A stretch of DNA of 64,000 nucleotides, taken from assembly GCA_903828785.1 (NCBI GenBank), contig CAIKNP010000009.1, positions 1 through 64,000 on the forward strand, given 5' to 3'. Source of the DNA: an uncultured Actinomycetes bacterium. GTDB taxonomy: Bacteria; Actinomycetota; Acidimicrobiia; Acidimicrobiales; RAAP-2. Shown in pieces: positions 1 to 64,000 of this stretch (positions are counted from its first letter, which is position 1; the number at the start of each line of letters is the position of its first letter). Both the position numbers and the translations under genes were made by a program. The notes under the pieces are model-generated. The model did no database searches. It worked only from the letters and a program-made list of their open reading frames with translations, and was not told the DNA's origin.

Positions 1-227
1 ACCGAAACGCTGAGAAGCCCCATTTTACAGAGCTTCCGCAACCCGACTGAAAAATTCGACGAGTCGCTCTGAAAAATGGTTTTGCCAGCTCTGAGAAGTA
101 CCGACGCCACTTGGGGTCTGGACTTATGTATTTGCCCCGCTCGTAGGCACAGACAGAACCAGGCAATTCGGACCAACGAGGGTCCCTTAGCCTGGGCGTT
201 CTGAAATCAAAAAGGCGTGGCGCCGCC

Positions 228-1148
228 CTAATCTTTGGGGCGAATACGACCACGCAGTTCCTCTATCCACGCGGTCGCCGAACGTCGGGCGTCGCTCACT
301 TCGTCACGCTTCTCCCGCGCCGCTTCACCGGTGACGGGGTAGGAGCCGAGAAACTTCACCCGAGAGAGATGGGCCTGCACGTCAGCCAAGCAGTCAGCGA
401 CGACGTCGTCGGCGACGTGGCCGTCAAACTCAATCACGAAGCAGTACTCGCCTAATCCCTTCTTGGTAGGGCGACTCTCGAGCTTGGTGAGATTTATGTC
501 GCGCGCGGCGAAGCGACCAAGAATGGCGTAGAGCGATCCGGGACGGTCGGCGTCTTGAAAACAAACGATCAGCGTGCGGTCCGTTCCCGTGGGAGCAGCG
601 ATAGCCTGGCGACCAACCAAAACGAAGCGGGTGGCGTTGGCGTCGTGGTCGGCGATATCGTCGGCGATGATCGTCAGGCCGAAGAGCTCGGCCGCTAGGG
701 CTGAGCCCACCGCGGCGAAGGGCTCGGTCGATGCCGCGACGTCGATAGCGGCCTGGGAAGTTGACGTCGTTTCGACAATCTCGGCGTGGGGCAGTGAGGC
801 GAGGTAACCCCGAACCTGGGCGAGGGCGTGGACGTAGCTCGATACGCGAGTGACCCCCTCGGGCAGGGTCCCGGCTCGAGCCAGTAGGTGCATGCGAATG
901 GGCAGGACAATTTCTTGCACTATCACTAGGTCGTGGTCGAAGACCAAGCCGTCGATCGTGGCCGACACCGTCCCCTCGATGGCGTTCTCCAGCGGCACCA
1001 GAGCCTGGTCGAGTTCACCGCGCGCCACGGCGGACAGCACGTCAGCGATGGTCGCCCCCGCGACCGGAATAACACTTCCCATCAGGGTCAATGCTTCGTG
1101 GGAGAAAGAACCTTCGGGACCGAGATAACCAACGCGGGGGGAATCCAT
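228..1148 (-). CDS. pheA: Prephenate dehydratase with C-terminal ACT domain
   Basis: Translation MDSPRVGYLGPEGSFSHEAL...LENAIEGTVSATIDGL...DRPGSLYAILGRFAARDINLTKLESRP (ACT). Start chosen at internal ATG, not the ORF-track start. Confidence 0.93.
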   Translation of the reverse strand: MDSPRVGYLGPEGSFSHEALTLMGSVIPVAGATIADVLSAVARGELDQALVPLENAIEGTVSATIDGLVFDHDLVIVQEIVLPIRMHLLARAGTLPEGVTRVSSYVHALAQVRGYLASLPHAEIVETTSTSQAAIDVAASTEPFAAVGSALAAELFGLTIIADDIADHDANATRFVLVGRQAIAAPTGTDRTLIVCFQDADRPGSLYAILGRFAARDINLTKLESRPTKKGLGEYCFVIEFDGHVADDVVADCLADVQAHLSRVKFLGSYPVTGEAAREKRDEVSDARRSATAWIEELRGRIRPKD

Positions 1149-1225
1149 AACGAAATGGTAGTTCGTTCCTGGTACCCCACTAGCCCGCCTCCTACGATAG
1201 GAAAGGCTTGACGGAAGGAACACTC

Positions 1226-2593
1226 ATGAAGGACCCGATGTTTCAACTGGACAAAGAGCTGGCTGAGGCGATTTTTCGCTACTGCCGCGAGCGACTCGAA
1301 ATGGACGCCCCCCTCGACTTTGGGAGTCACGCGGACTCGCCCCCACCGTCACTCGAGGGTCTCATCACCGCGGGTGGTCGCGACGCGATTGATACCCTGC
1401 AATTCTTTACCGACGAATTAGCGCACCGCGTCGTCTCCATCGACTCGCCGGGTTTCCTCGCCTTCATTCCCAACGCCCCCACGATGAATTCGCGACTCTT
1501 CGATATGGTGGTCGCCGCCTCCGCACTGAATGGCACCAGCTGGCTGGAGTCCGCCGGTGCCGTGGTCGCCGAAAATCAGGCACTCGCCCTCCTCGCCGAG
1601 CGCGCCGGGCTGCCCGCGGGTAGTGGCGGGGCCTTCGTTTCCGGCGGCACCGCGGGAAACCTCTCGGCACTCACCGTTGGCCGCGACGTGGGTCACGTGC
1701 GCCATCCCGAACTGGCGATGCACGAAGTTCGCTTCGCCGTTTCGGCCGACGCCCACTCCAGTATCGGCAAGGCCCTGCACGTGCTCGGTATCAAGGCCCT
1801 GCTCGTGGAGCCCGACGATCACTGCTTCACTCTGGCCTCGCTTGAGCGGGCCCTGGCTGCTGATCCGCACCCCGAAACCGTGGTGGGCATCGTCGCTACC
1901 TCGGGAACGACGAACGCGGGCATCATTGACGACCTGGAGGGCTTAGGCGCCTACGCCCGTGCTCACGACCTGTGGTTCCACGTCGACGGTGCCTACGGCG
2001 GGGCGGCCCTGTTCTCGGAGCAGCGCGAACTCCTGTCGGGCATACGTCACGCCGATAGTTTCATTGTCGATCCTCACAAGTGGCTCTTCGCCCCCCTGGA
2101 CTGCTGCGCCCTGCTCTACCGCAATCCCGTCATGGCCCGAAAGTTTCTGGCCCAGCAGGCGAGCTACCTCGACGTCTTGCACACCGCCGACGCGGAAGAC
2201 CTCACCGAATGGAACCCCTCGGACTTCGGCCTGCATCTGTCCCGCCGCGCCCGCGGATTACCCTTCTGGTTCTCCCTGGTCACCAACGGGGTTAGCGCCT
2301 ACGAGACGGCCACTCAGGCCGCTATCACCAAAGCCCAGTACGCGGCGGCGTCCATCGAAGCCCGTGAGGGCTTCGAACTCGTTCGACCCGTCAGTCTCTC
2401 CATCGTGCTCTATCGCCGCCAGGGCTGGGGGGCCGAAGAGTACAACGCGTGGAGTGACCGACTCTTACGCGAACAGGTGGCCTTCGTGACCCCCACCAAA
2501 TGGGAAGGCGAAACCGTCGCCCGCTTCGCCTTCTTACACCCCGATACCAGCTACGAATTAATCGACGCCGTGCTCGACTCGATGACGGTCTAG
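1226..2593 (+). CDS. PLP-dependent (aromatic-L-amino-acid type) decarboxylase
   Basis: SGGTAGNLSALTVGRD, VDGAYGGAALF, DPHKWLFAPLDCCALLYR PLP-Lys motif of group II decarboxylases. Confidence 0.88.
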   Translation: MKDPMFQLDKELAEAIFRYCRERLEMDAPLDFGSHADSPPPSLEGLITAGGRDAIDTLQFFTDELAHRVVSIDSPGFLAFIPNAPTMNSRLFDMVVAASALNGTSWLESAGAVVAENQALALLAERAGLPAGSGGAFVSGGTAGNLSALTVGRDVGHVRHPELAMHEVRFAVSADAHSSIGKALHVLGIKALLVEPDDHCFTLASLERALAADPHPETVVGIVATSGTTNAGIIDDLEGLGAYARAHDLWFHVDGAYGGAALFSEQRELLSGIRHADSFIVDPHKWLFAPLDCCALLYRNPVMARKFLAQQASYLDVLHTADAEDLTEWNPSDFGLHLSRRARGLPFWFSLVTNGVSAYETATQAAITKAQYAAASIEAREGFELVRPVSLSIVLYRRQGWGAEEYNAWSDRLLREQVAFVTPTKWEGETVARFAFLHPDTSYELIDAVLDSMTV

Positions 2594-3603
2594 CGGTCCT
2601 TCAACAGGGGGTCGGCCGGGTTGCGTTGGACCTCGCCACGTAGCCCCTGGGCGCGCCAGGCCATCCCCGAGAGGGCCTCGAGAACGATACGGTTGCCCAG
2701 GTAGGCCGTGATGTCGGCGTGGTCGTATGGGGGGGCGACTTCGACGACGTCGAGTCCCGCCAAGGGCGCTTCCATCGCGATGCGGCGCACGGCGTCGAGG
2801 AGTTGACGGCTGCTCAAGCCACCGGGCTCGGGGGTCCCCGTTCCCGGGGCGGAACCCGGGTCGACCACGTCAACGTCGACGGACAAGAAGACCGCATCGC
2901 AGTCCATTGCCGCGATCGCCAAGGCTTCGTCCAGCACCGCGTCGAGGCCACGCGCCACAATCTCGCCCATTTCGTAGGAGCGCATGCCCTGCTCGGCCAT
3001 CCACTGCAGGGTCTCGGGCTCGGGCCAGTAGCCCCGCAGGCCTATTTGCAAGAATCGGTCGCCGCGACAGGCACCGGACTCAATGAGACGACGCATGGGA
3101 GTCCCGTGGCCGTGCAGGGACCCGAACTGGGTATCACCGGTGTCAGCGTGGGCGTCGAAGTGAATGACCGCTACGCGACCCCAGCCGACGTGGCGCGCCA
3201 CGCCGGTGACGTCGGCGAGGGCAATGGTGTGATCCCCACCCAGAATGATGGGTACGACACCCTGAGCGGCGATCGCCGTCACTCGCTCTTCGAGACGTTG
3301 GAGGGAGAGTTCCGTATCGCCCGAGGGCATCTCGACGTCGCCGAGGTCCACGACCCGGAGGGCAAGAAGAGGGTCAAGGCCCAGCGCCATGGAGGGACGC
3401 ATGCCGTCCTGGGGCAGGTAGTCAGTGATGCGAATCGCCTGGGGACCAAAGCGGGTACCCGAACGGTGCGAGGTGCCCCCGTCGAAGGGGGCCCCGATGA
3501 TGACCGCCCCGGAGGACTGCCACTCACCGACTACGTCGGGATCGGCCTTGGGAATGCCGAGGAAACTCGCGTCTGGACCGTAGAGATTGCCGAGTCGAGT
3601 CAT
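2590..3603 (-). CDS. speB: Agmatinase / ureohydrolase family
   Basis: GGDHTIALADV, HFDAHADTGD, SVDVDVVDPGSAPGTGTPEPGG metal-binding motifs. Confidence 0.88.
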   Translation of the reverse strand: MTRLGNLYGPDASFLGIPKADPDVVGEWQSSGAVIIGAPFDGGTSHRSGTRFGPQAIRITDYLPQDGMRPSMALGLDPLLALRVVDLGDVEMPSGDTELSLQRLEERVTAIAAQGVVPIILGGDHTIALADVTGVARHVGWGRVAVIHFDAHADTGDTQFGSLHGHGTPMRRLIESGACRGDRFLQIGLRGYWPEPETLQWMAEQGMRSYEMGEIVARGLDAVLDEALAIAAMDCDAVFLSVDVDVVDPGSAPGTGTPEPGGLSSRQLLDAVRRIAMEAPLAGLDVVEVAPPYDHADITAYLGNRIVLEALSGMAWRAQGLRGEVQRNPADPLLKDR

Positions 3604-3609
3604 GGTGCC

Positions 3610-4623
3610 TTACTTTTTCGTGATTTGGACCGGAACGCCGGCGTTCAATAGTTCCACCCAGGTCTGTCCCGGGGTCAACAAGATTGGCTGGCCCTTGGCG
3701 TTCGTGTAGCGAATCACGTCAGCCTTACTCGCCCCACGCGACCAGGTACCGACCTGTTCACGACCACCACTGAAGATGGCCACGGGACCACTACCCTGCA
3801 TGATGCCGTAGGAATTCATGGCGCCGATCTGACCGTAGTAGTTGATGGACATCACCACGACGTTCTTCGGCGACTCCAGCGCCCCCGAACCGGTGCGGTC
3901 GAGGGGAACCGCGGGCGAGAAGTCATTCATACCGCGATTCCATGATGCGGTCGCGGCGTCCCAGGTCCACGTGACGGGGTAGATACTCGGAAAGGGCACC
4001 ACGAACTGCGTCACTGGCCGGCCGAGAACTTGACCACTGCCTCGGTACTGAAAGAGGGCGGGTGGAGGGGTGTGGTCCTTGGCCAGCTTGAACAAGGACG
4101 GCCCGACGCCGACCAGGTTGTAGGGGGGGACCTTGTTGGGGTCGCGCCACATGGCTGCTCCCGCCCCACTCTCACTAAGTAGTTGCACCGGCGCCGTACT
4201 GATCGAATCGATTGCGTACTGGGCACCGCCGGAGAAGACGAAGAGACCCTTGAGCGGCCACACAATTTGCGCATCGGTGGGTCGAACCGAACGCACCGGC
4301 TCGATCCGAGTCGGCGCGTGCGAATTAAAGACGGCCGCGAGACGCGTGATGCCCCCGTTAACGATTTCCTCGTACACGACGTCGGCCTGGTTCACGCCCC
4401 ACTGCGGCAAGGAGTTGGGGTCGTTCTCAATCTTCACGGTCATCGCTGCTCGGTGCTGGCTCGCCCCACCGGGATCGGGCAGTCCGGTCAGCGGGGCAAT
4501 GGGAGCGGGCAGGGTGGTAGTGGTCGTCGTACCGGGCGTGGACGAACCGCAGGCGCTGAGCAAGAGAGCAGCGACCGCCACGCTGGCGAAGGTGCCAGTC
4601 CATTGAAAGCGGGGGGATTTCAT
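3610..4623 (-). CDS. DUF3048-domain lipoprotein
   Basis: Lipobox-like LLLSACGSS; PLTGLPDPGG...VYEEIVNGGITRLAAVFNS...VRSVRPTD. Confidence 0.85.
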   Translation of the reverse strand: MKSPRFQWTGTFASVAVAALLLSACGSSTPGTTTTTTLPAPIAPLTGLPDPGGASQHRAAMTVKIENDPNSLPQWGVNQADVVYEEIVNGGITRLAAVFNSHAPTRIEPVRSVRPTDAQIVWPLKGLFVFSGGAQYAIDSISTAPVQLLSESGAGAAMWRDPNKVPPYNLVGVGPSLFKLAKDHTPPPALFQYRGSGQVLGRPVTQFVVPFPSIYPVTWTWDAATASWNRGMNDFSPAVPLDRTGSGALESPKNVVVMSINYYGQIGAMNSYGIMQGSGPVAIFSGGREQVGTWSRGASKADVIRYTNAKGQPILLTPGQTWVELLNAGVPVQITKK

Positions 4624-4652
4624 ACACTCACCCTAGTAAAGAGTGGTCACGA

Positions 4653-5102
4653 TCAAGCCAGGGGTTTCCAGATGACGGTGTGGGGCAACCCGGTGTAGGG
4701 ACTGGCGTGTTCCGAGCCGGGAATACGCCGCCAGCCCTCGCGGTCGTAGAAGCCCAGGGCCGAATCGCGTCCGTTGGCCCATAGTTCCTCTACGCCTCGT
4801 TCGCGGCATTCCTGCTCCAGCGCCTCCATCAGGAGGTGGCCGTAGCCGTGACCCTGGGCCGCGAAATCAGTGGCCACGAATCGAAGTTCGTAGGTGCTGA
4901 CCTCGGGGTGCAGGGGCGACTGCGAGGGGTAGACGGTACCGCAGGCCACCAGCACGTCATCGACGTACACCGCTCGGTGAATCGTGCTGGCCTCGTCATC
5001 ACGCTCGTCACTCACCGACGCGTCGGGCTCGTTGTTGCGCAGCACGCGACGTCGCAAGTCGTGCAACTCTTCACCACGGGCTGCCCGTACCTCGAGGCTC
5101 AT
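4653..5102 (-). CDS. GNAT family N-acetyltransferase
   Basis: LRFVATDFAAQGHGYGHLLMEALEQECRERG acetyl-CoA binding motif. Confidence 0.8.
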   Translation of the reverse strand: MSLEVRAARGEELHDLRRRVLRNNEPDASVSDERDDEASTIHRAVYVDDVLVACGTVYPSQSPLHPEVSTYELRFVATDFAAQGHGYGHLLMEALEQECRERGVEELWANGRDSALGFYDREGWRRIPGSEHASPYTGLPHTVIWKPLA

Positions 5103-5590
5103 AGGGGTCTACTCATTTCCGTAAACCAAAGCTGCTCGCGCGTCTCGTGAGGCGTCACCAGACCCGTGGGTGCAAAGCCCATTTTACGGTAGAAGGCTTC
5201 GGCGCGACCGTTGGACGTCGCGACATTGAGAAAAAGCGAGGCGCCTCCGTCGTCGCGAGCCCAGGTCAGCACGCGGTCCACGAGGGCCGGCCCCACGAGC
5301 CCACCGCGAAACGCGAGGACGACGAACATGCCATAGAGCCAGCGTCGCTGCTGATCCTCATCGGGGTCACCGAGGCCCCCACGCACGTGGCCAACCACCC
5401 GACCATCTACTTCGGCCAGGTAGGTCGCCGGCGCCGCCGCCAACGCTTCCCATTGGGAGCGGGTCCAGTATTGCAAGTCTTCGTAGCGACTCCGGAAGGC
5501 CGCGGCGTTGTCACGTAGGGCTTCGAGGCGTAGATCCCGAACGACGTCGGCGTCCGCAATGACGCTGGGGCGGATTACGACGCCGGCCAT
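5099..5590 (-). CDS. GNAT family N-acetyltransferase
   Basis: FVVLAFRGGLVGPALVDRVLTWA...LNVATSNGRAEAFYRKMGF. Confidence 0.82.
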   Translation of the reverse strand: MAGVVIRPSVIADADVVRDLRLEALRDNAAAFRSRYEDLQYWTRSQWEALAAAPATYLAEVDGRVVGHVRGGLGDPDEDQQRRWLYGMFVVLAFRGGLVGPALVDRVLTWARDDGGASLFLNVATSNGRAEAFYRKMGFAPTGLVTPHETREQLWFTEMSRPL

Positions 5591-6198
5591 TGGTGCATGT
5601 ACTGGGCAACGCGCTGGTCTTCCAGACTTCCTTGGTCCAAGGCATCGCGCACGCTCAGTCGATCCTGCTCGAGGCGATTCTGTGACAGCTTGGCCTTGCC
5701 TTCAATGGCCACAACCTCAATTTCGAGTCCCACGATGGCCTTGTATTGAGCGTGGAGGTAGGTCTCGTCCACCTCCGACAACGACCACTGAGTATCGCGG
5801 GTTGCTTCGAACTGTTCGGTTACTTCGCCGGTCTGTTCGTGCAGCCAGTCCGCATCCGGCCGCAGACGCACTCGCCCGCGTACCTCCGCCATGACGTAGT
5901 TCCAGGTAGGAACGTGCGAAACACCCTCGAGCCGGCTGGGGTAGTTCGAAGGTGACACGTAGGCGCTGGCGCTTAGGAAAAGTGCCAACACCTCACTGCC
6001 GTCTTCGAGCGTGCGCCACCAGTCATTGGCCTTGGCGAGGTGTGAGCGCAAGCTACGTCGGTCCGGTGAGACAACGAAGGGCAGAAAGACACTCCGCAAT
6101 CCCTCGGGCCCCCCGCGCACCAACGTGCCGGCCCCCGCGTCGGCCACGATAGACCAGGCTCGATCCTCGTCAGTGGCGAACTTCGCTGGAACGTACAC
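5575..6198 (-). CDS. PaiB-family FMN-binding protein
   Basis: VYVPAKFATDEDRAW...LRSHLAKANDWW...SNYPSRLEGVSHVPTWNY; GTG start inside ORF. Confidence 0.85.
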   Translation of the reverse strand: MYVPAKFATDEDRAWSIVADAGAGTLVRGGPEGLRSVFLPFVVSPDRRSLRSHLAKANDWWRTLEDGSEVLALFLSASAYVSPSNYPSRLEGVSHVPTWNYVMAEVRGRVRLRPDADWLHEQTGEVTEQFEATRDTQWSLSEVDETYLHAQYKAIVGLEIEVVAIEGKAKLSQNRLEQDRLSVRDALDQGSLEDQRVAQYMHQWPAS

Positions 6199-6205
6199 GG
6201 CCCTC

Positions 6206-7582
6206 CTAGATGTTGCGGCGCGGTAGACGCGCCGAGTACACAGAATAGCCATCGACCCGGCGGCTGAGCGCGGTGGCAATCACGGTCGCCATCATCAAGG
6301 GCAGCGCCAGTGCGTAGCCCGTTCGCGTGAGTTCCATCACGATGACGAGCCCGGCCAGGGGAGCCTGCATCGAGGCCCCAATCATCGCGGCTGCGCCAAT
6401 GAGGGCGAAAGCACCCAAGGGGCTGCCGGGCCACCAGTGAATCCAGAGCACACCGGTCATCGCCCCGAACAGGGCCCCCGTGGCCAGGAAGGGCGTGAAC
6501 ACCCCACCCGCCGCTCCACTGCCCAGCGTGATGGCCGTCGCCAGGGGCTTGAGCATCCACAAGGCCGCGAAGAGACCCAGGCCGCCGACGCCGAGGAAAC
6601 ACTCGTGCGCAATGTCCTTGCCGTTGCCAAAGACCTGCGGGTACCAAAAGCCAATGACCCCCACGACAGCGAAGGCCAGGGGCATCAGCCAAAAAATCGC
6701 GAAGCCCTTGGCCCGGAAGTGCGACACCCAGCCAATGAGTCGCACGTAGAAGACCGAGAGTAGGCCAATGAGGACGCCGGCAAGGACGGACCACGCCAGC
6801 AGTGAGGGCGAGTCCCGGTACGAAGGAATATCGACGTAGGTGGCCTGGTTCGACAAAGTGAGGTAGGCGGTAGCGGTGGCGATCAGGGAGCAAAGCGCCG
6901 CCGGCAAAACGACGGGCAGCGCAAAACTCCCGAGCAGCACTTCGGCGGTGAAGATAGCCCCACCGAGGGGGACGTTGTAGACGCAAGCGAGTCCGGCCCC
7001 GCCGCCACACGCCACCAGGAGTCGTTTCTGGGCCGCCGTGAGCCTAAACCAGTGGGCCAGCACCGAGCCCGACGCCCCACCCATCAGTTTGGGGGCCGCC
7101 TCCCTACCCACCGAGGCACCCAGACCGATGATGACTTCCGAAACGACGGACGTGAGGGCACTACGGCGAAAATCGAGTTCACCATCACCACTCCACAGGG
7201 CGTCGTCGATCTCGGAACGTTGGTGACCGAGGTGTTTGCGAATCAAGAACCACGCCCCGGCCCCGATGAGCCCAGCGACCAGCAAGCTGGTGAAACGGCG
7301 CAGATTCGACGTGGCGGCGACCGCCGCCGAGTAGCTCCCACCGTGGTAGTGGAAGGCCGCGGTCTCGGCGACCTTCAGTATGGCCATCAGGACGTCACCC
7401 AAGAGACCGGTGGCCACGCCGGTGAGAGCGACGGCCAACCAAAACATTGGAGTGAGAGCGGCGTCACCGTCGTGGGTGACGTTGGGCTGTTCCATCGCGC
7501 CACGCCCCGAAGCGATGCGTCGCTTGATGAGGGGTGCCGGTACCCGCTGCCGCTCACTGGGCTGATCATTTTTACGGCTCAC
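6206..7582 (-). CDS. ClC-family chloride channel/transporter
   Basis: GLGASVGREAAPKLMGGASGS, GGGAGLACVYNVPLGGAIF, GSGAAGGVFTPFLATGA filter motifs. Confidence 0.93.
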   Translation of the reverse strand: MSRKNDQPSERQRVPAPLIKRRIASGRGAMEQPNVTHDGDAALTPMFWLAVALTGVATGLLGDVLMAILKVAETAAFHYHGGSYSAAVAATSNLRRFTSLLVAGLIGAGAWFLIRKHLGHQRSEIDDALWSGDGELDFRRSALTSVVSEVIIGLGASVGREAAPKLMGGASGSVLAHWFRLTAAQKRLLVACGGGAGLACVYNVPLGGAIFTAEVLLGSFALPVVLPAALCSLIATATAYLTLSNQATYVDIPSYRDSPSLLAWSVLAGVLIGLLSVFYVRLIGWVSHFRAKGFAIFWLMPLAFAVVGVIGFWYPQVFGNGKDIAHECFLGVGGLGLFAALWMLKPLATAITLGSGAAGGVFTPFLATGALFGAMTGVLWIHWWPGSPLGAFALIGAAAMIGASMQAPLAGLVIVMELTRTGYALALPLMMATVIATALSRRVDGYSVYSARLPRRNI

Positions 7583-7643
7583 GAAACACCACCATTTCCA
7601 CCCTCATCGTACTTTGCCGGCGCAGCGAAGTCGCCGGCGAGCC

Positions 7644-8282
7644 CTAGCCCAGTAGTTCACGCGGGTCGTCGAAAATTAGCTCGGCCCCGCTGCTCACGAG
7701 TTCCTCGCGCGAGCCGTAGCCCCAGGTCACGCCCACCGGGGTCATGGCGTGGTGTCGCGCACCCTCCACGTCGTAGCGGCGATCACCGACCATCCACATT
7801 GATGAGGTCCCCTCCATCTGCCAGAAGCGCAAAACTTCAGTGATGATATCGACCTTGGCGCTCACGCGACGATCCAGGCTGGCCCCAGCGATCAGGTCAA
7901 AGCGATCGGCCACGCCACAGTGCTCGAGCAACTGGCGAGCAAAGTCAACGCGCTTTGACGTGGCGACGGCCAGGGGCAGGCCCTCCTCGACTAGCGCGTC
8001 GAGGAGGGCGGGGATGTGTTCATACAGGGTGGCGTTCAGCACCCCAAATTTGCCGTAGTAGTCGCGGTAGGTCGCCACGACCCCGTCAACGTCGTCGGGG
8101 GCTACTCCCAAATCTGCGAAGGAGACTTCGAGTGGCGGGCCAATATGGGTCAAAATGCGCTCATCAGAAACGCTGAGACCAATGAGATGCAGGGTGTAAC
8201 GAAACGAGGCGACAATGCCGGGTGAGGAGTCGGCCAGGGTGCCGTCAAGATCGAAAACGACGTGCGTCGGGCGAAGCGTCAA
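7644..8282 (-). CDS. HAD-superfamily hydrolase (phosphoglycolate phosphatase-like)
   Basis: HVVFDLDGTLADSSPGIVASF...AVATSKR...MVGDRRYDVEGA; TTG start inferred just after DoxX stop. Confidence 0.83.
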   Translation of the reverse strand: MTLRPTHVVFDLDGTLADSSPGIVASFRYTLHLIGLSVSDERILTHIGPPLEVSFADLGVAPDDVDGVVATYRDYYGKFGVLNATLYEHIPALLDALVEEGLPLAVATSKRVDFARQLLEHCGVADRFDLIAGASLDRRVSAKVDIITEVLRFWQMEGTSSMWMVGDRRYDVEGARHHAMTPVGVTWGYGSREELVSSGAELIFDDPRELLG

Positions 8283-8287
8283 GCGCC

Positions 8288-8638
8288 CTACCGCTTGACT
8301 TCGAGGTAGGTACTCGCGGCGCCGAGAATAACCAGTACGAAGGGCGGCATCATGGCCGGCCACTGGTTCTTCACGCGAGCGTGGGCCAATACCGCCCCGA
8401 CGAAGAAGGCCGTCAAGCCGACGGCGGCGGCGACACCAATCGCGGGCCACCAGATGCCCGCCACGATACCCAGCGCCCCGAGTAGTTCGAGAGTGCCGAG
8501 CCACGGCACCCAGCTGTCCTTGACGCCCGCCGCGCGCATGGTGGCCAACACCCGACGGTTGCGCGAAAACTTTCCCGAGGCCGATCCCGCGGCAATGGCC
8601 GCGTAAAAGCCACAAAGTAGTTCGAAGGCGATTTTCAC
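8288..8638 (-). CDS. DoxX-like membrane protein
   Basis: Small 4-TM protein, SGKFSRNRRVLATMRAAGV...LGTLELLGALGIVAGIWW. Confidence 0.7.
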   Translation of the reverse strand: MKIAFELLCGFYAAIAAGSASGKFSRNRRVLATMRAAGVKDSWVPWLGTLELLGALGIVAGIWWPAIGVAAAVGLTAFFVGAVLAHARVKNQWPAMMPPFVLVILGAASTYLEVKR

Positions 8639-8687
8639 TTCAGCTCCTGCCCGTCATTGTCTCGGATGTACTGTAAGCCTTCGCGGG

Positions 8688-9152
8688 TCAGGCGGGGGCG
8701 ATGAGCGCGCTGAGTTCTTCGACCTGCGAGGCAATGACGGCTCGCTCTCCTTCGCTGGCGATCGAGGCAACTTGCTGACGAGCCCGTTCGAACCAGATGC
8801 GCGCTTCATCCAATTGACCACCCAGCAGATACACCCGAGCGAAGCCCTCACTGGTCGAGGCCACGAGCCAGTCCGGCGCATCAAAAGTACTGAGCCGCTC
8901 GGAGGAACGATTCATGTAGGTCAAGGCGAGATCACTCCATCCACCTTCGGCGGCGGCGCGAGCCACCATCCACTCGCCGATGGCCAGTTCCTTAGGAGTC
9001 GCCACAAATCGCCAGTGGTAGAGCGAGGTGAAGGCGTTGGTCAACAGCTCCTCGTTACGCTCACTCGTCGATGGCTGTTCGAGCAGATCCCAACAATGGT
9101 TGAAGGTGCTCACCCCCAAAGCGCGGTGTTCGGCGTCGGAAATCATCGCCAA
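8688..9152 (-). CDS. Hypothetical protein, helical repeat-like
   Basis: Clean ORF; TPR-like pattern DEARIWFERARQQV. Confidence 0.6.
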   Translation of the reverse strand: MAMISDAEHRALGVSTFNHCWDLLEQPSTSERNEELLTNAFTSLYHWRFVATPKELAIGEWMVARAAAEGGWSDLALTYMNRSSERLSTFDAPDWLVASTSEGFARVYLLGGQLDEARIWFERARQQVASIASEGERAVIASQVEELSALIAPA

Positions 9153-10667
9153 TTACTCTATAACCGACACCGCGGGCGAGGGTGCGGGCGAGGGTGCGCC
9201 TGCGCGCAAGGGGGCGTTCGGTAAAAAGAGACTGGGCACTATCCCCAAGACGCAGGCGCCGAAGGACCACCAAAAGGCCGAGCCGAAGGCCTGGGCGAGT
9301 TGCGCCAACTGCGTGGCGCTGGGCACACCCTGTCCGCTCTGCATCATCGCCCCCGCCGAGGCACCCAGGCGAGACTGAATTTGGGTGTCCAGCACGACGG
9401 CGAAAACGGCCACCGCGAAGGAACCTCCGATTTGTCGAAGGATGTTGGTCGCCGAGGTGGCCCGAGGCACCTGGGCGTAACTGAGGTTGCGGTACGAGGC
9501 GGCCACGACGGGCATCATGCAAAAACCCAGACCCACTCCCCGGACCAACAGCGCCAGGGCGAGCAGGACGTAGCTCGTCGTCGAAGTGACCATGGTGAAG
9601 AAGAAAGTGCCCAGCGCCATGACCACGGCTCCGCCGACCGCAATGCGTCGCGGTCCGTACTTGTCGGAGAGCGAACCAGCTAATCGCATGACACAGGCCG
9701 CGCCGATGCCCTGGGAAGCCATGAGGAGCCCCGTGCGCCAGGCCGGCTGTCCCCGGTCTACTTGGTAATAGAGGGGTAGGAGAAACATCGAACCGTAGAG
9801 GGTGGCCCCGGTCAAGGTGATGCCAATCGCCGAAACGGCGAAGGTGCGATCCTTAAACAGCCGCAGGTCCATCAGCGGTTCAACCGAGCGCATTGATTGC
9901 CACACGAAGCCGACCGTCAACAAGGTCCCGCCGATCAGACTGTCCCACACCTTGGCCCCGTGGAAGCCACCCTGCGCACCCACTTCACTCAGTCCGTAGA
10001 CCACGAGGCCCAGGCCGGGCGCGAGGAGGAGAAAGCCCATGAGGTCGAAGCGGTGGTCTCGGTCACTGGGCGACTTGGCCAAGAATGACTTGGAGAGTAT
10101 GAGGGCAATAATGCCTATAGGCACGTTCACGATGAAGATCCATCGCCAGGTGGTGTTCGAGATAATGAAGCCACCGAGGACCGGGCCGAGAATAGGTCCC
10201 AGCAGCGTGGGCACCCCGATAATGCCCATGACCTTACCCATGCGCTGGGGGCCGGCGGCGCGCGCCATGATGGACTGACCCACCGGCATAATCATGCCGC
10301 CACCCAGACCTTGCAGGATACGAAAGATAATGAGACTTTCGGCCGACCACGCACAAGCGCACAGGAGTGAACCAACGACGAAGAGCGTCAGGGAGATCAT
10401 GTACACCGATTTCGTTCCAATGCGGTGCATGGCCCAACCGGAGACGGGGATGACGATGGCCAGGGCCAAGAGATAGCCCGTCGTGACCCACTGGATGGTA
10501 CTCACCGAGGCGCTGAAGTCTACGCTCAAGCGGCGAAGCGCCACTGCGACGATGGTGGTGTCCAGAATCGCCATGATGGTTCCCAACACCACGACGATCG
10601 CCGCTTTGACGACCTCGGGTTCGAGTTTGTCAGTCGCGGAAGGGACCGTGGTCACGAGAAATCTCAC
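9153..10667 (-). CDS. MFS transporter, DHA2 (EmrB/QacA-like) family
   Basis: IMAILDTTIVAVALRRLSVDF...GYLLALAIVIPVSGW; about 14 TM pattern. Confidence 0.92.
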   Translation of the reverse strand: MRFLVTTVPSATDKLEPEVVKAAIVVVLGTIMAILDTTIVAVALRRLSVDFSASVSTIQWVTTGYLLALAIVIPVSGWAMHRIGTKSVYMISLTLFVVGSLLCACAWSAESLIIFRILQGLGGGMIMPVGQSIMARAAGPQRMGKVMGIIGVPTLLGPILGPVLGGFIISNTTWRWIFIVNVPIGIIALILSKSFLAKSPSDRDHRFDLMGFLLLAPGLGLVVYGLSEVGAQGGFHGAKVWDSLIGGTLLTVGFVWQSMRSVEPLMDLRLFKDRTFAVSAIGITLTGATLYGSMFLLPLYYQVDRGQPAWRTGLLMASQGIGAACVMRLAGSLSDKYGPRRIAVGGAVVMALGTFFFTMVTSTTSYVLLALALLVRGVGLGFCMMPVVAASYRNLSYAQVPRATSATNILRQIGGSFAVAVFAVVLDTQIQSRLGASAGAMMQSGQGVPSATQLAQLAQAFGSAFWWSFGACVLGIVPSLFLPNAPLRAGAPSPAPSPAVSVIE

Positions 10668-10709
10668 TTAGAACGTTTGCCCCAGCGTAATAGTGCGAAG
10701 ATAGTCAAC

Positions 10710-11294
10710 GTGCTCAGCCCCGACTTTGCCCTTCTCGGGGGTGCGCTCTCCATCGGTGGAGACCTCTCCTATATTCGCGACACCTTCGCGGGTCGATCAT
10801 TGCCTAATCGTGTTTCGTGGCTGCTCTGGGGCATTGCCACCACCCTGGTCGGCGTCGCCCAGATTCGTGAAGGAGTCCACCTGCAATGGATGCTCTCCCT
10901 AGGAATCGGTCTCGGCGATTTTGTCATCTTCGCCGCGTCCTTTCATCGTCGCCACGGCGTTTGGCAACTCAGTGGCTTCGACCTGGCCTGCGGCCTGGCC
11001 TCAGCCCTGGGCCTGCTCGTGTGGGCTCGCACGAATAACAACACGGTGGCCATCGTGGCCTTCATTAGTGCTGACGCGCTGGCCTGCATTCCCACCATTA
11101 CAAAATCGTGGAAGGCCCCACACACCGAAACCTTGTCGGCCTATCTCTGTACCATGCTGGCGGCCATCATCACCCTGATGAGTGCCACGCAGTGGACCTC
11201 GGGTGCGGTGGCTTTTGCACTGTGGATAGGCGCTATCAACGCGCTCTTCGTACTACTGGTCGCTCGTCAATACCGAAGCGTGCCACGGGTCTAG
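10710..11294 (+). CDS. Multi-pass membrane protein, PQ-loop/SemiSWEET-like pattern
   Basis: GTG start; two related halves: LPNRVSWLLWGIA and ISADALACIPTITKSWKAPHTETLSAYL. Confidence 0.6.
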   Translation: MLSPDFALLGGALSIGGDLSYIRDTFAGRSLPNRVSWLLWGIATTLVGVAQIREGVHLQWMLSLGIGLGDFVIFAASFHRRHGVWQLSGFDLACGLASALGLLVWARTNNNTVAIVAFISADALACIPTITKSWKAPHTETLSAYLCTMLAAIITLMSATQWTSGAVAFALWIGAINALFVLLVARQYRSVPRV

Positions 11295-11406
11295 CCAACC
11301 CGACGACGACGTCGCAGCCACGGAGCTCGCGCGGCGACCACACCCGGACTGCACGGCGCGGTGACGAAGATCGGTGGAAGACGAGAAGCCAGAGTGGCCG
11401 AAGCCA

Positions 11407-12015
11407 TCACCGGGCTCTTCGCGCCACGATCCAGTTGAAGTTCTGCACGCTGCCCCAAGGGGTGTGGTGCTGTTCTTGCTCGCTAGCGAGTACGTCGTAA
11501 CGAGGTCCGAGCGTTTGCGTGAGGTCCGAAATCGAGTATCGAACAACGGGAAGACCCGAACACTCCTGCGGACCGTCTTCGGCAAAAGCCCCCAGGATGA
11601 CGTGCGCCCCGAGTGCCAGTGCGGCGTTCATGGTTGCGAGGTAGGCCTCGCGATCTGCCGTTTCCAACATGAAATGAAACACCGCTCGATCGTGCCAGAC
11701 GTCAAACTGCTGGGGAGGTTCCCACCTTCGTATGTCCGCCGTGAAGAAGCGAACGTCACCCGCGAGGTCGTTACTTCGAAGCTGATCGAGCGCTCGAGCC
11801 GAGACGTCCAGCGCGCTGAGTTGCGTGTAGCCACTGCTCGCCAACGAAGGAATGAGTGTGGAGACACCGGCGCCGATATCAATAATGGCGTCATCGGAAC
11901 GAGCCACTGACTCAATGAGACGCAGTGACGTTCGGGGAGATTGCTGATACCAACTCACATCGGTTGGGTCTTTTATCGTATAGATAGTGTCCCAGTATTC
12001 GTCAGCGGTACTCAC
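11407..12015 (-). CDS. Class I SAM-dependent methyltransferase
   Basis: VSTADEYWDTIYTIKDPTDVSWYQQSP...DAIIDIGAGVSTLIPSLASSGY...DVWHDRAVFHFM; GTG start. Confidence 0.85.
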   Translation of the reverse strand: MSTADEYWDTIYTIKDPTDVSWYQQSPRTSLRLIESVARSDDAIIDIGAGVSTLIPSLASSGYTQLSALDVSARALDQLRSNDLAGDVRFFTADIRRWEPPQQFDVWHDRAVFHFMLETADREAYLATMNAALALGAHVILGAFAEDGPQECSGLPVVRYSISDLTQTLGPRYDVLASEQEQHHTPWGSVQNFNWIVARRAR

Positions 12016-12047
12016 GCAATCAGCGTATCGTCGGGACCAGGTCGAAA

Positions 12048-12644
12048 CTAAAGGGCGAGTCGACACAGAACATGCCGTCGCCCCACCCATTCGGGGAGCA
12101 GCGGGTGATCGAAATCGTCGGCGGGGTCGTGGGTCATGCCCACCTTTTCCATGACGCGCCTCGAGGGCGCGTTGGCACTGGTGGTGAAACTCACCACTTC
12201 GTTTCGAGGAAAGGCCACGTTTTCTCGGCCCCACGACAACGCCGCCCACGCAGCCTCAGTCGCCAAACCCTGATTCCACGACGACGCTGCCAGTCGCCAA
12301 CCGATTTCAATACAAGGTGTGAAGTGCGCCTCCCAGCGAGGTTGAGAAAATCCAAGAAAGCCAATGAAGCCGGCGTTCTCGCGACGCTCCACCGCCCAGA
12401 GGCCGTAACCCTGTCGCCACCCGTCGACAATTCGATCCATCAAGGCGTCCGATTCACTCCTGCTCAGAAGACTGGGAAAGTGCTCCATAACCCGAGGATC
12501 GCTGTTCATTTCAGCAAAGAGGGCACGATCCGCTTCGATCCATGGCCGCAGCCTCAATCGTTCGGTCTTCAGGACCGGAATGTCGCCCACGCCATTGACT
12601 GTACAAGAGCTGTTTCGCGTATTCCACCCTACGGCGCACGACAT
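12048..12644 (-). CDS. GNAT acetyltransferase, RimJ/RimL-like
   Basis: LKTERLRLRPW...EIGWRLAASSWNQGLATEAAWAAL...NAPSRRVMEKVGM. Confidence 0.86.
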   Translation of the reverse strand: MSCAVGWNTRNSSCTVNGVGDIPVLKTERLRLRPWIEADRALFAEMNSDPRVMEHFPSLLSRSESDALMDRIVDGWRQGYGLWAVERRENAGFIGFLGFSQPRWEAHFTPCIEIGWRLAASSWNQGLATEAAWAALSWGRENVAFPRNEVVSFTTSANAPSRRVMEKVGMTHDPADDFDHPLLPEWVGRRHVLCRLAL

Positions 12645-12689
12645 TGGTGTACCGTCAAATCTTTAAAACAAGACTTGGCATGAACATCT

Positions 12690-13010
12690 TCAGAAATGGA
12701 GGCCGACAACCAGAGAAAGCGCTTCATCCACGGCCCACATCTCCTCCACGCTGAGGCGACCAATCGCTTCACTGGTGCGCCTGACATCAGCGACGGCCAT
12801 CTGTTCAATAAGAACGCGCGTCGGCTAAGACTCAATTGTTACCTGGGGACGAAAGGTCGCGGGAAGGGCGCTCAGTGACGTTGGCGCCACGATGACTGTC
12901 GATAGAGGTGTGAGCACATCACTCTGAATAATCACGCCGAACCTTGGCCCTTGTTGTTCGTGGCTCGAGCGTGGAGGTGGCAGCAGCCGAACAACATCAC
13001 CCCTCGGCAC
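12690..13010 (-). pseudogene. MazF/PemK-like toxin interrupted by an in-frame TAG
   Basis: GTG start 13010: VPRGDVVRLLPPPRSSHEQQGPRFGVIIQSDVLTPLSTVIVAPTSLSALPATFRPQVTIES*PTRVLIEQMAVADVRRTSEAIGRLSVEEMWAVDEALSLVVGLHF*; the same frame continues MazF-like sequence after the TAG at 12825-12827. Confidence 0.82.
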
Positions 13011-13254
13011 CTTGGTTCTCCATGAACGCAGCGATCTGTTGCCTCTCGTGACGGTCCTGCTGATCAGCGGCGATGAGTTCGGCTTCGCGTCGAACCACCT
13101 CACGACGCCTCAAGCGCTCCGCAGCTCCTCGCAGTGCTTCACGGATAGCTTCGGATCTCGTGAGTTCCGCAGCCTCCAGTACTTGTAGATGGCGTTGAGA
13201 CTCGGCATCGAGTCGAAATGAAATCGATTGCGAGATACGGCCTGACGCAGTCAG
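12997..13254 (-). pseudogene. Ribbon-helix-helix (MazE/CopG-like) antitoxin; no ATG/GTG/TTG at the expected start
   Basis: Frame reads (CTG)LTASGRISQSISFRLDAESQRHLQVLEAAELTRSEAIREALRGAAERLRRREVVRREAELIAADQQDRHERQQIAAFMENQGAEG*; overlaps the toxin GTG. Confidence 0.65.
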
Positions 13255-13682
13255 TTTTCCAGGGAGAAGCGATAGACGTTGGTCTCGCGTTTCACGAACC
13301 CTATCGATTGATATAGGCCGTTAGCGGCCTCTCGAGAAGGTCGACTCGTCAAGTCAAGGGTGGTGGCGCCAGCGATCCGAGCGTACACCATTGCCTCCTC
13401 GATCAGTGCCCGGCCGATACCGCGAGCGCGAAAGGAGTCATCAACGACGACGTCTTCGATCCACGCTCGCACTCCCGTCAGGATGGGAAAGAGAGCGAGG
13501 GTGAGGGTGCCAACAATTTGACCGCTTTCCCGCGCCACCAAAAAAACATTGCTCGACGCCGTAACGATGTTGGCGAGACGCTCCATCGTGACGGTGGATG
13601 CACTCGGCGAGAGTTGGGGGGTGAGTCGCTGCATAGCCGCCAGGAGCTCGGGGGTCGCCTGCGTTAGTCGTTCAATGCTCAT
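13251..13682 (-). CDS. GNAT family N-acetyltransferase
   Basis: MSIERLTQATPELL...WIEDVVVDDSFRARGIGRALIEEAM...ANGLYQSIGFVKRETNVYRF. Confidence 0.85.
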   Translation of the reverse strand: MSIERLTQATPELLAAMQRLTPQLSPSASTVTMERLANIVTASSNVFLVARESGQIVGTLTLALFPILTGVRAWIEDVVVDDSFRARGIGRALIEEAMVYARIAGATTLDLTSRPSREAANGLYQSIGFVKRETNVYRFSLEN

Positions 13683-14355
13683 CGCTACCTCGCCATACGG
13701 GTCTACGAACGTCATCGTAAAAGACGGGGAAGGAGGAGTCGCGAATCGCCGCGAAGATTGCGGGCGACCAGCGCTCGGCGCCCAGGGTATTGGCCGGCAG
13801 GCTGTCCTGGGCGAACCAGCCCAGGTCGAGGGTTTCGTGGGGGTGCCCCGCGAGCGTGCCACCGACGGCGCGGCATAGGAAGATCAGCGAGTAGAGAGGA
13901 ATCCTCGACAGACCGAGTCGCATGCCGTCGAGCACTCCGATGAGGCGAACCACCTCGGCGTCGATTCCGGTCTCTTCTTTGACTTCCTTCACCACGACCT
14001 CGGGAGCGGAGTACCCAATATCCGCCCACCCCGTTGGGTAGAGCCAGACACCCGAATCGGAGCGCTGGATCATGAGAAGTTCATCGCGCTCATTAACCAA
14101 GATGGCCCCCACCGCTACTTTCGGCGTGACGTAACCGGCCGAACCACGTTCGGCCCCCTTCATCCATTCGGTGACGTAGGCCGGAGCGTCCAGGGCGTCC
14201 TCACCATCCGCACTGGCCTTGAGATCCGCGGCGACGGCCAGAATCTCTTCGTAGCGTTCACGTTCGTAGGGGCTCTCGGTAAACCCAATTCCCGTTCGGG
14301 CGAGACCCGACAGGGTTTCGGCCCACCGACGTAACTCCGCTTCCGAGGCACTCAT
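13672..14355 (-). CDS. NUDIX hydrolase with N-terminal helical NUDIX-associated domain
   Basis: YPTGWADIGYSAPEVVVKEVKEETGIDAEVVRLIGVLD Nudix box. Confidence 0.88.
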   Translation of the reverse strand: MSASEAELRRWAETLSGLARTGIGFTESPYERERYEEILAVAADLKASADGEDALDAPAYVTEWMKGAERGSAGYVTPKVAVGAILVNERDELLMIQRSDSGVWLYPTGWADIGYSAPEVVVKEVKEETGIDAEVVRLIGVLDGMRLGLSRIPLYSLIFLCRAVGGTLAGHPHETLDLGWFAQDSLPANTLGAERWSPAIFAAIRDSSFPVFYDDVRRPVWRGSDEH

Positions 14356-14374
14356 TCGTGATCGAGCTACCGAC

Positions 14375-15058
14375 TCACACCACGGTGACGGCGAGGACCT
14401 CGTCAAGGTCGCCGACGAGGCCGGTGTAGAAGGCGCCGAACTCACCGTAGAGGGTGGAGGCTTCATCAAAACGCATCGTGTAGACGCAGTCCTTAAGGTC
14501 GTCGGGACGAACACCAAAGAGGGTGACACCCCACTCCCAGTCGTCCAGGCCCGTCGAGCCGGTAACGACCTGAATAACGCGACCCTTAAAGTCACGCCCC
14601 GACTTCCCGTGATCGCGCATAAGCGCTTCGCGCTCTTCGAAGGGCAAGGCGAACCAGTTCTTCTCTTCACCACGGCGCTTGCTCATGGGGTAGAAACAGA
14701 AGGCCTTCATGTCCGACGGGGGCAAGACGGGGTAGAGGCGAGCATTTTGCAACTCCTCACTCATCCACGCTCCGTACTCGGAGACCTCGGTCACCGAGAC
14801 GTACGACTCCGAAACCTGCAGGCCCGAGGCTTGCACCTTTGACTGGAAGCGGCGCAAATCCCAGAGATCCTCGCCCAGCACCATGAAACACAGGTCGGCC
14901 TTGGCACCCATGATGGCGGCCGTTACTACTTGCACCTTGGCATCATGGGCGTCCGAAATCGCCTGGTGCAGCAGGTCTCTATCGACCTCGCCGCTCACGT
15001 GGCAAAAGAGGTGTAAGACGTTGACGCCCTTGGCGGGGGTCATAGGTGTAGTGGTCAT
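14375..15058 (-). CDS. hemQ: Coproheme decarboxylase / chlorite dismutase-like HemQ
   Basis: FCFYPMSKRRGEEKNWFALPFEEREALMRDHGKSGRDFKGRVIQVVTGSTGLDDWEWGVTLF. Confidence 0.93.
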   Translation of the reverse strand: MTTTPMTPAKGVNVLHLFCHVSGEVDRDLLHQAISDAHDAKVQVVTAAIMGAKADLCFMVLGEDLWDLRRFQSKVQASGLQVSESYVSVTEVSEYGAWMSEELQNARLYPVLPPSDMKAFCFYPMSKRRGEEKNWFALPFEEREALMRDHGKSGRDFKGRVIQVVTGSTGLDDWEWGVTLFGVRPDDLKDCVYTMRFDEASTLYGEFGAFYTGLVGDLDEVLAVTVV

Positions 15059-15098
15059 ACGTCCATGATACGAGGCGCGCGACGCCCGCCGCCCGAAA

Positions 15099-15137
15099 AG
15101 CACAAGGCCGCGGGAACGAGTCCCGCGGCCTTGTGCT
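15099..15137 (-). terminator. Rho-independent-like hairpin downstream of groEL
   Basis: Perfect 17-bp stem AGCACAAGGCCGCGGGA / TCCCGCGGCCTTGTGCT, 5-nt loop, short T run on the minus strand. Confidence 0.8.
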
Positions 15138-15154
15138 GATATCGAGAAAACGGC

Positions 15155-16828
<1,674 letters not shown>

Positions 16829-16855
16829 TTAGCAGTCTAGGGGTGAGAGTGCTAA
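16829..16855 (-). promoter_or_regulatory. CIRCE (HrcA operator) upstream of groEL
   Basis: TTAGCAGTC-N9-GAGTGCTAA; one mismatch to TTAGCACTC-N9-GAGTGCTAA. Confidence 0.9.
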
Positions 16856-16860
16856 CCGAG

Positions 16861-17136
16861 TCAGCCGCCGGCGACCGCGGGCACCAGTGACACGGTGGTG
16901 CCGGCGGTGAGTTCCGTGTCCAAACCATTGAGGAAACGCACGTCTTCGTCGGCGACAAAGACGTTGACGAAACGTCGCAAGGATCCCTTGTCGTCGAGAA
17001 CGCGAAAAGCGATACCGGGGTAGGCCGCGTCGACGGCGGCGATGGCCTCCCGCACGGTGCTGGCTTCAACTGGTACTTCGCCGGCGCCGCCCACGAGGAC
17101 GCGCAACTGACTAGGCAAACGGACAATCACACTCAT
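16861..17136 (-). CDS. MoaD/ThiS-family ubiquitin-like sulfur carrier protein
   Basis: 91 aa ending in Gly-Gly (PAVAGG); IVRLPSQLRVLVGGAGEVPVEASTVREAIAAVD...RFVNVFVADEDVRFLNGLDTELTAGTTVSLVPAVAGG. Confidence 0.88.
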   Translation of the reverse strand: MSVIVRLPSQLRVLVGGAGEVPVEASTVREAIAAVDAAYPGIAFRVLDDKGSLRRFVNVFVADEDVRFLNGLDTELTAGTTVSLVPAVAGG

Positions 17137-18383
17137 GAGGCACTCACTAACCGTAGGAAATTAAGGGCCTCCTCGGCATTCGCCAAGGAGGGGGTAATCG
17201 TGGCCGAGACCACGGCGGTGTCAACCACGGCGTCAAGGGTCTTGAGACCGTGGCCCGAAATAATCGCGACAATCGACTTATTCGGGTCGATAGTGCCACG
17301 TCGAATCATCTGGCGCAAGGAGGCGATAGTCACACCGCCGGCGGTTTCGGCGAACACGCCTTCGGTCTGGGCGAGCAAACCGATGCATTCGAGAATTTCT
17401 TCGTCGCTCACCGAGCCACAGTCACCACCCTTGGCCCGTAGGTTGTCGAGAACGTAGGGACCATCGGCCGGATTACCAATCGCCAGCGAACGAGCAATGG
17501 TGTTGGGCTTCTGGGGTGTCACGACCTCGGCGCCTTCGGCGAAGGCGGTGGCGATGGGCGAACAGCCCGTCGCCTGGGCCCCGAAGAGTACGGGGGCGGT
17601 CCCCGAAACGAGACCGAGTTCGATGAACTGATTGAAACCCTTGGCGACTTTGGTGAACTGGCTTCCCGAGGCCAGCGGTACCACGACCTGATCCGGCATC
17701 GTCCACCCCAGCTGCTCACAGATCTCAAAGGCCAAAGTCTTGGAGCCTTCGGCGTAGTAGGGACGGAGATTTACGTTGGCGAAGGCCCAGTCCGGGTGCT
17801 CGGCGACGAGTTCCACGCAGAGACGATTAACGTCGTCGTAGTTACCCTCAACGCCGAGGACCGTTCCCCCGAAGATAGCGGTCATGGCGATCTTGGACTT
17901 TTCAAGATCCGAGGGAATGATGGTCACACTGGGCCAACCGATGAAGGCGGCGTGCGCGGCTACCGAGGTCGCCAGATTTCCCGTCGAGGCGCAGGCGGCA
18001 GTGGTAAAACCCAGTCGCCGAGCGCTCGAGAGTGCGCAAGAAACCACGCGGTCCTTGAAGGAACCAGTGGGGTTTCGAGTGTCGTCCTTGAGCCAGAGTT
18101 CCTTAACGCCGAGGACCTCGGCGAGACGAGTGGCTCGTCGCAGCGGCGTCCAGCCGGCGCCCAGGTCCACGGGCTCGACGCCGGGATCGGGCAAAAGGGC
18201 GGCGTAGCGCCAAATTGAACTCGGGCCGGCTTCAATGCTCGCCCTCGTCACGACGCCCTTGGCCGCCTCGAGGTCGTAGTCAACCTCCAGCGGACCAAAA
18301 CAGAACTCGCAGGAGTACCGTGCCTCGGTGGGATAGGTCGCCCCGCACTCTCGACAGAGAAGACCGGTCGCAAAACTCGCCAT
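17133..18383 (-). CDS. thrC: Threonine synthase (PLP fold type II)
   Basis: N-terminal Cys-rich CRECGATYPTEARYSCEFC; DTRNPTGSFKDRVVSCALS PLP-Lys motif; CASTGNLATSVAAHAA. Confidence 0.9.
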   Translation of the reverse strand: MASFATGLLCRECGATYPTEARYSCEFCFGPLEVDYDLEAAKGVVTRASIEAGPSSIWRYAALLPDPGVEPVDLGAGWTPLRRATRLAEVLGVKELWLKDDTRNPTGSFKDRVVSCALSSARRLGFTTAACASTGNLATSVAAHAAFIGWPSVTIIPSDLEKSKIAMTAIFGGTVLGVEGNYDDVNRLCVELVAEHPDWAFANVNLRPYYAEGSKTLAFEICEQLGWTMPDQVVVPLASGSQFTKVAKGFNQFIELGLVSGTAPVLFGAQATGCSPIATAFAEGAEVVTPQKPNTIARSLAIGNPADGPYVLDNLRAKGGDCGSVSDEEILECIGLLAQTEGVFAETAGGVTIASLRQMIRRGTIDPNKSIVAIISGHGLKTLDAVVDTAVVSATITPSLANAEEALNFLRLVSAS

Positions 18384-18397
18384 ACTGCATTTCCCTT

Positions 18398-18498
18398 TCA
18401 TCGTTCGGGCTTTGGCACCTGGTGTGACAGGAATTCTCCTGGGGATCACACTGGTTGCCGCGACTTCAACGGGCCCGTCCCTCAGTCGCTCTGGATGA
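18398..18498 (-). ncRNA. SAM riboswitch (S-box, SAM-I-like) in the thrC leader
   Basis: Minus strand TCATCCAGAGCGACTGAGGGACGGGCCCGTTGAAGTCGCGGCAACCAGTGTGATCCCCAGGAGAATTCCTGTCACACCAGGTGCCAAAGCCCGAACGATGA: P1 TCATC/GATGA, P2 GCGACT/AGTCGC, GAGGGA..GGCCC..GAAG..CGGCAACC core, P3 GTGTGA/TCACAC. Confidence 0.9.
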
Positions 18499-18565
18499 CA
18501 CTTCTGGCTACAACTATAGCGGGCTTCGATTGGTCGCATTCATTCGCTTCCCCTACATTGGAGTC

Positions 18566-19336
18566 GTGCTCTCCCCCACCCCCTGGACCCTTTCCCCAGA
18601 GGAGCTTCGTCGAGGTGTGGAAATGCTCGGCGAACACCGCCAAAGCGTCGCGGTCATTATTCCCGCCAAGAACGAGGCGGCCACCATTGGATCCGTGCTG
18701 GATGCCGTACGGCAGCGATCGCATCTCGTTGACGAACTCGTCGTGGTCAACGACCATTCGGCGGATGACACAGCGACGGTGGCTGAGCACCACGGAGCGC
18801 GAGTCGTCAATCTCGATTCCGCTACGGGTAAAGGTGGTGCCCTGCTGGCGGGGCTGGCGGAAACGACCAGCGAACTCGTCGTCTTCTTGGACGCTGACGT
18901 CTTGAACACCACGCCGGATTACGTCCCCTTTTTGCTAGCCCCCCTCGTCCTACGCGAAGAGATTCAAATGGTCAAGGGGTACTACGTGCGCCCCCTGCAC
19001 GACATGCCCAGTGGCGGTGGTCGGGTCAATGAACTCACCGCTCGACCCATTCTTAGTCTGCTCTACCCGGGACTGGGAGAAATTAGACAACCACTCGCGG
19101 GCGAGACCGCCTTGCGGCGCAGTGTGCTCAACGAGATTGCCCTCGCCTCCGCCTACGGCATCGAAATTGCCCTATTGCTCGACACCGCGACACAGTCGGG
19201 AGTAAACGCCATCGCCCAGGTCGACCTCGGTGTTCGTCGTCATCGGAATCGACCGCTCGAGGAACTGAGTCCCATGGCCACCGATATTTTGCGTTTGGCG
19301 CTCACCCGATTCGGAGTACACCTTCCCGCGCACTAG
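18566..19336 (+). CDS. gpgS: Glucosyl-3-phosphoglycerate synthase-like GT2/GT81 glycosyltransferase
   Basis: VAVIIPAKNEAATIGSVLDAVRQ...VFLDADVLNTTPDYV...MVKGYYVRPLHDMPSGGGRVNELTARPILSLLYPGLGEIRQPLAGE; GTG start. Confidence 0.85.
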   Translation: MLSPTPWTLSPEELRRGVEMLGEHRQSVAVIIPAKNEAATIGSVLDAVRQRSHLVDELVVVNDHSADDTATVAEHHGARVVNLDSATGKGGALLAGLAETTSELVVFLDADVLNTTPDYVPFLLAPLVLREEIQMVKGYYVRPLHDMPSGGGRVNELTARPILSLLYPGLGEIRQPLAGETALRRSVLNEIALASAYGIEIALLLDTATQSGVNAIAQVDLGVRRHRNRPLEELSPMATDILRLALTRFGVHLPAH

Positions 19337-19866
19337 GGACGAGCGTTCGGACCCAGAATCAAAATAATGTCGTCGCCGGTGGCACCAGGCACGGGACGAG
19401 CCGATCCCAGCGGTCGAGCCGCGGACAGAGGGACCTTAACGGCACTCGCAATTTCGGCGGCGGCCCACTGGTAGCCGGGGGCGTAATAGACGACGGTGGC
19501 AGCAAGGTGGGGACCATTAATCGGGGAGAGCGTGTCCCACCCTTGGGTTTCTAAATTAACGGTGAAGACGCGGGCCAGACCAGCGGTGTGGGTGCCGTTC
19601 GCTACCTGCACCGAGACCCGCGACTTTGGTGCGCGCTTCTGCACCGTTGCCACCGTGCTCGAGGTCGAACCACCCGTGTGCTTCGTTCCGTGCGTCGGGT
19701 GGTTTGTGGTTGGCGTGGCCGACGGCGTCGTTGGCGAGTGCGTGGCGCGCTCGACCACGAAAGCGGCGACGACGAAGACCAGCAGCAAAACGATCATCAC
19801 GGGCGTTGACGGCTGGTAGTGCGAGCCACCGGAGCGGTTCGGCTGGTCCAAAGAAGTACTCATCAC
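19333..19866 (-). CDS. LytR C-terminal-domain membrane-anchored protein
   Basis: One TM, Ser/Thr-rich linker, RVSVQVANGTHTAGLARVFTVNLETQGWDTLSP...ATVVYYAPGYQWAAAEIA. Confidence 0.78.
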   Translation of the reverse strand: MMSTSLDQPNRSGGSHYQPSTPVMIVLLLVFVVAAFVVERATHSPTTPSATPTTNHPTHGTKHTGGSTSSTVATVQKRAPKSRVSVQVANGTHTAGLARVFTVNLETQGWDTLSPINGPHLAATVVYYAPGYQWAAAEIASAVKVPLSAARPLGSARPVPGATGDDIILILGPNARP

Positions 19867-20455
19867 CTTCCAGCCTATTGCCCCATCGACTGTTCCCTCA
19901 CCGAAGAAGCTCTCGAGGGGGATCTGGTTCTACTTAACCGTGTGCAAAGACACCTGCCAGGCCAAAAACCAGCCGACAAAAGGGGACTGCAGCCGCAAGG
20001 CGCCGGGAGCAGAAGGTGGCGGCACCCAAGACGTCCTCTCCAAGATTTCCGCCCCAATGCACTTTTCCTCAGGTCACGAGTTTCAGCATTGGCCGTTTTG
20101 GTCGAATAACAATGGGTTCGGTCGTCAGACTCCAAATGCTTAGTTCGCCGTAGCGCCACGCCATTGGCCCATAGACCCCGCTCCCCTGTTCGTAGGCCTT
20201 GGCATGACTAAGAGCTATCAGGGGAGCGCAATCAACACAATGTGCTTCAAAAACACTTTCACGAGTGTGCCGCTCAAATTTGGTTTTGATGTTGTAAATC
20301 ATTTGATAATGCTTGCTTCCCGGTGTGACACTGTCGAGGGCCGTGGTCAAGAGCTTGCTTGGCAGCCCAGGCTCGCCAACGATTCACAATGAGCTCAATT
20401 TCAGAAGGGCTAGAATTGGTTTTCTGCCGAGGAAATATCAGTACGCAGAGCCGTA

Positions 20456-20527
20456 GCCGATGTAGCTCAGGGGCAGAGCAGGCGATTTGTAATCGTCAGG
20501 TCGGGGGTTCAATTCCCTCCATCGGCA
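20456..20527 (+). tRNA. tRNA-Thr(TGT)
   Basis: GCCGATG/CATCGGC acceptor, anticodon loop TTTGTAA, T-arm GGGGGTTCAATTCCCTC. Confidence 0.95.
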
Positions 20528-20723
20528 CGCTGCCAGTCACTCAGTGTCTTCGTGTGGGCCTTGTCATTCCGTGGCGCGAACTGACCATCGTTCGACAACC
20601 ACTCAATTGTTCGGCCAGGACGAAAAAATGTGAATTTCTCCCCGAAACCGAGTGGCGGCTCATGAGCAGAGTGGAAAGATGGTGGTGTTTCGGGACATCA
20701 AGAACGAGTAAGGGAAAATCGCG

Positions 20724-21167
20724 ATGGGTATGCAGTCCTCAGTTACTGAAACTATGAAGGAATTCCGTAGCTTTGCTCTTCGGGCAAACGCACTCGATCT
20801 GGCGATTGGAGTCGCCGTCGGAGGAGCCTTCACCGCCGTGGTGCAAGCCATCGTCTCGGGATTCTTCACACCGCTCATTGCGGCGATTTTTGGTCAAGCC
20901 AGTTTCGCGAATCTGTACTTCACGATCAACGGTAGCCACATCCTCTACGGCCTCTTCATCAATGCCATTGTTACCCTGCTGATCGTGTCAGCAACACTGT
21001 TCTTCTTTGTCGTGAAGCCGATTAATACCATTCGCCGACGCCTTGGCCACGACGCACCCGCACCACTTGTGGCTGCGTGCCCCGCGTGTCTGACGCCAAT
21101 CAACGTGGAGTCAAAGCGTTGTGCATCCTGCACCGAAGTGTTGCCGAGCGGTTGGGCCAACCTTTAA
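20724..21167 (+). CDS. mscL: Large-conductance mechanosensitive channel MscL with C-terminal Cys4 zinc-ribbon-like tail
   Basis: EFRSFALRANALDLAIGVAVGGAFTAVVQAIV...; tail CPACLTPINVESKRCASC. Confidence 0.92.
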   Translation: MGMQSSVTETMKEFRSFALRANALDLAIGVAVGGAFTAVVQAIVSGFFTPLIAAIFGQASFANLYFTINGSHILYGLFINAIVTLLIVSATLFFFVVKPINTIRRRLGHDAPAPLVAACPACLTPINVESKRCASCTEVLPSGWANL

Positions 21168-21994
21168 CTGACGAAAACCTCGACCATATTCATTTGGCCC
21201 GGGGCAATGGTTTGTTCGAAATGAATCACTACTGGATAGCCCAGGCTGGTCAGAAATCTCCGAAGGTGACTGCCGATCTGGAGGCTAAGGACTTTGGTCT
21301 TTGATGAATTTCCCACCCTGACGATGCTTATCCTGGACTTTCCCAAGGATTCAATTCGGTTGACAATTGGCTGAACCAACCTCGGATGGTCAGAAGAGAC
21401 TGCGCCAACAAATTCCATCACTGGGACGGCAGTGAGTTTTACCCATTGTGCGAACAGCGTTAAGTCGGTAGCAAATGAGAAGGTTGCCCCATTCGCGTAT
21501 TTCGTTCCGCTACCATCCGCTTTGGTGTTCCAACTAGAAAATGAGTAACCGACCTTCGAAAAAGCCGGTGAAAGCTTTGTGAAGAGCGTGAGGGTGGTGG
21601 GGGCGTTCTTAGTCTCAAGACTGTATTTGGAGTCGCTACTCGTCGCATTCTCGAAAAACGAAACGTTGTGAAATGCCGGTTTCCATTGTGCGTAAAGGCT
21701 GAGATCAGAGCCGAAGCCATAGACCGCGGCATTCGCGTAGGAAGTACCCGTTCCGTTCGGCGACGTGTTCCAATCAAAAAATGTATAACCCGGATTACTG
21801 AATTGGGGTGAGAGCGATGAAAATGAAGTTAAATTCGTCGCGATTGAGCTTGTTTGGGAGGCCAAGACTGAAGAGGCAACCTTCGGGTTCTCGAAAAATG
21901 TAACCGTGTGGAAAGTAGTTGCATTTGCGGGAACAGGCAAGGTCACAGACAATCCCATTTGAAGCAGTAGACCAGCCAGCAAAAGTTTCTTCAT
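21164..21994 (-). CDS. Secreted protein with two InlB B-repeat (Listeria-Bacteroides) domains
   Basis: Signal peptide MKKLLLAGLLLQMGLSVTLPVPANA; repeats ...GYTFFDWNTSPNGTGTSYANAA... and ...GYSFSSWNTKADGSGTKYANGA... Confidence 0.82.
   Translation of the reverse strand: MKKLLLAGLLLQMGLSVTLPVPANATTFHTVTFFENPKVASSVLASQTSSIATNLTSFSSLSPQFSNPGYTFFDWNTSPNGTGTSYANAAVYGFGSDLSLYAQWKPAFHNVSFFENATSSDSKYSLETKNAPTTLTLFTKLSPAFSKVGYSFSSWNTKADGSGTKYANGATFSFATDLTLFAQWVKLTAVPVMEFVGAVSSDHPRLVQPIVNRIESLGKSRISIVRVGNSSKTKVLSLQIGSHLRRFLTSLGYPVVIHFEQTIAPGQMNMVEVFVS
21434..21913 (-). repeat. Two tandem about 80-aa InlB B-repeats (protein-level repeat, approximate bounds)
   Basis: FHTVTFFEN...LYAQWKPA and FHNVSFFEN...LFAQWVKL. 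Confidence 0.75.
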
Positions 21995-22075
21995 ACCAAC
22001 CCCAACCTGGTAACGCCTCGTAATTGACCAGAATCGACATGTTACGCAGACCGAATGGTCTTTGTCTAGGGGAAT

Positions 22076-22918
22076 TTAGGAGCGCAGCGCTCGCTGACGA
22101 GCAACTTCGAAGGCGGCAATCGAAACAGCCACACCGGCATTCAGCGAAACAATCTTGCCGATTTGAGGGATGGATACAACAGCTTGGCAACGCTTACGCG
22201 TGAGGGCCGACATGCCGTTTTCTTCTCCACCGACGACGAGCGCCACCGGTGTTGACCCAAGGTCGAGGTCGTAGAGAGAATCCTTTGATTCGCCCGCGAG
22301 ACCCACGGTCAAAATTCCTGCCTTGTTCATCGCTTCAATAGCGGTCGGAATTCCGCCGACGTCACTGAAGGTGAGGTACTCGATTGCCCCCACGGCAGTC
22401 TTTGTGACCGTTGGTGATATGCGCGCTGAGCGGTGACGAGGAACGACTACTCCGCTCACCCCCGCCCCATCAGCGCTACGCAGCATGGCCCCGAGATTGC
22501 GAGGGTCGGTCACCCCATCGCAGACGAGGAGAAAGGGGTTGGCCTGTTCGAGCAAGGTTTCAAGCGGCACCGTGTCGAGACGACCGGCCATCGCCATGAC
22601 TCCCTGGTGACCTTCGGTGCGGGCTTCGCGATCGAGCCGCGCCATCGACACCATCTGCGTGGGGATACGTTGCCGCTGAGCTTCGCGTTCAATTGCGTCG
22701 AGCATTTCGGAAGGATCTTGGGAGTCCGCAATGAAGATGCGGTTGACCGGACGGCGCCGGGCCTTTAAGAGTTCGAGCACGGCGTGACGACCTTCAACTT
22801 GCTCACCGCCGAGACCCTCCTTGTCACGGTTTGCGACAGGGCGCTGGCCGACCTGACGACCTTGAATGGGACGGCCGCCTTGGCGGGGTGAGCGACGGGG
22901 GGCGGGGCGGGGACTCAA
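22076..22918 (-). CDS. rlmB: 23S rRNA (guanosine-2'-O-)-methyltransferase RlmB-like (SPOUT)
   Basis: VEGRHAVLELLKARRRPVNRIFIAD...DPRNLGAMLRSADGAGVSGVVVPRHRSARISPTVTKTAVGA...NAGVAVSIAAFEV. Confidence 0.93.
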   Translation of the reverse strand: MSPRPAPRRSPRQGGRPIQGRQVGQRPVANRDKEGLGGEQVEGRHAVLELLKARRRPVNRIFIADSQDPSEMLDAIEREAQRQRIPTQMVSMARLDREARTEGHQGVMAMAGRLDTVPLETLLEQANPFLLVCDGVTDPRNLGAMLRSADGAGVSGVVVPRHRSARISPTVTKTAVGAIEYLTFSDVGGIPTAIEAMNKAGILTVGLAGESKDSLYDLDLGSTPVALVVGGEENGMSALTRKRCQAVVSIPQIGKIVSLNAGVAVSIAAFEVARQRALRS

Positions 22919-24015
22919 CTGAACTCCTCTAGTAAGACAACGGCATTCGCCGCTATTCCTTCAACTCGACCGATAGCACCGAGGCCCTCCGTGGTGGTGG
23001 CCTTGACGGATACGACGCAGCCCACCAGCTCGGACAAGGCCTTCGCCATGGCGGGCATAAAGCCCACGAGTTTCGGTCGCTCGGCGATGATGGTCACGTC
23101 GGCCGAGGTGACCCGGTAGCCCAAGAGAGCAAGGTGCTCAAGCACCTTCGAAAGCAGAACTCGGGAAGAAACGCCCGCCCAATTGGGATCGCTGTCAGGA
23201 AAGTGACGACCGAGATCACCGAGGTTGGCAGCACCGAGGAGGGCGTCACAGAGGGCGTGCGTGGCGACGTCGGCGTCGGAGTGCCCGTCGAGACCAGGGG
23301 AACCCTTCACCTCAGTCAGTCCGAGCCAGAGTGAACGCTCGGGGTCGGCACTAAAACGGTGCACGTCAATGCCGTGACCAATCTTCATGGTGGCTCCCCG
23401 CAGGCGCCGGAGACGCTCAAGGTCGCCCGGATCCGTAATCTTTATGTTGTCACGTTCACCATCGACAATGACGACACGACCACCGATGGACTCCACCAAG
23501 GCGGCATCATCGGTGGCGCGCTCGAGTGAGGCGTGCGCGTTGACGAGCGTCTCGCGGCGAAAGGCCTGCGGGGTTTGCACCGTGACCAAATCCTCGCGCG
23601 CCACCGTGCCAACCACCTCGTGGTCAATCACGCGCTTGACCGTATCGGTCACCGCGAGGGCGGGAATGGCGGCGTCCGCGCCGAGCAACACGGCGTTGAC
23701 GACCCGCAAGAAGAGTTCGGCGGAGGCCTGCGGGCGGGCGGCGTCGTGTACCACGACCACGTCGGCGAAGGGAAGAACGCTGAGCCCCGCTCGGACGGAA
23801 TCCGAGCGAGTGTCCCCGCCAACAACCACCAGGTCGGCTCCTTCACCAGACCCGGCGTAGTCACTGGGGACTACCAGCACGACGACGTCAGCGACGCTGC
23901 GAGCAAGCGAGACGGCGTGCGCCGCCATGGAAACTGACCCGAAGGGCAGGAACTGCTTTGGACCACCGAAGCGAACTCCGCGTCCGCCGGCAACGACGAC
24001 GGCGGCGACGCTCAC
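22915..24015 (-). CDS. ispDF: Bifunctional IspD-IspF
   Basis: IspD VVVAGGRGVRFGGPKQF...VHDAARP; IspF MKIGHGIDVHRF...GHSDADVATHALCDALLGAANLGDLGRHFPDSD. Confidence 0.95.
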   Translation of the reverse strand: MSVAAVVVAGGRGVRFGGPKQFLPFGSVSMAAHAVSLARSVADVVVLVVPSDYAGSGEGADLVVVGGDTRSDSVRAGLSVLPFADVVVVHDAARPQASAELFLRVVNAVLLGADAAIPALAVTDTVKRVIDHEVVGTVAREDLVTVQTPQAFRRETLVNAHASLERATDDAALVESIGGRVVIVDGERDNIKITDPGDLERLRRLRGATMKIGHGIDVHRFSADPERSLWLGLTEVKGSPGLDGHSDADVATHALCDALLGAANLGDLGRHFPDSDPNWAGVSSRVLLSKVLEHLALLGYRVTSADVTIIAERPKLVGFMPAMAKALSELVGCVVSVKATTTEGLGAIGRVEGIAANAVVLLEEFS

Positions 24016-24017
24016 GA

Positions 24018-24506
24018 CTAGGGCAGCACCGAGGCGAGTTTGGCCTCTGCGGCTTCGGTGTCCACGTTCAGGGCGAAGGTCAGTTCCGAAACCAAGATTT
24101 GACGAGCTCGGGTCAACATTCGCTTCTCGCCCGCCGACAGGCCCTTGTCCTTGTCGCGAAGCGAGAGGTTGCGCACGACCTCGGCCACCTGGTAGATGTC
24201 GCCGGAGCGAAGCTTCTCGGAGTGGTTCTTAAAGCGACGCGACCAGTTGGTGGGCATGCGCGCTTCCTTCTTGCGAAGCACGGCGAAGACTTCCTCGACT
24301 TCTTCGTCGTTAATTACGTCGCGGAGACCCACCGACTCGGCGTTCGCGACCGGCACCATGAGCACCAAGTCGGTGTAGGCAACCTTGAGCCTGAGATAGT
24401 CCTGCTTGACGTCAAAGGCAGTGATTTTCTCAATCTTCTCCACGGTGCAGGCACCGTGGTGGGGATAGACGAGTCGATCGCCCTTCTTGTACTTTTGAAC
24501 GGCCAT
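24018..24506 (-). CDS. carD: CarD family transcriptional regulator
   Basis: FKKGDRLVYPHHGACTVEKIE-type RNAP-interacting domain; WSRRFKNHSEKLRSGDIYQVAEVVRNL. Confidence 0.95.
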   Translation of the reverse strand: MAVQKYKKGDRLVYPHHGACTVEKIEKITAFDVKQDYLRLKVAYTDLVLMVPVANAESVGLRDVINDEEVEEVFAVLRKKEARMPTNWSRRFKNHSEKLRSGDIYQVAEVVRNLSLRDKDKGLSAGEKRMLTRARQILVSELTFALNVDTEAAEAKLASVLP

Positions 24507-24633
24507 GTACGCGGGTTCTCCTCATAGAGCAGTCGCCAAGCGGCGAAAGGGGATTTACCATTCTAGCCTATTTTTCCACAGACGTGACCGATGAGGCGTA
24601 TCAGTGGCGTTTCCGCCTTGGGAAATGGGCTAC

Positions 24634-27138
24634 CTAGGCCGTTGGAGCGGTGTCTTCGAAGTCCACTGAAGGCGGCAAAGCCTCAACGCCTTCGAAGGTC
24701 AATTCCGGTCCGTTCGGCCCTTCGATGACGTCAACCACGATGGTCTGCGGTGCGTGGAACTCCTTGAACAGGATCTTTTCGCTCAAGACGTCCTCAACGT
24801 AGTGCTGCACGGCACGGCGCAAGGGGCGGGCCCCCAACTCGCGGTCGTAGCCCTTGTCGGCCAAGAAGCCCTGGGCCCCCGCGGACAACTCGAGGCCAAG
24901 ACCCTGGTTCGACAACTGCTCGCGCAAGCGACCAATGAAGAGCTGAGCAATCTCAATGACTTCTTCCTTGGTCAACTCGTGGAAGACGATGGTGTCGTCA
25001 ATACGGTTGAGGAACTCCGGTCGGAAGTGGCTCTTCAATGCCGCCTGAACCTTTTCCTTCATCCGTTCGTAACTGGCGAGGTCGTCGCCCTTACCAAAGC
25101 CCATGGTCTTACGCAGGTCGGCCGTTCCGAGGTTGGAGGTCATGATCAAGATGGTGTTCTTGAAATCGACCTGGCGACCCTGCGCGTCCGTCAAGCGACC
25201 ATCTTCGAGGATCTGCAACAAGGTGTTGAAGACGTCGGGGTGCGCTTTTTCGACTTCGTCGAACAAGACCACCGAGAAGGGCTTACGGCGAACCGCTTCG
25301 GTCAGCTGACCACCCTCGTCGTAGCCGACGTAACCGGGGGGCGATCCAACGAGACGACTCACCGAGTGCTTCTCCATGTATTCGGACATGTCGAGCTGGA
25401 TAAGCGCGTCCTGATCGTCGAAGAGGAATTCCGCCAAGGTCTTGGCCAACTCGGTCTTACCGACACCGGTGGGACCAAGAAAGATGAACGATCCGCCGGG
25501 ACGCTTGGGGTCCTTTAGACCAGCGCGCGTGCGGCGAATGGCCCGACTCAAGGCGCTGACTGCTTCGTTCTGACCAATGATGCGCTTGTGGAGTTCTTCC
25601 TCCATACGCAGCAACTTCGCGGTTTCTTCTTCGGTGAGACGGTAGACCGGGATGCCGGTCCAGTTAGCCAGTACTTCAGCGATGGTGTCTTCGTCAACGA
25701 GGTCGAAGGTGTCGCCGCCCGAAGCCTTAACGCTTGCGTCGAGCTCGTCCTTCTTGGTCAGTAGCTCGCGCTCCTGCTCCTCGAGAGCCTTGGCCTGGTC
25801 GATGGCCCCCTTCTCCATGGCCGTTTCCTTGTCCGCGCGAACGCGAGCGATGTCCTCGTCGATCTTCTTGGCAGCCGGTGGCGCGACCATGCGACGAATG
25901 CGCAGACGCGAGCCCGCTTCGTCAATCAAGTCAATCGCCTTGTCCGGCAGGAAGCGGTCAGCGATGTAGCGATCGGCCAGATTGGCGGCGGCCACCAGAG
26001 CCTGGTCGGTGATCTTCACCGCGTGGAACTCTTCGTACACTTCGCGAAGACCCTTAAGGATGTCGATAGTCATAGCCACGGAGGGCTGGTCGACCTTAAC
26101 GGGCTGGAAGCGACGCTCCAGGGCGGCGTCCTTCTCGATGTGCTTACGGTACTCGTCGATGGTCGTCGCACCAACGGTCTGCAGTTCGCCACGAGCCAAC
26201 ATCGGCTTCAAGATCGAAGCGGCGTCAATGGCGCCCTCGGCGGCTCCCGCCCCCACCAGGGTGTGGATCTCGTCAATGAAGAGAATGATGTCTCCACGGG
26301 TGCGAATTTCCTTCAGCACCTTCTTGAGGCGCTCCTCGAAATCACCGCGGTAGCGCGAACCGGCCACCAGCGCTCCGAGGTCGAGGGTGTAGAGCTGCTT
26401 GTCGGCCAGCGTCACGGGTACCTGTCCGGCGACGATCTTCTGGGCCAAGCCCTCTACGATGGCGGTCTTACCAACACCGGGTTCACCGATGAGGACGGGG
26501 TTGTTCTTCGTGCGTCGCGACAAGACCTGCATGACGCGCTCGACTTCTTTTTCTCGTCCCACCAAGGGGTCGAGCTTGCCCTCGCGGGCGTACTGCGTGA
26601 GGTTGCGACCGAACTGGTCGAGGACGGCCGAGCCACCCTGGGAATCGCTGTCGCCACCCTTGGAGGAAGACGAGGGGCTGGAGGTGCCGCTTTCCTTACC
26701 GGCCTGACCAGTCATCATTTGAATTACCTGGGTGCGAACGCGGGCCATGTCGGCGCCCAATTCGTTAAGCACCTGAGCGGCGATTCCGTCACCCTCGCGA
26801 ACCAGTCCCAGCAACATGTGCTCAGTGCCGATGTAGGAGTGTCCGAGTTGCAGCGCTTCACGCAAGGAGAGCTCCAGGACCTTCTTCGCCCGTGGCGTGA
26901 AGGGGGGCGAGCCGGGGCTCGGCGTGGCGTTAGGGGTGATGTGCTCTTCCACTTTTTCGCGAACCACGTCAAAGGTGACCCCTAGTGCGTCAAGGGTCTT
27001 GGCGGCGACGCCTTCGCCTTCTCGAATCAGACCCAGGAGGATGTGCTCAGTGCCTATGAAGGCGTGATTCAAATCACGCGCTTCTTCCTGGGCGAGTACG
27101 AGGACTCGACGGGCTCGGTCTGTAAATCGCTCGAACAA
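24634..27138 (-). CDS. clpC: ATP-dependent Clp protease ATP-binding subunit ClpC
   Basis: [45 protein letters not shown]; two Walker A sites [19 protein letters not shown] segment. Confidence 0.98.
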
Positions 27139-27349
27139 TTGAATTCCTTTTTTCTTGGTAACCAGAGTGTATAGGTGGAATGTGACCGCGAAATCTCTCC
27201 CCCGTGACCAGTACGAACAGAGTCAAAAAGCCTAGGGCTTCACTGGCAAAACGCCGGCGCCTCCCAAAACGCGCGGCGCGGCGCCACGGGTCCAGCGCTC
27301 ACCGCTGCGGCGAAAGGAGTGCCCGAGAGATACCTCTAGGCTGGAGGGT

Positions 27350-28324
27350 GTGAACCCCTACCAGCACTTGCAATTGCCGTTGGTCGAGGGGGACGTCGCC
27401 CGGCTTGAAGGACTTCTCGCCGAATCGGTCATTTTCGGCGACGCGTACCTCGATTCCGTCACCACCCACCTCATCTACGCGGGCGGCAAGCGTTTGCGGC
27501 CTCTACTCGCCGTCGCCTGTGCCACTTTTGGAGAACGCGAGGCGACCAGGGAAGACCTGATGGGCGGGGTGGCCGTGGAGTTAATGCACCTGGCGTCGCT
27601 CTATCACGACGACGTTATGGACGAAGCAGAAATCCGTCGCAATGTCGAGAGCGTGAACGCCCGCTACGGCAACCTCATCGCCATTGTCGCCGGTGACTAC
27701 CTCATGGCCCGTTCGGCCGGCATCGCCGCCGATCACGGGGTCGAGATGGCTCGCCTCATGGCCCACACCCTGGCCTGGCTGACCCGCGGACAGGCGGCGG
27801 AGGTCCAGACCATCTACAACGTCGAGCGCAGCGAGGCCCAGTACTACGACGCCATCGAAGGTAAGACTGCGGCCCTGATGAGTGCCTCGTGCCAAGTGGG
27901 CGCGATCACCGCCGGACACGCCCCCGAGGTCTTGGCGGCGCTCACCGAGTTCGGCCGGTGCTTCGGCATGGTGTACCAACTACGCGACGACATCCTCGAC
28001 GTCATCGACGTCAATAACAAGCTCGGCAAGCCGGCGGGGCAGGACCTGGCCGAGGGCGTCTACAACTTGCCCACCATCCTCGCTTTGCGCTCAGCCGCCG
28101 GCGACGAGTTGCGCACCATTCTGGGAACCCCCCTGGACGATGCGCAACGCGAACGCGCACGGGAACTCGTGATGGGGAGCGGCGGCATTGAAGGCGCCAT
28201 CGCCGCGGCCGCCGCTTTCTCGGAACAAGCCCGTGCAGCCCTCACCCTCGTGCCGAGCCCGGGAGTGCAACTCGGTCTCGGTCGTTTCGTCGACTCGCTA
28301 ATGACCGAGTTTCCGGGTTTCTAG
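27350..28324 (+). CDS. Trans-polyprenyl diphosphate synthase
   Basis: [37 protein letters not shown]. Confidence 0.93.
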
Positions 28325-29725
28325 TCGCGCAAGGGTTTTAGCGTCGGGAAGGCAATTACTTCTCGAATATTCGATACGTCCGCGATCAGCATCACCAGTC
28401 GGTCAATGCCTACGCCCAAGCCCGCGGTCGGGGGCAGTCCCCCACTCCAGTGACTTAACGAAGTCTTCGTCGATCTGCATGGCTTCGTCGTCGCCGGCGG
28501 CGGCCAGTCGGGCTTGGTCCTCGAAACGCGCGCGCTGATCGACGGGGTCAATGAGCTCACTAAAACCGTTGGAGAGCTCGCGACCAGCGGCGTAGGACTC
28601 GAAGCGCTCCGTGAGCTCCGGGTCCGCCTGGTGGCGTCGAGCCAGTGGCGAGATTTCCACGGGAAAATCCGTGACGAAGATGGGGTGCCACAATTGTTCA
28701 CCGCAGGCTTCTCCCAGCAGTTCCTCGAGGCAACGTCCCGGTCCCCACGAAGGCTGCGCCGTCACGTCGTAGCGGGCGAGTAACTCGACCAAGCGTTCAC
28801 GAGGCGTGTGCACCGACAAGCTTTCCCCGAGGGTTTCCGACACGAGTTCGGCCATGGTTCGTCGGGGCCACGGCGTCGCGAAGGAGAAGGGACGACCTTG
28901 GTATTCGACCTCGGTGGTCCCGAGCACGTCCAGGGCGACGCCCGCGACGAGTTCCTCGGTGAAGGTCATCATGTCCTCGTAGTTCCAATACGCCGCGTAG
29001 AGCTCGAGGGAGGTGAACTCGGGATTGTGACGGGGGCTTACGCCCTCGTTGCGGAACACCCGACCGAGTTCAAAGACGCGCTCGTAACCGCCAACCACTA
29101 GACGCTTCAACCAGAGTTCGGGGGCGATACGTAAAAAGAACGCCGAATCCAGCGCGTTATGGTGCGTGCGAAAGGGCCGCGCGGCGGCCCCCGTTGGTAC
29201 GGCGTTCAAGATCGGGGTTTCCACCTCCATGAAGCCCTGGTCCCAGCAGCGTTGGCGCACGGCCCGCACTACGGCACTGCGTCGCGTCAGAGCCTGGCGG
29301 GTTTCGGGATTCGCCCAAAGGTCGGCCTCCCGGTGTCGGTAACGCAAATCGAAGTCGGCAATGCCAGCCCACTTGTCGCCAAAATTGTGGAGGGCTTCGG
29401 CCAAACGAACCCAGGTGTGTACCTTGACGGAGAGCTCGCCGCGCTTGGTGCGCACCACTTCGCCAGTGACCCCCACCCAGTCACCCAGGTGCAGTTTGGT
29501 GAATTCTTCGAAGTTCTCGGCCACGGCCGACAATAAGAACAGTTGAATCTCGCCACTGGAGTCGCGCAGAGTGGCGAAGGCCAGCTTCCCCTGGCTGCGC
29601 AGCAACATGACTCGTCCGGCCACGTTAACGACGTCACCCGACTCCTCACCATCGGTCAAGTGACCGTAGGTGGCCTGCAGAGCGGCCGCGAAGGCGTTGT
29701 GGTCAAAGGTGTAGGGGGTGGTCAC
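28321..29725 (-). CDS. lysS: Lysyl-tRNA synthetase (class II), split by a 1-nt frameshift near 28439-28443
   Basis: ORF 28403..29725 carries motifs 1-2; C-terminal motif 3 [39 protein letters not shown] lies in the frame of ORF 28321..28701. Confidence 0.92.
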
Positions 29726-30549
29726 GAGGCTTCCAGATGATTTCTCTCATGAACGATACGCAATCCGTGAAGCGTTAGCCACGGTTCTCGATGAGAAATT
29801 GTTGTCGTAAAGGGAGCGATCACGCCGGCCAGGCCGCCGGTGGCCACGACGGTGGCCTCACCGATCTCGGCTTTGATGCGCGTAACCATGCCGTCAATCT
29901 GGCTGGCGAAGCCCAAGAGAACACCCGATTGAATGGATTCGGCGGTTGATCGGCCGATAACCGAGCGGGGCTCGACCAGTTCCACCGAACGCAGCGCCGA
30001 GGCGTGTTGGTACAAGGCTTCGAGGGAAATTGCCACGCCGGGGGCGATGGCTCCCCCGAGGTACTCACCCTTCGCGCTCACGACGTCAAAGACCGTCGCC
30101 GTTCCCATATCCACAATGATGAGCGCACCGGGGTAGAGGTCGTAGGCCCCGACGGCGTCGGCGATACGGTCAGCCCCTACCTCGCGGGGGTTGTCGTAGA
30201 GGATGGGCATACCGGACTTGGTACCAGGTCCGATGACCGTCAGCGGCAAATCGTCGAACCAACGCGTCGCCATGCGGCGCAACTGCGTCGTGACGCTCGG
30301 CGCCGACGAGCAAATGGCGATGGCGCTGATGGTCGCCTTGAGGTCCAGCCCCTCGAGCTCCAGGAGCTGGCTGAGCATCATGGCGTGTTCGTCGGGGGTG
30401 CGCTCCACTACGGTCGAAATGCGCCAGTGGTAGGCCAGGCCTCGTTCGTCGTTCGCTCGAGCAAATCCCCGAGCGCCCTCGGGGTGGTCAACGGGCCCGA
30501 AGAGGCCAATAACGGTTTCGGTGTTACCGACGTCGATGGCTAGCAGCAT
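29722..30549 (-). CDS. coaX: Type III pantothenate kinase
   Basis: MLLAIDVGNTETVIGLFG...GADRIADAVGAYDLYPGALIIVDMGTATVFDVV. Confidence 0.95.
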   Translation of the reverse strand: MLLAIDVGNTETVIGLFGPVDHPEGARGFARANDERGLAYHWRISTVVERTPDEHAMMLSQLLELEGLDLKATISAIAICSSAPSVTTQLRRMATRWFDDLPLTVIGPGTKSGMPILYDNPREVGADRIADAVGAYDLYPGALIIVDMGTATVFDVVSAKGEYLGGAIAPGVAISLEALYQHASALRSVELVEPRSVIGRSTAESIQSGVLLGFASQIDGMVTRIKAEIGEATVVATGGLAGVIAPFTTTISHREPWLTLHGLRIVHERNHLEAS

Positions 30550-30621
30550 GGTCGGTGGCGTACGTCAGCGTTGGCAGTCATAGTGTCCTTTTCCGTTCCG
30601 GCCCGTGATGGTGCCGTTCGG

Positions 30622-31089
30622 TCAGTGCAACGTTTCCAGTCTACCGAGCAGCGTCACCTCACCCTCGGCCATCGCCAAGAGGGCCTCGGTAACCAGATCA
30701 GATCGCAACTCCGCCAAGGGCGCCAGTACGAAGCGGCGCTGCCACATTCGCGGATGCGGAATGACGAGATCGGGTCGTTCGACTTCTTCGTGACCGACGA
30801 GCAGCACGTCGACGTCGAGGGTTCGTGGTCCCCAGTGCACCACTCGCTGGCGGTCCGCAGCCGCCTCAGCGGCCTGCGCCCTTTGGAACAACGCGTCGGT
30901 GGGCAGCGCAGTAGTGACTTCGAGAACGAGGTTCCAAAAGTTATCCTGTTCTACCCCGCCCCAAGGGGCCGTCTCGAACACGGAGGAGACCCGGTAATCC
31001 TCTCCCGCTGCCACCAGGCGAACGCCTTCACGCAAATACGCGCCGCGATCGCCAATGTTGGACCCCAACGAGAAGTAGGCGTTCCTCAC
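30622..31089 (-). CDS. folK: 2-amino-4-hydroxy-6-hydroxymethyldihydropteridine diphosphokinase
   Basis: YFSLGSNIGDRGAYL...FETAPWGGVEQDNFWN...GPRTLDVDVLLVG...PHPRMWQRRFVLAPL. Confidence 0.95.
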   Translation of the reverse strand: MRNAYFSLGSNIGDRGAYLREGVRLVAAGEDYRVSSVFETAPWGGVEQDNFWNLVLEVTTALPTDALFQRAQAAEAAADRQRVVHWGPRTLDVDVLLVGHEEVERPDLVIPHPRMWQRRFVLAPLAELRSDLVTEALLAMAEGEVTLLGRLETLH

Positions 31090-31454
31090 TAGCCTCGACG
31101 CTGCGTGGTCGAGGCCCCCACCGAGGCCACCTGCTGGGCCACGGGCGGAAGCAACTTGCGCACGGTCACCGTCGCCGCTTCAATGGCGGGATCACTCGCT
31201 AGCAGCGCCTCGGCAACGCGGTAGACCAGGGTCTCGAGTAGGACAAACTGACCGTCAACGACGACGGCCTGGGCCAGGGCCAGCAGGGCGGCGTAGTTGG
31301 TGGTGAGTGTGAGGTCGTCACGGGAAGCGGCCTCGGCGAAGGAACGCTCGACCACCAGGTCCAGGCTCAGCGATTGGGGCCGTTCGCGTTCGAAGGCCAG
31401 GGCGCCGACCACGGCGTCCACGCGCAAATCGAGCAGTTCAATACGGTCGGTCAC
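31089..31454 (-). CDS. folB: Dihydroneopterin aldolase
   Basis: MTDRIELLDLRVDAVVGALAFERERPQSLSLDLVVE...TTNYAALLALAQAVV...LLETLVYRVAEALL. Confidence 0.93.
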   Translation of the reverse strand: MTDRIELLDLRVDAVVGALAFERERPQSLSLDLVVERSFAEAASRDDLTLTTNYAALLALAQAVVVDGQFVLLETLVYRVAEALLASDPAIEAATVTVRKLLPPVAQQVASVGASTTQRRG

Positions 31455-31948
31455 GGCGAGGGGGGGAGATCACTCAGTATTGCTCGGCCGTCGGGTCCCA
31501 AGGTTCGCTTGAAGAGTCGTTCGATCAGGGCGATGGCCGTGGGGATGTTCGGGGCTTTTTTACTCCACACCAGGTACCCGGCCAAGACCCCGAGGAGGCG
31601 ATCAGATACTTCGTCGCCGTGCAGCAACGCCACCGACTGATTCTCCACCGAACGCGCGAGGTCCTCAAAGCACGATTCGAGTACCAAGTGCTGTTGGGGA
31701 CCGCCCCGGAGCACGTAGTGACTCATCGTAAGACCGCGATCGGAGTAGGACTCCACCTGCTGCGTGGAGGGGAGAATGGAAATGATGCGCGTAAAGCCCT
31801 GATGCTTGAGCCACAGGATTTCCTCGTCGCGACGTACCTTGCGGTGCACCGCGGTGGTGCCCCCGGGTCGCTCGGAAACGGCTAGGACGCCCTTGAAGAC
31901 CCAGGTAAAAGAACGCGGCTCTATGCCGGCTGACCATTTACCTCTCAC
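31451..31948 (-). CDS. Dual-specificity-phosphatase-like protein lacking catalytic Cys, encoded in the folate operon
   Basis: GTG start overlaps folP stop (GTGA). WVFKGVLAVSERPGG...EEILWLKHQGFTRIISILPS...VALLHGDEVSDRLLGVLAGYLVW; HGDEVSDR in the HCX5R position. Confidence 0.7.
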   Translation of the reverse strand: MRGKWSAGIEPRSFTWVFKGVLAVSERPGGTTAVHRKVRRDEEILWLKHQGFTRIISILPSTQQVESYSDRGLTMSHYVLRGGPQQHLVLESCFEDLARSVENQSVALLHGDEVSDRLLGVLAGYLVWSKKAPNIPTAIALIERLFKRTLGPDGRAILSDLPPSP

Positions 31949-32745
31949 GAACCAACCTCCACTACCGGACGAACCAGTAGTTCTCGTACTTGTGCCAACG
32001 CCACTACGTCGTGCACTCGAACCATACTCGCCCCCTGCGTGAGGGCCCAAGTGGCCGTCGCGAGTGAACCCTCGAAGCGATCATCAACCTCGAGCGGCTC
32101 CGGACCGGCCGTGGACAAGAAACGTTTGCGGCTCGTGCCAATCAGGACCCCGGCGCCCAGCGACGTGGCCAGGGTCACGAAGTCGGCCACGTGTCGCAGG
32201 AGACTCCAGTTATCCTCAGGACGTTTACCAAAACCAATCCCGGGGTCGAGCCACAGCTGTTTGACGCCGGCCGCACGGGCCCGTTGAGCCGTTTCCACGA
32301 GGGCCGCCGAGACCTCGGCCAACACGTCGTCGTAGTGCGGGTCTATCTGCATCGTTTGCGGCGTCCCCTGCGCGTGCATGGCCACGTAGCCCACCCCTAG
32401 CTCACCGGCGATTTCGGCCAGAACCGCGGCCACGTCATTGATGACGCTGGCGCCGCGGGCAACCGCCGCGCGGGCGACCTCGGCTTTGCGGGTATCGATA
32501 GAGACGGGACCGTAGGCGGCGAGGGCTTCCACGACGGGCAAGACGCGAGCCAACTCTTCTTCCACGTCAACCTCGAGGGCCCCCGGGCGAGTGGACTCAC
32601 CCCCCACGTCAACGATGTCGGCCCCCTCGTCAAAGAGGGCTCGTCCGCGCGCGATGGCGTCGGGGATGAAGGGAGTGCGCGTGGCGCCGAAAAAGGAATC
32701 GGGCGTAACGTTCACCACGCCCATGATGGACGGGCTGAGCATCAC
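31945..32745 (-). CDS. folP: Dihydropteroate synthase
   Basis: IMGVVNVTPDSFF...GADIVDVGGESTRPGA...WLDPGIGFGKRPEDN...GTSRKRFL. Confidence 0.97.
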   Translation of the reverse strand: MMLSPSIMGVVNVTPDSFFGATRTPFIPDAIARGRALFDEGADIVDVGGESTRPGALEVDVEEELARVLPVVEALAAYGPVSIDTRKAEVARAAVARGASVINDVAAVLAEIAGELGVGYVAMHAQGTPQTMQIDPHYDDVLAEVSAALVETAQRARAAGVKQLWLDPGIGFGKRPEDNWSLLRHVADFVTLATSLGAGVLIGTSRKRFLSTAGPEPLEVDDRFEGSLATATWALTQGASMVRVHDVVALAQVRELLVRPVVEVGS

Positions 32746-33317
32746 GTGTTGCGGCGTTGGTGAATGTACTGCAACGCCTCAGCCCGGTAGGCGGCGTCGT
32801 CACGAAACACGCCGCGCACGGCGGAAGTGACGGTGGACGTCCCCTGCTTCTTAACCCCCCGCATGGACATACAGAAGTGTTCAGCCTCAATTACCACCAT
32901 TGATCCGCGAGGAGTGAGTTCGCGTTCCATCGCTTCAACAATGTCGGTCGTCAGTCGCTCCTGCACTTGGAGTCGGCGAGCGAAACCCTCAACGAGCCGG
33001 GCCATTTTTGATAGTCCCGTGATGCGCCCTTCGGGACCGGGAAGGTAGGCCAGGTGAGCGAGACCGGTGAAGGGAACCAGGTGGTGTTCGCAGAGGGTGG
33101 TGAAGGGAATGTCGCGCACCATGACCATTTCGTCGTGACCGGCTTCAAAGCTAACGCGCAGGTGCTCACCGGGATCGGCGTCGAGACCTTCAAAGAGCTC
33201 GACGTACATGTCGGCCACGCGTCGAGGCGTTTCGAGTAGACCATTGCGCTGGGGATCCTCCCCAATGGCGTCGAGAAGTTCGGCGATCAGTCCCTCAACG
33301 CGATCGCGGTCGATCAT
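32742..33317 (-). CDS. folE: GTP cyclohydrolase I
   Basis: MVMVRDIPFTTLCEHHLVPFTGLAHLAYLP...SKMARLVEGFARRLQVQERLT. Confidence 0.97.
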   Translation of the reverse strand: MIDRDRVEGLIAELLDAIGEDPQRNGLLETPRRVADMYVELFEGLDADPGEHLRVSFEAGHDEMVMVRDIPFTTLCEHHLVPFTGLAHLAYLPGPEGRITGLSKMARLVEGFARRLQVQERLTTDIVEAMERELTPRGSMVVIEAEHFCMSMRGVKKQGTSTVTSAVRGVFRDDAAYRAEALQYIHQRRNT

Positions 33318-33886
33318 TACTTCGTCTCACCGACGTAGGTGTAAATGCCGTCTAGGTTGCGGTAGCGCTCGTTTACGTCGAGGCCGTAGCCCACGACGAA
33401 GTCGGCGGGGATGGAGAAGCCCACGTACTTGATGTCTTGCTCCACCCGCTGCATGCCTTCTTTAAAGAGCAGGGCGCAAATTTCAATACTGCGCGGGCTA
33501 CGCGCGCCGAGGTACTGGCGTAAATAGTTGAGGGTTAGTCCAGAATCAACGACGTCTTCGATGATGAGCACGTCGCGATTGCTGATGTCCACGTCGAGAT
33601 CCTTCACGATGCGCACGACCCCGGAGGTTTTGGTGGCCGCGCCGTAGGAAGAGACGGCCATGAAATCAATTTGAATGGGCAATTCAATTGACTTCATGAT
33701 TTCCGCCATGAAATTGACCGCTCCCTTTAGGACGCCAACGAGCAAGGGGGGGTTACCGGCGTAGTCCCTCGTGATCTCCTGGCCGAGTTGGGCTACCCGT
33801 TCGCGCAACTGCTGGGGCGAGACAATCATGCGCCCCAGTTCGGGAGCGGCCCAGTGGGAGGAAAGGTCGTCGGCGTGCGAAGTCAT
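33317..33886 (-). CDS. hpt: Hypoxanthine phosphoribosyltransferase
   Basis: PLLVGVLKGAVNFMAEIMKSIELPIQIDFMAVSSYG...VLIIEDVVDSGLTLNYL. Confidence 0.95.
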   Translation of the reverse strand: MTSHADDLSSHWAAPELGRMIVSPQQLRERVAQLGQEITRDYAGNPPLLVGVLKGAVNFMAEIMKSIELPIQIDFMAVSSYGAATKTSGVVRIVKDLDVDISNRDVLIIEDVVDSGLTLNYLRQYLGARSPRSIEICALLFKEGMQRVEQDIKYVGFSIPADFVVGYGLDVNERYRNLDGIYTYVGETK

Positions 33887-33908
33887 GAGCGAAATCGTAG
33901 TTGAGTCA

Positions 33909-34793
33909 CTACGTCAGCGTGAGGTGCTGCTCCCGGCGAGCGAGCCGCCGGCCACCTGAGAGTTCGCACGCCACCACCTCGCCGCGTACCACCGCGAGGG
34001 CTCGCTCGATTTCGTCGGCGCTGGGCGCGTAGTAGTCGCCCTGATCGACGGGGGTGGCGAGTGCACTGCGCAACCAGCGACGCAAACGCGCCGTCGGCCA
34101 GGTGCGCAACTCGCGACAATCAACCTCGTGCAGCGCCCGGGTTTGGTCGAGGGCGCTCAATTCGTCCAACCACGCCCGCTCCTCGGACAAAAGGGCCGAC
34201 TGGCGAGCGAGGATGCCGACGACGTCGCGATCCATCACCGCATGTACCAGGGGCAAAACCTCGTGACGAATTCGATTACGGCGAAAGCGCAGGTCTTCAT
34301 TGGACGCATCGATACGGGCCTCGACACCCTGAGCAGCCACGAAGGCGTGCAAATCCTTGCGGCGAACCCGCAGCAGTGGCTTGCTGCTTCGAGGGTTCAT
34401 CGGGGCTAAACCATCGACGCCCGCCCCGCGAAAGAGGTTGAGCAAAATCGTCTCGGCCAAGTCGTCCATGGTGTGCCCAGTGAGGGCGCCGCGGGGCAGG
34501 ACGTCGCGCCGAGCCTGGCGCGCACGATGTTCAAAGTTCGGTCCCGGTGCCACCTCCAGGTCGTGGAGAACGAAGGGGATGTTGCGCTGGGCGCAAAATG
34601 CGGCCACGTAGGCGGCGTCGAGGCCACTCTCGACCCGGGCGTGGTGATCGACGTGGTGCACGGTCACGACCAAAGCGGCGGCCCGGGCCAAGAGCAGCAG
34701 TGCCATGGAATCGGGACCGCCGGAGACGGCCACGTTGACGCTCTGCCCCGCTTCGGGGAAGTCACAAAGAGCCAGCAGTTCGTGGTCGTTCAC
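33909..34793 (-). CDS. tilS: tRNA(Ile)-lysidine synthase
   Basis: VNVAVSGGPDSMALLLLA PP-loop, GHTMDDLAETILLNLFRGAGVDGLAPM, RNRIRHEVLP. Confidence 0.93.
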   Translation of the reverse strand: MNDHELLALCDFPEAGQSVNVAVSGGPDSMALLLLARAAALVVTVHHVDHHARVESGLDAAYVAAFCAQRNIPFVLHDLEVAPGPNFEHRARQARRDVLPRGALTGHTMDDLAETILLNLFRGAGVDGLAPMNPRSSKPLLRVRRKDLHAFVAAQGVEARIDASNEDLRFRRNRIRHEVLPLVHAVMDRDVVGILARQSALLSEERAWLDELSALDQTRALHEVDCRELRTWPTARLRRWLRSALATPVDQGDYYAPSADEIERALAVVRGEVVACELSGGRRLARREQHLTLT

Positions 34794-34827
34794 GCGCTAA
34801 GCCTAGAACTCGACCTCGGACTGGGAT

Positions 34828-34850
34828 TTGATAATGATTCTCATTCTCAA
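34828..34850. promoter_or_regulatory. Fur-family (probably Zur) operator
   Basis: TTGATAATGATTCTCATTCTCAA imperfect palindrome 13 bp upstream of the ZIP transporter, which overlaps a Fur-family regulator gene. Confidence 0.8.
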
Positions 34851-34863
34851 ATAAGGTGGCAGA

Positions 34864-35604
34864 ATGCACGTCGCCCTGCTGTACGCCGCCCTCACTGGCG
34901 TGGCCACGGCCATCGGTGGGATGCTGGCCCTGCGAACCCGCGATCGATTGCACCTCATCCTTGGCCTCGCGGCTGGTCTCATGCTCGGTCTGGTCGGCTT
35001 CGATCTACTCCCCAGCGTCTTTGCGTTGGATCATCGCAGCCTTGGTCACGTTCCCGTCGTCGCCCTGTGCTTCATTGGAGGCTTTGTCCTCCTGCACTTA
35101 GTGGAGCGCATGTTCGCCACCCACGAACCCAGCGAGTCGGAATACGAATCGCATTCCCAGCACCACCACGCGGGAGCGGGAACGGCCACCGGTATCGCCA
35201 TGATTGGGCACGTGTTCTTGGACGGCGTGGGCATAGGTGCGGCCTTTCACGTGAGCACGGGGCTGGGTCTCGCGGTCTTCGTGGCCCTGATGGTGCACGC
35301 CTTCAACGACGGACTCAATACCGTCACCTTTCTCATCCGCGCGCATCGCTGGACCACTCGTGCCCGTTGGCTGCTCGCGGTGGACTTCCTCTCGCGCGTT
35401 GGTGGCGCGGCCTTCGGCTCCTACTTTCTCCTCAATTCCTCCTTCGTCGCCATTTACCTTGCTCTGTTTTCGGGCTTCGTCATCTACATCGCTACCTCGC
35501 ACATCTTGCCCGAAGCACACTCCAATCACCCCTCGCGTTGGACCGTGGTGATGACCATCATTGGCGTTCTCGTGATGTGGGGAGTCGTCGCCCTTGGCGC
35601 GTAA
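34864..35604 (+). CDS. ZIP-family metal transporter
   Basis: Multi-TM, His-rich loop SQHHHAGAG, IGHVFLDGVGIGAAFHVSTGLGLAVFVALMVHAFNDGLNTVTF. Confidence 0.85.
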   Translation: MHVALLYAALTGVATAIGGMLALRTRDRLHLILGLAAGLMLGLVGFDLLPSVFALDHRSLGHVPVVALCFIGGFVLLHLVERMFATHEPSESEYESHSQHHHAGAGTATGIAMIGHVFLDGVGIGAAFHVSTGLGLAVFVALMVHAFNDGLNTVTFLIRAHRWTTRARWLLAVDFLSRVGGAAFGSYFLLNSSFVAIYLALFSGFVIYIATSHILPEAHSNHPSRWTVVMTIIGVLVMWGVVALGA

Positions 35605-35968
35605 AACCGTCGACATCGTCGTGGGCGCGCTACGTGCCGGCGAGGGCTTCACCACGGCCCAAGCGGTGCACTCACGCGCCATTGCCCTGGGTCACAGTGT
35701 CTCCGTCGCGACCGTGTACCGAACCCTTCGCTTGCTGGCCGATGCTGGCACGGTCGACCAGATGGTTGGCGACGACGCGCAGCTGCGCTATCGCTTCTGC
35801 GGTGACGCCCACCACCACCACCTCGTCTGTCGCTCCTGCGGCCTCACGCTGGAGGTGGAGGCCGCCGTCATCGAAAACTGGACGAATGAGATGGCCCAGG
35901 CCCGTGGCTTCGTTGACGTTCGCCACATCCTCGAAATTTCTGGCGTGTGTTCGACGTGCTCCGCGTAA
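35594..35968 (+). CDS. Fur-family metalloregulator (Zur-like)
   Basis: SVATVYRTLRLLADAGTVDQM...HHHHLVCRSCGLTLEVE...CSTCSA. Confidence 0.92.
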   Translation: MARKTVDIVVGALRAGEGFTTAQAVHSRAIALGHSVSVATVYRTLRLLADAGTVDQMVGDDAQLRYRFCGDAHHHHLVCRSCGLTLEVEAAVIENWTNEMAQARGFVDVRHILEISGVCSTCSA

Positions 35969-36753
35969 GTCTCGTCCAACAGTTCCGCCACGGGCTGCCG
36001 GTCTACCCCATCGAGCCCTTCTTAGCCTTTGGGGTCGACGCCTTTCTCACGGGTCGGCCCGGTGGCGTTAGCCTCGCCCCCTACGCCGAATTGAACCTCG
36101 GACTACACGTGGGAGATGAAGCGGCCAGGGTCGAAGAGAATCGGCGACGAGTAGCCCTCGCCGCCGACGTCGCCATCACGGAGCTCGTCTTCACCCAGCA
36201 GGTGCACGGAGCCGACGTGAACCTCGTCACTAGCCCGTCCACCTTCATCGGTGACGCGCTCATCACCAGGACTGACGATCTCGCCCTCGCAGTCCTCGCC
36301 GCCGATTGCATCCCCTTGCTGGTCGCCGATTCCTTTTCGAATCAGTTCGCCCTTATTCACGCCGGCTGGCGAGGTCTCGCCGCGGGGGTCATCGCCCGCA
36401 CACTGTCGCACTTTCCCGACCCGACGACCCTGCACGTCTTCCTCGGGCCCAGCATTTCCGCAGCGGCGTACCAGGTGGGTGCCGAAGTGGCCACGCACTT
36501 TGCCAGCATTCCGGGGGCCGTGGTGGACGACGTGAGTCCCGACGACCAGCCACGCTTTCGCCTCGACGTCGCCGGCGTCGCCCGTGATCAACTTCGGCAC
36601 ATTGGTGTGCCCGTCGCCCAGACCTACCTCAGCGACACCACTACTGATGGTGGGGCGACCTTCTTTAGTGACCGGGCCCAGCGTCCAACTGGACGTTTCG
36701 CGCTCGTGGCTCGCCGTGCGTCCTACGATTACGCCATGGGAGTGGAGCAATGA
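35947..36753 (+). CDS. pgeF: PgeF/YfiH-family multicopper-oxidase-like protein
   Basis: LVFTQQVHGADV, AVLAADCIPLLVAD, IHAGWRGLAAGV, LGPSISAAAYQVG. Confidence 0.93.
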   Translation: MFDVLRVSLVQQFRHGLPVYPIEPFLAFGVDAFLTGRPGGVSLAPYAELNLGLHVGDEAARVEENRRRVALAADVAITELVFTQQVHGADVNLVTSPSTFIGDALITRTDDLALAVLAADCIPLLVADSFSNQFALIHAGWRGLAAGVIARTLSHFPDPTTLHVFLGPSISAAAYQVGAEVATHFASIPGAVVDDVSPDDQPRFRLDVAGVARDQLRHIGVPVAQTYLSDTTTDGGATFFSDRAQRPTGRFALVARRASYDYAMGVEQ

Positions 36754-38027
36754 ACCGCGCGCAGCGTTTCACTTATCGCGGTATGGACGTCGTGGGGGAC
36801 GAGCTGATTGGTCACTACGATCTCGACGGCGTCACCTTCACCGAGCGAGTCAGCGTGACCGACGGTGACCTCACCCTTCCCGCGAGCCGCGCCCTCGCCG
36901 GTCTCTGGTATCTCCTCGCCGGTCTCTCCTACTACAAGGCCGGGGCCGCCCAGGTCGTCGACTTCGGTGATCAGCCGGTCGGCGCTCACGGCCGCGCGCT
37001 CCTCGAGGCAGCCCTGCTCGACGGATTGGGCGAGTTCGCCTACCGCAACGACCTTGACCTCAGTGACGTGGTCTTCGAGGGTGGTCTCGCCCTCGAGCCC
37101 GTCGCCTACGCCGGGCTCCCCGAGCGAGTCCTCATCCCCTTTGGTGGTGGAATCGACTCAGTGGTGACCGTCGCCGCCTTAGCCCACCTCGATCGACGCC
37201 TCTTCGTGGTGAGTCCCGCGAGTGGGCGTTTTGCGCCCCTCGAGGAGTGCGCCGCGCTCACCGGGCTGCCGGTAGCGCGCGTGGAGCGGCAAATCGATTT
37301 AGCGGGTCTGCGCGCCAAGCGCACTTTCTTCAATGGTCACGTGCCCGTCACCGCGATGGTCACCCTGCTCGCGTGCATCCAGGCCGTCTCGCAGCAGTGT
37401 CACGGGGTGGCAATGAGCAACGAGCACTCCGCCTCCGTGCCCAACCTGCACTGGCGAGGTCGGGCCGTTAACCACCAGTGGAGTAAGTCGCTCGAAGCCG
37501 AACTTCTCATCGCTGGGGCAGTGGCCGAACGCATCGGTGACGATTTCGTCGTCGCCAGCTTCTTGCGCGACCGCAGTGAGATCTGGGTAGGTCAGCAATT
37601 CGCGACGCTCACCGACTTTCACGCGGTCTTTCGATCCTGCAACCGAGCCTTCCGGCAAAACGCCGCTGACCGAGCCGCCCAGTGGTGCGGTGAGTGCGAC
37701 AAGTGTCTGTTTATCAACCTCGTCCTCGCACCCTTCCTGTCGCGTACAGAACTGCGCACTATTTTCGCCAGCGAACCACTGGCCAATCCCGCCCTCGAGG
37801 CTCAACTCGCCACGCTGGTGGGACTGGGGCGAGAGGTCAAGCCCTTCGAGTGCGTCGGTGACCCCGACGAGAGCGCCAGCGCCCTCGTGGAAGTGTCGCG
37901 CCTCGCGGCGTGGTCCGACGTGGCGATCCTGGCGGACTTAGCCCAGCGCGTCCACCCCGAGCGCAGCTTCCGCGAACTCCTTCAGCCGCAAGGAGCCAGC
38001 CGTGTCCCGGCTCACTGGCTTCGCTGA
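36750..38027 (+). CDS. murL: MurL-like UDP-MurNAc-L-Ala-L-Glu epimerase
   Basis: PP-loop-like LIPFGGGIDSVVTVAAL, NEHSASVPNLHWRGRAVNHQWSKSLEAE, WCGECDKCLFINLVLAPFL; immediately upstream of a MurD. Confidence 0.78.
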   Translation: MNRAQRFTYRGMDVVGDELIGHYDLDGVTFTERVSVTDGDLTLPASRALAGLWYLLAGLSYYKAGAAQVVDFGDQPVGAHGRALLEAALLDGLGEFAYRNDLDLSDVVFEGGLALEPVAYAGLPERVLIPFGGGIDSVVTVAALAHLDRRLFVVSPASGRFAPLEECAALTGLPVARVERQIDLAGLRAKRTFFNGHVPVTAMVTLLACIQAVSQQCHGVAMSNEHSASVPNLHWRGRAVNHQWSKSLEAELLIAGAVAERIGDDFVVASFLRDRSEIWVGQQFATLTDFHAVFRSCNRAFRQNAADRAAQWCGECDKCLFINLVLAPFLSRTELRTIFASEPLANPALEAQLATLVGLGREVKPFECVGDPDESASALVEVSRLAAWSDVAILADLAQRVHPERSFRELLQPQGASRVPAHWLR

Positions 38028-39291
38028 TCTGGCGGGTCGTCGCGTCGGTCTCTACGGCGTGGGTGTCGAAGGTCGCGCCGCTGAGGCGCGCCTCGTCGGC
38101 GTGACCAGTGACCTTGTCCTCGTCGACGACAATCCTTCCAGTCCCGATGTTCAGCGAAGCGACGAAGGGGGACTCGAGGCCTTAATGACTTGCGAGGTCG
38201 TCCTCAAGAGTTCCGGCGTGCCCACTCGCTCGCCGGTAGTGGAGCAACTCCGCGAGGCCGGTGTTGAGGTCACTTCCGCGCTCAATCTTTGGATGAACGA
38301 GGTTGACCGAGAACGCGTCGTTGCCGTGACCGGCACGAAGGGCAAGTCGACCACCACGTCGCTGGTGGCCTTCCTCCTCGAGTGCACTGGCGCCACCGCC
38401 CACCGCTTGGGCAACATCGGCCAGCCCCCCTACGACCCCAGCGTGGACATCAGCGAGGGTTGGTGCGTCGTCGAGCTCTCTAGTTTTCAGAGCGCGGACC
38501 TTAGGGTGTCGCCGCCCCGAGTGGCCATCACCTCACTCGGGTCCGATCACCTGGACTGGCACGGTTCGCTCGCGCAGTACTGGCGGGACAAACTGACGGT
38601 TACTCGCTGCCCCGGCAGCCGATCGACCTTCGTCGCCGACAGCCCCAGCCTGCGACAGCAAGGTGACAATATCGGCGGAGTGATCCATTGGATCGCCCCC
38701 GACAGTTCGGGGCTCGCTGAAGCGCTCCACTTGCAGGGAGCCCACTCCCGGTCCAATGTGGCCCTCGCTCTCGCCCTCGTGGCTGACGCCCTCGCTACCA
38801 GTGTCGACGAGATTCGCCGCGCCGCGTTTGAGTGCGCGGACTCCTTCGTGCCACTACGTGGTCGTCTCACCTACCTCGGTACCTATCAAGGGGTTCGTTA
38901 TATCGACGACGGATTAGCCACCTCCGTCCTCCCGGCCGTCGCGGCCCTGGAGGTCTTCGCTGGCGAAGCTCTCACCATGATTGTCGGGGGTTTCGACCGC
39001 GGGGTTGACTACGAAGCGCTGGCGCAGGCCTTGGCGCAGCGAGGCGCACCTACCTCGGTTGTGGCCCTCGGACCGGCTGGCCTTCGAATCGCTGATGAGA
39101 TTCGCCGACGCTCGGACCAGGTGACGGTCCAGGTCGCGTCCACGATGGACGAGGCCGTGCGGCTGGCGCGGGCGAGTCGACGTGGCGAGGGTGTGGTGCT
39201 GTTTTCACCGGCCGCCCCGAGTTTTGACCAGTACGCCAATTGGCTGGAGCGTAGTGAGGATTTCGCGCGACTGGCGGCTTCCACGGAGTGA
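38002..39291 (+). CDS. murD2: MurD-type ligase (MurD2-like, adjacent to MurL)
   Basis: VVAVTGTKGKSTTTSLVAFLLE, NIGQPPYD, VVELSSFQSADLR, LGSDHLDWHGSLAQYWRDK. Confidence 0.85.
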   Translation: MSRLTGFADLAGRRVGLYGVGVEGRAAEARLVGVTSDLVLVDDNPSSPDVQRSDEGGLEALMTCEVVLKSSGVPTRSPVVEQLREAGVEVTSALNLWMNEVDRERVVAVTGTKGKSTTTSLVAFLLECTGATAHRLGNIGQPPYDPSVDISEGWCVVELSSFQSADLRVSPPRVAITSLGSDHLDWHGSLAQYWRDKLTVTRCPGSRSTFVADSPSLRQQGDNIGGVIHWIAPDSSGLAEALHLQGAHSRSNVALALALVADALATSVDEIRRAAFECADSFVPLRGRLTYLGTYQGVRYIDDGLATSVLPAVAALEVFAGEALTMIVGGFDRGVDYEALAQALAQRGAPTSVVALGPAGLRIADEIRRRSDQVTVQVASTMDEAVRLARASRRGEGVVLFSPAAPSFDQYANWLERSEDFARLAASTE

Positions 39292-39295
39292 GTGG

Positions 39296-39368
39296 AGCCT
39301 GGGAGGGGAATCGAACCCCTGACCTGCTCATTACGAATGAGCTGCTCTGCCGGCTGAGCTACCCAGGC
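39296..39368 (-). tRNA. tRNA-Thr(CGT)
   Basis: Minus strand GCCTGGGTAGCTCAGCCGGCAGAGCAGCTCATTCGTAATGAGCAGGTCAGGGGTTCGATTCCCCTCCCAGGCT; anticodon CGT. Confidence 0.95.
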
Positions 39369-39642
39369 GCGAGTACTCACTCTACCGGAAAAAGTGGCCT
39401 TCGAAAAAGTGGGATGGACCACGTGCGTGTGACGGGCCCTAAGGACGAGGACCTGGTCACCACCAACTGATCTTCTACTCCTCCAGGGACTGGTGATGTC
39501 GTCAACGAAGCATTTCTCCTGATTGTTGGGGAATGGTCGCGAAATGTGAACTACCGGTGTTACCGCTTGGTCTCTCACTGCGTGGGAAGGCGCCTTCGCG
39601 CCATTCAGACCTCACTGAGTACGTCTTTCGCGTGCTCGGGAG

Positions 39643-40725
39643 CTACAGACGCATCAAGGAAAGCAGCAAATCGTGCACGAGGAGATTCTCGTCCATGGTC
39701 GTCGTCAGTCGCTGACTAGCGCGGTGCACGACCTCGAGCGCTTCAATAGTGACGGCCAACTCGTGCTGATCGTGGGCGTCACGCAGACTGCCCACCTGCT
39801 CGAGCATGCGGGCGCGGTAGACCTGGGTCAGCACGCTAAGCCCAAAACGCAATTCGTCGAGACGAAAGCGACGCTGCTCTCGCTTATGAGTCTGCTCGAG
39901 TTTGGCTCGGCCCGGAACAGCGCGTAGGCCCATTTCCTTGGCCTGAGCACTCAAACGGTCCATCTCGCTGTTCTGCAGGGCGACGAGGGGACCCAGGGCT
40001 TCGGTAATGGCGGCCCCTATCGCCAGCGCCACGGTCGCCGCCGACGACGCAGTGCCGTTGAGCTGTTCCGGCGCGCTGCGCCAGAGATGCAAACGGGCGG
40101 CCAGGGCGGGGTCGTTGACCAGGACCTGGGCTCGGCGCAGGTTGCCGTTGGCCGACGACGCCGCGCTACGGGCGTCTGATTCCGACGCGCCGTCTCGAAC
40201 CAGGAGCGCAACAATTTGATCTTCGTCGAGCCCCCGCAGCGCGATGCTGACGCAGCGCGACTCGATAGTGATCAGCTCCTCGGGCAGTTCCTCGGCGGTG
40301 AGGACAAAGATGGTACGAGGCGCCGGCTCCTCGAGCGTCTTGAGCAAGGCCGCGGCCGAGGGCGATCCACCCGACACGGTGAGTTCGACGTCCTCCACCA
40401 CCACCACGTTGAAGGGCGCGCGCAAGGGTCGCCGTCGCGCGACGCGTTCGAGTTCGTGGATGTCCTCGACCGACCACGAGGCTCCCGTGCGTTGACCGAT
40501 GTGCACGTCGGCTTCATGACCGTCAAGCACCCGACGACAGACTTCACAGCTTCCGCAGCCCTGCTGGGGACACTCGAGAGCCGCCACGAAGGCCAGCGCC
40601 GTCTCGGCCACCGGGGCACCCGAGGGACCCGAAAACAAATACGCGTGCACGGGATGGCGAACGTATTCGCGCAAGGACTGCTGCACTCGCTCTTGACCGA
40701 CGAGGAGATCGAAGACGTCGCTCAC
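39643..40725 (-). CDS. holB: DNA polymerase III subunit delta'
   Basis: VFDLLVGQERVQQSL...HAYLFSGPSGAP...SVEDIHELERVARRRP...AAALLKTLEEPAPRTIFVLTAEE. Confidence 0.9.
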   Translation of the reverse strand: MSDVFDLLVGQERVQQSLREYVRHPVHAYLFSGPSGAPVAETALAFVAALECPQQGCGSCEVCRRVLDGHEADVHIGQRTGASWSVEDIHELERVARRRPLRAPFNVVVVEDVELTVSGGSPSAAALLKTLEEPAPRTIFVLTAEELPEELITIESRCVSIALRGLDEDQIVALLVRDGASESDARSAASSANGNLRRAQVLVNDPALAARLHLWRSAPEQLNGTASSAATVALAIGAAITEALGPLVALQNSEMDRLSAQAKEMGLRAVPGRAKLEQTHKREQRRFRLDELRFGLSVLTQVYRARMLEQVGSLRDAHDQHELAVTIEALEVVHRASQRLTTTMDENLLVHDLLLSLMRL

Positions 40726-41318
40726 AGGAGTGGGCGGAGCCGACGATCAATGGCGTGCGCGACTTCCTCAAAGCTGCCCCGGCCGTCGATGACACTCCAC
40801 CTCGCCGGGTCGGCGGCGGCCATCTCGAGGTAGCCCTGACGCAGCCGGTCGTGGAAGGCGGCGTCGGCCGACTCAAAGCGGTCTTCGTGATTGCGCGCCC
40901 GACGTTCATTGGCCGTTTCGACGTCGATGTCAATCAGCAAGGTGAGGTCGGGAAGACAGGGGCCGATGGCCAGGTCGGTCGCCACGCGCAAGCGTTGCAG
41001 GTCGACGCCCCGTCCGTACCCCTGGTAGGCCAGGGTGGAGGCCAGGTAGCGATCGGCGATGACGTGGCGCCCGGATTCGAGGGTCGGCTCGATCAGCGTT
41101 GCCACGTGATGACTGCGATCGGCCAACATCATCAGGGCCTCGGTCACTGGGCTCATAGGGGTGCTCCCATCAAGGAGCCAGCGGCGCAGTTCAGCGCCCA
41201 ACGCGGTGTCACCCGGTTCAAAGGTGAACAAACCACCGCAGGCCTTCGCCACTCGCCGGGCTTGAGAGGTCTTGCCCGAGGCGTCGATGCCCTCGAAGAC
41301 AATGAAGCGTCCGGCCAC
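40722..41318 (-). CDS. tmk: dTMP kinase
   Basis: FIVFEGIDASGKTSQARRVA...VIADRYLASTLAYQGYGRG. Confidence 0.96.
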   Translation of the reverse strand: MAGRFIVFEGIDASGKTSQARRVAKACGGLFTFEPGDTALGAELRRWLLDGSTPMSPVTEALMMLADRSHHVATLIEPTLESGRHVIADRYLASTLAYQGYGRGVDLQRLRVATDLAIGPCLPDLTLLIDIDVETANERRARNHEDRFESADAAFHDRLRQGYLEMAAADPARWSVIDGRGSFEEVAHAIDRRLRPLL

Positions 41319-44083
41319 TAGAACTCGTCCGTCGCCTTCGCCTTCGCGAGCAACACCGCGTTGGCCTTTGATCCCTTGGCGGTCGCGGCACGCTTCGTCG
41401 CGCCCTTGGTGACCTTGGCGGCCGGTCGTTTGGCGGCGGGTCGCTTGGCCGCCTTCTTCGCCGGAGCCTTGCGCGGGCGGCTGGAGGGCTCGGCGTTGCG
41501 CTTTTCGGCCAGGAGCTCGCAGGCTCTATCAATCGTCAAAAGTTCAATGGCGTCACCGGTGCGCAGCGTGGCGTTCACTTCGCCATCGGTGACGTAGTTA
41601 CCGAACTTGCCCGTTTTCACCACGACGTGCAACTTCGTCACGGGGTCAAGACCCAGGTCCTTCAGGGGCCCGGCCGCGGCGCGACGACCCTTCGCCCGCG
41701 GTTGGGCCAGCAGGAGCATCGCTTCGTCCAGGGAGAGGGTGAAGAGTTGATCTTCGCGCTCGAGTGTTCGCGCTTCTTTGCCCCAGGTGATGTAGGGGCC
41801 GTAGCGACCATTTTGCGCGAGGATTGGTTCCCCGTCGACGGGATGGGTCCCGACGGTCCGCGGCAGGGCCAGCAGCTGACGGGCCTCGTCGATGGTGACG
41901 GAAGCGGGGTCCATGCTGGTGAGCAGCGCCGCCGTTTTGGGCTTTTCGCCCGCCTTTACGTCACTGACGTCGCCGACCTGGATATAGGGTCCGTAGCGAC
42001 CGGCCTTCAGGTTGATGGGGAGGCCACTCTCCTCATCGGTGCCGAGCACGCGGTCACCGCTCGGCGCGTCGAGGAGCTCGAGCGCGTGGGTGACGGTCAG
42101 GGCGTCGGGCTCGGTGGATTCAGGGATAGACACGCGCCGCTCGCCGTGCACCAGGTAGGGTCCGTAACGACCGGAGCGGACACTTACGGGTACGCCGTCG
42201 GGGGCGACGCCGAGCAGCAGCGAGTTGATGGCGGCGAAGTCGAAGTCCAGTTCGCTGTGGGTCATCTCCTTGAGACCGCGACGAGCCAATTCCGTGGTCG
42301 CGGTTTCGTCACCGAAGTAAAAGCTCCTAAGCCAGGACTCGAGGGCCTGTCGCCCATCGGCGATGGCGTCGAGTTGGTCCTCCATAGCTGCGGTGAACTG
42401 GTAATCCACCAAGTCAGCGAAATAGGTTTCGAGGAGATTCACGACCGCGAAGGCTCGGTAGGCCGGCACCAGGGACTTACCCTTCTTCCAGACGTAGCAT
42501 CGCTTGTCAATGGTCTTCATAACGCTGGCGTAGGTGGAGGGACGACCGATGCCCAGATCCTCGAGTTTCTTAATCAGCGTGGCCTCGTTGTAGCGATCGG
42601 GAGGCTGCGTGTCGTGACTCTTCATGGTCACCTCGCTCACCGGAATACTGGCCCCCTGGGTCAGGGGAGGCAAAATGCGTTCCTGGTCGGCCAATTCGGC
42701 CTCGGGATCGTCCATGCCCTCCACGTAGGCTCGGCGGAAGCCGGGGAACTCGATACGCAGACCACTGGCGGAAAGCCCCGCCAGCACCTCGCCGCTAAAA
42801 CCGGTCACGGCGCCCAGCGGCGCGCTGAGGCGAACCTTGTCCTGGGTCAGGCGGGCGTCGACCATCTGCGAGGCGATGGTGCGCTTCCAGATGAGGTCGT
42901 AGACGGCGAACTCGTCACCACTGAGTTTGGCCGAGGCCTCCTCCAGCGTGCGAAAGGATTCGCCCGCGGGTCTGATGGCTTCGTGAGCCTCCTGAGCGTT
43001 CTTCACCTTGCGGTCGTAGCGACGGGGCGTATCGCTGATGTAGTCGTCGCCGAACATGGCCGCGGCCGTCGACCGCGCCGCCGATATAGCCTCGTTCGAC
43101 AGCGTGGTCGAGTCGGTGCGCATGTAGGTAATCCAACCCTGCTCGTAGAGTCGCTGCGCCGCGCGCATGGTGCGCTCAGGGTCGAAGCGCAGTTTGCGGT
43201 TGGCCTCGATTTGCAGGGAACTCGTCATGAAGGGCGGCTGGGGACGTTGCGTTCGGGGGGTCGAGGTGATCGAATCAATAGTCACCTGCGCCTGGCGTAA
43301 GCGCTCGGCGACGGCCGTGGCCTGGGCTTGACTCAACACTTCAACCCCACCCTTGGCGTCGAGTTGCCCGGAGGCGTCAAAGTTCTTACCCGTGGCGAGG
43401 GCGCGACCGTTCAGCGACTCAACCACGGCGTCGAAGGTGGCACTCTTGGCGTCCAGGGTGGCGGTGACGTCGAACCAGGTGGCCGAGGTGAAAGCCATGC
43501 GTTCACGTTCGCGTTCGCACACCAGACGAATGGCGACCGACTGCACTCGACCGGCGGAGCGGGCCTTGTCCACGGCTCGCCAAAGGACCGGCGACACTTC
43601 GTAGCCAACGAGGCGGTCGAGGAAGCGGCGACCCTCCTGAGCGTCGACGAGCTGCATGTTTATATCGCGGGTATCCAGTACGGCCTTAGCGATGGCGGCG
43701 GCGGTGATTTCGTGAAACACCATTCGTTTGACGGGAACCTTGGGCTTTAAGACCTCGAGCAGGTGCCAGGCGATGGCCTCCCCCTCGCGGTCTTCATCAC
43801 TCGCGAGGTAGACCTCGTCAACCTGTTTGAGGGCGGCCTTTAGTTCGGCCACCACCTTTTTGCGGTCGGGGGAAATAACGTAAACGGGCTTGAAGTGATC
43901 GTCGGGATTAATGCCTAGTCGGGACCAGGCTTCCTTTTTGATGTCGGCCGGAATATCAGCCGCACTCTGGGGCAGATCACGGATGTGACCAATCGAGGGC
44001 TTGACGATGTAGTCATCGCCCAACATGTCCTGAATACGGGTGGCCTTGGCCACGGATTCCACGATTACGAGTGCTCGCGCCAT
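41318..44083 (-). CDS. topA: DNA topoisomerase I with Lys/Ala/Pro-rich C-terminal tail
   Basis: ARALVIVESVAKATRIQDMLG...DEDREGEAIAWHL...GWITYMRTDSTTLS; tail APAKKAAKRPAAKRPAAKVTKGATKR. Confidence 0.98.
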   Translation of the reverse strand: MARALVIVESVAKATRIQDMLGDDYIVKPSIGHIRDLPQSAADIPADIKKEAWSRLGINPDDHFKPVYVISPDRKKVVAELKAALKQVDEVYLASDEDREGEAIAWHLLEVLKPKVPVKRMVFHEITAAAIAKAVLDTRDINMQLVDAQEGRRFLDRLVGYEVSPVLWRAVDKARSAGRVQSVAIRLVCERERERMAFTSATWFDVTATLDAKSATFDAVVESLNGRALATGKNFDASGQLDAKGGVEVLSQAQATAVAERLRQAQVTIDSITSTPRTQRPQPPFMTSSLQIEANRKLRFDPERTMRAAQRLYEQGWITYMRTDSTTLSNEAISAARSTAAAMFGDDYISDTPRRYDRKVKNAQEAHEAIRPAGESFRTLEEASAKLSGDEFAVYDLIWKRTIASQMVDARLTQDKVRLSAPLGAVTGFSGEVLAGLSASGLRIEFPGFRRAYVEGMDDPEAELADQERILPPLTQGASIPVSEVTMKSHDTQPPDRYNEATLIKKLEDLGIGRPSTYASVMKTIDKRCYVWKKGKSLVPAYRAFAVVNLLETYFADLVDYQFTAAMEDQLDAIADGRQALESWLRSFYFGDETATTELARRGLKEMTHSELDFDFAAINSLLLGVAPDGVPVSVRSGRYGPYLVHGERRVSIPESTEPDALTVTHALELLDAPSGDRVLGTDEESGLPINLKAGRYGPYIQVGDVSDVKAGEKPKTAALLTSMDPASVTIDEARQLLALPRTVGTHPVDGEPILAQNGRYGPYITWGKEARTLEREDQLFTLSLDEAMLLLAQPRAKGRRAAAGPLKDLGLDPVTKLHVVVKTGKFGNYVTDGEVNATLRTGDAIELLTIDRACELLAEKRNAEPSSRPRKAPAKKAAKRPAAKRPAAKVTKGATKRAATAKGSKANAVLLAKAKATDEF

Positions 44084-44261
44084 ACCACCACCTCTCTCTT
44101 CGACGTCGTTACTGCTCCCATACCTACTGCTACGCGTCCTTCAACGATAGGTGGACCGCGTGACGATGGACCGCGATAGTTCTACCACCTCACACGCAGG
44201 CCGAAGGTCCTCGACGGAAATTTTCTCATCTCCTCATCAAGGCAGCGCTGTCCGATGAGGG

Positions 44262-46646
44262 CTATTCGTCACCTTGCGGGGCGGCCACAATCTCGTAGCG
44301 GGGGTTCAAAATTACCGCCTCGCGCCGCTGGCTGGAAACGGTACCCTTCACCATTAAACGAGTGCCCCGTTCGATCCCCGGTATCGTGCTGCGGCCTTGA
44401 AAAACGAGGGTGACCGAACCGGTGTTGTCGGCAATGACGCAACGCAAGTCCGTCGTTCCGTCCTCGCGAGCGACGGTCATGGCGCGTACTCGCCCAGCGA
44501 TTTCGGCTACTTGCCGCTCCTGTAAATCACCAATGGGATCGGCCCCGACCGAGCGTTCGGCCAACTTCACGTCGGCCTCGAGATGGGCGTCTTCGCGTCG
44601 GCCGCCGCGAGCCACCTCATCACTGAGGGGGGCCTCTTGTTTGGCTCCATCACTGACCTGCACTCGCGTCGCGCGGTAGGGGATAATCGTGGCGGCCGTC
44701 CTCGGAATCTGCATCACGGCGGTCGCAATGGAGTCGGCGGTGCGGTCGTGCAGGAGGCGTTGTAAACGAGAGACAAAACTTCGCCGCGGCATGATGGCCA
44801 TGCAGAAGGTTTCCGGATCACGAACAACGTCGGCAACTAACTCCATCGCGGCTCGATCAATGCGACGGTCCTCGCAATCCACTACGTCGAGGTTGATGGC
44901 GGCGGATGCCGTGTTTTCCTTGCCCCACATGCTTTCGAGTCGCTTGGTGACCAGGGGGTCAATGTCGAAGTGCACCGCTCGCACGCTGTAGGCGTTCAGC
45001 GTCTTGCAGTACTGCAGGGCTCGTTCGGTGGCGAGGTCGTAATTATCAACGAAAACGATGACGCGGGTGGTGCGGATGCTCATCGAGGCGCCCGCCGCGG
45101 TGGCCTCGAAGGCCGCGTGCTCGCGCACGTATTGCTTGTTAAAGCGAATCAGAGCGAAGTACATGATTGGCCCGACGACCGCGATGACCCACGCCCCTTG
45201 CTTGAACTTGGCCACCAGGAAGATGATCACGACCAAGGACGTGACGCAGGCGGAGAAGGCGTTGAAGAAAACACCGCGGCGCCAGTGACGGGAGCGCTCG
45301 CGTAGGTGTAACTTCACCATGCCGAGGCCGGCCATGGTGAAGCCCGTGAAGACGCCAATGGCGTACAGGGCAACGAGACCGTTGACGTTGGCGTTGAAGG
45401 CGAGGATGAGGATAAGCGAAATGACACCGAGCACGATGATGCCATTGGAAAAAGCCAAGCGATGCCCGCGCTTGGTGAGCTGGCGGGGCAAGTAAAAGTC
45501 GGTGGCGACGTAATTAGCCAGGAAGGGGAAGCCGTTGAACGAGGTGTTACCACCGGTGTACAGAATTGCCACGGTGGCGAATTGCACAATGAGGAAAATA
45601 ACGTGACCGCTGGCCGAGGATCCGAACACCGCTCGGACTTCCTGGGAAACCACCGTGGGGGTCCCCGCCGCGAAGGGCACTGCGTGAGTCCACTTGGCCA
45701 GCAGCGCCGTCCCCAGCAACAAGAAGCCCAGCACCGAAGCCATCACCAGCAGCGTCTGGCGAGCGTGAACCGACTCGGGCTTGCGGAAACTTCCCACCCC
45801 GTTCGAAATTGCCTCCAGCCCCGTCAGTGAGGAGCCACCGTTGGCGTAGGCGCGCATCAAACTGATGAACGCCAGTCCCATCAGAACGCCGGTGCCCGAG
45901 TGGCCGAAATGACCGTCCACGAGTAGCGAGGGCTTCGGGAGTGGGAGGGCGTGGAGGGTGCCATTGAACTTGCGGTAGTAACCAGCGAGGATGGTCGCCC
46001 CGAGGGCCAGGACGTAGAAATAGGTGGGGAAGGCGAAATAACTCCCGGCCTCTTTGAGGCCGCGCAGGTTCCCGTAGAGCAAGATCAGCACAATGCCTAC
46101 GGTTATCTGCAGGGTGTACGGCGCGAGCGCGGGCACCGCGCTCGTCAAGGCGGCGGTTCCGGCGGAGCACTGCACCGCCACCGTCACGGTGTAGTCAATG
46201 AGCAGGGCCACCGCCGCGATCTGCGCAACCTTTGGTCCAAAGTTCTCCCGGGCCACCACGTAGGAACCGCCGGCCTGGGTGTAGTACTTGATCACGTCCC
46301 AGTAGGAAATGGTCACGAAGATCAAGACCCCGATAATCACGAACATGATGGGCACCACGAGCGCGAAGGCCGCCATCCCAATGAAGGGCGTCATTTGCGT
46401 CAAGATTTCTTCGGTACCGTAGGCCGACGAAGAAATGCAGTCGGGAGCCAAGACTCCCAGCGCCACGACGCGACCGAGGCGCTCCCCGGACAACTGTTCG
46501 CTGACGTAGGGCTTTCCGAGAAAGAATCGTTTGAGTCGGTAACCCAAAGGCTCGGGAAAGACCTTGGCCAAATTGGCGTGAGAAGTGAGAACGAGCGAGT
46601 TCTTAGCGAGCTGCTTATCTGCTTCTGACACGCTACCGACCTTCAA
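44262..46646 (-). CDS. KimA-like APC-superfamily permease fused to C-terminal OB-fold domain
   Basis: VLAPDCISSSAYGTEEILTQM...TQAGGSYVVARENFG TM region, cytosolic TRVIVFVDNYDLATERALQY domain, then PIGDLQERQVAEIAGRVRAMTVAREDGTTDLRCVIADNTGSVTLVFQGRSTIPGIERGTRLMVKGTVSSQRREAVILNPRYEIV. Confidence 0.88.
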   Translation of the reverse strand: MKVGSVSEADKQLAKNSLVLTSHANLAKVFPEPLGYRLKRFFLGKPYVSEQLSGERLGRVVALGVLAPDCISSSAYGTEEILTQMTPFIGMAAFALVVPIMFVIIGVLIFVTISYWDVIKYYTQAGGSYVVARENFGPKVAQIAAVALLIDYTVTVAVQCSAGTAALTSAVPALAPYTLQITVGIVLILLYGNLRGLKEAGSYFAFPTYFYVLALGATILAGYYRKFNGTLHALPLPKPSLLVDGHFGHSGTGVLMGLAFISLMRAYANGGSSLTGLEAISNGVGSFRKPESVHARQTLLVMASVLGFLLLGTALLAKWTHAVPFAAGTPTVVSQEVRAVFGSSASGHVIFLIVQFATVAILYTGGNTSFNGFPFLANYVATDFYLPRQLTKRGHRLAFSNGIIVLGVISLILILAFNANVNGLVALYAIGVFTGFTMAGLGMVKLHLRERSRHWRRGVFFNAFSACVTSLVVIIFLVAKFKQGAWVIAVVGPIMYFALIRFNKQYVREHAAFEATAAGASMSIRTTRVIVFVDNYDLATERALQYCKTLNAYSVRAVHFDIDPLVTKRLESMWGKENTASAAINLDVVDCEDRRIDRAAMELVADVVRDPETFCMAIMPRRSFVSRLQRLLHDRTADSIATAVMQIPRTAATIIPYRATRVQVSDGAKQEAPLSDEVARGGRREDAHLEADVKLAERSVGADPIGDLQERQVAEIAGRVRAMTVAREDGTTDLRCVIADNTGSVTLVFQGRSTIPGIERGTRLMVKGTVSSQRREAVILNPRYEIVAAPQGDE

Positions 46647-46726
46647 CCTATCTTCTCTAGAGGCGTCCTCAGTCTACGACGACCCTCGTAGTTGCGTGTG
46701 CAGTGCGAATGTGGTGAGATGATGGA

Positions 46727-47380
46727 GTGCACATTGTTGTCGTCGGCTGTGGCCGCGTAGGGTCCAGTTTGGCAATGCAGTTGTCCGAGCAGGGACACTC
46801 AATCGTCATCATTGACAAGAATCGCGAGGCATTTCGTCGCCTCACCGCTTTCGATGGTCGCGCGCTGGTCGGCTCGGGCTTCGATAGAGAGATCTTGGCG
46901 AAAGCGGAAATCCAAAACGCCGACGCCTTGGCCTCGGTGACGCGCGGCGACAATACCAACATTCTCTGCGCGCGTATCGCCCGCGACAATTTCGGTGTGA
47001 AGAACGTGGTGGCGCGAATTTACGACTCGCAGCGCGCCAGTATTTATCTGAAACTCGGAATTCCCACGGTGGCCTCGGCCCTGTGGACCACCCAGCAAGT
47101 TCGCCGTTACATCATGCCCGACGAGAACGCCGTAAGTTGGACCGACGTCAGTGGCGGTCTGCAACTCGTCGAACGCTTGGTGCCCGATGCCCTGGCCGGA
47201 AAGCCCTTAAGCACGATGGCCTTGGGCGACAACGTCCGGCCGGTAAGTCTGCTCCGCGGGGGTGTCGCTCGCGTGGCAATTGATGGGCTTTTCGCCCAAG
47301 AGGGTGACGTCGTGCAATTCATGGTTACGGGTGAAGGCCTCAAGTCCCTCACCAGCTTGTTAAACGGTGGTGAGTCATGA
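46727..47380 (+). CDS. trkA: TrkA-N/C potassium uptake regulatory protein (CeoB-like)
   Basis: MHIVVVGCGRVGSSLAMQLSEQGHSIVIIDKNREAF RCK Rossmann fold. Confidence 0.93.
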   Translation: MHIVVVGCGRVGSSLAMQLSEQGHSIVIIDKNREAFRRLTAFDGRALVGSGFDREILAKAEIQNADALASVTRGDNTNILCARIARDNFGVKNVVARIYDSQRASIYLKLGIPTVASALWTTQQVRRYIMPDENAVSWTDVSGGLQLVERLVPDALAGKPLSTMALGDNVRPVSLLRGGVARVAIDGLFAQEGDVVQFMVTGEGLKSLTSLLNGGES

Positions 47381-48045
47381 GAGTAATGATCGCGGGTGGT
47401 GGATCGGTGGGTATCGCTATTTCCCTCGACCTCGTTGACCGTCATCACGACGTGGTGCTACTCGAACAAGACCCCGCCGTGGCCGAGAAATTGCGTAGCC
47501 AACTCCACAGTGTTGACGTCGTGACGGCGGACGCCTGCGAGTACTCGAGTTTGGCCAACGCCGACTTACGCACCGTGGACGTCGTTATCGCCGCCACTGG
47601 TGACGACGAAGACAACTTGGTCATTTCCTGGTTGTCCAAGCAAGAATTTGGTGTACCGCGCGTCATTGCGCGTATCAACAACTCCCGAAACGAGTGGCTC
47701 TTTGGTCAGTCGTGGGGAGTGGACGTGGCCGTTTCCACGCCCGCGCTGATCACTTCCTTGGTGGACGAGGCCGTCGAAGTGGGCTCCATTATCAACCTGA
47801 TGGACCTCGCCCACGGCAAAATGACCTTGATCGAAGTAACGCTCACGGCGTCGGCGCCCGCCGTGGCGGAGAAGAAGACGCTGGATGAATTGGTCTTATC
47901 CGACTCGGTTCGGGTAGTGGCCGTGGTGCGAGCCGAACAGCCGATGGTCCCCCAAGGATCCATGCGCTTTCTCGAGCACGACCACGTCATTTTGCTCGCT
48001 CGGGCGGACAGCGCCGGCGACTGCGCCTCCGCCTTTGTCGGCTAG
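47377..48045 (+). CDS. trkA: TrkA-N/C potassium uptake regulatory protein (CeoC-like)
   Basis: MRVMIAGGGSVGIAISLDLVDRHHDVVLLEQDPAVAEKL. Confidence 0.93.
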   Translation: MRVMIAGGGSVGIAISLDLVDRHHDVVLLEQDPAVAEKLRSQLHSVDVVTADACEYSSLANADLRTVDVVIAATGDDEDNLVISWLSKQEFGVPRVIARINNSRNEWLFGQSWGVDVAVSTPALITSLVDEAVEVGSIINLMDLAHGKMTLIEVTLTASAPAVAEKKTLDELVLSDSVRVVAVVRAEQPMVPQGSMRFLEHDHVILLARADSAGDCASAFVG

Positions 48046-48088
48046 GGGGCCCGAACCCCTCGATTGGCAAGGGCGTAACATACAAGCA

Positions 48089-48850
48089 ATGCGTGCCGCC
48101 TTCTTCGATCTCGACAAAACGGTCATCGCCAAGTCATCCATGGTGGCCCTGGGTCCAGAGTTTCACGCCAGGGGACTCTTGAGTCGCCGAACCTTGTTGC
48201 GCGGGGCCTTTACGCAGCTACTCTTTCTGCGATTCGGCGCCAACGACGAACGTTTGGACAAAATTCGTCGAGCCGTGCTCAAAGTCACCAAGGGTTGGGA
48301 CCACAACGAAGTCCGGCGCTTGGTGGCCGAAACCATTACCGAGGTTATTGAACCGCTCATTTACCAAGAGGCGATTGACCTCATCAATTTCCACCTCGCC
48401 CAAGGCGACGAGGTCTGGCTGGTATCGATGTCTCCCGCCGAAATCGTGGAGCCCTTCGCCGAGATGCTGGGCATGACCGGCGCCATAGGCTCGCGAGCCC
48501 AGATTGACGAGAATGGCAAGTTCACCGGCGACATGGACTTCGTGTCACACGGAACGAACAAGGTTCTCGCCATCGAAGAAGTCGCGACCAAACGCGGCAT
48601 CGATCTTGATCAGTCCTTCGCCTACAGCGACTCGGCCACCGACATCCCCATGCTTCAGGCGGTCGGACACCCCTACGCGGTGAACCCGGACCGGGCCCTC
48701 GCTCACTTCGCTCACGACCACGAGTGGCCGATTATGAGTTTCACGCATCCCGTTCGGGCGCACGACGGCAAGGCCTCGCGGACGCCCTTCGTGGTGAGCG
48801 CCATCATTCTGGGCATCATGGCCCTGGTGGGCCGATCGCGACGCGATTAA
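48089..48850 (+). CDS. HAD-IB family (SerB-like) phosphatase
   Basis: MRAAFFDLDKTVIAKSS...VSMSPAEIVEPFAEMLG...AYSDSATDIPMLQAVG. Confidence 0.88.
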   Translation: MRAAFFDLDKTVIAKSSMVALGPEFHARGLLSRRTLLRGAFTQLLFLRFGANDERLDKIRRAVLKVTKGWDHNEVRRLVAETITEVIEPLIYQEAIDLINFHLAQGDEVWLVSMSPAEIVEPFAEMLGMTGAIGSRAQIDENGKFTGDMDFVSHGTNKVLAIEEVATKRGIDLDQSFAYSDSATDIPMLQAVGHPYAVNPDRALAHFAHDHEWPIMSFTHPVRAHDGKASRTPFVVSAIILGIMALVGRSRRD

Positions 48851-49800
48851 AGCGTCAGCAAGTCCCGCGCACCGGTGTCCGACGAAGGGTGGCGTAGTTT
48901 GGACATCGCACGGGCCTCAATCTGTCGAATGCGCTCACGGGTGAGGTTCATTTCGGCGCCCACGTCTTCGAGGGTACGAACCTCACCGGCGCCATCGAGA
49001 CCGAAGCGCATGCGCAAAATCCGGCGCTCGCGGTCATCGAGCAATTGGAGGAATTTCTCAATTGCGGCCGGCATCATCTTCACCGCAGCCACGTCGAAGG
49101 GTGATTCGGCGGAGCGGTCCTCGACCACGTCGCCCAGTTCGGCGTCGCCGTCCTCGCGCAGGGGCTCCGACAAGGAGATGGGCTCGGAACGGAAGCGCAG
49201 GGCCTCAATCAGTTTGTCTTCGGGCATCTCACACTCGTCGCAGAGTTCCTTGATGGTCGGTGGACGTCCAAACTTCAGCTCCAGACGCGACTGCGCCTTC
49301 TGCACGCGCGCCAGGGTGTCACCAGCGTGCACCGGGAGGCGGATGGTGCGGCCGGTGTTCGCGATACCGCGCGTGATGGCCTGACGAATCCACCAAGTGG
49401 CGTAGGTGGAGAACTTGAAACCCTTGCGCCAGTCAAACTTCTCGACGGCGTGCATGAGACCAAGGTTGCCTTCTTGGATCAAGTCGAGCAGCGGCAGACC
49501 TGAGGCCTGGTACTTCTTGGCAATGGAGACGACGAGTCGCAAGTTGGACTGCACGAAGTCCCGTTCCGCTTTTTCGCCGCGGTGAGCGGCGCGCTTCAGT
49601 GCGGCCTTTCGCGTGGGAGTCAGCTTCACGGTCTTGTCCGTTTCGGCACTCTCGAGTTCGGCGCGGGCTTCGCGGCCCTCCTCAATGGCTTGGGCCAATT
49701 CGACTTCGTCATCCTTAGTCAGCAGGGTGTACTGACCAATGTCGGAGAGGTAGAGGCGGACGAGGTCTTCATCGTCGCGATCAACGCGGTCTTTAGCCAT
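48847..49800 (-). CDS. RNA polymerase sigma-70 family factor (RpoD/HrdB-like)
   Basis: DLVRLYLSDIGQYTLLTKDDEVELAQAIE...RDFVQSNLRLVVSIAKKY...DLIQEGNLGLMHAVEKFDWRKGFKFSTYATWWIRQAITR. Confidence 0.96.
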   Translation of the reverse strand: MAKDRVDRDDEDLVRLYLSDIGQYTLLTKDDEVELAQAIEEGREARAELESAETDKTVKLTPTRKAALKRAAHRGEKAERDFVQSNLRLVVSIAKKYQASGLPLLDLIQEGNLGLMHAVEKFDWRKGFKFSTYATWWIRQAITRGIANTGRTIRLPVHAGDTLARVQKAQSRLELKFGRPPTIKELCDECEMPEDKLIEALRFRSEPISLSEPLREDGDAELGDVVEDRSAESPFDVAAVKMMPAAIEKFLQLLDDRERRILRMRFGLDGAGEVRTLEDVGAEMNLTRERIRQIEARAMSKLRHPSSDTGARDLLTL

Positions 49801-49864
49801 TGCGAATTCCTTTTAACTCAGTACCGGAGAAACCGGCACACTGTGTTATACGAGGACCCGCAAC

Positions 49865-50358
49865 CTACGTCCGTGGACCCAGGTGTTCATCCCACCCCGC
49901 GCTCACCAAAATCTCGAGCAGCGACTGCGCAATCAGGGTCAATTGGGTGCTTTCCAGTGGCGGCTGACTCGCCAGAATCCGTCCCGTTTCGTGCATCGAG
50001 GAAACGAGGAAGGACTGACCCTGAGACAGCAGGTGTTGCTGGAGAGGCGTCAAGGGGCCTTGCGCCAAGTCCCTCAGCCAGACGAGCAGACGCGGACTGA
50101 GCAACATCGTGACGCTAAAGAGCGTGATCGCGCCGCTGGGATCCTCCAGAGTGGCGTGCTCCAGCATGCCCGTGATCAGGGAGGACGGCTCCCCGACGGC
50201 GCCGGCGTCGCGAAGCTCCAAGACTCGCTCACCAAAGAGTCGACCCAGTTCGTAGCCGCGCACCGCTAAGGCATCGTTCGTGAAGGTCGGCGCGCTCCGT
50301 CCCAGTTCGGCGTAGAGCGCGGCGTAGAGGCCGGCGAGGTGTTCCCCGTCAGACCACG

Positions 50359-50362
<4 letters not shown>
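49865..50362 (-). CDS. Hypothetical protein, mostly helical
   Basis: Clean ORF overlapping nadE stop; no recognised motif. Confidence 0.6.
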
Positions 50363-52101
<1,739 letters not shown>

Positions 52102-52237
52102 GTTCTCAGCCTACCGGCGCAGGGTGGCGCTTCCCTAGGGGGAAGTTTCACACGCCCGAAACAGAACCGCGTCCTCGGGTCCGCTCGGACCGGCACACTG
52201 GAAGCACTACATCCGACGCTACGCCCAAGGAGAAACC

Positions 52238-53326
52238 ATGGCCTACCAAGCCGAGTACATCTGGATTGACGGAGCCGAGCCCACGCGTGGGCTGCGCTCG
52301 AAGACTCGCATCATTGCCACCGGCAAGAAGCCCGAGCTGTGGGGATTTGACGGTTCGAGCACGAACCAGGCCACGGGATCGTTCTCCGACTGCGTGTTGC
52401 GCCCCGTGTTCACCTGCCCCGACCCCCTGCGCGCCCCCGGTGACATCTTGGTGCTTTGTGAAGTGTTGAACCCCGACATGACGCCCCACGCGACGAATAC
52501 CCGACACGCCGCCGCCCTCGTCGCGAAGCAGTACGCCAGCTTCGAACCGAAGTTCGGTATCGAACAGGAGTACACCTTTTTCCAGGACGGCCGTCCCTAC
52601 GGCTGGCCCGAGGTGGGCTACCCCGCCCCCCAGGGTCCCTACTACTGCGGCGTCGGAGGATCCAAGATGCCCGGCCGTGACATCGTCGAGGCCCACACCA
52701 TCGCCTGCCTCGAAGCCGGCATCAGCATCGAAGGTACCAACGCCGAAGTGATGATGGGCCAGTGGGAGTTTCAGGTCGGCGTGCTCGACACCTTGGCCGT
52801 CGGTGACCAGTTGTGGGTTGCCCGCTGGCTGCTCGAACGAATCGCCGAAGAATTTGAAGTGGAAGTCTCTTGGCTGGCCAAGCCCATCAAGGGTGACTGG
52901 AACGGTGCCGGAGCGCACACCAACTTCTCGACCAAGCAAATGCGCGCGGTGGGCGGTTGGGAGCACATCATTGCTGGTTGTGAAGCCCTCGGCACTCGCG
53001 TGCTCGAGCACGTCGAGAACTACGGTGACGGCGTGAAGGACCGTTTGACGGGAGCGCACGAGACCGCCCCCTGGCACACCTACTCCTACGGCATTTCTGA
53101 CCGTGGTCGTTCAGTGCGCATCCCCGGTGGTGTCGCGCGCGAAAAGCGTGGCTACCTCGAGGACCGACGCCCTAACGCCAACGTCGACCCCTACACCGTG
53201 GCCCGCTTGATGGTCGAGACCATTTGCGGCGCCGCCAGTTCCGCGAAGAAAGCCCCGGTGAAGAAGGCGGTCGCCAAGAAGGCGCCGGCCAAGAAGGCTC
53301 CGGCGAAGTCGGCGGCCCGAAAGTAA
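52238..53326 (+). CDS. glnII: Type II (eukaryotic-like) glutamine synthetase with basic C-terminal tail
   Basis: ELWGFDGSSTNQATGSFSDCVLRPV...FGIEQEYTFF...GPYYCGVG...NGAGAHTNFST; tail AKKAPVKKAVAKKAPAKKAPAKSAARK. Confidence 0.94.
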   Translation: MAYQAEYIWIDGAEPTRGLRSKTRIIATGKKPELWGFDGSSTNQATGSFSDCVLRPVFTCPDPLRAPGDILVLCEVLNPDMTPHATNTRHAAALVAKQYASFEPKFGIEQEYTFFQDGRPYGWPEVGYPAPQGPYYCGVGGSKMPGRDIVEAHTIACLEAGISIEGTNAEVMMGQWEFQVGVLDTLAVGDQLWVARWLLERIAEEFEVEVSWLAKPIKGDWNGAGAHTNFSTKQMRAVGGWEHIIAGCEALGTRVLEHVENYGDGVKDRLTGAHETAPWHTYSYGISDRGRSVRIPGGVAREKRGYLEDRRPNANVDPYTVARLMVETICGAASSAKKAPVKKAVAKKAPAKKAPAKSAARK

Positions 53327-53355
53327 TTTCGGCGAAGTACCCGCGGTACCTCCTT

Positions 53356-53391
53356 CACAAATCCGTCACCCGCGAGGGTGACGGATTTGTG
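53356..53391 (+). terminator. Hairpin between glnII and downstream glutamine synthetase
   Basis: Perfect 16-bp stem CACAAATCCGTCACCC / GGGTGACGGATTTGTG, GCGA tetraloop. Confidence 0.75.
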
Positions 53392-53431
53392 ATTTCTGGC
53401 CGAATTGGCCAACGAGAGCAAAGGTGCGAGA

Positions 53432-54730
53432 ATGGACAGTATGCAGAGCCAGGCGCAGTACGTTTTGCGAACCGTTGAGGAACGCGGTATTCGCTTCATC
53501 CAATTGTGGTTTACCGACGTGCTCGGTCGCCACAAGGCCTTTCACGTCACCCCCGCCGAGCTCGAGGATGCCCTCGACCAAGGACTGACCTTTGACGGCT
53601 CCTCCATTGACGGTTTCTCCCGCACGACCGAATCAGACGTCCTGGCCCGACCCGATCTCACGACCTTCGAATTGTTGCCCTGGTACGAGCCGGGACACGG
53701 GATCGCCCGCGTGTTCTGTGACATCGTCAACATCGACGGATCGCCCTTCCTGGGCTGCCCGCGCCAGCAGCTACGCCGAGTCCTGGGTGAGGCCCACGCC
53801 CAGGGATACACCTTCTACGTGGCCCCCGAGATCGAGTACTTCTACTTCGCCTCCTTGGACCCTTCCGCGGCCCCCCAGCCGCTGGACCGAGGGAGTTACT
53901 TCGACTTACTGCCCGACGACGTGGCCAGTCAATTGCGCCGACGTACGGTACTCACCCTGGAAGAGATGGGCATTGGTGTTGAGCACGCACAGCACGAAGA
54001 CGCGCCCAGCCAGCACGAGATTGACCTGCGTTATACCGACGCGTTGACCATGGCGGACACGGTGATGTCCGTTCGCCACGTAGTGAAAGAACTCGCTCGC
54101 CAAGAGGGCGTGGCCGCGAGTTTCATGCCCAAGCCCCTCGCTAACGTGCAGGGTTCGGGCATGCACACCCACCTGTCCTTATGGAAAGACGGGGTCAACG
54201 CCTTCGTCGGTGATGGGCCCTACGGTCTGAGCGAGGTGGCCACTGGTTTCATCGCCGGACTCTTGCGTCACGCCCCCGAAATAACGGCCATCACCAACCA
54301 GTGGGTCAACTCGTACAAGCGGCTCGTGCCCAGCACGGAAGCCCCAGTGGGCGCCGAGTGGGCTCGTCACGACGACGCCGCCCTCGTGCGCATCCCCTCG
54401 GTGAAGCTCGGCAAAACCGACTCCACCCGCATCGAGTACCGGGCCCCCGACCCGGCCGCCAACCCCTACCTGGCCTTCGCCGTTATTCTGGCCGCCGGTT
54501 TGCGTGGCATTAACGGTGCCTACGAACTCCCCGCCGAGGGCGAACGCGTGGCTCGCTTGCCGCGCAGTCTTGACGAAGCCATCGACCTCATGGCCTCGTC
54601 GGAATTACTGCACGAGACCTTGGGCGAACACCAGGTCGAGTGGTTCCTGCGAAATAAGCGCACCGAGTGGGACGCCTATCGCGGCCAAGTCACCCCCTTC
54701 GAACTTGAACGCTACCTACCGCTGCTGTGA
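53432..54730 (+). CDS. glnA: Glutamine synthetase, type I family
   Basis: LTFDGSSIDGFSRTTESD, VAPEIEYFYF, GSGMHTHLSLW, TDSTRIEYRAPDPAANPYLAF. Confidence 0.93.
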   Translation: MDSMQSQAQYVLRTVEERGIRFIQLWFTDVLGRHKAFHVTPAELEDALDQGLTFDGSSIDGFSRTTESDVLARPDLTTFELLPWYEPGHGIARVFCDIVNIDGSPFLGCPRQQLRRVLGEAHAQGYTFYVAPEIEYFYFASLDPSAAPQPLDRGSYFDLLPDDVASQLRRRTVLTLEEMGIGVEHAQHEDAPSQHEIDLRYTDALTMADTVMSVRHVVKELARQEGVAASFMPKPLANVQGSGMHTHLSLWKDGVNAFVGDGPYGLSEVATGFIAGLLRHAPEITAITNQWVNSYKRLVPSTEAPVGAEWARHDDAALVRIPSVKLGKTDSTRIEYRAPDPAANPYLAFAVILAAGLRGINGAYELPAEGERVARLPRSLDEAIDLMASSELLHETLGEHQVEWFLRNKRTEWDAYRGQVTPFELERYLPLL

Positions 54731-55419
54731 GCGACCTCGTCCTGTGCATCCCGACTTGCGAAGGATCCATTCGCAAAGCCTTTGAGGTAACGGGAGTAAC
54801 GCCGGTCGTCTCGTCCAGCCTCAAGCTGGGTGACATCGAACGCCTGGAGAGCAGCGAGGGCTTCGCGGCGGTGGTCGTCAACGCCACGACGGTACCCTTC
54901 AACGACGCCGTCAGCCTCTGTCGCCAGTTGCGCAGCCGCGAACGCTCCACCGGACCCATCATCATGCTGGTCGATCACTTCCAACTCGACGACTTGACCT
55001 TCCGCGAGGACCTCTTCGACGACTTCATCGTGAGCCCCTTCGACGTGAGTGAGCTGGCTACTCGCCTGCGGCACCGTTTGCGACGCGCGGGGAACGAGAG
55101 TGTCGCCGCTCGCATTGAACACGGGGCGCTGGTGCTGAACGTGGAGACCTACCAGGCCTCCATCGCCGGTCGCGTGCTCGACCTGACCTACATGGAATAC
55201 GAACTCCTGCGTTTTCTGGCCTCGAACCCCCAGCGGGTGTTCACCCGCGAGACCCTACTCAGTCGCGTGTGGGGCTACGAGTACTACGGTGGGGCCCGCA
55301 CCGTTGACGTGCACGTTCGACGACTTCGCGCCAAACTGGGCGAGGAGTACGCCTACCTCATTTCCACCATTCGCAGCGTCGGGTACCGTTTCAGCACCAG
55401 CAACGAATTCGAAATTTAG
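54727..55419 (+). CDS. OmpR/GlnR-like orphan response regulator
   Basis: Winged-helix GRVLDLTYMEYELLRFLASNPQRVFTRETLLSRVWGYEYYGGARTVDVHVRRLRAKLGEEYAYLISTIRSVGYRF; start overlaps glnA stop. Confidence 0.88.
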   Translation: MSDLVLCIPTCEGSIRKAFEVTGVTPVVSSSLKLGDIERLESSEGFAAVVVNATTVPFNDAVSLCRQLRSRERSTGPIIMLVDHFQLDDLTFREDLFDDFIVSPFDVSELATRLRHRLRRAGNESVAARIEHGALVLNVETYQASIAGRVLDLTYMEYELLRFLASNPQRVFTRETLLSRVWGYEYYGGARTVDVHVRRLRAKLGEEYAYLISTIRSVGYRFSTSNEFEI

Positions 55420-55784
55420 GCCAGGGGTAGGTAGGCCCAGAGTTCGGCTTCGGCCAAGGCACCCATGGGCAACTTGGCGACTTGCACCGTCGAACGAGTG
55501 GGGCGCGGTAGCTCGAAGGCCTCGGTCCATACCGCGTTGCAAGCGGCGTAGTCCTGGTCCATGTCCATGAGGAACAAGGTGCCCTTGACGACGTCGGCCA
55601 TCGTGGCCCCGTGCTCGGCGAGGAGAGTGCGCGCGTTTTCGAGGGCTTGGCGCAACTGTTCGGGGGCGCCGCCTTCAATAATGGTCGGGGTGGCCGCACC
55701 CGGCACGAGACCAATCTGTCCGGAAAGAATAACGAAATCGCCCGCGCGTCGCGAAGGCGAGTAGGGGCCGACGGGGGTCGTCAC
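55416..55784 (-). CDS. RidA family protein
   Basis: VGPYSPSRRAGDFVILSGQIGL...EQLRQALENARTLLAEHGATMADVVKGTLFLMDM. Confidence 0.9.
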   Translation of the reverse strand: MTTPVGPYSPSRRAGDFVILSGQIGLVPGAATPTIIEGGAPEQLRQALENARTLLAEHGATMADVVKGTLFLMDMDQDYAACNAVWTEAFELPRPTRSTVQVAKLPMGALAEAELWAYLPLA

Positions 55785-55788
55785 GGAA

Positions 55789-56160
55789 TCAACTAAAGGA
55801 GTTGCCACAGCCGCAGGTGCGGGTGGCGTTGGGGTTGGTGATGTGAAAACCCGCGCCCTGCAGACCATCGGTGAAATCCAGGGTCGAACCAATCAGCAAT
55901 TCGGCACTCGAAGGGTCGACGACGACCTTGACCCCGCCGTACTCCTTGACGATGTCGTCACTGGCAAACTCCGAGTCGAAGAACATGTCGTAGTTGAAGC
56001 CCGAGCAGCCGCCGGGCTTGACGGCCACGCGCAGCGCGAGGCTGTCTTCACCTTCGGCCGCGATCAATTCGGCAACCTTGGCGATGGCCTCGGCGGTCAA
56101 GGTGATGGGCTCGGCGTTCTTCTTCGTCAGCGTGACGGTGGTCGTTGAGGCGTCAGACAT
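55789..56160 (-). CDS. erpA: Iron-sulfur cluster insertion protein ErpA/IscA-type
   Basis: LRVAVKPGGCSGFNYDMFFD...GAGFHITNPNATRTCGCGNSF. Confidence 0.95.
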   Translation of the reverse strand: MSDASTTTVTLTKKNAEPITLTAEAIAKVAELIAAEGEDSLALRVAVKPGGCSGFNYDMFFDSEFASDDIVKEYGGVKVVVDPSSAELLIGSTLDFTDGLQGAGFHITNPNATRTCGCGNSFS

Positions 56161-56251
56161 GTCGCTCCTTTGGCTAGTAACTCCCTTCTATCGTAGCGAA
56201 CACCACGCCAAGGGTGGCGGGGAGCCTGCGTAAAACGGGTAGTTTGCCTCT

Positions 56252-57394
56252 ATGGACCTCGTCGCCGCCCTGCGCTCACGCCTCGCTGAGGTTCGCGACC
56301 CCGAACTAAACGCATCCATCGTCGAACTGGGCATGGTGGGGACTATCGAGGTGGACCCCCGCGGCCACGCCCGCATCGCCGTCGCCTTGACGACGGCGTC
56401 TTGTCCGCTCCGCGGGACTATTGAACGCGAAGTTCGAGCCGCCGCCGAGTCCCTCGAGGGCGTCACTAGCGTGGAGCTGCTCATGGGGGTGCTCGACGCT
56501 GATGCGAAGTCCGAGTTGATGCGCACCGCCCGGCGACTGGCCCAAGCCAATGCCCCACTCACCTCGGTACCGCGCAGCGCTCCGGTAATCATGATTGCCT
56601 CGGGCAAAGGCGGCGTCGGGAAGTCGTCGCTCACCGCCAATCTCGCCGTGGCCTTGGCGCGAATGGGTCGCCGCGTTGGCGTGCTGGATGCCGACATTTG
56701 GGGCTTCTCACTGGCCCGACTACTCAACATCCACGGTGACATCGCCGTGCGTGGCGGCACGATGCTCCCGCTCGTCCGCCCCGAAGGCAGCGGCTCGGTC
56801 GCGCTGCTGTCAATGGGGCACCTCGCCGACGACGATCAGGCCCTGCTCTGGCGGGGGCTTATGGTGCAAAAGGCGGTGGCGCAGTTCATCGGAGACGCCG
56901 ACTGGTCCGGAATTGACATCTTGCTCATCGATACCCCACCGGGCACCGGCGACATCGTGATGACCCTCGCCAAACTCCTCCCGCACCTCGGCCAGATTGT
57001 CGTAACGACGCCGGCGATGGCCGCGCAACAGGTGGCCGCACGCGCCGCCGACTTCGCCCAAAAATCAAACCTGCGCATCCTCGGGGTGGTCGAAAATATG
57101 ACGGGCTTCAACTGCGCCTGCGGGACGCGTCACGCCCCCTTCGGGGCTGGCGGCGGCGAACACTTGGCGCAACGACTGGGCGTCCCCCTCCTGGCCGCGA
57201 TCCCCCTCATCGATGACGTGGCCCAGGGTGGCGACAGTGGCACCCCCGTGGCGAGTACGGAAACGACGCACGGGGTGTTCGCCCAACTTGCGACTTCGGT
57301 GAGCGAGGTGAGCGCCACACTCATCCCCGCGGGCTGCACCGCCCGCCTGCTCGACAGCCTCGACCAAGCGGTGCGCGAGGTCGAAGCGAGTTAG
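56252..57394 (+). CDS. Mrp/ApbC-type Fe-S carrier ATPase with N-terminal MIP18 domain
   Basis: IASGKGGVGKSSLTANLAVALARMGRRVGVLDADIWGFSL...GVVENMTGFNCACG. Confidence 0.95.
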   Translation: MDLVAALRSRLAEVRDPELNASIVELGMVGTIEVDPRGHARIAVALTTASCPLRGTIEREVRAAAESLEGVTSVELLMGVLDADAKSELMRTARRLAQANAPLTSVPRSAPVIMIASGKGGVGKSSLTANLAVALARMGRRVGVLDADIWGFSLARLLNIHGDIAVRGGTMLPLVRPEGSGSVALLSMGHLADDDQALLWRGLMVQKAVAQFIGDADWSGIDILLIDTPPGTGDIVMTLAKLLPHLGQIVVTTPAMAAQQVAARAADFAQKSNLRILGVVENMTGFNCACGTRHAPFGAGGGEHLAQRLGVPLLAAIPLIDDVAQGGDSGTPVASTETTHGVFAQLATSVSEVSATLIPAGCTARLLDSLDQAVREVEAS

Positions 57395-58131
57395 ACCGGA
57401 AGGCGCACGCTCGTCACGCCATTTTCGGTAACTTCAACGGGCTGGATCATGGAAATGGTGGGCCGGGTTCGCCATTGTTCCAAGATGGCCTCAACGTTCT
57501 CGGCCCCAGCCAGCTCGGCGAGAATAGTGCGCGTGGGGAGCAAAAACTTCCACTCTCCACGCTCGTAGGCCTGAAGAGCGTCAGCGGGCCGAACCCATCG
57601 GTGCTCCACTGTTTCGTATCCGTCGCAACTCGCCACTTGCTCGTCGGGGGCCCTTAGGGCGAAAAACCGCGTGTCGAAGCGACGGGTTCGCTGTTCGGGA
57701 GTGCGCCAATGAGCGAAGTACACCAGCCTCTCGGGCCCTCTTTCGGCTCCAAACTGACTAAAGATGTCATAAAAGTTTTGCGTCCCATCCAGCACGCCGC
57801 TTCGCCAGCGAGCCAATTGTTCGGCGTCAACGTGCTCCGCGGTGATCAAGAGGCCGGCTTCTTCAAAGAGCTCGCGTAGGGCCGCGCCCAGGTAGGCGGC
57901 GGCGTCGGATGTGCCCAGTCGCAGTTCCAAAGCCTCGGCACTTATAGAGCCATTCATCAGGGTTTTCATTCTCTCGTCAGCCACTGAAACCCCCCCACCG
58001 GGAAAGACGAAGGCGCCCGCGGCCGAGGGGGTGTCGTCGTGGCGACGAAGGAGCAATACTTCGAGTCCGTGGGCCCCATCTCGCAGTACCACGGTGGTGG
58101 CGGCGGGGCGCGGAGCGGAGCCAGTTTCCAT
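57391..58131 (-). CDS. NUDIX hydrolase (NUDT7/19-like)
   Basis: GAFVFPGGGVSVADE...LGAALRELFEEAGLLI Nudix box variant. Confidence 0.85.
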   Translation of the reverse strand: METGSAPRPAATTVVLRDGAHGLEVLLLRRHDDTPSAAGAFVFPGGGVSVADERMKTLMNGSISAEALELRLGTSDAAAYLGAALRELFEEAGLLITAEHVDAEQLARWRSGVLDGTQNFYDIFSQFGAERGPERLVYFAHWRTPEQRTRRFDTRFFALRAPDEQVASCDGYETVEHRWVRPADALQAYERGEWKFLLPTRTILAELAGAENVEAILEQWRTRPTISMIQPVEVTENGVTSVRLPV

Positions 58132-58212
58132 GAAGGCATCGTAGGGCTTCGCGTAGTGTCCTTGGAGTTCCACCTACTAAGTTTGTCCCAGCAAAACCTT
58201 TCAAGGAGCACT

Positions 58213-59109
58213 GTGCCCAATTCCTCAACTAAGAAGCCTGTCGCATCGGGTCGGCCCGCCGGACTCTTCACTTGGATCGCCATCGGGGTCGTTCTCGTCG
58301 TGGTCGCCGCCCTGGTCGTCGTGAAAGTCACCTCTGGTTCGCCGGGCAAGAACGGTGGTAACACCGTCACGACTCCCGCCATGATGGCCGAACTCACCGG
58401 CATCGCTCCATCGGTGTTTAACAGCGTGGGGCTGAACTCGCCCTCCGCCCCCGTGGCCAAGCCGGTTGTTTTGAAGAAGCAGCCACTCTTGACGGGGCTG
58501 TCCTCGACGGGCAAGCCCGTTCCGCAGATTCTCTACGTGGGTGCGGAGTACTGCCCCTACTGCGCCGGCGAGCGTTGGTCCGTCATCACGGCGCTCAGTC
58601 GCTTCGGGACCTGGTCGGGTTTGCAAAACACCGCATCGTACGTGGGCGACTACTTCCCCAACACCGCCAGTTTTAGTTTCGTCACCGCCAAGTACTCTTC
58701 GCCCTACCTGGCCTTCAACGGTATCGAACAGTTCTCGAACGTGCCCAAGCCCGACAAGAGCGGGTACGAGCCCTTGATGACTACCCCGAAGAAGTTCAAC
58801 GCCGTCTTTTTGAAGTACGACACCGCCCAGTTCGTTCCGGGCATGTCCGTGGCGAATCAGTACGCCTATCCCTTCATTTCGCTGGGTAACCAGTACCTCG
58901 TGTCGGGCGCGCAGTTCACTCCCGGTCTGTTGGCTGGTCAGAGTCGTGACGCCATCGCCGCGGCCCTCTCCACGCCCTCCAGCCCCGTCACGGATGGCAT
59001 CATCGCCGCCGCGAACTACCTGACAGCCTCCATCTGCCACCTCACCCACAATCAGCCCATGGCCGTCTGCACCTCGCCAGCGGTTGTCAACGCCGCTTCA
59101 CACCTGTAG
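58213..59109 (+). CDS. DUF929-type membrane-anchored thioredoxin-like protein (CPYC)
   Basis: One N-terminal TM; ILYVGAEYCPYCAGERWSVITALSRFGTWSGL; GTG start. Confidence 0.85.
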   Translation: MPNSSTKKPVASGRPAGLFTWIAIGVVLVVVAALVVVKVTSGSPGKNGGNTVTTPAMMAELTGIAPSVFNSVGLNSPSAPVAKPVVLKKQPLLTGLSSTGKPVPQILYVGAEYCPYCAGERWSVITALSRFGTWSGLQNTASYVGDYFPNTASFSFVTAKYSSPYLAFNGIEQFSNVPKPDKSGYEPLMTTPKKFNAVFLKYDTAQFVPGMSVANQYAYPFISLGNQYLVSGAQFTPGLLAGQSRDAIAAALSTPSSPVTDGIIAAANYLTASICHLTHNQPMAVCTSPAVVNAASHL

Positions 59110-59113
59110 CGCA

Positions 59114-59587
59114 GTGTCGCGTCAAGTAGAGCCAGTAGCGCAGTGGGCGCGAGTCCTTAGCTTCCTACTGTGCTTGGTGGGTCTGGGCTTGTCCATCTAC
59201 TTGACCATTGAGCACTTCGGTAATCCCGGGCTCCTGATTTGTTCCTCGAACAGCGTCATCAACTGTGCGATAGTCACCACGTCGAAGTGGTCGTACTTTC
59301 TCGGGATACCCGTTGCCGTGCTCGGACTCGCGAACTACGTAGCGATGACCGCCCTCTGCAGCCCCTGGGCCTGGCGTTCCTCTTGGTACTGGCTGCACGC
59401 CACGCGCTTGGCGATGGGCGTTATCTCCATGGTCTTTGTGCTGTGGCTGATCACCGCCGAAATTGTCCTGATCGGCAAGATTTGTCTCTTCTGCACCGCG
59501 GTGCACCTCGTGACCTTTGCGCTGCTCATCGTGTTATCGCGCGTGAGCCCCAACCAGCTCGGTTGGGCTGCGTCACCGGCGGAGTAA
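59114..59587 (+). CDS. Vitamin K epoxide reductase (VKOR) family protein
   Basis: LSIYLTIEHF...CSSNSVINCAIVTTSKWSYFLGIPVAVLGLANYVAMTAL...IGKICLFCTAVH. Confidence 0.92.
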   Translation: MSRQVEPVAQWARVLSFLLCLVGLGLSIYLTIEHFGNPGLLICSSNSVINCAIVTTSKWSYFLGIPVAVLGLANYVAMTALCSPWAWRSSWYWLHATRLAMGVISMVFVLWLITAEIVLIGKICLFCTAVHLVTFALLIVLSRVSPNQLGWAASPAE

Positions 59588-59821
59588 GTCGCGACGCTCC
59601 TGTTCGGTGCAGCCGCCCCAGATGCCGTACGACTCGCGCCGGCGGAGCGCTTCGTCGAGACAACGTTCGCGAACTGGGCAACGCCGACAGATGTCCTTGG
59701 CCGCTCGCTCGCGACGGAGTCGCGCTTCCTTGAGTTCGACCAGCTGAGGTGAAAAAAACAGGGCGGCCTCGGCTCCGTGACAGGCTGCCTGGTCGGACCA
59801 ACTTGGCTGGAGGAGTGCCAT
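59573..59821 (-). CDS. WhiB-family transcriptional regulator
   Basis: Four Cys AACHG...ICRRCPVRERCLDEAL...YGIWGGCTEQERRDLLRR. Confidence 0.94.
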   Translation of the reverse strand: MALLQPSWSDQAACHGAEAALFFSPQLVELKEARLRRERAAKDICRRCPVRERCLDEALRRRESYGIWGGCTEQERRDLLRR

Positions 59822-59926
59822 TGAGCCGTCTTTCTCTCGTTCGCAAGTGGAGGCTATCCATTCCGTCGCCACAATGCCAATTGACGCCTTACCCAGTGCG
59901 CCAGTTCCCCTTGCTACGCTCTAATC

Positions 59927-60343
59927 GTGTCCACCATTGTGATTGCCAGTGACCTTCCCGCCCTTCGCCGGGAACTGCGGACAATGATTGCGTCGCCCGA
60001 ACTCGTGATTCACGAAGCGTCCTCGGGTCCCGAGGTTTTGGCCCTCACCCGCGCGGGTGGAGTGGACCTCGTCATCTGTGATCTCCAAATGGGCTCCATG
60101 GGAGCAATGGCCGTCACCATGGAGCTTCGCCACGACGAGTCCTACGGCCTCGCCGAGCCGGTGGCGGTTCTCATGTTGCTCGATCGACGCGCTGACGTCT
60201 TCATTGCTCGTCGGGCGGGAGCCGAAGGCTTTGTCTTAAAGCCCCTCGAGCCCCTCACCGTGCGACGCGCCCTTCGCGCCCTCTTGCGCGGCGAATCCTT
60301 CGAGGACCAGGCTCTCACGCCGGCCACCGTTCCCGTCGCTTAG
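59927..60343 (+). CDS. Single-domain response regulator (CheY-like)
   Basis: DLVICDLQMGSMGAM phospho-acceptor, FVLKPLEP switch Lys; no output domain. Confidence 0.8.
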   Translation: MSTIVIASDLPALRRELRTMIASPELVIHEASSGPEVLALTRAGGVDLVICDLQMGSMGAMAVTMELRHDESYGLAEPVAVLMLLDRRADVFIARRAGAEGFVLKPLEPLTVRRALRALLRGESFEDQALTPATVPVA

Positions 60344-60347
60344 CGCG

Positions 60348-61181
60348 ATGAATGAACCCCGTCCCGCGACCTCAGGATTAGCACGCCTGCGAGCACGGGT
60401 TGGGGGGAAACCCGAACGCGTCGCCACGAGCCCGGAAGCGCAAGCCATTCACGACCGCGTCGACCAACTCAGCGCACTCGAGTTGCGCGACATCATGACG
60501 CCCCGCGTGGATGTCGCCTACCTAGCGGTGCCGGTAACCCCCGAAGCGGTGGCCGAGGCGGTCCGCGACACTGGACACTCCTGTTTTCCCGTGGTGGTCG
60601 GCGATGATCTCGATGAAGTGCAGGGGGTGCTCTTCGTCAACGACCTGTTTCGCTCCACGACGCTGAAGCGCGCCATCGGGGTGTCGTTGCCGGACCAGCG
60701 AGAGATTGCTCGCAAGATTCGCACGCCGCTGATGCTGCCCGAAACCATGGATCTTCTCGAAAGTCTGAAGGAGATGCGGGAGCAGCGGCGAACGTTCGCG
60801 ATCGTGCTCGACGAGCACGGCGGTGTGGCTGGAGTCATCTCCATACGTGACATTTTGGAACAACTCGTTGGGGACTTGAACGACGAATTCGACGAGAACG
60901 AAGCCGTCACCATCGTTAAGATTCGACCGGGCCGTTGGTTAATCGACGGTCAAACGCACGTCGACAAAGTCGAAGAAGCCCTCGGCCTCGTCATTCCCGA
61001 GGGTGAGTACGTCACCTTGGCCGGATACGTCTTGCACTTAGCGGACGATATTCCCAGCGTCGGTTCGACCTTGAAGGACGGCTCGTGGAGTTTTCGGGTG
61101 CAGTCCATGACCAAGCAACGAATCAGCGAAATTGTGGTTGAATTCCACGAACCCGTGATTGACGATCCCATCGATCGCTAA
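60348..61181 (+). CDS. CBS-pair plus transporter-associated (CorC/HlyC) domain protein
   Basis: ELRDIMTPRVDVAYLAVPVT...FAIVLDEHGGVAGVISIRDILEQLVGDLNDEFDE. Confidence 0.9.
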   Translation: MNEPRPATSGLARLRARVGGKPERVATSPEAQAIHDRVDQLSALELRDIMTPRVDVAYLAVPVTPEAVAEAVRDTGHSCFPVVVGDDLDEVQGVLFVNDLFRSTTLKRAIGVSLPDQREIARKIRTPLMLPETMDLLESLKEMREQRRTFAIVLDEHGGVAGVISIRDILEQLVGDLNDEFDENEAVTIVKIRPGRWLIDGQTHVDKVEEALGLVIPEGEYVTLAGYVLHLADDIPSVGSTLKDGSWSFRVQSMTKQRISEIVVEFHEPVIDDPIDR

Positions 61182-61240
61182 GGCTTTGTGCCAACGAACA
61201 ACCGGCGGCTAGGATTGACGGGCTGCGAGTTCTCTCGCTG

Positions 61241-61317
<77 letters not shown>

Positions 61318-61355
61318 ACTCGGGCGGCAGTGCAGTGAACAGCAGTACAACATAG

Positions 61356-61428
61356 GCTCCCATCGTCTAGAGGCCTAGGACACCGCCCTTTCACGGCGGC
61401 GACGCGGGTTCGAATCCCGCTGGGAGTG
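61356..61428 (+). tRNA. tRNA-Glu(TTC)
   Basis: GCTCCCATCGTCTAGAGGCCTAGGACACCGCCCTTTCACGGCGGCGACGCGGGTTCGAATCCCGCTGGGAGTG; anticodon TTC. Confidence 0.94.
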
Positions 61429-61479
61429 CTTTCGAAGTACGCCGCCAGCGCACCGGGTTCTTTTGACTACTGTTTGGTC

Positions 61480-61917
61480 GTGCCGACTATTAGTTACATG
61501 CTTTGGTTCAATGGCCAAGCCGAAGAAGCGGCAAACCTCTATACCTCAATTTTTCCAAACGCCACGGTGAAAGAAATTTCGAGGGGTGCCGATGGTCGTG
61601 CCTTTACCGTGAACTTTGAAATTCTTGGGGAAAACTACATCGCTCTGAACGGTGGTCCTCAGTTCACCTTCACCGAAGCCTTCTCCATATTCGTAAGCTG
61701 TGACGGGCAATCTGAGGTTGACGAATACTGGAACGCCTTTCTGAAGTCCGGCGGACAGGAAGGTCGCTGCGGATGGCTCAAAGACGCCTTCGGAGTCTCG
61801 TGGCAGATAATTCCCAAGCAACTGGGAGAAGCACTATCAAACGCGGATCCGGCAAAAGCTCAGGCCGCGTACGCCGCCATGATGAAGATGTCCAAAATAG
61901 TCATCGCCGATTTGTAA
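61480..61917 (+). CDS. VOC/PhnB-like (3-demethylubiquinone methyltransferase-like) protein
   Basis: ISYMLWFNGQAEEAANLYTSIFPNATV...GGPQFTFTEAFSIFVSCDGQSEVDEYW. Confidence 0.88.
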   Translation: MPTISYMLWFNGQAEEAANLYTSIFPNATVKEISRGADGRAFTVNFEILGENYIALNGGPQFTFTEAFSIFVSCDGQSEVDEYWNAFLKSGGQEGRCGWLKDAFGVSWQIIPKQLGEALSNADPAKAQAAYAAMMKMSKIVIADL

Positions 61918-62107
61918 GCAGGTTGGTCGCCTCGGACCGTTCTTCGCTGAGGCGCCACGCCTCGTAACCGTCATTTAGGTTTTTCCAGCGATTTTCGCTC
62001 GGGCTGGCTCGTTGGCGTATCGAGTTTTCCCAGCGCCGGTCGCTCGAAGTTCTCGAGGCAGCGTCGATCGAGAGGAAAGTCAAAGCGGGCTTCGCCCGGG
62101 GTCTCTC

Positions 62108-63315
62108 CTAGCCAAACCTTCGATCAAGAAAATAGCGAATCTGAATCGCTGCCGCCGCCCCTTCGCCGACCGCCGAGGCGAGCTGCTTCGTTGACCCGGC
62201 CCGAACGTCTCCGGCAGCGAAAACGCCTTCAACCGAAGTCTGAAACATCTGGTCAGTAGCGACAAAGTTTCGACCATCGAGTTCAACTGCGCCATTCAAC
62301 CACTGGGTGTTGGGGTCAAGACCAATGAAGACGAAGGCACCGCTGGCCGGAAAGGAGCTTGGCATGTCCGTACGAAGGTCAATCGTTTCCACCGAGGCCA
62401 GCTTGCCTTGTTCGTTGGCCACAAAGCGCTGCACCGACTGATTGAGCACAACCGCCATTTGGGGGTGATTCTGCACCTTTTCTTGGAGCAATTTTGAGCC
62501 CAGCAGTTGCCCGGAGCGTTCAATTACCGTGACGCGTTGAGCGAACTGGGTCAAGAATAAGCCTTCTTCGAGGCCCGAATTTCCACCACCAAGAACCACG
62601 ATGTTTTCAGCCCCTTTGTAAAAGGGCCCATCACAAGTGGCACAGAAATGTATCCCCGCTCCAATCAGATCTTCTTCACCCGCCGCACCCGTGCGTCGAT
62701 AGGTCGAACCAGTGGCGAGCAAGAGAGCGTTGGCACGCACGGTCGCCCCCGTCGAAAGAGTGACGGAGAGTCCCGAATACGCTCCGTCCATTTCCTCTCG
62801 AATAAAGCCCTCGACGGAAACTGCCTGGAGCATTTCCACTCCGTAACGACTTGCTTGCTGCGCGAAGCGCGCAGCCAGCTCGGCGCCGCCAATGCCCTCG
62901 GGAAAACCTGGATAATTATCGAATCGTTCGGTAACCCCAGCCTGCCCACCTACCGCGGACTTTTCCACGATGAGAGTGGAGAGGTTCTCCCGAGCCGCGT
63001 ACATTGCGGTAGTCAGCGCGGTCGGCCCCCTCCAGCAATCACGAGGTCGTAGTGCAATTGCGACGCCTCTCGAACCAGGTGCAATTTGTCAGCCAACTCA
63101 TCGTTCGAAGGTTCGCTCACAAAACTTCCGTCGGGAAAAATGAGGGTGGGGATTATGCGTTTTCCGTCATTAAGGCGCTCAACTTCTCCCTGCGCTTCAG
63201 GAGTAACTTCGAGATCTACCCAGTCGAAGGGAATCCGGTGTTGATTGAGAAAGGCCTTGGTGCGGGTGCAGTCGGGGCACCAGGCCGCTCCAATAACTCG
63301 TAAGCGATTTTCCAT
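62108..63315 (-). CDS. trxB: Mycoredoxin-thioredoxin reductase fusion, split by a 1-nt frameshift near 63027
   Basis: Grx part MENRLRVIGAAWCPDCTRTKAFL...ELADKLHLVREASQLHYDLVIAGGG then (frame change) PTALTTAMYAARENLSTLIVEKSAVGGQAG...CATCDGPFYKG. Confidence 0.85.
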
Positions 63316-63558
63316 AGCGTCCTTTCTGAACTCGTCTCGATAGTACCCACCTGCTTTCGCCTTTGGCTTCGCCACGTCGGTACTGCCCAGCAGGCCCGCC
63401 CGACAATCAAGGTTCAAGTCATTAAAGGGGTACAGGTGGCCGGCGTCGCCCACGGTGTCTCCGGGCTCGTTACGTGGCGTTTGGAATGTTCTAGAAACGA
63501 GGAAGGTGGATGAGGGGAGTTTCTGCGTTTTCTTGCTCGAATGAAATAACCTCGTTGA

Positions 63559-63843
63559 GTGGAACTACGTTTCTCTGGGGAAGTCTGGTTTTGGCGAGGG
63601 CCGTCCCCTTTTCACTTCGTAACGGTGCCCGAAATCGAGAGTGCGGCGATCAAGTCAATTGCTCCCGCCCTCACCTACGGATGGGGGGCAATTCCCTGCG
63701 CCGTGGTCGTCGGTGAAACACGCTTCACCACTTCCTTGTTTCCCAAGAATGGCGGATACGTCCTCCCCTTGAAGACTGCGGTTCGCACCGCCGAAGACAT
63801 TGACCTAGGGGACGAGATAAGCGTCACCATCATCATTGACTAG
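63559..63843 (+). CDS. DUF1905 domain protein
   Basis: FSGEVWFWRGPSPFHFVTVP...GWGAIPCAVVVGETRFTTSLFPKNGGYVLPLKTAVRTAEDIDLGDEISVTI; GTG start. Confidence 0.85.
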   Translation: MELRFSGEVWFWRGPSPFHFVTVPEIESAAIKSIAPALTYGWGAIPCAVVVGETRFTTSLFPKNGGYVLPLKTAVRTAEDIDLGDEISVTIIID

Positions 63844-63915
63844 AGCTCCGTCGGCCCCCGACCAAACGACGCCCCGCAGCACCAACCGCGTGGTCAGAGG
63901 ACTTACGCTAGGTGT

Positions 63916-64000
63916 ATGAAGAAGCCACTTCTCGTTAGCTACTTTGAGCCCTTTGGTGGTGACCGTCTCAATTCGTCGGCCGTCGTCGCGACACAGGCGC
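63916..64000 (+). CDS. pcp: Pyroglutamyl-peptidase I, partial at window edge
   Basis: MKKPLLVSYFEPFGGDRLNSSAVVATQA matches the start of family C15. Confidence 0.75.
   Translation, partial: MKKPLLVSYFEPFGGDRLNSSAVVATQA

What the first reader, a model, noticed from the sequence alone, without database searches (positions are those of the whole stretch)
16861..18498. SAM riboswitch controlling a threonine synthase-like gene plus a MoaD/ThiS-like sulfur carrier
Seen: an S-box aptamer with P1, P2 and P3 pairings sits directly upstream of thrC. The P1 3' strand (GATGA) abuts the AAAGG Shine-Dalgarno, suggesting translational control. The next gene, overlapping by 4 nt, encodes a 91-aa Gly-Gly-ending MoaD/ThiS protein. 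Known: S-box RNAs usually control Met/Cys/SAM genes. CysO-CysM in mycobacteria and HcyS-MetY in Wolinella use a protein thiocarboxylate as sulfur donor. Inference: this PLP enzyme may use O-phosphohomoserine plus thiocarboxylated carrier to make homocysteine, or the cell may divert phosphohomoserine according to SAM level. I recall groEL/MoaD-like/thrC neighbourhoods in other actinobacteria, so the gene order may be conserved; novelty of the riboswitch link and chemistry is uncertain.
Basis: partly seen in the sequence, partly recalled or inferred. Interest (0 to 1): 0.75.

Follow-up and report, generated by a model that had tools for sequence, protein, structure and literature searches.

The report
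SAM-controlled MetM/MetO homocysteine synthesis operon
This is a SAM-sensing RNA switch in front of a threonine-synthase-like enzyme and its sulfur-carrier protein, which together very probably make homocysteine (the precursor of methionine) in a bacterium that lacks the usual enzymes; the same MetM/MetO pathway, with a SAM riboswitch, was described in Streptomyces in 2024.

Summary
A SAM-I riboswitch (RF00162, 64.2 bits) lies at 18395-18501 (-), directly before a threonine-synthase-like gene. That gene overlaps by 4 nt one for a 91-aa MoaD/ThiS-like protein ending in Gly-Gly.

New support here: the genome (96.5% complete) has no MetX, no member of the MetB/MetY/MetC family and no HcyBio, but has ThrB, a separate ordinary ThrC, MetH, one rhodanese-ThiF activating enzyme and no MoaE. 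Among 41 genomes of the order, all 24 without MetX carry metM, and all 9 without metM carry MetX. The riboswitch adjoins metM in 30 of 30 testable genomes. One genome lacking metM has the same riboswitch class before metY-metX. Most probable control: translation, by the P1 helix abutting the Shine-Dalgarno.

Small new points: the aptamer lacks helix P4, and groEL downstream has its own CIRCE operator. Catalysis and SAM response remain untested. Verdict: new member of a known kind.

The parts
18395..18501 (-). SAM-I (S-box) riboswitch aptamer, variant without P4
   Evidence: RF00162 64.2 bits; covariation incl. pseudoknot; constant 12-nt linker in place of P4 in relatives
18393..18398 (-). Shine-Dalgarno AAAGGG abutting the P1 3' strand (GATGA, 18402-18398): proposed expression platform
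   Evidence: read from sequence; same layout in relatives, GATGAAAAGGG or GATGAGGAGG; inference for function
17133..18383 (-). metM: threonine-synthase-like PLP enzyme (416 aa), predicted homocysteine synthase, with N-terminal Cys4 motif
   Evidence: PF00291 241 bits; invariant C10, C13, C25, C28 in 12 homologues; clade apart from the genome's own ThrC, support 100/99
16861..17136 (-). metO: MoaD/ThiS-like sulfur-carrier protein, 91 aa, ends VAGG
   Evidence: PF02597 49.8 bits, SAMP1-like; directly follows metM in relatives
16829..16855 (-). CIRCE (HrcA operator) before groEL, one mismatch: marks groEL as a separately controlled unit
   Evidence: 0 expected by chance; conserved in the genus
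15155..16777 (-). groEL, neighbour, probably not part of the SAM-controlled unit
   Evidence: TIGR02348 811.8 bits

Best explanation
The locus is a metM-metO operon under a SAM-I riboswitch. MetO is adenylated and thiocarboxylated at its C-terminal Gly-Gly by the genome's single rhodanese-ThiF enzyme. MetM, a PLP enzyme derived from the threonine synthase fold, takes O-phosphohomoserine (made by ThrB), eliminates phosphate and adds sulfur from MetO-COSH, giving homocysteine, which MetH methylates to methionine. When SAM is plentiful the aptamer closes P1, which abuts the Shine-Dalgarno, and translation of metM (and of the 4-nt-overlapping metO) falls. Shown here: RNA match and covariation, gene content, gene order, co-occurrence. 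Inferred: reaction, sulfur donor, activating enzyme, direction and level of control.
For: SAM-I hit and covariation. No PF01053 member over the cut-off, no MetX match, no HcyBio in a 96.5% complete genome, although ThrB, MetH, a separate ordinary ThrC and one ThiF with rhodanese domain are there. No MoaE, so MetO is not needed for molybdopterin. In 41 genomes of the order: 24 of 24 without MetX carry metM; 9 of 9 without metM carry MetX (Fisher p 7e-5, not corrected for kinship). RF00162 adjoins metM in 30 of 30 testable genomes, and in G028, which has no metM, it precedes metY-metX. Among 80 named homologous loci, 41 carry RF00162 and one Gemmatimonadetes locus carries the unrelated SAM-II class upstream. 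Published precedent: S. albulus MetM with SAM riboswitch and neighbouring metO (PMC12172450, citing doi 10.1128/aem.01247-24). No terminator-like site lies between aptamer and start codon.
Against: No enzyme assay or SAM binding was possible. The primary 2024 paper is not held and no Streptomyces MetM sequence was compared directly. Genomes with both metM and metX exist (8 of 41). Micromonosporaceae keep metM and riboswitch without an adjacent metO, so the carrier is not always encoded alongside. A cyanobacterial homologue showed threonine synthase and deaminase activity and no clear homocysteine synthesis (PMC12172450).
Confidence: 0.88

Rival explanations
1. The enzyme is a plain second threonine synthase, and the riboswitch balances threonine against methionine by throttling use of O-phosphohomoserine.
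For: TIGR00260 thrC scores 270 bits, above its cut-off; nearest solved structures are threonine synthases.
Against: A separate ordinary ThrC is in the genome and lies in a different, well-supported clade. The NCBIfam model that fits best is below its cut-off (272 of 303). Without a homocysteine enzyme the genome would have no de novo route to methionine, although MetH is kept. A SAM-repressed threonine synthase would raise threonine synthesis when SAM is low, the wrong direction for balancing.
Confidence: 0.06
2. The MoaD/ThiS-like protein serves molybdopterin, thiamine or tRNA sulfur transfer and is only a neighbour; MetM uses free sulfide.
For: The family includes MoaD, ThiS and CysO; metO is not adjacent in Micromonosporaceae and some others.
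Against: No MoaE in this genome; separate CysO-like and ThiS-like genes exist (C14:13413, C15:49731); the 4-nt overlap with metM is kept in the whole genus and adjacency across several phyla.
Confidence: 0.1
3. Control is by transcription termination rather than translation.
For: S-box RNAs of Bacillota usually act by termination (own knowledge).
Against: Only 11 nt separate the aptamer match from the start codon in this window, with no terminator-like site; SD abuts P1 in the genus and order. A translational SAM-I riboswitch is documented in Xanthomonas (PMC7270179).
Confidence: 0.07

Closest known systems
MetM/MetO pathway of Streptomyces (Hasebe et al. 2024, doi 10.1128/aem.01247-24; described in PMC12172450)
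   Same: Threonine-synthase-like enzyme on O-phosphohomoserine, neighbouring sulfur-carrier gene metO, SAM riboswitch upstream of metM.
   Different: Here in a small Acidimicrobiales-type genome that lacks any other recognised homocysteine enzyme; aptamer lacks P4; groEL with CIRCE downstream. Primary paper not held, so details of the Streptomyces riboswitch were not compared.
CysO-CysM-Mec of Mycobacterium (cysteine from O-phosphoserine and protein thiocarboxylate; PMC3227635)
   Same: PLP fold-II enzyme plus Gly-Gly carrier charged by a MoeZ-type enzyme. This genome also holds a JAB-cysO-cysM cluster (L165).
   Different: Makes cysteine, from phosphoserine; CysM-type, not threonine-synthase-type enzyme; no riboswitch at that cluster was found (single RF00162 hit in the genome).
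HcyS/MetY of Wolinella succinogenes (from memory)
   Same: Homocysteine from a protein thiocarboxylate.
   Different: Uses a PF01053 enzyme on O-acetylhomoserine; no PF01053 member above cut-off here.
SAM-I and SAM-IV riboswitches (RF00162; SAM-IV structure PMC6890682)
   Same: P1, P2a/P2b with kink, P3, pseudoknot PK-1 and the SAM core; like SAM-IV it lacks P4.
   Different: Scores as SAM-I; no P5/PK-2 element follows P1, where SAM-IV has one; the sequence after P1 is the SD and start codon.

Membership tests
SAM-I riboswitch (RF00162) | Score above the curated gathering score | tested here: met
   64.2 vs 44.4 bits
SAM-I riboswitch (RF00162) | P1, P2 with internal loop, P3 and L2/J3-4 pseudoknot, with covariation | tested here: met
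   pseudoknot pair G-C in 19, C-G in 4 sequences; P2a pair A-U 13, G-C 10
SAM-I riboswitch (RF00162) | P4 helix between J3/4 and P1 | tested here: not met
   Model positions for P4 deleted; constant short linker in Acidimicrobiales copies. P4 loss is a structural variation; membership rests on core and score
SAM-I riboswitch (RF00162) | Binds SAM and represses | not testable with these tools
   needs in-line probing or ITC and reporter fusions
MetM (O-phosphohomoserine homocysteine synthase) | Threonine-synthase-fold PLP enzyme in a clade apart from ordinary ThrC | tested here: met
MetM (O-phosphohomoserine homocysteine synthase) | Direct sequence relation to S. albulus MetM | not tested
   No Streptomyces sequence among the 80 best loci; Micromonosporaceae homologues are 54-57% identical
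MetM (O-phosphohomoserine homocysteine synthase) | Neighbouring MetO-type carrier with C-terminal Gly-Gly | tested here: met
MetM (O-phosphohomoserine homocysteine synthase) | Replaces MetX and PF01053 enzymes | tested here: met
   absent here; 24/24 and 9/9 complementarity in the order
MetM (O-phosphohomoserine homocysteine synthase) | Converts O-phosphohomoserine plus MetO-COSH to homocysteine | not testable with these tools
   enzyme assay needed
MoaD (molybdopterin synthase small subunit) | Partner MoaE in the genome | tested here: not met
   no PF02391 match in G000
SAM-IV riboswitch | No P4, but P5/PK-2 element after P1 | tested here: not met
   P4 absent, but only SD and start codon follow P1; best clan match is SAM-I

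The most novel reading that the evidence does not exclude
The Acidimicrobiales metM leader is a minimal SAM-I aptamer, without P4 and without the PK-2/P5 that SAM-IV has in exchange, acting directly on an abutting Shine-Dalgarno; and in this genome both cysteine and homocysteine can be made from protein thiocarboxylates (CysO-CysM and MetO-MetM) charged by one shared activating enzyme.
Probability: 0.5. Interest if true: 0.45.

Novelty: new member of a known kind. Interest (0 to 1): 0.36.

Why it matters
It fills the homocysteine gap for a lineage whose genomes would otherwise be scored as methionine auxotrophs, gives independent comparative support (replacement of metX/metY, riboswitch swap) for a pathway described in 2024, and shows that many genes annotated thrC with an S-box upstream should be re-annotated metM.

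Tried and rejected
The primary paper on MetM/MetO could not be read. A sigma-70 consensus promoter was not found upstream, so the transcription start is unknown. GG-ending small ORFs were sought downstream of metM in Micromonosporaceae and not found. The M-box match at 18389-18477 (12.7 bits, far below its threshold of 44) is rejected as chance. groEL as part of the SAM-controlled operon was considered and rejected because of the conserved CIRCE operator. G029's 45%-identical hit was not counted as metM: long branch, no riboswitch hit in that genome. Structure prediction was not run: the fold is not in doubt and a model would not settle the sulfur donor.

Full report
What is there. On the minus strand, a SAM-I riboswitch aptamer (RF00162, 64.2 bits, gathering 44.4) spans 18501-18395. 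It is followed within 11 nt by the ATG (18383-18381) of a 416-aa PLP enzyme of the threonine synthase kind (PF00291, 241 bits; start checked), which overlaps by 4 nt a gene for a 91-aa ThiS/MoaD-like protein ending VAGG. groEL follows, behind a CIRCE operator with one mismatch at 16829-16855 that is kept in most genus relatives, so it is probably a separate, HrcA-controlled unit.

The RNA. The aptamer keeps P1, P2a/P2b, P3 and the loop-2/J3-4 pseudoknot. On 23 related leaders 96.8% of cells pair, against 30-46% for slid structures; 5 pairs show changes on both sides, including a pseudoknot pair that is G-C in 19 and C-G in 4 sequences. The alignment was made by sequence, not fitted to this structure, but the structure was drawn from the window's own sequence. 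Helix P4 is missing: the stretch from GGTGC to GATGA is a constant short linker in all Acidimicrobiales copies and in a few Solirubrobacteraceae, whereas Micromonosporaceae and other phyla have a longer, hairpin-sized stretch there. SAM-IV also lacks P4 but gains P5/PK-2 (PMC6890682); here only the Shine-Dalgarno and start codon follow. The SD abuts or overlaps the P1 3' strand and no terminator-like site lies between, so translational control is the likeliest mode (inference; a translational SAM-I precedent is PMC7270179).

The genome. The window lies in a 1.56-Mb, 28-contig, 96.5% complete genome. It has no PF01053 member over the cut-off (MetB, MetY, MetC), no MetX match and no HcyBio. It has ThrB, a separate ordinary ThrC (L001: TIGR00260 314 bits), B12-dependent MetH (TIGR02082 1303 bits), and one ThiF protein with a rhodanese domain, about 4.5 kb from metH. 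Of three ThiS-type proteins, one is MetO, one sits between a JAB protease and a CysM-like enzyme (L165), as in the CysO-CysM-Mec system (PMC3227635), and one is elsewhere. There is no MoaE, so MetO is not a molybdopterin synthase subunit.

Relatives. In 41 genomes of the order I scored metM, strong MetX and strong PF01053. All 24 genomes without MetX carry metM; all 9 genomes without metM carry MetX; 8 carry both (Fisher p 7e-5; relatedness not corrected, and some genomes are incomplete). Of 32 metM genomes, two have the upstream region cut off; in the other 30 an RF00162 hit adjoins metM. In G028, which lacks metM, RF00162 instead precedes metY-metX (C181: 7081, 7267, 8602). Beyond the order, 80 named loci from several phyla were fetched: 41 have RF00162 upstream, mostly within 300 nt (three are 0.5-1.2 kb away), and one Gemmatimonadetes locus has SAM-II (RF00521) 170 nt upstream. 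A MetO-like gene lies within 600 nt downstream in 53 of 78 testable loci. The tree separates this clade from the genome's own ThrC with 100/99 support, though some distant rows have long branches.

What it does. The best explanation is the MetM/MetO route: O-phosphohomoserine plus thiocarboxylated MetO gives homocysteine, then MetH makes methionine, with SAM feeding back on metM-metO translation. The reaction was reported for Streptomyces by Hasebe et al. 2024 (doi 10.1128/aem.01247-24). I could not read that paper; PMC12172450 says that it identified MetM as a homocysteine synthase acting on O-phosphohomoserine, that metM of S. albulus has an upstream SAM riboswitch, and that a metO of the sulfur-carrier family is involved. 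That MetO works as a thiocarboxylate is from my memory of its abstract.

Limits. No activity, SAM binding or regulation was measured. Absence of genes rests on profile searches of a draft genome. In 27 genomes of more distant metM carriers, 21 do have PF01053 members, some of which may be degradative or lyases, so strict replacement is shown only within this order. Micromonosporaceae lack an adjacent metO.

Verdict. Observation confirmed; interpretation supported; chemistry and riboswitch link already known, so this is a new member of a known kind, with a P4-less aptamer as a modest structural variant.

Noticed in passing
window 16829-16855: CIRCE operator TTAGCACTC-N9-GACTGCTAA between metO and groEL, kept in the genus; explains the groEL neighbourhood as a separately regulated unit.
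   Followed up: yes
L025, L038; L028, L035, L037 (riboswitch at 1501 of each locus): In relatives, further RF00162 riboswitches directly precede genes for two kinds of small proteins (about 120-155 aa) with no Pfam match above cut-off; SAM-regulated proteins of unknown function.
   Followed up: partly
L049, L054, L056, L062, L066, L068, L070, L074, L075: In 9 of 29 relatives MetO carries one or two residues after Gly-Gly (e.g. GGC, GGCA, GGCC), so it would need trimming before activation, possibly by the JAB protease.
   Followed up: no
L150:2756-2831: A Gemmatimonadetes metM homologue has a SAM-II (RF00521) riboswitch 170 nt upstream: a different SAM riboswitch class at the same gene.
   Followed up: no
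L107, L111, L116, L123, L124, L135, L157, L159: Micromonosporaceae have riboswitch plus metM but no MetO-like gene next to it.
   Followed up: partly
L165:2078-4145 (G000:C14): JAB protease, CysO-like carrier (ends GGAA) and CysM-like enzyme in a row: a mycobacterial-type thiocarboxylate cysteine pathway in the same genome.
   Followed up: partly
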